35,559 nucleotides of DNA from Candidatus Nitrotoga sp. BS. Its GTDB lineage: Bacteria; Pseudomonadota; Gammaproteobacteria; Burkholderiales; Gallionellaceae. The notes under the pieces were generated by a model. That model saw only the letters and a program-made list of their open reading frames with translations, made no database searches and was not told the origin of the DNA. This document shows, in pieces, positions 1-35,559 of this stretch. The stretch spans positions 1 through 35,559 of the forward strand of contig NZ_CAKMLL010000071.1 of NCBI RefSeq assembly GCF_927797785.1, in the 5' to 3' direction. Made by a program: the position numbers and the translations under genes. Each line of letters opens with the position of its first letter. Within the stretch, counting starts at the first letter, position 1.

Positions 1-665
1 AGCCCGAACCGAAGCCCGAGCCGAAGCCCGAGCCGAAGCCCGAGCCGAAGCCCGAACCAAAAACTAAGCCAAAGCCTGAGCCTGAGGTTATCGAAACGGA
101 AATACCGAAGAAGCCTTTAGTCACGAGGACTGAGGCTCCGCTAGCTACCCCCCCAGCTTCTCATTCAGCACCTCAAGGCGACTTGGCGAGCTACATTAGC
201 GCCGCCAAAGCACGCCGCTTGGCAGCCGAGAGGTCTGATGAACGTGATGACGCAGAAGCAATATCTAAACAGCGCCAGCTTTCAGCTGATGAGAAAAGAA
301 TGGCTAACATCAGGCGCAATCTGATGCCAGAAGGTACAAGCGGCATCTTTCAAATTATCAGCAAGGGTGTTCGGACAGCCCGATTTTCATTTCGGGGTTG
401 GACAACAGACTATAACAATTCTCGGCGCGAGATAATCGATGTCGATGCCGGGTTGAATGGTGACGTGGAGCGCACAATTATTCGCAGGATGATCGAGCTG
501 ATTCGTAAGCATTTCGAAGGAGACTTTAATTGGGAATCTCGACGCCTCAACCGCGTTGTCGTCCTGTCTGCACGCATGGAAGATAATACGGGACTTGAAG
601 AGTTTTTGATGCTTGAGTTCTTTAGCGCAGACTCTGGGTTTAGGAGAAGTCCTCCATCGCGATAA
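1..665 (+). CDS. Proline-rich TonB/TolA-like envelope protein, 3' part only
   Basis: The reading frame is open from base 3, so the start lies before the window. The visible part begins with a run of Pro-Glu-Pro-Lys repeats, followed by a Pro/Thr/Ala linker and then a charged, probably helical stretch. A compact C-terminal domain of about 110 residues follows, with the motifs GIFQI, FRGWTTD, DFNWES and EEFLMLEFF. A Pro-Lys/Pro-Glu rod followed by a globular C-terminal domain is the layout of TonB/TolA-type proteins that span the periplasm from an inner-membrane anchor. The anchor would be upstream and is not seen. I recall the C-terminal domain from conserved betaproteobacterial proteins of unknown function. 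The role is therefore inferred: envelope-spanning, with unknown partner. It ends at a TAA and is followed by a long gene-free stretch. Confidence 0.6.
   Translation, partial: PEPKPEPKPEPKPEPKPEPKTKPKPEPEVIETEIPKKPLVTRTEAPLATPPASHSAPQGDLASYISAAKARRLAAERSDERDDAEAISKQRQLSADEKRMANIRRNLMPEGTSGIFQIISKGVRTARFSFRGWTTDYNNSRREIIDVDAGLNGDVERTIIRRMIELIRKHFEGDFNWESRRLNRVVVLSARMEDNTGLEEFLMLEFFSADSGFRRSPPSR
3..62 (+). repeat. Tandem 12-bp repeat encoding Pro-Glu-Pro-Lys units
   Basis: About five near-identical copies of the 12-mer cccgagccgaag run in frame, each encoding PEPK. The copies differ mainly by gag/gaa, then decay into KTKPKPEPE. This looks like a slippage-prone coding repeat whose copy number sets the length of a periplasmic rod. 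The array may extend upstream of the window. Confidence 0.8.
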
Positions 666-1469
666 GGCATCTTCATGTGGTTAGTACGATTCCAAGATAG
701 TTCGCATTCAAATGCCAGAAACTACATAAGAAGATTGCACAATCCAGAAGACCACCAGAGACGCAAAAGACACGAGACACTTACACGGTCGTATCGACGA
801 GAATATATCGGTCGGCATAGCCGATGAAACGGCAACCTATAGGTTGCTTGTCCAACACGCAGGAATCGTTCATCGTCCCGTCACCGTTTCTAAAGGACAG
901 CAGGATATCAGTGGACATTTATCATATCCAAAACGTCAATACCATATGACAACCACCTCGGGTAGGGTGTCACACCACTGGCTTGTTTGCTCTGACTTAT
1001 TGGAAAAGCAAGGAAATATCAACAAATATTTGCGATATCGTTTTATAAAAAGCTCATGCATTCAACGCATTTTAATTTGCGTTGCAATAAATGCTTGCAA
1101 TCGTGTACTCTCACAATAAAGTGTGCTGTGCGTATTTAGTTTAAACGTTCGTTAGTTAAGTTGTTATTTTGTCACGCTGGGCAATTTATAATTTGCGATG
1201 TAAATATCTACATGCACTCTTGTATATTGTCATTCCTAACAAAACAAAATCCCGTGCCTGCATGGGAGTGCGTCGGATATAAACAGATATTTTTCTGTTC
1301 CAACGAATGCGACTTGAAAAATAATAAATTTTTCATATAGATATCTGTAAAGCAAGATTGCCGCGTGCCTACAGGTATACTTGAATACGTGCTGTTTATA
1401 ACCTGAGTTCAAGTATTGAACCCATGACAATTAACTATTACCATGCTCCAATATATTGGGTCTAATGCT
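666..1469. other. Long AT-rich gap before moaA
   Basis: I see no convincing gene here. One frame is open from about 730 to 1119 but has no recognisable domain or ribosome binding site, so I do not call it. A perfect 16-bp palindrome lies at 832-847 (gcaacctataggttgc), just after a small hairpin at 812-824. A TATAAT hexamer at 1187-1192 could be the -10 box of moaA, but no good -35 sits at the right distance. Base composition falls markedly from about 1000 onward. I found no clear molybdenum cofactor riboswitch. Confidence 0.4.
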
Positions 1470-2585
1470 ATGCCAAAAAAAATCATTCCTATTATTGATC
1501 ATCGTCACTCAAAGACAGCTCCGGTCATCCCCGCTATTATAGAAGAGCCCAATGGGCTTATCGGTGACGCGTTCGGACGCCCATTACAGGATTTGCGCAT
1601 TTCTCTCACGGATCGTTGCAATTTCCGATGCGTTTATTGCATGCCTATAGAGTCATTCGGTAAAGATCACGTATTTATGCCGCGGTCTTCAATGCTGACT
1701 TTTGAAGAAATCACTCGTATCACACAAATTTTCGTTAACCATGGCGTTCAGAAAATTCGTCTGACGGGTGGCGAACCCCTATTACGCAAGCACGTAGAAA
1801 ATTTAATTGAGATGCTTGCCAAGATAAAAACATACGATGGCAGTGACTTGGATCTGACGCTAACGACTAACGGTGCGCTACTCGGGAAAAAAGCTCAATC
1901 TCTGAAAGATGCCGGATTAAATCGTGTTACGGTCTCACTGGATTCGATGGATGACGCCACTTTCAAGCGCATGAACGGCGTTGATTTTCCCGTATCGGAT
2001 GTTCTGCGCGGCCTAGATGTTGCCCACTCGGTAGGCCTCGGTCCAATCAAGGTAAACATGGTTGTTAAAAGTGGCTTGAACGACCAGGAAATCTTACCTA
2101 TGGCACGCTATTTCAAAGACTCTCCATTTATACTCCGCTTCATAGAATACATGGATGTAGGGACTTCTAACCAGTGGGAGATGGGTCAGGTTATTCCATC
2201 TGCAGAAATAGTGCGACGAATTTCCGCTCATATGCCACTTGAAGAAATCGAACCAAACTACACTGGCGAGACTGCAGAACGATGGCGCTATCAGGATGGC
2301 GGAGGCGAAATCGGAATGATCTCAAGCATCACAAAGACCTTTTGTCACGAATGCGTTCGCGCCAGGTTGTCAACCGAAGGCAAGCTATACACATGCCTTT
2401 TTGCGGAGAGTGGCCACGATTTGCGGGCACTGATGCAGAGTGGGAAAACCGACCAAGAAATTTCTACTGCCCTTGCACACCTATGGCGGTTGCGTGCGGA
2501 TCGCTATTCAGAGTTACGGAGTGCCAATACAAAGAGCAAGGTACAAACAGGCAAAAAAATTGAAATGTCTTATATTGGTGGATAG
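1470..2585 (+). CDS. moaA: GTP 3',8-cyclase MoaA
   Basis: Radical-SAM enzyme that, with MoaC, turns GTP into cyclic pyranopterin monophosphate, the first step of molybdenum cofactor synthesis in the cytoplasm. Counting from this start, the N-terminal cluster motif [10 protein letters not shown] gives Cys50, Cys54 and Cys57. The SAM-binding LTGGEPLL follows, and the second cluster motif [19 protein letters not shown] lies near the C-terminus. The protein ends in Gly-Gly, the tail needed by this family. I chose ATG 1470 because [13 protein letters not shown] fits the family N-terminus as I recall it. An in-frame ATG at 1443 would add nine residues, and neither start has a clear Shine-Dalgarno. 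moeA follows 156 bp downstream on the same strand, consistent with one Moco locus. Confidence 0.93.
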
Positions 2586-2657
2586 TCTGCTAGCTAGCAA
2601 GCACGCACCCGTGTTGTCAGCGACATCAAAATCACTCATCCAGGCAGTTCTCCCATA

Positions 2658-2683
2658 CCAGGCTAATCTGAAAATTGGCCTGG
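2658..2683 (+). terminator. Stem-loop between moaA and moeA
   Basis: A 10-bp stem with one G-U pair (ccaggctaat / attggcctgg) closes a 6-base loop. It lies 72 bases after the moaA stop. No U-run follows, so it may be a weak terminator, a processing site or an mRNA-stability element between the two Moco genes. Confidence 0.4.
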
Positions 2684-2741
2684 CAATTATTTCGTCACCT
2701 TAACTGCTTTATCTGACTGCCAAACTTAGTAAAGGATCTTC

Positions 2742-3998
2742 ATGGAATCTACGTCTTCCTTCTTATCCGCCCTAGAAACGATGGGTGATTATGACCCTGA
2801 TTCAATGCCGGTTGAACAAGCACGCCAGCTTATCCAGCAATTTCTCGCGCCACTCGCGGAGCATGAACTGATCAATCTGCAGGACGCATTGCATCGCACG
2901 TTGGCAGCAGACATACTTTCCCCTATGAATGTGCCGCCGCACGACTACTCAGCAATGGATGGTTACGCTGTGCGCTATGACGACTTGGCAAACGCTCCTA
3001 GCCGACTCACCCTTATTGGCAGTGCCTTTGCTGGACGCGCCTTTATCGGTCGAGTTGCTGCAGGCGAATGCGTGCGGATTATGACCGGCGCCCTCATTCC
3101 TGAAGACTGTGATAGCGTGGTGATGCAAGAGCATGTTCAGGTCGCAGGATCCTCGATTGAAATAGGCGAGGGACACACCCGTGGCCAGAACATTCGCTTG
3201 GTCGGCGAAGATATTACGCAGGGCGCTACGGTGCTAACTAGCGGGCGGATCATTCGCCCCGCCGAGATGGGCCTTCTGGCTTCGCTTGGCTTCAGTGAAA
3301 TCAAAGTTTACCGCAAACTAAAAGTCGCGCTATTTTCAACCGGTGACGAATTGCAGCAACCAGGAAAACCATTGGCTCCTGGTCAAATTTATAACAGTAA
3401 TCGCTATAGCCTGCTAGGCATGTTGGGTGAACTAGGTGTGGAAATTATAGACATGGGCACCATTCGCGATGACAAAGCCAGTCTCAAACTGGCGTTGCTT
3501 GACGCGGCCGAGCGGGCTGATGTCATCATAACCAGTGGTGGCGTTTCCGTTGGTGAGGCTGACTATATCAAGCAACTGTTAGCGGAAATTGGCGAGGTTG
3601 TGTTCTGGAAAATAGCCATGAAGCCAGGTAAGCCACTTGCTTATGGCAAGATTGGAACGTGCCATTTTTTCGGATTGCCAGGCAATCCAGTTGCAGTAAT
3701 GGTAACTTTCCAGCAGTTCGTGCGCGACGCTTTACGCGCGCTTATGGGGCAGCAACCCAAACTAACCATTGAACTCCAGGCTACCTGCCTAAGCCCTATC
3801 CGAAAAGTACCCGGACGAACCGAATTTCAGCGTGGCATTCTCAGTCGAGATGAAAGTGGCGGATGGATAGTACACACATCAGGTGCTCAATGCTCTGGCA
3901 TTCTCAGCTCCATGAGCAAGGCCAATTGTTACATTGTGTTACCTGTATCGCAGGGACGCCTTGAAGCAGGCAGCACTGTCCAAGTACAACCATTTTAA
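2742..3998 (+). CDS. moeA: Molybdopterin molybdotransferase MoeA
   Basis: Inserts molybdate into adenylylated molybdopterin, the last general step of Mo cofactor synthesis. The 418-residue length is normal for the family. Visible motifs are PPHDYSAMDGYA around residues 65-76, the TGDEL motif near 203, the SGGVSVGEADY loop near 265, then PGKP and GLPGNPVAV near 310. These form the MPT-binding and Mo-handling cleft. A good Shine-Dalgarno (aaagga) stands about seven bases before the ATG. The first 20 residues (Ser/Asp-rich) precede the usual family start but are supported by that ribosome binding site. Pairing with moaA means this organism builds a Mo (or W) enzyme cofactor. No target molybdoenzyme lies in the window. 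Confidence 0.95.
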   Translation: MESTSSFLSALETMGDYDPDSMPVEQARQLIQQFLAPLAEHELINLQDALHRTLAADILSPMNVPPHDYSAMDGYAVRYDDLANAPSRLTLIGSAFAGRAFIGRVAAGECVRIMTGALIPEDCDSVVMQEHVQVAGSSIEIGEGHTRGQNIRLVGEDITQGATVLTSGRIIRPAEMGLLASLGFSEIKVYRKLKVALFSTGDELQQPGKPLAPGQIYNSNRYSLLGMLGELGVEIIDMGTIRDDKASLKLALLDAAERADVIITSGGVSVGEADYIKQLLAEIGEVVFWKIAMKPGKPLAYGKIGTCHFFGLPGNPVAVMVTFQQFVRDALRALMGQQPKLTIELQATCLSPIRKVPGRTEFQRGILSRDESGGWIVHTSGAQCSGILSSMSKANCYIVLPVSQGRLEAGSTVQVQPF

Positions 3999-4116
3999 CC
4001 AAACCGAAGTATGGCCTTGCATATACACAAAGCCTCTCGCAAAACTGCGTGAATGCAAATTATCTGGTATAGATACCATTTTCATAACCAAGCTATTTAA
4101 CATGCGTGAAATACTA

Positions 4117-4135
4117 TCCCGATAAATTCTCGGGA
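4117..4135 (+). terminator. Possible weak terminator after moeA
   Basis: A 6-bp stem (tcccga / tcggga) with a 7-base loop stands about 120 bases past the moeA stop and is followed by an AT-rich stretch without a real U-run. It is placed to end moeA transcription, but the stem is short. Confidence 0.25.
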
Positions 4136-4199
4136 ATAATGTAAAGCCAGTAAATACCGCTAGAAATACTTGAAACTCTTTAGCCTAAAGAAGATAAAT

Positions 4200-4877
4200 A
4201 TGCAAAATGAAACTGATGAAATTGATGAATCCTTGATAACAGCAACAATGGATGACGATTTAGAGGGAATGAAGAATGCAATTCAACTTGGTGTAGATGT
4301 AAACATCCAAAATTTTTTTGGGAAAACAGCGTTGCACTATATCGAAAGTATAGAGGCGGCACAGCTATTAATCGACAACGGAGCTGATCCAAACATTGCG
4401 GATTACAATAATCGTCCACCAATATTCGACGTTAACGATCCTGAACTTGCAATATTTTTAATTAATCACGGGGCCGATGCTAAATTTCAAGATAAAGATG
4501 GCTTAACCGCCTTGTATATATGGGTGGACTTCCCTGAAGTGGCTAAATGTTTACTGACTGCTGGTACCAACCCGAATGTCCAACTGGAAACGGGGAGCAT
4601 GATTATTAAAAAAGGAAATACCGCATTACATAAAGTTGAAAATCTGGAATCCGCCCAGCTTTTAATTGAATATGGCGCGAATATCACGATTCAAAATATT
4701 GAAAGGGCAACCCCCGACCAAACGACAAAGGGCGAAACACAGCGCTATCTTAAATCCGTGCGTGAACAAAATAGCTTATTACCAGCCGATGCTCAGAACA
4801 AATTTAGCGCATCCATATCAGACAATACCGACAACCGGCTAATCGGGGATACAACCGTTTATCACAGAAAACCTTAG
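4200..4877 (+). CDS. Ankyrin-repeat protein
   Basis: A 225-residue soluble protein with at least four ankyrin repeats. Repeated signatures are GADPNIAD, HGADAKFQDKDGLTALY and YGANITIQN, each preceded by an AxxLL-type helix (AAQLLIDNG, LAIFLINHG, VAKCLLTAG, SAQLLIEYG). Ankyrin repeats bind other proteins; there is no catalytic motif and no signal peptide. I chose ATG 4200 because aaagaag stands just upstream; a TTG at 4170 in the same frame is less likely. The last 50 residues are polar and probably unstructured. AT content is higher than in moeA, and the gene sits next to mobile-element debris, so it may be accessory. The partner is unknown. Confidence 0.75.
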   Translation: MQNETDEIDESLITATMDDDLEGMKNAIQLGVDVNIQNFFGKTALHYIESIEAAQLLIDNGADPNIADYNNRPPIFDVNDPELAIFLINHGADAKFQDKDGLTALYIWVDFPEVAKCLLTAGTNPNVQLETGSMIIKKGNTALHKVENLESAQLLIEYGANITIQNIERATPDQTTKGETQRYLKSVREQNSLLPADAQNKFSASISDNTDNRLIGDTTVYHRKP

Positions 4878-4908
4878 CAATTAGGGTATCTCTAAAAATC
4901 CAAGGTTG

Positions 4909-4991
4909 TCGCCGCCTGTAGGACTTAAAGAATCGTAGCGAAAATTGAGCTGAGCGAGGGGCAATTTTGTGAGCTTTCTCCTTGCGGCGAA
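4909..4991. repeat. REP-like structured intergenic repeat, copy A
   Basis: An imperfect long hairpin. The outer arms are tcgccgcctgtagga and its near-complement ending at 4991; the inner arms are aaaatt and aatttt. Its core at 4911-4946 matches the reverse complement of the repeat at 30732-30783 at about 31 of 36 positions. It lies between the ankyrin gene and the exoD-like gene. It could act as a bidirectional terminator or a REP-type element. Confidence 0.5.
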
Positions 4992-5023
4992 GTACCTGCT
5001 TACCTCACTTGACGATTTTGCAG

Positions 5024-5079
5024 CTTGGATTCACATTCGAAGTGCAACATTCAGTGCTGGCTTCGAATGTGAATCCAAG
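5024..5079 (-). mobile_element. 56-bp double-ended IS30-family remnant
   Basis: Two perfect 19-bp inverted arms (5024-5042 and 5061-5079) flank 18 bases. Read on the minus strand it encodes KPALNVALRM and a stop, the tail of an IS30-type transposase. The same ~44 bases recur at the end of the IS30 fragment at 29038-29194. The most economical reading is an element that lost everything except one terminal repeat fused to its last 37 bp. As RNA it would form a very stable hairpin 29 bases before the exoD-like gene. Confidence 0.6.
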
Positions 5080-5107
5080 GCACCATCCAACTGAAGATTT
5101 TAAGAAA

Positions 5108-5728
5108 ATGCAAATTCGTACTTTATCAAAACTTCTTGTGGACTTAAAAGATAGCTTCACCGAACAGGACAATATTTCAATCGATCATATTCTGAAAGCG
5201 CTCCAAGAACGCAGTTTTGGATTTATGTTGTTCATTTTCGCTTTGCCTGCGGCTCTTCCGCTGCCCGGTCTTGGCATCAATTTAATTATTGCTGCGCCAC
5301 TACTTTTTTTAACCGCGCAGCAGGCCCTGGGTCGTGATTCCATCTGGTTCCCGAAGATGATGAGAGACAAATCAATATCCCGCGAGCGCTTTGATAATAT
5401 TCTGAATGCAGCGCTTCCTTTTATCAGAAAAATTGAACTGCTGGTGAAGCCTCGGCTCGACTTTGTCACGCAAAGGGGTACTTGCCTGATTGGCTTGTGC
5501 GGCTTGATTATGGCGCTGTCGGTCTGTATTCCTTTGCCGCTCACCAATACCGTGCCCAGCGCAGGAATAGCCTTGATGGCCATTGGTGTGATCATGCGTG
5601 ATGGGCTGGCTATAATTGCCGGTGCACTCCTTGGTTTATTGTGGGTTGCCATGCTGGGCTATGTTCTGGTATTTCTCGGTACCGAAGGCCTTGATGCCAT
5701 AAAAGAAACCATCAAATCTTTTCTTTGA
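5108..5728 (+). CDS. ExoD-family membrane protein
   Basis: A 206-residue inner-membrane protein of the exopolysaccharide-synthesis ExoD family. The N-terminal cytoplasmic segment has the family signature ISIDHILKALQERSFGFMLFIFALP, followed by PLPGLG. Four to five hydrophobic helices follow (about 40-60, 64-78, 125-150, 155-175 and 178-198). The motif MALSVCIPLPLTNTVPS is typical. ExoD was linked to exopolysaccharide production and alkali tolerance in rhizobia; its biochemical role is unknown. I chose ATG 5108 because residues before it would be encoded by the IS30 remnant and do not resemble the family. The Shine-Dalgarno is weak. The remnant and the REP-like element fill the space upstream, so local promoter activity may come from that DNA. 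Confidence 0.8.
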   Translation: MQIRTLSKLLVDLKDSFTEQDNISIDHILKALQERSFGFMLFIFALPAALPLPGLGINLIIAAPLLFLTAQQALGRDSIWFPKMMRDKSISRERFDNILNAALPFIRKIELLVKPRLDFVTQRGTCLIGLCGLIMALSVCIPLPLTNTVPSAGIALMAIGVIMRDGLAIIAGALLGLLWVAMLGYVLVFLGTEGLDAIKETIKSFL

Positions 5729-5756
5729 TTGATCGCAGCGAAGAAAGGTCAGTTAC

Positions 5757-6477
5757 GAATGGCACTTACTTAAGCTTTTTCGGATGCCCATATTTCATCA
5801 CTTGCTTCCTTGCCAAATCCCTTGTTTTTGTCAGTAGCTGATATGGCTTATGGCGTCGCTTGATTGCCCTTGGCTCGATTTGTCCGGGGCGGTTGCCGAC
5901 AGACTGCTCGGCCACCAGCGCCAGTGATTTTTTGAGGTTATCCTCGTCATCCTCTCGCGCTGACATCCCACTCCAAGCCAACTAAAGCTGGAGGGTGTGT
6001 TTATGTGCCATAGAATGCGTCCCCCAAAATCACGTCGCCAAACCCAAATATATCCAGGAGCGTCCGCAGCAGCGCCTGCTGCCCGTCGCCTTTGCCTTTG
6101 AACCCGCCCATGGCCGCGTCGAGCACGACGCCGCTGGACAGGCAGGTAACCCCTGCAATGTGGCAAATGGGAAAACCCAGGCCGGGTTTTTGTCCGCGCT
6201 TTTGCGGGTAGGCGGTTTGGTTGGCCTGCGTGTCCGGCAGTGTCACGGTCGTACCGTCCACCAGCCGCACCAGCCGCCCGCGCCAGAGCCAGGTATCGGA
6301 GCCTTCCGCACAGATCAAGCGGCCCGTATGACGAACCATTCCCATGACCGTTTCCAGCGGCAGCCGCTTGCGGGCTGGCTCCGGGTGGTTGCGATGGTTT
6401 GGCGACTAAATCGTACCACCATGCCAGCCTGTTTCTTTCGTTACTTCATGCGATTAAGCCTTAAGTAAGTGCCATTC
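5757..6477 (-). mobile_element. Gutted IS4-family element with intact ends
   Basis: Perfect 18-bp terminal inverted repeats (5757-5774 and 6460-6477) bound 721 bp. The similarity extends outward by ten more bases with four mismatches (to 5747 and 6487). Inside are two pieces of an IS4-family DDE transposase on the minus strand. No clear target duplication is seen next to either definition of the ends. With both ends intact and no functional transposase it is a non-autonomous derivative that could only move in trans. Confidence 0.8.
5766..6405 (-). pseudogene. IS4-family transposase, broken
   Basis: The upper piece (about 6405 down to 6001) encodes RLPLETVMGMVRHTG, then LVDGTTVTLPDT with the first catalytic Asp, KPGLGFPI, and GDAFYGT with the second Asp. 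It then hits a frame change. The lower piece (5981-5766) encodes the family C-terminus, SVGNRPGQIEPRAIKRR to YGHPKKLK and a stop just inside the terminal repeat. About 200 central residues, including the region of the catalytic Glu, and most of the N-terminal domain are missing compared with intact family members as I recall them. It cannot be active. Confidence 0.85.
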
Positions 6478-6532
6478 AGGCCTGACCCCGCGATTGCACG
6501 CGAAAATTCCAGTCGGAGTGGTCTAGCCATCT

Positions 6533-7307
6533 GTGAAGTGTAATAGAGTTTGTTGGAATATTAGAACTGACCGTTCGCAGTAATAGTAATAGATCCAACG
6601 GGTTAAAGTCCCGTCCGAGGAGTTGTCCGTACGCCTTGGTAGCATGAGGAAGCGGCGTCGTGGTAACTCGGGGTCGTAAGTTTCCAAACAGCAAGATAGC
6701 AGGCCGTAACGCAAGTGAACCTAGACGTAGCCTCGTAAACGAATTGGAGAGGCCGACCCTGTGGTCAGAAGGGGAAGGCCGTTGGATGGATGCTGAAATA
6801 ACGGAAGTGGCATCCATCGACTTCCGGGGTAGCAGGGTCGGCATGTTAACGAGGATTTATTGCCCAGTGCTGGAGACCCGTTACGATGGTGGGGAGGCCA
6901 TCGACTGCTGCGTATAAGGAAACGAAAGCGCGGTGGGTCGTAGCGGGAGTCGGAGGGGTTCATAGTACCGTTTGAGTTTGAGGGACAACATAACCCCAGA
7001 CGAGGGAAGGAACCCTGCTTTGTTCATGCAACCGAAGAGTGGAGGATCAGGGGATTGCCATGTTGCTAACCACCCCGGGATGTGATCAGGACACTACAGA
7101 GGAAGCTCTATACCAAGGCCAAGCAATTGACGCCTGCTGTTCGCGCTCGATGATTGAGCAAAGGTGTGACACCCTCAGTCGCACTAGTAACGTAGGTCGT
7201 GCAAGTGTGCATGCCTTGGCGTGAAGAACATCGGAAAGCCGTATGCGTTAATAGCGCACGTACGGTTTGATGAGGGAGGGCAGGCGAGAACCTGTTCTCT
7301 ACTCTAC
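6533..7307 (+). ncRNA. Group II intron, nearly ORF-less
   Basis: Ribozyme features are clear at the 3' end: a canonical 34-nt domain V at 7235-7268 with the AGC catalytic triad (7237-7239), followed by a domain VI-like stem and the typical ending ctctactctac at about 7307. Upstream conserved-looking blocks fit domains I-III (aacgggttaaagtcccgtccg near 6598-6618; cgtaacgcaagtgaacctag near 6706-6725). The 5' boundary is provisional: I see no clean GUGYG start, and gtgaagtg at 6533 is only a guess. Domain IV has lost its maturase apart from a short relic. It lies right against the IS4 element. Confidence 0.7.
7070..7153 (+). pseudogene. Relic of the intron-encoded reverse transcriptase/maturase
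   Basis: One frame reads PPRDVIRTLQRKLYTKAKQL and then runs to a stop after PAVRAR. VIRTLQRKLYTKAKQ is the beginning of group II intron reverse transcriptases. A stop stands just before it at 7067-7069 and the rest of the enzyme (RT, X and any endonuclease domain, 400 or more residues) is absent. Only about 80 bases separate this from domain V. Confidence 0.6.
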
Positions 7308-7585
7308 CCCTTCGTTCTTTTATATAGCCTTTGCTATTCAATGATTGAGCCGATGTCCGCTGAGCAAGCCTTTAGTTATTACAAAAGCAGATGAATGGAT
7401 TCTGGAGCAGAGCTTGACTGAACTTGTCGAACAGTGTCCAAAACTTACCAGATAGGAGTGGGAACTGCGTCCGTTAGCCTGGTATCCCTGTGTTCTTGGG
7501 CTTCATTTCATCAGCACAACCTACCGCGCTGATCCCTTTGGCTCCGCAGTTACCCAACCCCAGCTACCACACGGTATCTACTGCG
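7308..7585. other. Gene-free stretch downstream of the intron
   Basis: About 280 bp with no gene I can support. One plus-strand frame reads LSKPLVITKADEWILEQ through VEQCPKLTR before a stop, and continues open after it to the end of the stretch. It could be the remains of a gene that once carried the intron, but I do not recognise it. Confidence 0.3.
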
Positions 7586-8773
7586 CTAATACCCCTTAAC
7601 AAATGGAGATAATTTTCCAGATACGAAATGGTTCGGTCGCCATCCCGACAGCAGCTTTTCAACAACAAAGTTGTCAATCAATCCAGAGGCAAATCCAACT
7701 GCAGGACTTGTTGCCTCTAGTGCGAGCGTCAATACGTACCGAAGACTCTTTGCAGGAAGCCGTTGGATCCAACCTTCCGATGAAACATCACGCATGTAGG
7801 TTCGAATCAAGTCCTCATCAGGATTGACCGTCTTCAGCCAGTCTTTAAATCTTCCAGCACGATCAAGTAAATTAAGGAATTCGTCAAATGAGCGCTCTCT
7901 TGAGTCAATTACCTCCGCCAAACAGGGAGAGTCTGGTAGTACAACTTCAGTAAATTGCTGACGTGAGTCCACATTCAATTTCGATCTTCGCAAGAGTTCG
8001 GCGTGTCGAACCTGAATAATTGAAGATGTAACGGCGGAAGTCACAAAATCGCCTCCATAGAACGATGCCAATACCAGATCAGCACGCGCATCAAGGATGT
8101 TGCTCAACAGGTGAGCGACGGTTAGGGGATCGACAGGAGGTACGGCTTGAGCTCGCCTTTGGTTGATTGATTTGAGGTTGATGTTTGTGAATACAAAGAT
8201 TCCTTGGTCTGAATTGATCAATTCAAACTGAAAATCGTCGCCAACCACATGTCCGCCGGGTAAGACGGCAACGGCTTTGCGAATTGCTTGTGCTGAATAA
8301 TCTGTATCTAATAGATCGAGTTTCGCTGCCTGAGTTATGCCGCCTTGAAGAAAGTGATTGCCGGAAAACTTTCTTACGGGCACAAGTTCTAGGAACGTAT
8401 TTGAAAACCGCCTTGCTCCCGTCTTTGAAATACCTTGGCGTTCGATCTCATACCGCAGGCGCTCAAGCGGGCTCTTAAGCTGACCGACGTCTTCATGGCC
8501 TGCCAATCTGATTGCCACGTAGTTGTGGTACTGAGAGACGCCGACGGATTCCGTGCGAGTGCCAAGCATTTCCTCGCAATAAACAGCAGATATCTCTGGA
8601 CGACGCAGCAGAGTTAGGATGCTAGGGATTCCGATTTGCCGAATAAGGTAGAACAGTGTTTCACGGTCAATGAATACATGTACTTTCTGATAGTAAAGTA
8701 ATGCTTCCGCGATTTGACCGGCTGATACTGGCAGACCACCTTCGGCTCGGCGGAGGACAATGTGTTCGAACAT
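7586..8773 (-). CDS. Uncharacterised 395-aa protein
   Basis: I do not recognise the family. The start is taken at ATG 8773 (MFEHIVLRRAEGGLPVSAGQ), preceded by a tgga stretch; the same frame stays open about 35 codons upstream through sequence that does not look like protein. The product is soluble, with mixed alpha/beta character. The N-terminus has AEALLYYQKVHVFIDRETLFYLIRQIG, the middle KFSGNHFLQGGITQAAKLDLLD and GGDFVTSAVTSSI, and the C-terminus an amphipathic stretch GFASGLIDNFVVEKLLSGWRPNHFVSG. No Walker, HEXXH, PD-D/EXK or helix-turn-helix motif is obvious. It stands alone between intron debris and a housekeeping methyltransferase gene, a typical place for an accessory gene. Defence or stress roles are possible, but nothing in the sequence shows one. 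Confidence 0.6.
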   Translation of the reverse strand: MFEHIVLRRAEGGLPVSAGQIAEALLYYQKVHVFIDRETLFYLIRQIGIPSILTLLRRPEISAVYCEEMLGTRTESVGVSQYHNYVAIRLAGHEDVGQLKSPLERLRYEIERQGISKTGARRFSNTFLELVPVRKFSGNHFLQGGITQAAKLDLLDTDYSAQAIRKAVAVLPGGHVVGDDFQFELINSDQGIFVFTNINLKSINQRRAQAVPPVDPLTVAHLLSNILDARADLVLASFYGGDFVTSAVTSSIIQVRHAELLRRSKLNVDSRQQFTEVVLPDSPCLAEVIDSRERSFDEFLNLLDRAGRFKDWLKTVNPDEDLIRTYMRDVSSEGWIQRLPAKSLRYVLTLALEATSPAVGFASGLIDNFVVEKLLSGWRPNHFVSGKLSPFVKGY

Positions 8774-8896
8774 CTGAGTAATCCAAAAAACATAGGGGTC
8801 AAGCAAAAAACAAAGGGGGCAAGTCTCAACACCACGGTTGTCGTGGTCAAACCTTGACGAATCCCCCAGAATAGCCATGGAATTACATATTTTTAA

Positions 8897-10039
8897 TCAG
8901 CTACGATTGCTCCCCGTCACCATCTTGTATTCAAATAAACGACATTCAATTGCGCCGTTGAACAGTAGTGTGCGGCGTGAAACTGACAGGCGGATGGATT
9001 TCGGCATGCGTAAATCGGAAGTGAACAGATAGGCATTCCAGCCGCCGAATTTTTTCTTCAGCACGTCGCCCAACTTTGGGTATAACGCTTGCAGTTCTTC
9101 CACATCCCCCATGCGCTCGCCATAAGGTAGGTTTGCCACCAGCACGCCATGATCGGCGGGGGCGGAAATCTCCAGTACATTCGCTTGATTGAGCGTTATC
9201 GCTTCCAGCAAACCTGCATTTTTCAGATTAAGTTGCGCGGCTTTAAGTTCGTCACCATATAAATCACTGCCGAAAATCGGCAATGCACTAACTGGCTTTT
9301 GCGCCGCTTGCGCTTGGTTGCGCATTTCGCTCCACGCGGCGGCGTCGAAATTTTTCAGTTTCTCGAAGGCAAAGCTGCGGCTATTGCCGGGGGCGATGTT
9401 GAGCGACATCAGCGCCGCTTCAATCAGGAAAGTGCCACTGCCGCACATGGGATCAAGCAGCGGCACGCCGGGCTGCCAACCCGCCAGCAGCAAAATGCCC
9501 GCCGCCAGATTCTCGCGCAGGGGGGCAACGTTGGTATATTGGCGCACACCGCGTTTGAACAGTGCTTCGCCGGACGTGTCGACATACAGTGTCATGCGGC
9601 TGGCTTCAAGGAAAGCATGGATGCGGATATCCGGGGTATGGGTATCCACGCTGGGGCGGTGGCCGGTGAGTGCGCGGAATTTATCGCACACGGCATCTTT
9701 GATTTTTAGTGTGGCGAAATCCAGGCTTTTCAAGGGGCATTTAATTGCCGTCATGTTGACACGGATGGTGTGTGAGGTGTCGAACCAATCGTTCCACAGC
9801 AGCGCATAGGCGGTATCGAAAATGTCCTGCTCGTTGCGGTAGTGTGTGATCGCCACACGCCACAGCACGCGACTGGCAATGCGGCTGTGCAGATTGACAC
9901 GGTAATTCAACGAAAAGGGGCCGGTGAAATGCACGCCACCATCGGTGGTACGCACCTCTTGCGCGTCGAGTGTATTCAGTTCATTGGCGAGCATTGTTTC
10001 CAAGCCGCGCGGACAGGGTGAAAAAAAGTTCTCAGACAT
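8897..10039 (-). CDS. THUMP-domain RNA guanine-N2 methyltransferase (RlmL N-half/UPF0020 type)
   Basis: SAM-dependent methyltransferase that modifies guanine in RNA, probably 23S rRNA in the manner of the first domain of RlmKL. Residues 1-160 hold a ferredoxin-like/THUMP RNA-binding domain (FFSPCPRGLE; PSVDTHTPDIRIHAFLEASRMTLYVDTSGEALFKRG). The Rossmann domain has the SAM loop LLDPMCGSGTFLIEAA near 195-210 and the catalytic NLPYGERMG near 305, a variant of NPPYGER with Leu in the second position. At 380 residues it is a stand-alone enzyme without the RlmK half. hemJ ends five bases upstream, so the two are probably co-transcribed in the order hemJ then this gene. Confidence 0.88.
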   Translation of the reverse strand: MSENFFSPCPRGLETMLANELNTLDAQEVRTTDGGVHFTGPFSLNYRVNLHSRIASRVLWRVAITHYRNEQDIFDTAYALLWNDWFDTSHTIRVNMTAIKCPLKSLDFATLKIKDAVCDKFRALTGHRPSVDTHTPDIRIHAFLEASRMTLYVDTSGEALFKRGVRQYTNVAPLRENLAAGILLLAGWQPGVPLLDPMCGSGTFLIEAALMSLNIAPGNSRSFAFEKLKNFDAAAWSEMRNQAQAAQKPVSALPIFGSDLYGDELKAAQLNLKNAGLLEAITLNQANVLEISAPADHGVLVANLPYGERMGDVEELQALYPKLGDVLKKKFGGWNAYLFTSDLRMPKSIRLSVSRRTLLFNGAIECRLFEYKMVTGSNRS

Positions 10040-10043
10040 TTAG

Positions 10044-10457
10044 TTATACAGGTTTAACGATTACAAGAATAATGATGGCAATCATAAGCAGCACTGGAAA
10101 CTCATTGAACCAGCGGTAAAATACATGGCCGCGCGTGTTGCGATCAGCTTTAAAGTCGTTCAGCAACTTGCCGCAATAGACGTGGTAGGCGATCAACAAT
10201 AATACCAGTGTGAATTTGATGTGCATCCACCCGCCAGTTACGCCATAACCCAGCCACAGCCATAATCCAAAGATGACAGTCAGCACGCCACCCGGCGTCA
10301 TGATGCCGTAGAACAATTTGCGCTCCATGATTTTGAATCTCTCGATGCTGGTCTTATCCTTGCTCATAGCGTGATACACGAACAGACGCGGCAGATAGAA
10401 CAAGCCAGCGAACCAGGTAACCATAAAAATTACATGTATTGCTTTAATCCACAACAT
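10044..10457 (-). CDS. hemJ: HemJ-type protoporphyrinogen IX oxidase
   Basis: A 137-residue inner-membrane protein of the HemJ/UPF0093 family, which oxidises protoporphyrinogen IX to protoporphyrin IX in bacteria lacking HemG/HemY. Four membrane helices are evident (about 4-24, 50-72, 80-98 and 116-135). The conserved early histidine occurs in WIKAIHVIFMVTWFAGLFYLPRLFVYH, and GGWMHIKFTLVLLLIAYH is the family's second signature. Annotation pipelines sometimes call it CopD-like. With hemA and hemF also in this window, the haem assignment is well supported. It appears to lead a two-gene unit with the RNA methyltransferase gene downstream. Confidence 0.85.
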   Translation of the reverse strand: MLWIKAIHVIFMVTWFAGLFYLPRLFVYHAMSKDKTSIERFKIMERKLFYGIMTPGGVLTVIFGLWLWLGYGVTGGWMHIKFTLVLLLIAYHVYCGKLLNDFKADRNTRGHVFYRWFNEFPVLLMIAIIILVIVKPV

Positions 10458-10621
10458 AATTTATTTCTTTAAGAGTGTATGTATAAATTCAAAATCCAAA
10501 GCGAGACAAGAACGCTAAGGGGTAAGCAGAGGCAAGCTGCACAGCGCGCGGGTCGCAAATAAATTCAACGGGCAGCGTCTGCTTTATAGGTAAGCGATAA
10601 AATTTATTGAGCAGTCCCAGA

Positions 10622-11236
10622 TCATAGTGCTTGCCCGATGAAATTGTGACGCACGATTTCTTTCAACTGATCCAGACGGCCGTGGAAAAAATGCTCCGCT
10701 TCCGGTAATACTACGATAGGCAGGCGTTGCGGGCGCGCCCATTGCATAACATCCGTCAACGAGACAACTTCGTCCAACTCTCCATGCACCAGCAGCGTGT
10801 TGTGCGGCACCGGCGGCATCGCATTACGCATCACTGCCGGCGCGATCAGCACCAGTTGATGCGGAGGCAATTGCTGTGCCGCGCGCGCCTGCACATAACC
10901 ACCGAAGGAAAAGCCGGATAGGATTAGCGGCAGGTTGCCATATTCGCTTAATGCATAGCGCGTTACTGCGAGTGCATCTTCTACCTCACCATTGCCATTA
11001 TCAAACTCGCCGCTGCTTGCACCTACGCCCCGAAAATTGAAGCGCAACGCTGCGAATCCTAGTTCGGCAAAAGTCTTGGCCAGTGTGGTAACTATCTTGT
11101 TTTCCATCGTCCCGCCCATAGTAGGCAGTGGATGCGCTATCACAGCGATAGCACGCGGTGCAACATCCGGTATATGCACCACTACCTCCATCGTACCCGC
11201 TGGACCGGGGATAGCAACCTTTTCTATTGCGGACAT
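10622..11236 (-). CDS. Alpha/beta hydrolase, dienelactone-hydrolase-like
   Basis: A 204-residue single-domain alpha/beta hydrolase. The oxyanion region is IAHPLPTMGGTMENK. The nucleophile elbow is GFSFGG near residue 109, the acid is in LVHGELDEVV near 152, and the catalytic His is in EAEHFFHGRL near 177. It has no signal peptide, so it acts in the cytoplasm. Its ATG overlaps the TAA of the ferredoxin-like gene by one base (TAATG), a strong sign of translational coupling. This group is widespread in proteobacteria with unassigned substrates. The ester or thioester target is unknown. Confidence 0.85.
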   Translation of the reverse strand: MSAIEKVAIPGPAGTMEVVVHIPDVAPRAIAVIAHPLPTMGGTMENKIVTTLAKTFAELGFAALRFNFRGVGASSGEFDNGNGEVEDALAVTRYALSEYGNLPLILSGFSFGGYVQARAAQQLPPHQLVLIAPAVMRNAMPPVPHNTLLVHGELDEVVSLTDVMQWARPQRLPIVVLPEAEHFFHGRLDQLKEIVRHNFIGQAL

Positions 11237-11547
11237 TAAATTTTCAGGCGTTCCACCACACGGCCATTCTGCAAGTGTTCAACGATAATTTCGTCGAGGT
11301 CGCTCTCATCCACATAGGTGTACCACACCCCCTCGGGATATACCACCAATACAGGCCCTTCATCGCAACGATTCATACAACCTGCCGAGTTGATACGGAT
11401 ATGATTTGTCTCATTAGACAATCCAAGCATTTGAACTTTATCTTTAACATAGTCCCGCATCCATTGCGCATTAATATTGTTGCAGCACTCCGCGCCCTCT
11501 TCGCGCTGGTTAGTGCAAAAGAAAACATGCTTTTGATAGTAGCTCAT
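11236..11547 (-). CDS. Thioredoxin-like 2Fe-2S ferredoxin
   Basis: A 103-residue protein of the (2Fe-2S) ferredoxin-domain family with a thioredoxin-like fold. Four cysteines in the expected arrangement are FFCTNQREEGAECC in the N-terminal half and AGCMNRCDEGP in the C-terminal half, followed by the family sequence VLVVYPEGVWYTYVD. I chose ATG 11547 (MSYYQKHVFFC), where the family starts; an ATG four codons upstream is in frame. The gene is coupled by a one-base overlap to the alpha/beta hydrolase. It probably carries electrons or senses redox/iron state; the partner is not shown. Confidence 0.88.
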   Translation of the reverse strand: MSYYQKHVFFCTNQREEGAECCNNINAQWMRDYVKDKVQMLGLSNETNHIRINSAGCMNRCDEGPVLVVYPEGVWYTYVDESDLDEIIVEHLQNGRVVERLKI

Positions 11548-11589
11548 ACAAGACCTCACAAGAAAAATTATAATTATACAACCCTACTG

Positions 11590-12660
11590 CTATGTATTTT
11601 TAGCGCGCCACAGGTAGCCGAGCATGAGAAACGGAAACACTAATGCAATCGTTTGCGACAATCCATTGTAGTTGAGCAGGTGGCCGTAATTCCACTGGTA
11701 CAGGCGCATGGCTGCAGAAGGCTCGCCGCTGTCCAATATCCAGTGCGCCAACACCCAATAACCTAGCGCAACCAGTGCCGCACATTTCAATAGCTGCGTG
11801 CGGGATAATCCGCTAACAGCGATCAGAAGCAGCACGCCTGAAAAAATGCCAAGCATGGCCTCACCGTTTAGCCATAACAGCAATGCCCATGATTTGAGCA
11901 GTATGGCTGCTGCGGTGAATTTGGCAACGGCCACTGTGCACAATAGCAGCAACAACGTACTTGCTGCGTGGCGACGTATGCGTAGCAAGGTTAGCAGCAA
12001 CATTCCCAGCATCAGCATATTAAGCAGCACCGCCGTGCTTTCCATCCAATTAAACGGTTCAGGCTGTACCACGACGAATGGTGCTCGCGCCACTTCGCTG
12101 ATGAACACATTGCCCAGCATGGGCAGCGAAGGATTGATTTGCGCGAACATCCATAGCGCCACCAGCGCCAAGCCGAAATCCACTCCTCCTCCGCCATGAA
12201 ATAAGCGCATACGCCAATACGTCAGGTGCAGTGCAAACCATTCGCGTGGCGCAATGCTAGCTGCCAAAACCGCTCCCGTCAGCGCGCCGCTGCTGTTGGC
12301 AAGCAAGTCGAGGCTGGAGCTAATTCGAACAGGCAAATACATTTGCGCGTATTCCATCATGGCGGAAAGCACTACTCCGCCCAACGTGGCGAGCAGTATA
12401 GTCCAGCTTAAGTTGAAACGCGCGCGCAGTGTCAGTCCAAGCAATAGCCCAAACGGTAGATAACCGAGCAGATTAGCGGCGGCATCGAACCAAGTATATT
12501 GCTGCAATAACGGAAAAGCCAATACAGCAGAAAATTCCAGCCCCTGCTCTTGCCAACCTGAAAACGGCGATAAACTGGCATACATGATGAACAGTGCATA
12601 ACCTGCGGCAAGGTATGTGCGCAGACGTGCGCGAGAAGACGTGGCAATAGTTTCTTTCAT
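11590..12660 (-). CDS. VanZ-family polytopic membrane protein
   Basis: A 356-residue inner-membrane protein with about ten hydrophobic helices. The N-terminal third is a VanZ-like domain: AGYALFIMYASLSPFSGW, then AANLLGYLPFGLLLG, then a stretch ending SSSLDLLANSSGALTGA. VanZ domains were named from a teicoplanin-resistance protein, but most homologues have no known function. The C-terminal part adds six or so further helices and has no motif I can name. It ends 42 bases upstream of the ferredoxin-like gene on the same strand, so transcription may continue into that pair. Confidence 0.8.
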   Translation of the reverse strand: MKETIATSSRARLRTYLAAGYALFIMYASLSPFSGWQEQGLEFSAVLAFPLLQQYTWFDAAANLLGYLPFGLLLGLTLRARFNLSWTILLATLGGVVLSAMMEYAQMYLPVRISSSLDLLANSSGALTGAVLAASIAPREWFALHLTYWRMRLFHGGGGVDFGLALVALWMFAQINPSLPMLGNVFISEVARAPFVVVQPEPFNWMESTAVLLNMLMLGMLLLTLLRIRRHAASTLLLLLCTVAVAKFTAAAILLKSWALLLWLNGEAMLGIFSGVLLLIAVSGLSRTQLLKCAALVALGYWVLAHWILDSGEPSAAMRLYQWNYGHLLNYNGLSQTIALVFPFLMLGYLWRAKNT

Positions 12661-12816
12661 AATCGGATTAAGTTTAGAGGTGCCCTTTACCCAATTATTT
12701 TATATTGCTCATTTACGACGCGTAACATTTTACCGTACGGTAGTAGCGAAATGGTGCATGTTGCGGTGGAATTGAATCGAAATTTTCCTAATTTTTAGAG
12801 GTGCCTTTTTGCAATT
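12661..12816. promoter_or_regulatory. Upstream region of the VanZ gene with palindrome and direct repeats
   Basis: A perfect 12-bp palindrome, taccgtacggta, lies at 12731-12742, about 70 bases before the VanZ-family start. That position suits an operator. Two direct repeats beginning tttagaggtgcc (12673-12696 and 12794-12816, spaced 121 bp) bracket it; the second overlaps the end of the methyltransferase gene. The first also shares 13 bases with the IS5-type end seen at 29037. No factor can be named. Confidence 0.3.
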
Positions 12817-13396
12817 CAATCAAGCGAAACCAACCGTTTGCAAGCGCAGGCTCATCGGCCAACACATTCAATCCAGGTACAGCTTCCAGCATTTCCTCAA
12901 ATACCACGTCCAGCCGTGTGGCCAGCCGCCCTATAAGAGGGGTCAGGCCACGCCGCACCCAAGCGCGTTCTCCACGGCGCAGAAACTTATCGAAAAGCAG
13001 AATATGACCCCCCGGCCTGAGTACGCGCGCCGCTTCGGCCAGGCAATATTGCGGTCGTGATACCACCGCCATAATTAGATGCAGCACAACATAATCGAAG
13101 CTACCTGAAGCGAATGGTAAGACCATGCTGTCGCCTCGCACCCATTGCATGCGTAATCCGGCAGCCTTTTTCTGTGCCTGTGCCAACATTGCACCAGTTA
13201 GATCCAGCGCAGTGTATTCATGGCGAGGTGGTAAAAAACGGAAGTCTAATCCGGTACCTGCACCACTAAGCAGCACGCGTGTTTCGCCTTGTTGCGGTAG
13301 TCTCGCCAGACTGTGCTGGCGTGTGCTGCGCGTGACGCGATCAAGAAATACATCATAAAACGGGGCGATGAAACGGTAGCTGGTCTTAAGCGACAT
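12788..13396 (-). CDS. Class I SAM-dependent methyltransferase (UbiE/Methyltransf_11-like)
   Basis: A 202-residue methyltransferase. SAM motif I is LLSGAGTGLDFRFLP (Ser replaces the usual Asp-Leu-Gly opening), motif II is YTALDLTGAMLAQA, and later blocks are DSMVLPFASGSFDYVVLHLIM and EAARVLRPGGHILLFDKF. This is the pattern of small-molecule/quinone methyltransferases. I chose ATG 13396 (MSLKTSYRFIAPFYD), four bases after the apaG stop; an ATG nine codons upstream would overlap apaG. Substrate unknown. The motif order and YRFIAPFYD start resemble phosphatidylethanolamine- or quinone-type methyltransferases, but that is not enough to assign one. Confidence 0.8.
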   Translation of the reverse strand: MSLKTSYRFIAPFYDVFLDRVTRSTRQHSLARLPQQGETRVLLSGAGTGLDFRFLPPRHEYTALDLTGAMLAQAQKKAAGLRMQWVRGDSMVLPFASGSFDYVVLHLIMAVVSRPQYCLAEAARVLRPGGHILLFDKFLRRGERAWVRRGLTPLIGRLATRLDVVFEEMLEAVPGLNVLADEPALANGWFRLIELQKGTSKN

Positions 13397-13400
13397 TGCG

Positions 13401-13784
13401 TTAGTGCAGTACGCGCGGGACACTCAATACGAATTGGGGAATGGGCGCGTCAAATTTAGTGCCGTCCTCCGCTACCATCTGATAGCTGCCAGACATAGTG
13501 CCCACCTGTGTGGCAAGCACCGAGCCGCTTGTATACTCGAAACTCTGATTTGGCTTGAGGATCGGTTGTTCGCCCACGACGCCCTGACCGCGCACTTCCT
13601 GCACATATTGATTGGCATCGGTAATAATCCAATGACGACTGATCAATTTGACAGTGGTATCGCCTTCATTAGTTATGGTGATGGTATAAGCGAAAACAAA
13701 GCGATTATCAGCCTCGTCCGATTGCTCGGGCTGATAGTTCACTTCGGTGGTGATTTTTATTCTGAATTGATTGTCTTTTTCCAT
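13401..13784 (-). CDS. apaG: ApaG
   Basis: A 127-residue protein, essentially one ApaG domain with a fibronectin-III-like beta fold. Recognisable stretches are FAYTITITNEGDTTVKLISRHWIITDANQ, VRGQGVVGEQPILKPNQSFEYTSGS and GTMSGSYQMVAEDG. ApaG is linked genetically to Ap4A hydrolase and Mg/Co tolerance, and its exact job is unknown. I chose ATG 13784 (MEKDNQFRI), preceded by gaggtg; the same frame is open 40 codons further but that stretch is not family-like. The methyltransferase gene follows at four bases. The gene is divergent from hemA. Confidence 0.93.
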   Translation of the reverse strand: MEKDNQFRIKITTEVNYQPEQSDEADNRFVFAYTITITNEGDTTVKLISRHWIITDANQYVQEVRGQGVVGEQPILKPNQSFEYTSGSVLATQVGTMSGSYQMVAEDGTKFDAPIPQFVLSVPRVLH

Positions 13785-14030
13785 CGTGGTATTACACCTC
13801 ATTTTGTTCGGTATGACAAGGCTGATTGAGACTTGAACTTTAAAAGCAAAGTGAGTCTTACATGTCAGGTTAAAATTAATTGTTATGAGTTTAACTTTAA
13901 GCAAGGTTACGAAAATCAGGTCATAAAGCTGACGTGGGTGTTTCTCTATTTTTTTGCGTAGAAGGATTATTTTCCATCATCCTGAATTTTATTCGGTTTT
14001 AGTTGGCTGGTATTGATGGTGGCTAGCAAC

Positions 14031-14036
14031 TATAAT
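14031..14036 (+). promoter_or_regulatory. Probable -10 box of the hemA operon
   Basis: A consensus TATAAT hexamer stands 35 bases before the hemA ATG in the 287-bp apaG/hemA divergent region. No convincing -35 lies 16-18 bases upstream (ttggct is 22 away), so this rests on the -10 alone. Confidence 0.35.
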
Positions 14037-14071
14037 CGCGCACTTGTTTAATTTTTGGTCTTTTCTGGACT

Positions 14072-15325
14072 ATGCAGTTATTCGCCTTCGGCATTAACCA
14101 TCAGACCGCGCCATTAGATGTGCGTGAGCAGATTGCGTTCAATATCGATGCAATGGAGCCAGCTTTGCGCGACTTGGTCGGGCAGGGCGCAGCCAAGGAA
14201 GCGACTATACTTTCCACCTGTAACCGCACCGAGCTTTATTGCAGTACGCACAAGCCGGCGCAGATTGTTAACTGGTTAGCTAGTTATCATGAATTACAGC
14301 CGCGCGAAATTGAGCCATATCTTTATACTCTTCCGCATGAACAAGCGGTGAAGCACGCTTTTCGCGTCGCCAGTGGGCTGGATTCGATGGTGTTGGGTGA
14401 GCCGCAAATTCTGGGTCAAATGAAGCAGGCGGTACGTTATGCGGAACAGGCTGGCACGTTGGGTTTTCTACTCCATAAGCTATTCCAGCGTACCTTCTCG
14501 GTGGCCAAAGATGTGCGTACCCAGACCGAAATTGGATCAAATTTAATTTCCATGGCGGCGGCTGCGGTAAAGTTGTCCGAGCGAATTTTTCCGAGCATTG
14601 CCGAACAGCGCGTATTGTTCATCGGCGCGGGGGAGATGATCGAATTGAATGCTGTGCATTTCGCGGCAAAATTGCCAAAGCACATTACCGTTGCAAATCG
14701 CACCCTGGACCGCGCCCAAGTCTTGGCGCGGCGCATTGGCGGACACGCCATCACGTTGAGTGAATTGCCGGAACAACTGGCGCAGCACGATATCATCGTG
14801 ACCAGTACCGCCAGCCCGCTGCCGATATTGGGTAAAGGTATGGTCGAGCGCGCGCTTAAAATCCGCAAGCACCGTCCTCTTTTTATTGTTGATCTCGCTG
14901 TTCCTCGCGATGTAGAAGCCGAAGTGGCCGAACTGGACGATGTGTTCTTGTATACCGTTGATGATTTGGCCGAAGTTGTGCGTGATGGCTTGGATGCCCG
15001 ACAGGGTGCGGTGAAAGAAGCTGAAGTGATTATTGATTCTGGTGTGATGGATTTCGTTCACTGGATGGAGTCACGTGAGGTTGTGCCCACTATCCGCGCA
15101 TTGCGCGATCATGCTGAACGCCAACGTCGTCACGAAATGGAAAAAGCCTTGCGTCTGCTGACCAAAGGCGAAGAGCCGGAAAAGGTACTAGAGTCTTTAA
15201 GTAATGCGCTTACCAATAAATTTTTGCATGCACCAACCCATGCGCTGAACCATGTTCAAGCCGAAGAGCGTGAAGCTTTCCTTGATATGTTGCGTCGTAT
15301 TTATCACATGGGTCCCTCCGAATGA
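14072..15325 (+). CDS. hemA: Glutamyl-tRNA reductase HemA
   Basis: Reduces glutamyl-tRNA(Glu) to glutamate-1-semialdehyde with NADPH, the committed step of C5-pathway tetrapyrrole synthesis. The 417-residue length is normal. The N-terminal catalytic domain shows [13 protein letters not shown] and the nucleophile Cys50 in [11 protein letters not shown]. The [18 protein letters not shown] signature is intact. The NADPH domain has [14 protein letters not shown], and the C-terminal dimerisation helix region ends [15 protein letters not shown]. prfA starts inside the last codons of hemA (ATGA), and prmC follows, giving the common hemA-prfA-prmC operon. With hemJ and hemF nearby it defines aerobic haem formation in this organism. 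Confidence 0.97.
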
Positions 15326-16410
15326 AAGATACCATTGCTAATAAACTCACCCAATTGGGTGAGCGTCTAGACGAGGTTCGTCGCCTGTTAAGCAGCGAAA
15401 ATGCTACGAGTGATATGGAAAACTACCTCAAGCTTAATCGCGAACGTGCGGAGCTGGATCCCGTGGTGGAGCTATACCATGCTCATCAAGCCTGCGCTGA
15501 TGATATTGCAACCGCACTGGAAATGGCGGATGACCCGGAAATGCGCGAATTTGCCACGGATGAGGTGAAGCAAGGGCGTGAACGACTGGAGCAGATCGAG
15601 ATGGATCTGCAAAAAAAATTGCTGCCTAAGGATCCTAATGACAATCGCAACGTATTTCTGGAAATTCGTGCGGGCACTGGCGGCGACGAGGCGGCATTAT
15701 TTTCCGGCGATCTGTTTCGCATGTATACACGTTTTGCCGAACGTAACCGCTGGCAGGTTGAAGTCATTTCTGAAAGTTGCGGCGAAAAAGGCGGCTTCAA
15801 AGAAATAATTGCGCGCATAGTTGGTCAGGGAGCCTATTCGGTACTGAAGTTTGAGTCTGGTGCACATAGAGTGCAGCGCGTGCCCACCACCGAAACGCAA
15901 GGCCGTATTCACACGTCGGCCTGCACCGTGGCAGTGCTGCCGGAAGCGGATGAAGTCAGCGACGTGGTGTTAAACCCCGCCGATTTACGCATCGACACCT
16001 TTCGCGCTTCGGGTGCGGGTGGTCAGCATATTAATAAAACCGATTCGGCCGTACGCATAACACACATTCCTACGGGTACCGTGGTGGAATGCCAGGATGG
16101 CCGTTCGCAGCACAAAAACAAGGCCCAAGCACTGGCAGTTCTGGCCGCGCGGATCAAGGACAAAGAAGAGCGCACCGCCCACGCCAAGCAGGCCGCCGAG
16201 CGCAAGTCGCTGGTAGGTAGCGGCGACCGTTCGGAACGCATACGCACTTACAACTTCCCGCAAGGCCGTGTCACCGACCATCGCATTAACCTCACACTGT
16301 ACAAGATGGATCACATTATGGATGGTGACGTCAGCGAGATGTGCAACGCATTGATGGCGGAATATCAGGCAGAGCTGTTAGCAGCGCTATCAAATGAAGG
16401 GTGCAGCTGA
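15322..16410 (+). CDS. prfA: Peptide chain release factor 1
   Basis: Recognises UAA and UAG in the ribosomal A site and triggers peptide release. The catalytic GGQ is at residues 233-235 ([16 protein letters not shown]), the site methylated by PrmC, which is encoded next door. The stop-codon-reading loop reads [10 protein letters not shown]: Pro-Thr-Thr, where the usual RF1 tripeptide is Pro-Ala-Thr or Pro-Val-Thr. This still fits PxT. The length, 362, is standard. The ATG overlaps the hemA stop by four bases, and the 3' end overlaps the prmC start by ten. Confidence 0.97.
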
Positions 16411-17267
16411 GCTTGCTACGCACGATACAAGCAGTTCTGCTTCAAGATGCAGCCCGTTTGACCGAGGTGCTGGGGATAGCCCTCAGTAGCGCACGTATCG
16501 AAATACAGTGTTTGTTGCAACAAGTGCTAGATGTCCCGCGCGCTTGGTTGCTGGCGCATTCCGAGCATTGCCTGAACGAAACTGAGCAAACCTATTACCA
16601 TGAATTGCTGCAGCGCCGCCTTCGGGGAGAGCCAGTTGCTTATCTGCTGGGTGAACGTGAATTCTTTGGGTTAAAGTTCAAGGTGACGCCCGCCACTCTT
16701 ATTCCCCGTCCAGAAACTGAATTGCTGGTTGAGTTGGTTTTGCCGCGTATCTCCCAGGAAGGTTTATGCCGTGTGCTCGATCTGGGTACAGGCAGTGGTG
16801 CAATTGCTCTGGCGCTTGCCCATGCGCGCCCGGATATCGAAGTACTTGGCAGCGATGCTTCCGCTACGGCACTAACGGTTGCGCAAGCAAACGCACAGCA
16901 ACTGGCCATCTCCAATGTAGCTTTCATACACAGCGACTGGTTCGAGGCATTCACAGTACAAAAATTCAACATCATTGTATCTAATCCGCCCTACATTGCT
17001 GCTGGCGATCCCCATTTAACGCAGGCCGATGTGCGCTTTGAGCCAATATCGGCGCTTGTATCAGGTAGTGATGGCTTGCACGATATCCGTCATATTGTGG
17101 TTCATGCTCCAAACTATCTTGAAGCCGGTGGCTGGTTACTTCTTGAACATGGCTACGACCAGGCCGCACAGGTTCGTAATCTGCTGCGGCAGGCGGGGTT
17201 CGACGCAGTATTTTCGGCGTGTGATCTGGCGGGGATAGAACGGGTCAGCGGTGGACGTATCGCTTAA
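16401..17267 (+). CDS. prmC: Release factor glutamine methyltransferase PrmC
   Basis: Methylates the Gln of the GGQ loop in release factors RF1 and RF2. The N-terminal helical domain (about 1-90) has [14 protein letters not shown] and the signature TLIPRPETE. The Rossmann domain has [16 protein letters not shown], and the catalytic NPPY is at residues 195-198 followed by IAAGDPHL. The start is a GTG inside the prfA 3' end, with gaagg immediately before it. That spacing is tight, and a TTG at 16413 would place the same Shine-Dalgarno better. Third gene of the hemA operon. Confidence 0.94.
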
Positions 17268-17328
17268 GGATATGTTCGCCACAACCGATAAACTTCGTTG
17301 TTGAATCCGCAGAGCTATAGATTCGCCT

Positions 17329-17805
17329 ATGTGCAATAAGAATACCCTGGCGTTCCCTACATATTCACATTATTTGTGGGCGTTGAGTTTACTTTTCTTG
17401 CTTCGTGTAATCGGTCAGCTGACTCAGCGACTTAACTCTGTTTCGTGGCTTCCCCCGCTTGAAGTATGGCAAGGAAGTTCTCTGCCTTATGGACTCATGC
17501 TCACTAGTCAAATAATCATTTTAGCTGTCATGATACGCATAACACGCAAACACGCGGCGGATTGCGTTCAAAAGAATCCAATCAAGGGTAAATGGCTGCT
17601 GACTTTGGGAGCATTGTATTTTTTCAGCATGTCAGCTCGGCTTGTAATAGGTTTTGCGAATCTTTCCACGCTTCCATGGTTTCATAAGTCACTTCCCGCC
17701 TTTTTCCATCTGGTGTTGGCTACTTTTGTCTTGTCACTTGCGGCATTCCACATGGATTGGATATGCAAGAATAATAAACTCGATGTGAGTGAGGGTTTGC
17801 AATGA
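17329..17805 (+). CDS. Small polytopic membrane protein, first gene of the GH3 cluster
   Basis: I do not recognise this 158-residue family. It has four hydrophobic helices (about 14-31, 55-72, 88-110 and 122-143) joined by short polar loops, with Arg residues near the helix ends (LLRVIGQLTQR; MIRITRKHAAD) and no cysteine pair or metal motif. It is an inner-membrane protein. Its TGA overlaps the ATG of the fatty-acid-hydroxylase-like gene (ATGA), so the two are translated together, and all four genes of the cluster are chained this way. A subunit, flippase-like or anchoring role for the hydroxylase is inference. The gene begins 61 bases after prmC. No separate promoter is evident, so read-through from hemA is possible. 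Confidence 0.7.
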   Translation: MCNKNTLAFPTYSHYLWALSLLFLLRVIGQLTQRLNSVSWLPPLEVWQGSSLPYGLMLTSQIIILAVMIRITRKHAADCVQKNPIKGKWLLTLGALYFFSMSARLVIGFANLSTLPWFHKSLPAFFHLVLATFVLSLAAFHMDWICKNNKLDVSEGLQ

Positions 17806-18698
17806 ATGAAAAGACGATGAATTATTTGATTTATCCTGCCGTTGTTTCATTGGCTGTCGGAATATATGCATTTTCAAGCGGTCATGGAGGCAATCTTCTC
17901 ATCAGTGCCTTCGGAGCAGTTGTGCTTGGAGCAATGTTGATTGCAGTGTTTGAACAAATCGTACCTTATCAACTGAAGTGGCGACCAAGGCCACAAGATG
18001 TGAAAGATGATTTACTCTACACAATCTTTATACAAATTGCAGTCCCCAAGCTGTTGGGCTTTTTCATAGTATTATTGCTTGCAGATCAGGTTGGCCCGCA
18101 CGCGCCGTTTGCCGGAATTTGGCCGCGCAATTGGCCTGTCCCGGCACAGGCATTATTGTTGATTGCTAGCGCTGACTTCATGCGCTACTGGCTACATCGC
18201 CTGTCACATACTGCACCAGTTATGTGGCGACTGCATGCGGTGCATCATTCGACCGACCGGCTCTATTGGCTCAATACCAGCCGCTTTCATCCTATCGAAA
18301 AAATATTCCATTTCACACTGGATTCGTTGCCATTCATTTTGATGGGTGTTGATCCACATGTGATTGGATTCTGGTTTGTGTTGTATTCGGTTAACGGTTT
18401 CTTCCAGCATTCAAATATTCGGTTACGGTTTGGTTTGCTGAGTGGCATATTTAGCACAGCAGAACTGCATCGCTGGCACCACTCGCAGAACCCAGCCGAA
18501 TCAAATTCGAACTACGCCAATGCATTCATAATCTGGGACCGTCTCTTTGGCACATACTCTCGTCCCACTAGCGAAGTGGGTACGCTGGGGCTATTGAATC
18601 CTGAATACCCTATGGGCATCATTCAACAAATGAAGGCTCCGTTTGTAAATGAGCTCTATAGACACAATGCATCTTCGCAACAGAAAATAAATGATTGA
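17802..18698 (+). CDS. Sterol desaturase/fatty acid hydroxylase family membrane enzyme
   Basis: A 298-residue integral membrane di-iron oxygenase. The histidine clusters of the family are intact: HRLSH (132-136), HAVHH (145-149), a further His at 203 and HRWHH (223-227). The aromatic context MWRLHAVHHSTDRLYW is typical. At least four hydrophobic helices lie before and between the clusters. Members hydroxylate or desaturate lipid chains, sterols or carotenoids using O2 and an electron donor. The substrate cannot be told from sequence. The start overlaps the stop of the small membrane protein gene, and the stop overlaps the GH3 gene by eight bases. This binds it into a pathway with an acyl-amino-acid synthetase and an epimerase. 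Confidence 0.88.
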   Translation: MNEKTMNYLIYPAVVSLAVGIYAFSSGHGGNLLISAFGAVVLGAMLIAVFEQIVPYQLKWRPRPQDVKDDLLYTIFIQIAVPKLLGFFIVLLLADQVGPHAPFAGIWPRNWPVPAQALLLIASADFMRYWLHRLSHTAPVMWRLHAVHHSTDRLYWLNTSRFHPIEKIFHFTLDSLPFILMGVDPHVIGFWFVLYSVNGFFQHSNIRLRFGLLSGIFSTAELHRWHHSQNPAESNSNYANAFIIWDRLFGTYSRPTSEVGTLGLLNPEYPMGIIQQMKAPFVNELYRHNASSQQKIND

Positions 18699-20361
18699 AA
18701 ACTTGCTGGTACATGTTCTCATGTTTGGGATACGTTATACGTATTGGCGCAACTTGGTCAAATCTGCAAAAAACCCGCTTGACGTTCAGGAAAAGGTGCT
18801 GCAGGCAATACTGCGAGATAACCTAAGTACACAGTATGGAAGGACTCACAACTTCGATAAAATCTCGTCATACCATCAGTTCGCGAAACAGGTTCCCGTT
18901 ATTACTTATGAAATATTGCGGCCGTATGTGGTAAATCAACTTAGTAGCGGCATACCAGCACTTACTGCTGAACAGCCTGTCATGTATGCGACTAGCAGTG
19001 GTACAACGGGCGAGCCAAAATACGTGCCTGTCGTACGCGAAGAGCTTAAGCGGCAAAAGCGATATACAGCATTACTGACCTATTCCCAGTATGCATTTAA
19101 TCCTCTCGCGTTCAGCGGCAAAATCTGGGTAATGGCTGCATCTGCCGTGGAAGGTCGCTTCGAGAATGGAATCCCTTGGGGCTCAGCTTCTGGATTTTTG
19201 TATGCCAGCATGTCGCCAACAATTGCCAACAAATATTTGATTCCTCCTGAGGTCTTTGCGATAAAAGATAATTCACTGAAATACGATTTGATCCTGCGTC
19301 TGGCGCTTGCCGAAAATAATATCACCTATTTCAGCGCGGCAAATCCAACCACGTTGCTGCGATTATGTGCATTGGCAAACCAACAGGGCGACGTGCTGAC
19401 GGAGGATATAGAACTCGGGAGATTTAGCCGGGAAGCAGAACTGGAACGTGATGTGAGGAAAGCAATTCAAAAAATGCTGAAGCCAAACCCCAATAGAGCG
19501 GCTGAATTGCGGAGAGTATTTAATTCCGACCGGGTAGCTACATTCAGCGACCTATGGCCACACATTCGGCTTGTTTCCACTTGGACGGGTGGAAATTGCA
19601 GCGTGACCGCACGATCAGCCAGAACGCAACTTTCTACCGGGACACAGATGGTCGAACTAGGTTATCTATCCAGTGAATTCTGCGGAACGCTTACAGTGGA
19701 TTGCAACTTGCCTGCAGGTCTGCCAACCATCAGCAATTATTTTTTCGAATTTATAGAGCCAGATGAATGGGATGCCGGAAGTCGCAAGTTTCGCCTCATT
19801 CATCAGCTAGAAGCTGGGCAGGACTATTACTTGGTCATCACCACACCATCAGGTCTTTACCGTTATTTTATCAATGATATCGTCCATGCAGAGGGGGTCT
19901 ATCACAACACTCCATTGATCCGATTTGTACAAAAAGGCAAAGGCGTCACTAATATTACCGGTGAGAAACTTTATGAGAGCCAGCTAACTGAAGCGATGTC
20001 CGGAGCAGAGAAGCACCTCGACTTTCATCCGGATTTCTATCTTATGCTGGCTGACGTGGAACGGCAGACCTACCATTTATATTTGGAAGTGAATGGCATG
20101 ATGGAAAACACGGCAGAACTTGCAACATATTTAGATAATGCACTCTCCGACTTGAATATTGAGTATCGTACAAAACGTGAAAGTGGCAGGCTTCATCCGC
20201 TTGAGGTCATTTTGTTAAAGCAGGGGGCAGGCGAAAAGTATCGCGCACATTGTATTCAATCTGGCCAGAAGGATGGGCAGTTTAAAATGGTGACCTTGCA
20301 ATATGCCCATCAATGCCGGTTCCCATTTCAAACCACACAATTGGTAACTGTAGCGATATGA
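18691..20361 (+). CDS. GH3-family acyl-acid amido synthetase
   Basis: A 556-residue member of the GH3 branch of the acyl-adenylate-forming (ANL) superfamily. Plant GH3 enzymes adenylate a carboxylic acid (auxin, jasmonate) and join it to an amino acid; most bacterial members have no known substrate. The ATP-binding motif ATSSGTTGEPK is at residues 100-110. The adenylate-binding region includes MVELGYLSSEFCGTL, and the third motif is PSGLYRYFINDIV. The C-terminal cap domain follows from GKGVTNITGEKLYESQ. The N-terminus, with MFGIRYTYWRNLVKSAKNP, resembles other bacterial GH3 proteins and has no signal peptide. It overlaps its neighbours on both sides by eight and four bases. Inference: it couples a hydroxylated acyl acid made by the preceding enzyme to an amino acid. 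Confidence 0.88.
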   Translation: MIENLLVHVLMFGIRYTYWRNLVKSAKNPLDVQEKVLQAILRDNLSTQYGRTHNFDKISSYHQFAKQVPVITYEILRPYVVNQLSSGIPALTAEQPVMYATSSGTTGEPKYVPVVREELKRQKRYTALLTYSQYAFNPLAFSGKIWVMAASAVEGRFENGIPWGSASGFLYASMSPTIANKYLIPPEVFAIKDNSLKYDLILRLALAENNITYFSAANPTTLLRLCALANQQGDVLTEDIELGRFSREAELERDVRKAIQKMLKPNPNRAAELRRVFNSDRVATFSDLWPHIRLVSTWTGGNCSVTARSARTQLSTGTQMVELGYLSSEFCGTLTVDCNLPAGLPTISNYFFEFIEPDEWDAGSRKFRLIHQLEAGQDYYLVITTPSGLYRYFINDIVHAEGVYHNTPLIRFVQKGKGVTNITGEKLYESQLTEAMSGAEKHLDFHPDFYLMLADVERQTYHLYLEVNGMMENTAELATYLDNALSDLNIEYRTKRESGRLHPLEVILLKQGAGEKYRAHCIQSGQKDGQFKMVTLQYAHQCRFPFQTTQLVTVAI

Positions 20362-21464
20362 AAATCGAACGATTGGAGGCGATTTGTCTTGAAATTCCAT
20401 TCAAAACAAACTTTAAACATGCTTCGGCTGATCGCGCTAAGACTGCAAGTGTCTGGATAGAAGCCTGCTCGAATCATGGCGCGTTGATAGGCTATGGTGA
20501 AGGGTGTCCCAGAGAATATGTGACTGGCGAAAATATGAAATCCGCATTTGATTGGATCAACCGATATAAATCTACCATAGTCAATGATATTACAAATCTG
20601 GAATCGCTAAAGGCTTGGGTAGTGAAACAGGAGCAAGTGATTGATAAGGATCCTGCGGCTTGGTGCGCAATCGAGCTTGCGTTACTGGATTTGTTGGGTA
20701 AAAGTGAAGGCCTCTCGCTTGAGTCGCTGCTGTCATTGCCACCTACCCCTCCCGTTCTCAAATATTCGGCAGTATTGGGTGACAATGATTTGGCTGTATT
20801 TTCAAAGCAGGTCTCAAATTACGTGAGTGTCGGATTTCGGGATTTCAAGATCAAGCTTTCAGGCGACCTTGAAAGAGACTTGAAAAAAATTGAGTGCCTG
20901 CTTGGTACTGGGGAACCGGTGAGAATCCGTGGTGATGCAAACAACCTTTGGCGCAACCCGTTAGATGTGATCAACTACATTGACCAGTTAGGCCAGCCCT
21001 TTTGGGCAATCGAAGAGCCGCTTGTTTCGCGAGATTTTTCGGGATTGTCAAAAGTTGCTTATCGCACAGGGATAAAAATTATTCTTGATGAAAGCTTTAC
21101 TTGCGCGCAGGATATTCATGACATCAAAGATATGGCTAACCATTTTGTTCTTAATTTTCGCGTATCAAAACTGGGCGGCTTAATTCGATCCATTGCTCTC
21201 CTGAAAATTGCACGTTCTTTTGGGTTGCCGTTGATTATAGGTGCGCATGTCGGCGAAACCAGCGTTCTTTCTCGCGCCGGCATTACTTTAGCATCGGCGG
21301 CTGGTGATGCCACAGTTGCGAGGGAAGGTGCATTTGGCACTCATTTGCTCGAACATGATGTATGCGAACCTCCCGTTATGTTTGGTAACGGTGGAATGTT
21401 GCGTCCTGAAGAATGGCATTTTCAAAATGCTGCGGGGAATGGCCTTGAGATAAGGACGGAATGA
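20358..21464 (+). CDS. Dipeptide-epimerase-like enolase superfamily enzyme
   Basis: A 368-residue muconate-lactonizing-enzyme-like member of the enolase superfamily. It has the N-terminal capping domain (1-130) and a TIM barrel. Catalytic residues are visible: the KIK pair at 164-166, metal ligands Asp193 (RGDANNLW), Glu219/220 (IEEPL) and Asp244 (ILDES), and Lys271 on the opposite face (RVSKLGGL). The Lys/Lys arrangement is that of racemases/epimerases, including L-Ala-D/L-Glu epimerase and other dipeptide epimerases. I chose ATG 20358 because it overlaps the GH3 stop as ATGA and begins the family fold (MKIERLEAICLEIPF). Last gene of the coupled cluster. It likely epimerises the amino acid or dipeptide used by, or released from, the GH3 product. 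Substrate unproven. Confidence 0.87.
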   Translation: MKIERLEAICLEIPFKTNFKHASADRAKTASVWIEACSNHGALIGYGEGCPREYVTGENMKSAFDWINRYKSTIVNDITNLESLKAWVVKQEQVIDKDPAAWCAIELALLDLLGKSEGLSLESLLSLPPTPPVLKYSAVLGDNDLAVFSKQVSNYVSVGFRDFKIKLSGDLERDLKKIECLLGTGEPVRIRGDANNLWRNPLDVINYIDQLGQPFWAIEEPLVSRDFSGLSKVAYRTGIKIILDESFTCAQDIHDIKDMANHFVLNFRVSKLGGLIRSIALLKIARSFGLPLIIGAHVGETSVLSRAGITLASAAGDATVAREGAFGTHLLEHDVCEPPVMFGNGGMLRPEEWHFQNAAGNGLEIRTE

Positions 21465-21505
21465 TCAACATATAAATAACAAACTTCAATAATCCACAGC
21501 GAAAT

Positions 21506-22402
21506 CTACACCCAATCCTTGGGCACTAAAAATTTCTCATACAACTCCGCCTCATGTGATCCTTTCTCTGGGTGCCAGTCATAGCGCCACTTCACCAGCG
21601 GTGGCATGGATAGCAGAATAGATTCGATACGGCCATTGCTTTGCAGTCCGAAGATAGTGCCACGGTCTATTACCAGATTGAATTCGACATAACGTCCGCG
21701 CCGATAAAGCTGGAAATCACGTTCACGTTCACCGTAAGGCGTGTCTTTGCGGCGTTCCAGGATAGGCACATAGGCGGAAATAAAGTGGTTTCCCACGCTT
21801 TGTTGAATGGCAAAAGCAGTCGCAAAATTCGGCTCGCTCAAGTCGTCGAAAAAGATACCACCCACACCACGCGTTTCGTTGCGATGCTTGAGAAAGAAAT
21901 ATTCATCGCACCACTTTTTATATTTTGGGAAGAGATGATCGCCAAACGGGGTCAGCGCGCTCTGGCAAGTCTGATGGAAATGAATGGCATCGTCCTCAAA
22001 ACCATAATAGGGTGTTAAATCCATTCCGCCGCCAAACCAGAATGCGATTTCACCATTAGCTTTTTTTGCCATGAACATACGCACATTCATATGTACGGTG
22101 GGTGCATAAGGGTTACGCGGGTGGAATACCAAGGACACGCCCATTGCCTCCCATGTACACCCTGCCAATTCCGGACGATGTGCCGTAGCGGATGGAGGCA
22201 TTTTGTCGCCCGTTACATGAGAGAATGCCACCCCGCCGCGTTCCAGGACATTTCCTTCTTCGAGGATGCAGCTTCGTCCGCCACCCCCTTCCGGGCGATC
22301 CCAACTGTCACGCCGAAATTTATTGCCGTCCACCTGTTCCAAACGAGCCACAATTGTGTCTTGCAACTCGAACAAGAATTTTTTGACTGAGGCACTATCC
22401 AT
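21506..22402 (-). CDS. hemF: Oxygen-dependent coproporphyrinogen III oxidase
   Basis: Converts coproporphyrinogen III to protoporphyrinogen IX using O2, the step before HemJ. The 298-residue length is normal. Signatures are [17 protein letters not shown] near residue 34, [24 protein letters not shown] near 142, [16 protein letters not shown] near 192 and [14 protein letters not shown] near 259. It is convergent with the epimerase-like gene, 41 bases away, without an obvious terminator between. The aerobic form points to growth with oxygen. It lies downstream of purD in the conserved order, with a 128-bp gap. Confidence 0.97.
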
Positions 22403-22530
22403 GCTTTCTCCGATTAGTTTCGTATTTATTTGCGGGTGAGCTATGACTCACCCAGACGCGCATTCCTCGAGCCTTTTACCGATGCGGCATCGCACGGTTG
22501 TATGCGGGAATAGCTCAGATATTCTGTGAA

Positions 22531-23829
22531 TTAGAAATCGTAGCTTTCTGAATAGGTCGTTATTTCTTTAGTAACGTGATAACCAATATCGCGGCGCATC
22601 TGGCAGCCCTCGAAATGAATATTCTCGGCAATCTGATAAGCACGGCGCTGTGCAATTTTCACGCTATCGCCCAACGCTGTAACGCACAACACACGTCCTC
22701 CGCTGGTGACTACCTGGCAATTCTGCATTCTGGTGCCAGCATGAAACACATGTGCGTCTTCCTGTGCTTTGGGCAGGCCGTTAATGACATCGCCTTTTCG
22801 CGGCGTGTCGGGATAGTTGGCGGCGGCCAGTACCACACCGAGCGCAGCGCGCCTATCCCATTCCGCCTCCACCTTATTCAAGGTGCCGTTGACTGCGTGT
22901 TCCAGTAGCGTCAGCAGATCACTCTTCAAGCGCAACATGATAGGCTGGGTTTCTGGATCGCCCATGCGGCAATTAAACTCTAGCACCTTGTAATTATTTT
23001 GTGGGTCTATCATCAGGCCGGCATATAGAAAACCGGTGTAAGAGTTCCCTTCTTTTTCCATACCCTGCACCACTGGCAGTATCGCCTCGCGCAACACGCG
23101 CGCATGCAGTTCCGGTGTCACCACCGGTGCAGGAGAGTATGCGCCCATGCCGCCGGTGTTGGGCCCATTATCGCCATCCAGTAGCCGTTTATGATCCTGG
23201 CTAGTTGCCAGTGGTAGCACATGTTTGCCATCCACCATGACGATGAAACTGGCTTCCTCCCCGACCAGAAATTCTTCGATTATCACGCGCGCGCCAGCAT
23301 CACCCAATTTATTGTCTGCCAGCATCATGGTTATGGCTTCATAAGCTTCCGGCACAGTCATGGCTACGACCACGCCCTTGCCTGCAGCCAAACCATCAGC
23401 CTTGATTACAATGGGTGCACCTTGTTTTTCCACGTAAGCACACGCATCCGCTACCTTGCTGAAAGTCTGAGAAACCGCAGTGGGAATATGGTGGCGCAGC
23501 ATGAAATTTTTGGCGAAATCTTTTGAGCTTTCCAGTTGTGCCGCAGCTTTAGTTGGGCCGAAAATTTTCAACCCGGCGGCACGAAAGTCATCCACGATGC
23601 CAGCTGCCAGAGGAACTTCCGGGCCGACTACGGTAAGGTGGATTTGCTCGCGTTGTGCAAATGCAATGAGATCGGAAATAGCGGTGATGGCAATATTCTC
23701 CACGCCGTTTTCAAGTGCCGTACCGGCATTGCCTGGCGCGACGAACACCCGCTGCACTTTGATGGCTTGCGCCAGACGCCATGCCAGCGCATGTTCTCGA
23801 CCACCGCTCCCAATAACCAGAACTTTCAT
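22531..23829 (-). CDS. purD: Phosphoribosylamine-glycine ligase (GARS)
   Basis: Second enzyme of de novo purine synthesis: ATP, phosphoribosylamine and glycine give GAR. The 432-residue length is normal. The N-terminal domain starts MKVLVIGSGGREHALAW. The ATP-grasp region has KADGLAAGKGVVVA and VIIEEFLVGEEASFIV, then QDHKRLLDGDNGPNTGGMGAYSPAP and the Mg-binding EFNCRMGDPETQ. The gene lies 85 bases downstream of purH on the same strand and is probably part of its transcript. Confidence 0.97.
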   Translation of the reverse strand: MKVLVIGSGGREHALAWRLAQAIKVQRVFVAPGNAGTALENGVENIAITAISDLIAFAQREQIHLTVVGPEVPLAAGIVDDFRAAGLKIFGPTKAAAQLESSKDFAKNFMLRHHIPTAVSQTFSKVADACAYVEKQGAPIVIKADGLAAGKGVVVAMTVPEAYEAITMMLADNKLGDAGARVIIEEFLVGEEASFIVMVDGKHVLPLATSQDHKRLLDGDNGPNTGGMGAYSPAPVVTPELHARVLREAILPVVQGMEKEGNSYTGFLYAGLMIDPQNNYKVLEFNCRMGDPETQPIMLRLKSDLLTLLEHAVNGTLNKVEAEWDRRAALGVVLAAANYPDTPRKGDVINGLPKAQEDAHVFHAGTRMQNCQVVTSGGRVLCVTALGDSVKIAQRRAYQIAENIHFEGCQMRRDIGYHVTKEITTYSESYDF

Positions 23830-23914
23830 AACATAACCCCAAGTTTGATACAGCGATCACAAAGCAAAAAACTTGGAGCAAGTAAGCGGGTTTGTGTCTC
23901 TGTGGTTAAAGCGT

Positions 23915-25480
23915 TTAATGTCTGAAATGTCGATAACCCGTAAACACCATCACCAGCCCATGTTCATCCGCTGCTGCAATAACTTCCTCATCGCGCATGC
24001 TGCCACCGGGCTGGATGACTGCTTTCGCGCCTGCTTCGGCCAGCACGTCTACGCCATCCCGAAACGGGAAGAAGGCATCTGACGCGACGACTGAATCAAC
24101 CAGGCTGCAAGTCGCATTCTGTGCCTTGATGGTGGCTATACGAGTGCTATCTACCCTGCTCATTTGCCCGGCACCTACGCCTAGCGTGCGTCCATCTTTG
24201 CAGAACACGATGGCATTTGATTTCACATACTTGGCCACGCGCCAGGCGAACAGCAGGTCCTTTAGCTGTTCAGCACTCGGCTGTTTTTTAGATACAACGC
24301 GTAATTGCTCGGCTTGTACCTCTAAAGTATCAGGTGATTGCACCAGTAAGCCGCCATTCACTCGCTTAACATCATATTGATTGTGCGACTTGGACAGTGG
24401 CACGGTGAGCAGGCGCACATTGTGTTTTGCTGTCACGACCTGTCGTGCTGCTTCAGTCATGGAAGGTGCAATAATTACTTCAACAAATTGATTGGCTGTA
24501 ATAGCCGTTGCGGTTTCTGCATCCAGCTCGCGGTTAAAAGCGATGATGCCACCGAATGCGGAGGTGGGATCCGTTTTATAAGCTAACTGGTAGGCATTGA
24601 GTGGTGCATCGGCAATCGCAACGCCGCAAGGATTGGCGTGCTTGACGATGACGCAGGCGGGTTGATCAAATGTCTTGACACATTCCCACGCCGCATCGGC
24701 ATCGCCAATGTTGTTATAGGACAGCTCTTTACCCTGCAATTGCGTGTAATCGGCAATGCCGCCAGGCACCGCATTCAGGTCACGGTAGAAGGCTGCATTT
24801 TGATGTGGATTTTCGCCGTAGCGCATGTCCTGCACTTTGGTAAAGTTGAAGTTAATTTGTGTCGGATACTCGCAGCGTGTGCCGTCGGCTTGGACTGTAG
24901 TAAGGTAATTGCTGATCGCGCTGTCGTACGCGGCAGTGTGCGAGAAAGCTTTTTTCGCCAGATCAAAACGCGTGGCGCTGGAAACCGCGCCGCCATTAGC
25001 GTGCATTTCGGTCAGAATGGTGCTGTAATCGTTTGCGTCGGTGACAATGGCTACATGTTGATGATTCTTCGCTGCGGCGCGCACCATAGTCGGTCCGCCA
25101 ATGTCGATGTTCTCGATGGCATCTGTCAGCGAGCAATCGGGTTTGGCAACAGTCGCGCCGAACGGATACAAATTCACTACTACCAGATCAATGTTCGGAA
25201 TGCTGTACTTCTCCAGTGTGGCGACATGTTCTGGCAGATCCCGTCGCGCCAGAATTCCGGCATGGACTTTCGGTTGCAGCGTCTTTACGCGTCCATCCAG
25301 CATCTCGGGGAAGCCAGTGTAATCGGCCACTTCCGTAACTGGAATGCCGTTGTCGGCGAGTATCTTGGCCGTGCCGCCAGTGGACAGAATGGTAACGCCT
25401 AGTTGATGCAAACCCTTGGCGAATTCCAGCACGCCGGTTTTGTCTGACACACTAATGAGGGCTTGTTTGATTGCTGCCAT
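23915..25480 (-). CDS. purH: Bifunctional AICAR transformylase/IMP cyclohydrolase
   Basis: Catalyses the last two steps of IMP synthesis. The 521-residue length is normal. The cyclohydrolase domain (1-200) has [18 protein letters not shown] and [10 protein letters not shown], with [18 protein letters not shown]. The transformylase domain has [29 protein letters not shown], the catalytic Lys-His in [12 protein letters not shown], and a C-terminal part including [12 protein letters not shown] and [18 protein letters not shown]. It starts two bases after the fis stop, so it is the third gene of dusB-fis-purH. Confidence 0.97.
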
Positions 25481-25482
25481 AG

Positions 25483-25833
25483 TTAATTTTTCTTTTCGTT
25501 CGTTTTAACCAGTCGAGACCTTTGAACAGACTTTTGTTCGGATCGGGTATTGGGCCGCAAGTTCGAAGTTTCGCTTGGAGTACTATGTTGCTGAATTTTC
25601 TTGCGTAATGTATTGCGGTTAAGGCCTAATAATTCGGCTGCTCGCGTCTGGTTGCCGCCCGCATGGTGTAGAACGGCTTCGATTAAGGGCTTCTCAACAC
25701 AATTCATCACCATGTCATACACTGCACACGAAGGATTTTCGCCATCGAGATCCTTGAAATAATCGCCCACTGCCTTGCGTATATATTTTGCGACGTCGTT
25801 TTCGCCTAACAAACAATCATCTTCGTGTGTCAT
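25483..25833 (-). CDS. fis: Fis-family DNA-binding protein with a basic tail
   Basis: Nucleoid-associated regulator. The C-terminal helix-turn-helix of the family, [22 protein letters not shown], is intact at about residues 59-80, preceded by the dimerisation helices. Betaproteobacterial Fis proteins are usually about 80 residues; this one has 116, with an extra tail rich in Arg, Lys, Ser and Gln ([20 protein letters not shown]). The tail is probably disordered and could add non-specific DNA contacts. The ATG overlaps the dusB stop (ATGA), the classical dusB-fis arrangement, and purH follows at two bases. Confidence 0.9.
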
Positions 25834-26837
25834 GCAGCCAGCTCCTCAACGTACTGTAGGCGTTCGCCGCCCTGTAATTGCCCATCAAAAAAATCATTTA
25901 CCGCCATTAATTGCTCTGCGCTGCTTTCCAGTTGATTCATATGATGGCGAAAATGTGCAGAACCGATCAGCCCTTTGGTGTACCAGGAGATATGTTTGCG
26001 CGCCACGCGTAAACCCGTGTGCTCACCATAGAACGCGTAAAGTTCATATACATGCTTAAGCAGCACGCGATGTACTTCGTCCACTTGCGGTGCGGGTAAA
26101 TGGGTGCCGGTCTTGATGAAATGCTCAATCTCACGAAACAACCACGGACGCCCTTGTGCTGCGCGCCCGATCATCACGGCATCCGCGCCAGTCTGCTGTA
26201 AAACATAGCGGGCTTTTTCCGGAGTGGTGATATCGCCGTTAGCGATAATAGGGATGTTGACGTTGGCTTTCACCGCAGTGATTGTGTCATATTCAGCATC
26301 GCCGGTGTAAGCGCAAGCACGAGTCCGCCCGTGAATGGCGAGCGCCTGAATACCGCTTGCCTCGGCGATTTGGGCGATACGAATTGCATTACGATTTTGC
26401 TTATCCCAGCCGGTACGTATTTTAAGCGTCACCGGCACGGCTACCGCACCGACCACTGCCTCCAATATTCGCGCTACCAGCACTTCATCCTGCAACAGTG
26501 CGGAACCGGCCATCACGTTGCAAATTTTTTTCGCCGGACAACCCATGTTTATGTCGATGATCTGTGCACCCTCATCCACATTATATTGAGCGGCCCGCGC
26601 CAACATTTTGGGGTCGGCACCGACAATCTGCACCGAGATGGGATCGACTTCGCCCTCGTGATTGGCGCGTCGCTTGGTCTTCTCGGATCCGTAGAGCAGA
26701 GAATTGGAAGACACCATCTCGCTCACCGCCATGCCTGCGCCCATACTTTTGCACAGCATGCGAAACGGACGATCGGTCACCCCCGCCATAGGGGCAACGA
26801 TAAGGTTGTTTTTGAGGAGATAGGGGCCGATGCGCAT
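25830..26837 (-). CDS. dusB: tRNA-dihydrouridine synthase B
   Basis: FMN- and NADPH-dependent reduction of uridines in the tRNA D-loop. The 335-residue length is normal. Signatures are APMAGVTDRPFRMLCKSMGA near the N-terminus, SVQIVGADP, DINMGCPAKKICN with the catalytic Cys, TLKIRTGWD, AIHGRTRACAYTG, ANGDITTPEKA and GADAVMIGRAAQGRPW. It leads dusB-fis-purH, overlapping fis by four bases, and is divergent from the FAD-hydroxylase gene across an 87-bp region that must hold both promoters. Confidence 0.96.
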   Translation of the reverse strand: MRIGPYLLKNNLIVAPMAGVTDRPFRMLCKSMGAGMAVSEMVSSNSLLYGSEKTKRRANHEGEVDPISVQIVGADPKMLARAAQYNVDEGAQIIDINMGCPAKKICNVMAGSALLQDEVLVARILEAVVGAVAVPVTLKIRTGWDKQNRNAIRIAQIAEASGIQALAIHGRTRACAYTGDAEYDTITAVKANVNIPIIANGDITTPEKARYVLQQTGADAVMIGRAAQGRPWLFREIEHFIKTGTHLPAPQVDEVHRVLLKHVYELYAFYGEHTGLRVARKHISWYTKGLIGSAHFRHHMNQLESSAEQLMAVNDFFDGQLQGGERLQYVEELAA

Positions 26838-26924
26838 GACGTTTTCCGAAAGGAGGTAGATTATAAATTAATCAAACGCCTCGTGCTATCATCACTCGTC
26901 CAGAAGTGAAAAAATATTTTAGCA

Positions 26925-28088
26925 ATGACATTCGACGTCCTGATAATAGGCGGCGGTCTGGTTGGTGCCAGTCTGGCCGCAGCGCTTAAATCCAGCGGAT
27001 TAAATATGGCTCTGGTGGAAACCCAGCCCACCGCCCCGCCAACTAATAATGAAGGCTGGGACAATCGCATTTATGCGATCAGTCCCGGCGGCGCTGCCTT
27101 TCTTACGCAGTGTGATGCCTGGCAACAACTGGATATGAAACGCGTGCAGCCGGTCGAAACCATGCACGTGTTTGGCGATGATGGCACGGAACTTGATTTC
27201 AGTGCATATCAACTGGGCGAGCCGGAGTTGGCGTTTATCCTGGAAAATCGTCAGCTACAGCAAGTGCTGTGGCAAGGGTTACAAGAGCAGGACAATCTAA
27301 CGCTTTTTCACCCAGCTCGTTGTGCCAGTCTGGTCTGGCATGATGATGCCGCGCATCTTCAGCTGGAAGACGGGCGGATGCTCAAGGCAAAGCTGGTGGT
27401 CGGCGCGGATGGGGGGAACTCCTGGGTGCGACAACAGGCCGGTATCGTGGCACCGCCCACACTTTATAATCAGCATGGCGTAGTTGCGAATTTCACCGTC
27501 GAGAACGCACACCGCTCCACGGCCTTTCAATGGTTTCAGCCGGACGGCATTCTCGCCTTACTGCCTTTGCCGCAGCAGAGGGTTTCAATGGTATGGTCGG
27601 TAAGTTCGGAAAAATCAGAAGTCTTGCTGCAACTGTCGCATGAAGAGCTATGTGCACAAGTTGCTGAAGCCTCGCACCACACCCTGGGCGAACTGCGATT
27701 GGTCACCCCGCCCGCCGCTTTCCCGTTGCGTTTGTTGAGCCTGCCACAAATCATCAAACCACGTCTGGCGCTGGTGGGCGATGCCGCGCACAACATACAC
27801 CCTCTTGCCGGGCAGGGCGTCAATCTGGGCTTCCGCGATGCACGCCAGCTAGCGCAAGTGTTGCTACAACGTGATGCACAACAAGACTGCGGTAACATAC
27901 ATCTGTTGCGTCGTTATGAGCGCGCGCGCAAGGAAGATATCCTCTCCATGCAGCTCACCACTGATGTGCTGCAAAAACTGTTCAATAATAGCAATCCGCT
28001 GCTGCGCGTCGCGCGCAACGTCGGCCTCGCGGCTACCAATCGGATTGTGCCGCTGAAAAAAATGCTCGCGCGTCACGCACTCAATTAA
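26925..28088 (+). CDS. UbiH/UbiF/COQ6-family FAD-dependent hydroxylase
   Basis: A 387-residue flavoprotein monooxygenase of ubiquinone synthesis. The ADP-binding fold is DVLIIGGGLVGASLAAAL at residues 4-21. The second motif is KLVVGADGGNSWVRQQAG. The FAD ribityl/phosphate motif is LALVGDAAHNIHPLAGQGVNLGFRDA near 286-310. Family members hydroxylate the quinone ring at C1, C5 or C6; which position is used here cannot be read from sequence, so I give no symbol. No clear Shine-Dalgarno precedes the ATG. The DsbC-like gene starts 19 bases later, so they are probably co-transcribed. Confidence 0.9.
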   Translation: MTFDVLIIGGGLVGASLAAALKSSGLNMALVETQPTAPPTNNEGWDNRIYAISPGGAAFLTQCDAWQQLDMKRVQPVETMHVFGDDGTELDFSAYQLGEPELAFILENRQLQQVLWQGLQEQDNLTLFHPARCASLVWHDDAAHLQLEDGRMLKAKLVVGADGGNSWVRQQAGIVAPPTLYNQHGVVANFTVENAHRSTAFQWFQPDGILALLPLPQQRVSMVWSVSSEKSEVLLQLSHEELCAQVAEASHHTLGELRLVTPPAAFPLRLLSLPQIIKPRLALVGDAAHNIHPLAGQGVNLGFRDARQLAQVLLQRDAQQDCGNIHLLRRYERARKEDILSMQLTTDVLQKLFNNSNPLLRVARNVGLAATNRIVPLKKMLARHALN

Positions 28089-28107
28089 CTTAATTCAGGA
28101 ATTCATC

Positions 28108-28812
28108 ATGATTAAATTGCTTCTGGTACTGCTTATCTCGTTTTCATTTTCTTATGCTCATGCTGATGATGCAGCCAAGGTCAAAGACCTTCTGCAAAAG
28201 CAATATCCACAGCTTGGCAAGATTGATAAAACCAACAATGCCAATATTCTTGGCTTGTATGAAGTGGTGGCGCAAGGCCAGCTTTTTTATACCGATGAAC
28301 AAGCACGGTATCTCATCAGCGGTAACATTATTGATCTGAAGACCATGAGCAATCTAACAGAGGAGCGCTCACGCAAATTGCTCGCGATAGACTTCAACAG
28401 CCTACCCTTCGATCTTGCAATAAAAAGAGTAAAAGGTAACGGTAAACGGAAGATGGCATATTTTAGCGATCCGAATTGCGGCTTCTGCAAAAAGCTGGAA
28501 GCCGAGTTGAAGAATGTGGACAACGTTACCCTGTATCTATTCATGCTATCCATATTCCAAGGTTCCGACAAAAAGGTAGAAGGTGTTTGGTGCAGCAAGG
28601 ATCAGGTTAAAGCGTGGGACAATTTGATGCTGAACAACGTGTCGCCACCTGTGGGAAAATGCAACGCCCCTACCGCGAAATTAATGGAACTAAGCCAAAA
28701 ATTAAACATAAATGGCACCCCGGCGCTGTTTTTTACTGATGGTGTTCTGGTTTCCGGATTCAGACCTGCTGCAGTATTGGAAAAATCCTTGAATAGCAAC
28801 TTGAGTCGCTGA
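28108..28812 (+). CDS. DsbC-like periplasmic disulfide isomerase
   Basis: A 234-residue exported thioredoxin-fold protein. The signal peptide is at residues 1-19, with cleavage expected after SYAHA. The N-terminal dimerisation domain (20-85) is followed by a linker and the thioredoxin domain, with active site CGFC at 124-127 (SDPNCGFCKKLE) and a cis-Pro loop NGTPALFF near 203. CGYC is the usual DsbC site; Phe in place of Tyr is conservative. A second Cys pair, VWCSKDQ with VGKCNAP, matches the structural disulfide of DsbC. It would reshuffle wrong disulfides, kept reduced by a DsbD not in this window. It ends next to IS debris. Confidence 0.88.
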   Translation: MIKLLLVLLISFSFSYAHADDAAKVKDLLQKQYPQLGKIDKTNNANILGLYEVVAQGQLFYTDEQARYLISGNIIDLKTMSNLTEERSRKLLAIDFNSLPFDLAIKRVKGNGKRKMAYFSDPNCGFCKKLEAELKNVDNVTLYLFMLSIFQGSDKKVEGVWCSKDQVKAWDNLMLNNVSPPVGKCNAPTAKLMELSQKLNINGTPALFFTDGVLVSGFRPAAVLEKSLNSNLSR

Positions 28813-28976
28813 TTATTCTTGCATTGTTCCCCGTTTGACTGAATGGTGATGTCTTTGTAGGTAAGGGTTGGCCGGTCAGATAGTGGCGGGAAAGACGAGC
28901 CCTCATTTTAACTACAAGAAAAACGATGGGCAGATTTAATAAATTCAATCGAGTCTGACCCTTGGCACTCATGACC
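28813..28976. other. Non-coding stretch between dsbC-like gene and IS debris
   Basis: About 160 bp without a gene. Short stretches resemble junk from IS flanks, but nothing can be assigned. Confidence 0.3.
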
Positions 28977-29037
28977 TTTTAGGCGTCGTGCACTTTCGGC
29001 GCTTGTGAAAATTGGGGGGATTTATAGAGGTGCCCTT
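28977..29037 (+). mobile_element. Solo end of an IS5-family element
   Basis: The last 46-47 bases (about 28991-29037) match the reverse complement of the left end of the IS5-family relic at 31478-31524 with a single difference, and weaker similarity reaches back to about 28977. The outer tip is at 29037 and points right, towards the Old Yellow Enzyme gene. The rest of this copy is missing. The tip abuts the IS30 fragment directly. Confidence 0.75.
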
Positions 29038-29194
29038 AACGTGCCCCCTGAACAAGTCACATTCGCCATCAACCAAATGAACCGTCGGCCCAAAAAATGC
29101 CTGGACTGGAAAACTCCGCATGAGGTATTCTTTGGACAACCCGGCACATGGGCGAAGCCAGCACTGAATGTCCAACTTCGACTGTTAATCCAAG
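29038..29194 (+). pseudogene. IS30-family transposase, C-terminal fragment and right end
   Basis: The frame encodes NVPPEQVTFAINQMNRRP, then KKCLDWKTPHEVFFGQ, the C-terminal catalytic region of IS30 transposases, and AKPALNVQLRL. Compared with the copy at 5024-5079, the TGA stop has become TTA, so the frame reads on past the element end, overlapping the start of the Old Yellow Enzyme gene. The terminal repeat lies at about 29176-29194. Everything upstream was removed where the IS5-type end now stands. Confidence 0.75.
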
Positions 29195-29245
29195 AGTTTA
29201 ATTCAAAGAAAATTAGATTGTTAAGACAATTTATACCCGTTCGGG

Positions 29246-29273
29246 TTGATGAGCCAATAGAACAGGCTATAAT
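29246..29273 (+). promoter_or_regulatory. Probable promoter of the Old Yellow Enzyme gene
   Basis: TTGATG (29246-29251), 16 bases, then a consensus TATAAT (29268-29273) stand 35 bases before the ATG, just past the IS30 right end. The fit to sigma-70 is good. Confidence 0.55.
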
Positions 29274-29308
29274 AACTTTTTTCTTAAGTATCCAACGACT
29301 ACAAACTC

Positions 29309-30646
29309 ATGGCAAACGACGACAAACTCACACCTAGTAAAGACGACCAGACTAATCCTACTATCGACAAGTCATCATCCCGTAAAGACATGCCCCTGAT
29401 TCCAATGGCCGACTGGGATATTGATGACAATCCCCCTTTGGTTCCCGATTATCCCGATGTTCCCAAGGCTCTTAACGAGAACCCAAATCTCGTTGCTGAC
29501 CCCAGAAATTATCCAAAGAAAAAACCGGTTAAGCGTGAAACCCACCCTTCTGGGTGGACAGATATGTCGCATATTTTGCCACCGGAAATACACCCCTTAT
29601 ATAAAAAAGCATGGCTCGGCGCGCTTGAGCTGAATAACCGGGTGGTTATGGCGCCGATGACCCGCAGCCGGGCTGCGCTAGGCAACGTACCGAATGCCAT
29701 GAATGCAACTTACTACTCTCAACGCTGTGGCGCCGGACTGATAATTTCAGAACCGACTCAAGTTTCTGATCAGGGGATTGGTTATCCGGGTACACCGGGC
29801 ATTTCCACTCGCGAACAGATTGATGGCTGGAAATTGGTAACTGCCCACATTCGCAGAACGGGGGGCAGGATTTTTATGAACTTGTCACATGTTGGTCGAA
29901 TTTCACATCCATCGCTGCAGCCATTCCAAAGTGTGCCAGTTGCCCCTTCTGCTATTCAGCCGGCAGGGGAAGTTTTTACGCCAAAAGGAATGGAGCCCTT
30001 CGTTGTACCTCGCGCGCTAGAAGTTGCAGAGATGTCGAGTATTGCCGAGCAATATAAGCAAGCTGCGCGGAATGCTGAAGAGGCATGGCTAGACGGCATA
30101 GAAATTGATGCCGCGAATGGATATCTGCTCGACCAATTTTTGCGAGATAGTACGAATCAACGGACAGACGAGTACGGTGGCTCAATCGAGAACCGCAGCC
30201 GCTTGCTGTTTGAAGTAATTAAGGCGGTATGCAGTGTGTATCCATCTCAAAAAGTTGGCGTCCGTCTGTCCCCAGTCAATCCATTAAACGACATTTCCGA
30301 CTCAACACCGCAAGAGACATTCGAATACGTAGTCGAACAGTTGAATCGTTTCGATCTGGCGTATATACATGTAGTTGAGGAACATCCTTCGACATTCGAT
30401 TTTCAGCGCTTACGGACCTTGTTCAGAGGCAAATACATAGCCAATGGCGGTTACGATGCAGCGCGTGCCGAGGCAGCGATTGTTGGGAAGACCGCTGACT
30501 TTGTGTCATTCGGTGCTCTCTTCATCGCCAACCCAGATTTACCATTGCGGTTACGGGAACGAAGAGATTACAACGCACCAGATATCGCAACGTTCTATGG
30601 CGGCGAAGCTGCTGGCTACATCGATTACCCGTCGCTATCATATTAG
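29309..30646 (+). CDS. Old Yellow Enzyme-family oxidoreductase with N-terminal extension and altered active site
   Basis: A 445-residue FMN-dependent ene-reductase homologue (NemA/PETN reductase branch). The barrel begins near residue 96 (HPLYKKAWLGALELNN, then RVVMAPMTRSRAALGN) and carries HVGRISHPSLQP, EYGGSIENRSRL and GVRLSP, all FMN-site signatures. Two things are odd. First, about 95 residues precede the normal start; they are Pro/Asp/Lys-rich, with no signal peptide. Second, the substrate-binding pair, normally His-x-x-His/Asn (EIHxANGY), reads EIDAANGYLLDQF: Asp267 and Asn270, with the proton-donor Tyr272 kept. The usual QLWH motif reads NLSH. It may have a different substrate or be impaired. 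The gene lies between mirrored IS fragments with its own promoter. Confidence 0.88.
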   Translation: MANDDKLTPSKDDQTNPTIDKSSSRKDMPLIPMADWDIDDNPPLVPDYPDVPKALNENPNLVADPRNYPKKKPVKRETHPSGWTDMSHILPPEIHPLYKKAWLGALELNNRVVMAPMTRSRAALGNVPNAMNATYYSQRCGAGLIISEPTQVSDQGIGYPGTPGISTREQIDGWKLVTAHIRRTGGRIFMNLSHVGRISHPSLQPFQSVPVAPSAIQPAGEVFTPKGMEPFVVPRALEVAEMSSIAEQYKQAARNAEEAWLDGIEIDAANGYLLDQFLRDSTNQRTDEYGGSIENRSRLLFEVIKAVCSVYPSQKVGVRLSPVNPLNDISDSTPQETFEYVVEQLNRFDLAYIHVVEEHPSTFDFQRLRTLFRGKYIANGGYDAARAEAAIVGKTADFVSFGALFIANPDLPLRLRERRDYNAPDIATFYGGEAAGYIDYPSLSY

Positions 30647-30657
30647 AGGCGCCGTAC

Positions 30658-30698
30658 ATGGTGAATTGTGCTTAGCAACAATAAGCACAATTCACCAT
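30658..30698 (+). terminator. Perfect 17-bp stem-loop after the Old Yellow Enzyme gene
   Basis: Arms 30658-30674 and 30682-30698 are perfectly complementary, with a 7-base loop (gcaacaa), starting 12 bases after the stop codon. No U-run follows directly, so it is either a terminator of non-standard form, an mRNA 3' protection element or a small repeat. It is by far the most stable simple hairpin in the patch. Confidence 0.5.
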
Positions 30699-30731
30699 AA
30701 AATGGAGTGGTTTTTTAATGTTGGGCTCTTG

Positions 30732-30783
30732 GCAGCCTGTCGGACTTAAATTTTCGATACGATTCTTTAAGGCCGACGGCTGC
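30732..30783. repeat. REP-like structured repeat, copy B
   Basis: Imperfect inverted arms (30732-30750 and 30766-30783) around ttttcgatacgattc form a hairpin. Its reverse complement matches the core of the repeat at 4911-4946. Two copies 26 kb apart in intergenic DNA suggest a dispersed genomic repeat family. Confidence 0.5.
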
Positions 30784-30898
30784 TAGCATTAAGCGTCCCT
30801 GATGATAGGGGAAAACTTAGGGGAGTTGTGAGTGCGTGGATGGAAACACGGATTTTAAGGCTCCAGCTCAACTTGGCAATTGACTATTCTTCAAGCAA

Positions 30899-31279
30899 AT
30901 GAATTCGATAAAGACAAAAGCAAATTTTATAAAAAAAATTGTCATTGTGGCGATAACTTTAATCGCTCTCTGCACTGCTTATCTGTGGGTTGCTTTAACC
31001 TGGAGCTATTCAACCGGTGAACGAACTGGATATGTTCAAAAGTTTTCAAAAAAAGGGTGGGTCTGTAAAACATGGGAAGGTGAATTAAGCATGATGTTTC
31101 TTCCTGGTCAAGTACCTGAGAAATTCCTATTCTCTGTAAGAGATGAAGCCGTTGCAGGCAAGCTCAATCGAAGTCTCGGTAAAAAAGTGAGTCTCGATTA
31201 CGATCAACACAAAGGACTTCCGACAAGTTGTTTTGGTGACACGGAGTTTTTTGTTTTCGATGTCAAAACTATAGAATAG
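30899..31279 (+). CDS. Small membrane-anchored protein of unknown function
   Basis: 126 residues. A single hydrophobic helix at about 14-34 (IVIVAITLIALCTAYLWVAL) is followed by a roughly 90-residue outer domain with SYSTGERTGYVQKFSKKGWVCKTWEGELSM, PGQVPEKFLFSVRDEAVAGKLN and GLPTSCFGDTEFFVFDV. I recall this as a conserved proteobacterial family, sometimes misannotated as 6-phosphogluconate dehydrogenase. Nothing in it suggests an enzyme. The two Cys could pair outside the membrane. It lies in the IS-bracketed patch, with no good Shine-Dalgarno. Confidence 0.65.
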   Translation: MNSIKTKANFIKKIVIVAITLIALCTAYLWVALTWSYSTGERTGYVQKFSKKGWVCKTWEGELSMMFLPGQVPEKFLFSVRDEAVAGKLNRSLGKKVSLDYDQHKGLPTSCFGDTEFFVFDVKTIE

Positions 31280-31374
31280 CTTCAGATTGGCACCTTGTAG
31301 GAGTGCATCATTGAAAAACAAGGAAAATTTATAAATAGTCAACGCTGAAATAAACATAACTCGTTGATGTAATG

Positions 31375-31402
31375 TTGTATTATGTTGTTTTTATGCTATA
31401 AT
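31375..31402 (+). promoter_or_regulatory. Extended -10 promoter pointing into IS debris
   Basis: TTGTAT (31375-31380), 16 bases, then tgcTATAAT with the TATAAT at 31397-31402: a full TGn extended -10. It would transcribe into the IS30 end and the IS5 relic, where no intact gene lies. It could be an ancestral promoter cut off from its gene. Confidence 0.45.
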
Positions 31403-31420
31403 TTCGTCCAGTTTTAAAGG

Positions 31421-31477
31421 CGGATTCAAGTTCGAAGTGCAACTGCCTTTGCTGAAGCAGCATAGCGCCTAGTCTTG
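31421..31477 (-). mobile_element. IS30-family right end, second type
   Basis: On the minus strand it encodes YAASAKAVALRT and a stop, an IS30 transposase tail, followed by the terminal repeat (tip near 31421, pointing left). About 20 of 22 terminal bases match the end at 5024-5048, but the inner sequence differs, so it is a related, different element. It is cut off at 31478 by the IS5-type end. Confidence 0.6.
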
Positions 31478-32127
31478 TTAAGGGCACTTCTATAAATCCC
31501 CCCAATTTTCACAAGCGCCGAAAGTTTACTACGCCTAAAATAGGCACAGCCATTCGACGACCCCCACCCCGTGCAAAACGGCCTGTTTGACCTTCAAAAC
31601 CGTTACGCCGGCCTCTGAAGCAGGCGACCCGCTGGAGCGGCTCAACGCCGTCATTGACTGGGAGATGTTTCGCTCCATTCTCTCCCGCATCGACCCCACT
31701 GAGCGCAAAAGCGCAGCCGGACGCAAGCCTACCTACCGTGTGCTCATATTCAAGATGCTCATCCTTCAACGCCTGCATGGATTGTCCGACGAGCGCCTGC
31801 AATACCCAGTCAGCGACCGCCTGTCTTTCATGCGTTTCCTCGATCTTGATCTGGCAGGCAACATACCCGATGCCCGCACCGTGTGGGCATTCCGTAAAGC
31901 ACTCAATGAGACGCTGATTCGTTTGAAGTGTTGGACTTCGACAAGATCGGTTCGCCTGTCGCGCAGGCAATGGCAAAAAGGGGGGATGACCACTCAAAAT
32001 AGCCGACATTGGCTGGGGGAAATGAACAAACCGCCGTAGATTTTGTAAGTCTCACCGGAACATCATCAAAAAAAGAAATTTGATGACGGCGGGTGAGAAT
32101 TTATGGGATTTATAGAAGTGCCCTTAA
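31478..32127 (+). mobile_element. Internally deleted IS5-family element
   Basis: Perfect 23-bp terminal inverted repeats (31478-31500 and 32105-32127) bound 650 bp. Inside is the first third of an IS5-family transposase. About two thirds of the gene is missing. A stem-loop at 32050-32098 precedes the right end. The element is non-autonomous but terminally complete. A partner end lies at 28977-29037 in the opposite orientation. Confidence 0.8.
31571..32039 (+). pseudogene. IS5-family transposase, N-terminal part, frameshifted and truncated
   Basis: It begins near GTG 31571 with VQNGLFDLQNRYAGL and then a stop. One frame over the sequence continues as EAGDPLERLNAVIDWEMFR, marking a frameshift near 31612. 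The DUF772-type N-terminal domain is otherwise clear: GRKPTYRVLIFKMLILQRL, GLSDERLQYPVSDRLSFMRF and IPDARTVWAFRKALNE. After about 31920 the family sequence stops, and the remaining codons to 32039 are not transposase-like. The DDE catalytic residues are absent. Confidence 0.8.
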
Positions 32128-32502
32128 TGTCGCGGCCTGAGATCAGTGGGTGACAAATAGTAAAGACGGGCATGTTTCCGCTTAGGGTTGAAAAGGTATC
32201 AATTTTCTCGGTTATCTTCTTTGATTGCCTGCGTTGTCTGAACAGTCCTCCTTACAACTCATGGATGCCGATGATGCGATCCAAGTTTACGCGAATGTCA
32301 CAGTTGGCCGGATTGCTAGGCCGTAGATATGAGCCATGGGTTTCGTGGGTTCACTATGCACTGTTTAATCTCGACGTCCAGACGGACGCTCTCTCGCCTT
32401 TTCGGACTTCATTTTTCCAGCTTATCTCGATCTGGGTTGAATAGATTTGGATGTATTACGCTATACTTCACAAATTAATTCTCTCCTGCATCAGATAGGG
32501 AC
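32128..32502. other. Gene-free region upstream of rlpA
   Basis: 375 bp with no gene I can support. The frame 32172-32444 has no ribosome binding site or recognisable domain. The region ends with the putative rlpA promoter. Confidence 0.35.
32437..32467 (+). promoter_or_regulatory. Possible rlpA promoter
   Basis: TTGAAT at 32437-32442 and TATACT at 32462-32467 are separated by 19 bases, slightly long for sigma-70. The -10 lies 36 bases before the ATG at 32503. Confidence 0.3.
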
Positions 32503-33480
32503 ATGTTTAATTATCGAATTATAAATAGGGGGTTGCAAGTGAATAAAGAAACAGGACTGATATTTTTTGTAGCAATCATCCTCACCGCGTGTGGCAGCGT
32601 ACCTCCACGCAAAGAAGAAATGCGCAGTTCACCCGCTCCCGTAATCGAAGCACAACCTACATCGGCTACCCCGATTGCCCAACCCAATCGTGGCGGATAT
32701 TTGGAAGGTGACAGCCCTGGTACTGATGCGCCCGCTAATTTGGATACCATCCCCAACGCAGTACCACGTGCTGAACCGTTGCACCGTTTTGCTAACAGCC
32801 CATATACCGCTTTAGGAAAGACGTACACACCTTTAACTGCGCCTGGCAAATTTACAGAGCAAGGTATTGCTTCCTGGTATGGTAAGAAATTCCATGGTAA
32901 GCGCACCGCTAGCGGTGAGATATATGATATGTATGGCATGACTGCCGCCCACCCTACATTGCCTGTACCCAGTTACGCGCGCGTAACTAACCTTAGTAAC
33001 AAAAAATCGGTAGTGGTGCGAGTAAATGACCGAGGTCCATTTCTGCGTGAGCGCATCATTGACCTATCTTATGTCGCCGCACATAAACTTGGTATTTTAA
33101 ATATGGGCAGTGCTGAAGTGTTGGTGGAAGTAGAAAACTTGGTGGCAGACAGCAATCTCCAGCCTATAGAAATAACGGATTCGGTAATTGTTACCCCCTT
33201 GAAGCCAGCAACTGCAATATCTGTTTCAAGCGAACCGGTAGCGAGTGGCAATGTGTATCTGCAATTGGGTGCTTTCCGGTCACAGCAGGGCGCAGAAAGT
33301 TTTCTTGGACGTATGAATATTGAATTTGAGGGTAGCGGTAAAAGCGTCGAGTTGTACCAGAAGGAAGATGGTATGGTGCGCGTTCATATTGGCCCCTATT
33401 CTACACAGGATGAGGCGCGCGCTATCGCAGAAAAGTTACAATCGCGTTTGGGCTTTAAACCTTTTGTGGTTCTTCATTGA
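32503..33480 (+). CDS. rlpA: Septal ring lytic transglycosylase RlpA
   Basis: Outer-membrane lipoprotein that cleaves peptidoglycan strands lacking stem peptides at division sites. The lipobox LTAC is at residues 27-30, with lipidation on Cys30. A Pro-rich linker leads to the double-psi beta-barrel domain (QGIASWYGKKFHGKRTASGE, MTAAHPTLPVPSYARVTNL, VVRVNDRGPF). The C-terminal SPOR domain (from GNVYLQLGAFRSQQGAESF to FKPFVVLH) binds denuded septal glycan. ATG 32503 is used. A GTG at 32539 with a gggg stretch upstream would give a shorter, more typical lipoprotein signal and may be the true start. It is convergent with the M48 peptidase gene. Confidence 0.93.
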   Translation: MFNYRIINRGLQVNKETGLIFFVAIILTACGSVPPRKEEMRSSPAPVIEAQPTSATPIAQPNRGGYLEGDSPGTDAPANLDTIPNAVPRAEPLHRFANSPYTALGKTYTPLTAPGKFTEQGIASWYGKKFHGKRTASGEIYDMYGMTAAHPTLPVPSYARVTNLSNKKSVVVRVNDRGPFLRERIIDLSYVAAHKLGILNMGSAEVLVEVENLVADSNLQPIEITDSVIVTPLKPATAISVSSEPVASGNVYLQLGAFRSQQGAESFLGRMNIEFEGSGKSVELYQKEDGMVRVHIGPYSTQDEARAIAEKLQSRLGFKPFVVLH

Positions 33481-33589
33481 ATAAGGGGCGAAATTTAATT
33501 ATTGAGTGCGCCGAATATTACTCAGTTAATGAATATATTGCATTTTTATTGTACAAAGTTTATTAAAGCCCGTAATTTAGTGTTGGTAT

Positions 33590-35161
33590 TTACTGCGCAA
33601 TTTCAGCAGACTCAACTACCACTTTATATAATTGTGCTTCTTGCGCCGAGGCCACTTTTACCCTAACTGGAATTTGGTTACGTTTACCTGGGGCTAGGCC
33701 ATCGGTAATCTGCATTGGTGCACTTTGTGTTACAGCACGGCCAGTTTTCGCATCGTATTTCACCACTCGCACTTGCACGCGGGCAATTGGTATGGCGGTG
33801 TTATTTTGCACAACCGCATACAAGTTACCAGAATTGTCCGCTTGCACACCTGCTTGAATATACTTAGCTGGGTTGCGTGGTAAATCTAAACGTACGCCAC
33901 GTGCTGAAGCGTCTTTACCAATATCAGAATTCGAATCCGCTGCGATTTGGTAATGCTGTAAAGCAATATCAGTTTGGCTGCGACTTTCCGCAAGTTGACC
34001 AAGTAATGCATGTCCAGGCGCGGTCGGTAATAATTCGTTGGCACGTTTAAGATAAGGCTCGGCTTCAGCCTTTTTTCCCATATTAAATAGTGTGATGCCG
34101 CTTTGTATGTATGGCTTAAAGTAGTCCGGTTGCAATTTTATGGCTTTGTCGTAATAGCTCAAAGCCTCTTGTGGCTTTTTTTCTGATAGCGCAATATCGC
34201 CCAATAGTTCCTGAAAGTGCGCCTCACGTGGCTCACCTGCAATGGCTTGTTTGGCAAAGGCGGTGGCTTTTGCAGTATCTTTTGCCGCCAGTGCCTTTAC
34301 GCCATCGTCATAAGCTTTATAAGCGGCTCTGCTAGCCTTAAGCTTACCGACCTTTTGTGCATAAATTTCTTTGCCCCATTCACCGCCCGCGCCTAGTCTT
34401 GCCAGCGTTACTTTGTTAGCGGCTACGCGTTCAGGTGAAGGAGGATGGCTAGCAAATAAACCATCAATAAAACCACTTTTACGATCAGCACTTAAACGCA
34501 CAAAAGTTTCCTGCAAAGTGACCGCTGCCGTTGGGTCATAGCCCGCTTCTTTCATGTATTGCATGCCGTATAAATCTGATTCACTTTCAGCGTCACGCCC
34601 ATACTTGCTAGTGGTAAGTTGCGCGCCTAACTGCGCCCCACCAACAATGAGGTTAGCGTAGTTGCTATTTTGAGTGCCAATTCCAATGGCAACCATCGCC
34701 CCTTGCATCAGCACGCCGCGTTCCATACTTTTTGCACCGTGGCGCGCCGCTGCATGCACCATTTCATGGCCCATGACAGCGGCTAGTTCGGCCTCACTAT
34801 TTAGTTCATAAAGTAACCCACGATTAAAAGCTATTTTTCCGCCTGGCATTGCCCAGGCATTAGGTGTTGAGTCGTTGATAATTGCATATTCATAAGGCAA
34901 TTTACGGTCAGAAACGGCAGCCAACTTGTCTCCCACGCTCTGTACATAGGCGGTGAGTTCAGGGTCTATGACATAGTCGCCACCTTGCGATTGGCGCGCG
35001 GGCGCGTAATTCTGTTTCCCAATTGAAATTTCCTGTGACTCTGAAACGAATTGAAATTCTCTTTTCTGGGTAACGGGATTCGTGCCGCAAGCAGAGATTA
35101 GTAGCGATAGTGACGCTACTAGCAATAAGGATAAAGATTTATTTTGATTTTGTGTGAACAC
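33590..35161 (-). CDS. M48-family metallopeptidase lipoprotein with TPR repeats
   Basis: Envelope zinc protease related to BepA/YfgC and LoiP, which handle misfolded outer-membrane proteins. It is a 523-residue lipoprotein: lipobox LLISAC with Cys25. Zinc ligands are HEMVH at 132-136 and the Glu of RDAESESDLYG near 192, and FASHPPSPERVA is the downstream family motif. TPR repeats follow (residues about 280-410, such as LGDIALSEKKPQEALSYYDKAIKLQPDYFKPY). A beta-rich C-terminal domain of roughly 90 residues goes beyond standard BepA. I chose GTG 35161 because ggag stands six bases upstream; a TTG four codons earlier is less likely. Confidence 0.9.
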   Translation of the reverse strand: MFTQNQNKSLSLLLVASLSLLISACGTNPVTQKREFQFVSESQEISIGKQNYAPARQSQGGDYVIDPELTAYVQSVGDKLAAVSDRKLPYEYAIINDSTPNAWAMPGGKIAFNRGLLYELNSEAELAAVMGHEMVHAAARHGAKSMERGVLMQGAMVAIGIGTQNSNYANLIVGGAQLGAQLTTSKYGRDAESESDLYGMQYMKEAGYDPTAAVTLQETFVRLSADRKSGFIDGLFASHPPSPERVAANKVTLARLGAGGEWGKEIYAQKVGKLKASRAAYKAYDDGVKALAAKDTAKATAFAKQAIAGEPREAHFQELLGDIALSEKKPQEALSYYDKAIKLQPDYFKPYIQSGITLFNMGKKAEAEPYLKRANELLPTAPGHALLGQLAESRSQTDIALQHYQIAADSNSDIGKDASARGVRLDLPRNPAKYIQAGVQADNSGNLYAVVQNNTAIPIARVQVRVVKYDAKTGRAVTQSAPMQITDGLAPGKRNQIPVRVKVASAQEAQLYKVVVESAEIAQ

Positions 35162-35559
35162 GACGAGCTCCAATAAGTGTAATTAAAGCATGACGAAATA
35201 ATATGGTAATTAGGGCAAAACGTAACTAAAGTTTAGCGTTTAAATAATTTTAAAGACGTTATCACTTTTATGATTACAGCGATACTCAATTTCTTTCAAA
35301 TACATAGAAAATGGCGAATGTTCAGTCGTACCTTGCCATCCAGGTAAAATATTGGGTCAAGTTGTTTGATTAATGACATGAAATAAGGGATTTAGTCGCT
35401 TGATCATTGCATTTAAGAAAGGATATCGAATTAACAAATTGAAATAGTAAATGCCTGTAAATTTATTATTTATCAGAAATTTTAACTAGTTATTATTTAT
35501 ATATTTTCACTGCTGTCCGGTTAAATGAATGGTCAAATCGCTGGAAGCCATGATTGACG
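35162..35559. other. AT-rich terminal stretch
   Basis: About 400 bp, strongly AT-rich, upstream of the M48 peptidase gene and so likely to contain its promoter. I cannot single out convincing boxes. The last 31 bases could begin a plus-strand gene (ATG 35529, MVKSLEAMID) but lack a ribosome binding site and are cut by the window end. Confidence 0.3.

Follow-up and report, generated by a model that had tools for sequence, protein, structure and literature searches.

A recurrent bacterial cluster of a GH3 ligase, a di-iron hydroxylase, an altered enolase-superfamily enzyme and a membrane protein, a candidate amino-lipid pathway

Four overlapping genes of Candidatus Nitrotoga sp. BS are found at positions 17329-21464 on the plus strand of the window, which is the whole stretch of 35,559 nucleotides that was analysed. 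They encode, in this order, a membrane protein (MP), a hydroxylase (HYD), a GH3 ligase (GH3) and an enolase-superfamily enzyme (EPI) (Table 1). Judged from its conservation, this row of genes is a true functional unit. It can be speculated that the operon is a biosynthetic module for a hydroxylated amino-lipid, in which the joint product of GH3 and HYD is a hydroxylated N-acyl amino acid, whose alpha-carbon is the target of EPI. This preferred reading is tentative: quite possible, if short of probable.

Table 1. The four genes of the cluster and its two junctions, in positions of the window
Feature	Coordinates	Strand	Description
Left junction, prmC stop to MP start	17268..17328		5' part is common with the empty site of genus mates
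MP	17329..17805	+	158-aa four-helix integral membrane protein
HYD	17802..18698	+	OlsE-like membrane di-iron hydroxylase, FA_hydroxylase
GH3	18691..20361	+	GH3 acyl-acid amido synthetase, adenylating amide ligase
EPI	20358..21464	+	Enolase-superfamily (MR/MLE) enzyme with altered active site
Right junction, ahead of hemF	21465..21505		3' part is common with the empty site

The start of EPI is placed at ATG 20358, where its relatives begin in the alignment (the mechanical ORF opens at 20313). The consecutive overlaps are therefore 4, 8 and 4 bases, as the first-pass annotation had read them. Its expectation that the four proteins are made together is supported by these overlaps and by the conserved gene order.

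A search of genome contigs with the GH3 of the window as a single sequence yielded no relative, but a profile search did recover relatives. Its best 80 GH3 loci, from 13 named phyla, constitute the sample of loci. The locus is more than a chance arrangement, since other phyla have the same genes in the same order. HYD lies upstream of GH3 in 75/75 testable loci, EPI is directly downstream of GH3 in 69/72, and MP is present in 51/61; the genes are thus not rare neighbours, and the refuting outcome that had been named beforehand is not seen. EPI is missing from loci L061 and L088, and locus L091 contains a fragment of it 2 kb away. Often the genes are fused: HYD and GH3 are in one frame in 34/80 loci, and an MP-HYD fusion is seen in 4/80, among them L045, whose arrangement is MP-HYD-GH3. 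Among 399 genomes of the order, EPI (E<=1e-40) and the GH3 clade are seen in exactly the same 8 genomes. Neither EPI nor MP is seen at any of 34 non-cluster GH3 loci. For all six protein pairs, the pairwise identities correlate beyond the best of 499 permutations.

The Pfam domains GH3, GH3_M and GH3_C are all above cut-off in the GH3 of the window. This protein contains the nucleotide motifs SSGTTGEPK, YLSSE and GLYRYFIND (motif definitions according to PMC12493201), and residues S103, G104, K110, E329, G388-Y392 and D396 are kept in at least 97% of 82 rows. The domains and motifs support the prediction, already made from the first look at the sequence, that GH3 is an ATP-dependent amide ligase. 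Its PDB matches to plant GH3 proteins (GH3.15, GH3.8 and JAR1) go down to 1.4e-31. The plant enzymes have the same domain plan and nucleotide motifs, but they are distant and the gene partners are different.

The route has a precedent, since PMC12493201 reports OlsH, a GH3 that uses ATP to join free fatty acid and ornithine to N-acylornithine. The earlier remark that bacterial GH3 substrates are largely unassigned is amended by this published product: bacterial GH3 enzymes are numerous, and OlsH is the only one with chemistry assigned in the literature found. The OlsH/OlsG/OlsI operon of Singulisphaera acidiphila, described in that paper, is similar to the cluster in being a small lipid operon that combines a GH3 amide ligase with partners that modify lipids. 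Both also include an alpha/beta-hydrolase-type protein, which is optional in the cluster. The cluster differs in its GH3 clade, in the partners HYD, EPI and MP, and in the hydrolase, an exported CocE/NonD protein. No paper joining a GH3 with such a hydroxylase and epimerase is present among the matches listed from openly licensed PMC text.

The possibility that GH3 is OlsH itself was rejected. The GH3 of the window scores 106 bits with the NCBIfam OlsH model (NF052613), whose cut-off is 620, and 0/10 cluster genomes are above this cut-off. The phylogeny places the 82 rows of the cluster, 18 OlsH-like rows from planctomycetes and 7 others each on one side of a branch, with SH-aLRT of 98, 100 and 100, respectively, and with long branches flagged. 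The 18 planctomycete rows are OlsH-like but uncertified, with 0/198 planctomycete genomes above the OlsH cut-off. Such a tree had been suggested as a check at the outset, and it unites the cluster members; on this phylogeny, their GH3 is a distinct clade outside the OlsH-like clade.

HYD matches Pfam FA_hydroxylase with 106 bits. Its histidine motifs, HX3H, HX2HH and HX2HH, are those of a di-iron enzyme and are kept in 77 or 78 of 78 rows. The best NCBIfam match is OlsE (NF052566), near full-length. According to PMC3972451, OlsE hydroxylates the ornithine part of ornithine lipid. The OlsE model matches 23/23 scanned HYD rows, the window included, and is the only NCBIfam family common to all of them. 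These matches support a lipid-type hydroxylase, in line with the di-iron enzyme acting on a lipid-like substrate that had been proposed. HYD belongs to the same superfamily as OlsE, but OlsE proper was rejected, since the score is 183 bits against the curated cut-off of 475; the frequent fusion to GH3 is another difference.

The order of the steps, the acyl acid, the amino acid, the hydroxylation site, the outcome at EPI and the role of MP could be considered as follows. Cytosolic GH3 would activate a fatty acid, or a similar acyl acid, with ATP, and would then link it to an amino acid by an amide bond in the fashion of OlsH. HYD, which many relatives have as a single polypeptide with GH3, would work in the membrane and hydroxylate either the acyl acid or the amino-acid portion. 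K166 of EPI would abstract the alpha-proton from the amino-acid part of the N-acyl amino acid, with Mg2+ on the carboxylate. With Arg268 (or Lys271) opposite K166, the centre would be inverted; less expected, a beta group would be eliminated. MP may anchor the enzymes or move the product, and the exported CocE/NonD hydrolase, where present, may work at the outer face. Of the product suggested beforehand, an N-acyl amino acid or peptide lipid, the N-acyl amino acid class is supported, and the particular compound is still a proposal.

EPI matches Pfam MR_MLE_C with 87 bits, and its AlphaFold2 model has a pLDDT of 94.6. It has the fold, the metal ligands (D193, E219 and D244) and the KxK motif (K164/K166) that define the MR/MLE enzymes of the enolase superfamily. 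K164, K166, D193, E219, D244, R268 and K271 are seen in 69/69 rows. The top fold matches are the dipeptide epimerase 3jva (first) and the N-succinyl Arg/Lys racemase 2p88; with the 69-row profile, the nearest solved relatives are 2p88 (161 bits) and then 3jva (159 bits). In this group of enolase enzymes the alpha-proton is abstracted from carboxylates that bear an amide, such as N-succinylamino acids and dipeptides (PMC8142540; PMC5808125).

The active site is altered. The catalytic Lys pair of YkfB is K162 and K268 according to PMC5808125. K166 of EPI aligns with K162, while Arg268 is at the place of the base K268 in 69/69 rows. All eight solved relatives aligned, among the matches listed, have Lys at this position. 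The dipeptide epimerases (3jva and 1jpm/YkfB) have the fold, metal ligands and first Lys of EPI but differ at Arg268. The same is true for 2p88 and the N-acylamino acid racemases, which are 21-22% identical to EPI by fold alignment. A Lys/Lys two-base racemase is excluded by this replacement, and the residues indicate that EPI is not a canonical racemase. The earlier assignment to the enolase superfamily holds, but the epimerase activity does not follow, and the label "epimerase" is a family guess that is not secured. Because the second catalytic Lys is Arg268, inversion and elimination are both possible. H21, R26 and R52 are invariant in EPI and absent from those places in five aligned relatives, 3/5 of which have Arg at the place of EPI residue 24 instead. 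In comparison with N-acylamino acid racemases and 2p88, these three residues and E323-G-x-x-G are peculiar to EPI. EPI would add a new function to the enolase superfamily, that of an enzyme with a modified active site whose substrate is probably a lipid.

It is conceivable, though unlikely, that EPI is a one-base synthase or dehydratase. In this case K166 would deprotonate the GH3 product at its alpha-carbon, and the loss of a beta group (perhaps the hydroxyl introduced by HYD) would generate an unsaturated or cyclised amino-acid part. The retention of K166 with Arg in place of the second Lys agrees with this, and models of o-succinylbenzoate synthase and hydroxyproline dehydratase match 69/69 rows. 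EPI is matched equally well by synthase, cycloisomerase and epimerase models, but all are below cut-off (first row). Besides, the closest structures are a racemase and an epimerase, and synthases of the group keep the Lys too (2opj).

MP of the window has no Pfam match, and its relatives show scattered weak matches (at most 3/59 rows per family, best E 0.0015). The AlphaFold2 model (pLDDT 89.8) has long helices at 10-35, 54-76, 84-109 and 121-156, and a fold search against PDB gave no match at E<=0.001. The cluster supplies a setting for this membrane protein family that has no model. In 7/80 loci MP is fused to the CocE/NonD hydrolase, a further partner unforeseen in the original set of four. 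CocE/NonD proteins of three relatives score 366-378 bits on TIGR00976 (cut-off 66.3). The hydrolase is predicted to be exported and is an optional partner; a search without positive control gave no match in the genome of the window.

MP and the exported hydrolase hint that the conjugate is handled at the membrane or outside it. The conjugate might be released, as a signal or a surfactant, instead of serving as a lipid of the membrane, which is also unlikely. The patchy occurrence of the cluster is consistent with release, and ABC-ATPase proteins adjoin 12 loci and RND proteins 4, though their places and strands vary. However, no exporter is seen at a constant cluster position among the neighbour families of the loci, and the cluster spans 13 named phyla.

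Rather improbable is an acyl partner of cyclic or isoprenoid type (hopanoid, carotenoid or steroid-like), which HYD would hydroxylate and GH3 would conjugate, much as plants conjugate their hormones. Hormone acids are substrates of plant GH3 (PMC12493201), and the cluster GH3 contains GLYRY, the motif of plants, where OlsH has GMWSH. A phytoene-desaturase-like FAD protein, recognised by eye, is near the cluster on the opposite strand in L093, L102 and L103. Beyond these loci no such gene is among the top 25 neighbour families, and the only NCBIfam family shared by the 23 scanned HYD rows is OlsE.

Dipeptide epimerases have an ammonium-binding Asp-x-Asp. That EPI is such an enzyme and GH3 N-acylates a dipeptide to a lipodipeptide, a variant of the route proposed at the outset, is very improbable: 3jva ranks first among the fold matches and second among the profile matches, the accessory CocE/NonD protein is in Pfam Peptidase_S15, the X-Pro dipeptidyl-peptidase family, and a known dipeptide epimerase is adjoined by a dipeptidyl peptidase gene (PMC5808125), but the second base is Arg, the dipeptide epimerase NCBIfam models score 64 and 27 bits against cut-offs of 500 and 343, and Asp-x-Asp may be absent, the residue aligned with D318 of 3jva, at which the alignment ends, being not Asp in at least 68/69 rows.

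Returning to the hydroxylated N-acyl amino acid as the preferred product, the clues to its head group conflict. A basic amine is suggested by the likeness to OlsE and OlsH, by 2p88, and by the polyamine-type ABC operon that some loci have, whereas H21, R26 and R52 of EPI would point to a second acidic group in the substrate. It is possible, but doubtful, that the cluster represents a fourth phylum-spanning amino-lipid route besides OlsBA, OlsF and OlsHI. A membrane-bound HYD-GH3 enzyme would form the hydroxylated N-acyl amino acid, EPI with its Lys/Arg active site would invert (D head group) or unsaturate the amino-acid part in a reaction new to the enolase superfamily, and the new four-helix MP family would link the cytosolic steps to the outer-face hydrolase. 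The conserved cassette with its natural fusions names the partners of one GH3 clade, and makes the product accessible to a test on lipid extracts, in which close relatives that carry the cassette are set against those that lack it.

The site between prmC and hemF is empty in 13/18 genus mates. A gain in the lineage of the window and a loss in the genus mates cannot be told apart. Mobile-element origin was dropped: the plasmid protein search with GH3 returned 13 records and the phage protein search with EPI 2 records, all below 60% identity, and inspection of the two junctions by eye showed no repeat.

The polyamine-type ABC operon is near the cluster in a few gammaproteobacterial assemblies and is a clue only. 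A proline-iminopeptidase-like ORF, recognised by eye beside the cluster of genome G345, is a single case and was set aside. The two PF13444 matches in the genome of the window reach 16 bits with the OlsB model, against a cut-off of 350; one is an exosortase acyltransferase and the other is AHL-synthase-like.

The cluster consists of genes for a four-helix membrane protein (MP), an OlsE-like di-iron hydroxylase (HYD), a GH3 amide ligase (GH3) and an enolase-superfamily enzyme (EPI). By ORF coordinates, overlaps are 4 (MP/HYD), 8 (HYD/GH3) and 4 (GH3/EPI) bases. The EPI start was taken as 20358 instead of the mechanical 20313, based on the starts of relatives.

Positions and strands of the cluster genes and their neighbours
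Feature	Position	Strand	Basis
MP	17329-17805	+	ORF
HYD	17802-18698	+	ORF
GH3	18691-20361	+	ORF
EPI	20358-21464	+	ORF, start set by relatives
prfA	upstream of cluster	+ (same)	by eye
prmC	upstream of cluster	+ (same)	Pfam
hemF	downstream of cluster	opposite	Pfam
purD	downstream of cluster	opposite	by eye

Among 399 genomes sampled from the order, 18 contain any match to the window GH3, and eight (the window counted) contain a full-length match at ≥40% identity. The seven others all have HYD upstream and EPI downstream, and 6/7 have MP, which is partial at a contig end in genome G472 and was not found in G172. The EPI search of the 399 genomes at E ≤ 1e-40 returned exactly the eight with full-length cluster GH3. 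HYD is seen at E ≤ 1e-30 in 33 order genomes, and the nine best are those eight and G239. Contig C18 of G239 carries a decayed copy of the cluster from around 5059 (locus L024:1507-3030): MP is there, HYD is interrupted by two in-frame stops, and GH3 is reduced to a 62-residue stub.

Scanning genomes of named species with a profile yielded 321 relatives, and the best 80 of these, ranked by GH3 similarity, were analyzed. They represent 13 phyla by name, with 43 from Pseudomonadota; two have no phylum, one of which is SAR324. All titles except that of L067 are marked MAG, and therefore labels such as Bordetella parapertussis (L085, L107) are untrustworthy. Among these best 80, HYD is present in 80/80 (75/75 where upstream DNA is sufficient). 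EPI follows GH3 in 69 of the 72 loci with sufficient downstream DNA (missing from L061, L088, and L091). Of the 61 loci with room on both sides, 51 have MP (missing from L052, L053, L057, L065, L067, L068, L086, L088, L107, and L117). Its position varies: it lies behind EPI in L054, L062, L070, L071, and L079, and on the opposite strand in L091 and L096.

As a control, 34 non-cluster GH3 loci were searched: 20 were OlsH-like loci from planctomycetes, and 14 came from the family and the order, four of the latter being wider copies of other loci. Neither EPI nor MP was found (0/34, most with only ~1.5 kb of flank); a weak match to HYD (47 bits) was seen in one locus, and a match (126 bits) to the CocE/NonD hydrolase, an accessory protein of some relatives, in one. 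For every pair among the four proteins, pairwise identities across shared loci are correlated (Spearman 0.23 for HYD-EPI to 0.55 for HYD-GH3), each correlation exceeding the best of 499 permutations. This supports co-inheritance of the four genes but does not prove it, because shared genome descent contributes.

HYD and GH3 are in one uninterrupted frame in 34 of the best 80 loci, and the fusion state changes at least six times among 82 rows of the GH3 tree. In L045 the frame also includes MP; MP and HYD are fused in L076, L098, and L109. The proteins of L045 and L034 contain both HYD and GH3 domains by Pfam. The presence of HYD and GH3 in a single chain points to sequential steps. MP is also fused to the CocE/NonD (Peptidase_S15) hydrolase in L050, where the fusion is split across two frames, and in L054, L058, L060, L062, L071, and L073. 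A free hydrolase gene is seen in L040, L042, L049, L066, L077, and L087; L056 carries a contig-edge piece and L109 broken pieces. By eye, the hydrolase in each of the six intact fusions is preceded by a basic stretch and then a further hydrophobic one, and the free copies start with signal-like segments, three of them lipoprotein-like; the hydrolase is therefore probably located outside the cytoplasm. Through its fusions to HYD and to the hydrolase, MP is connected with both sides of the predicted pathway. The hydrolase has no match in the window's genome. The MP model is a confident four-helix one, for which no fold match was found. F23, R26, Q30, P42, Y54, Q61, Y97, R104, and H127 of MP are invariant in 59 rows.

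All three GH3 domains and the three nucleotide motifs are present in the window GH3, which matches plant GH3 proteins in PDB down to 1.4e-31. Its product is most likely an N-acyl amino acid. OlsH is a GH3 reported to join free fatty acids to ornithine, its preferred substrate, in an ATP-dependent manner; its neighbours are the N-methyltransferase OlsG and the O-acyltransferase OlsI, and its authors expect different amino acids for other GH3 proteins (PMC12493201). The window GH3 is not OlsH: it scores 106 bits against a cut-off of 620, and cluster GH3 proteins form a distinct clade, in a quick tree with long branches flagged and OlsH-like rows not certified as OlsH. Planctomycete OlsH-like GH3 proteins of L182, L187, and L190 are in stop-free frames of 879-1001 aa. 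Their first 370-500 residues have no Pfam match, and these may be mere open frames read stop to stop.

Clues to the amino acid used conflict. The OlsE model matches HYD in 23/23 scanned rows, and OlsE is described as hydroxylating the ornithine part of ornithine lipids (PMC3972451, PMC4484230). In some gammaproteobacterial metagenome assemblies, a spermidine/putrescine-type ABC operon lies between MP and HYD (L102:2637-7011; the same order by ORFs in L099 and L116), with PotA, PotB, and PotC as best NCBIfam matches in L102 and a binding-protein-like ORF without a hit. This operon and the likeness to OlsE, OlsH and the N-succinyl Arg/Lys racemase 2p88 speak for a basic amine, and the EPI arginines for an acidic one. 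A phytoene-desaturase-like FAD protein (by eye) is on the opposite strand ~2.7 kb from the GH3 start in L093, L102, and L103. No OlsB-type protein was seen in the window's genome, where both PF13444 hits belong to other families: a PEP-CTERM/exosortase acyltransferase (C43:16484-16735, L157; 233 bits, over the cut-off) and an acyl-homoserine-lactone-synthase-like protein (C58:39758-40015, L158; 137 bits, below the cut-off of 250).

Most simply, EPI, as an alpha-proton-taking enzyme, would act on the predicted product of the adjoining GH3. K164, K166, D193, E219, and D244 are conserved in 69/69 EPI rows. The two bases of the dipeptide epimerase YkfB are given as K162 and K268 (PMC5808125), and N-succinylamino acid racemases are likewise described with a lysine pair (PMC8142540). 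In the alignment with YkfB (1jpm), K166 is on K162, R268 is on K268, and K271 is on the lysine three residues past K268. All eight solved relatives aligned (2p88, 3jva, 1jpm, 3r0k, 3rit, 3s5s, 2opj, and 3ik4) have lysine at this second-base position, whereas R268 is invariant in 69/69 EPI rows. The active site of EPI, a member of the enolase superfamily, is therefore Lys/Arg by this alignment. Inversion would use K166 with R268 or K271; elimination would use K166 alone. We lean slightly toward inversion because of the nearest relatives, which are N-succinyl Arg/Lys racemase (161 bits) and dipeptide epimerase (159 bits) by profile, and the same pair by structure model. In the capping part, H21, R26, and R52 never vary, and five aligned relatives lack them at those places; three of the five have arginine at the place of EPI residue 24. 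The three EPI residues may bind a second acidic group.

Occurrence of the cluster among close relatives is patchy. GH3 is present in 2/19 genus genomes. The window GH3 is matched in 5/158 family genomes. Three of these matches, in the window, G012 (73%) and G109, fall in the cluster GH3 clade; the G109 contig starts inside GH3 and runs into EPI. Thirteen of the 18 remaining genomes of the genus have prmC directly beside hemF (gap of 57-224 bases by tblastn ends); hemF lacks an adjoining prmC on longer pieces of G012, G016, and G018, and G008 and G011 have short pieces only at this site. None of the 15 longer pieces contains cluster genes, and the cluster and hemF of G012 are on different contigs. 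Gain in the window lineage and loss in its genus mates both fit. At 45.7%, the cluster has a lower G+C content than prfA and prmC (53%) and hemF (50%), but the left and right flanks as a whole are at 49%, so composition hints at a foreign origin only mildly. A different GH3 context is seen in two family genomes, G088 (L005) and G083 (L006), where a further GH3 at 27-28% identity precedes what reads by eye as a radical-SAM-like ORF.
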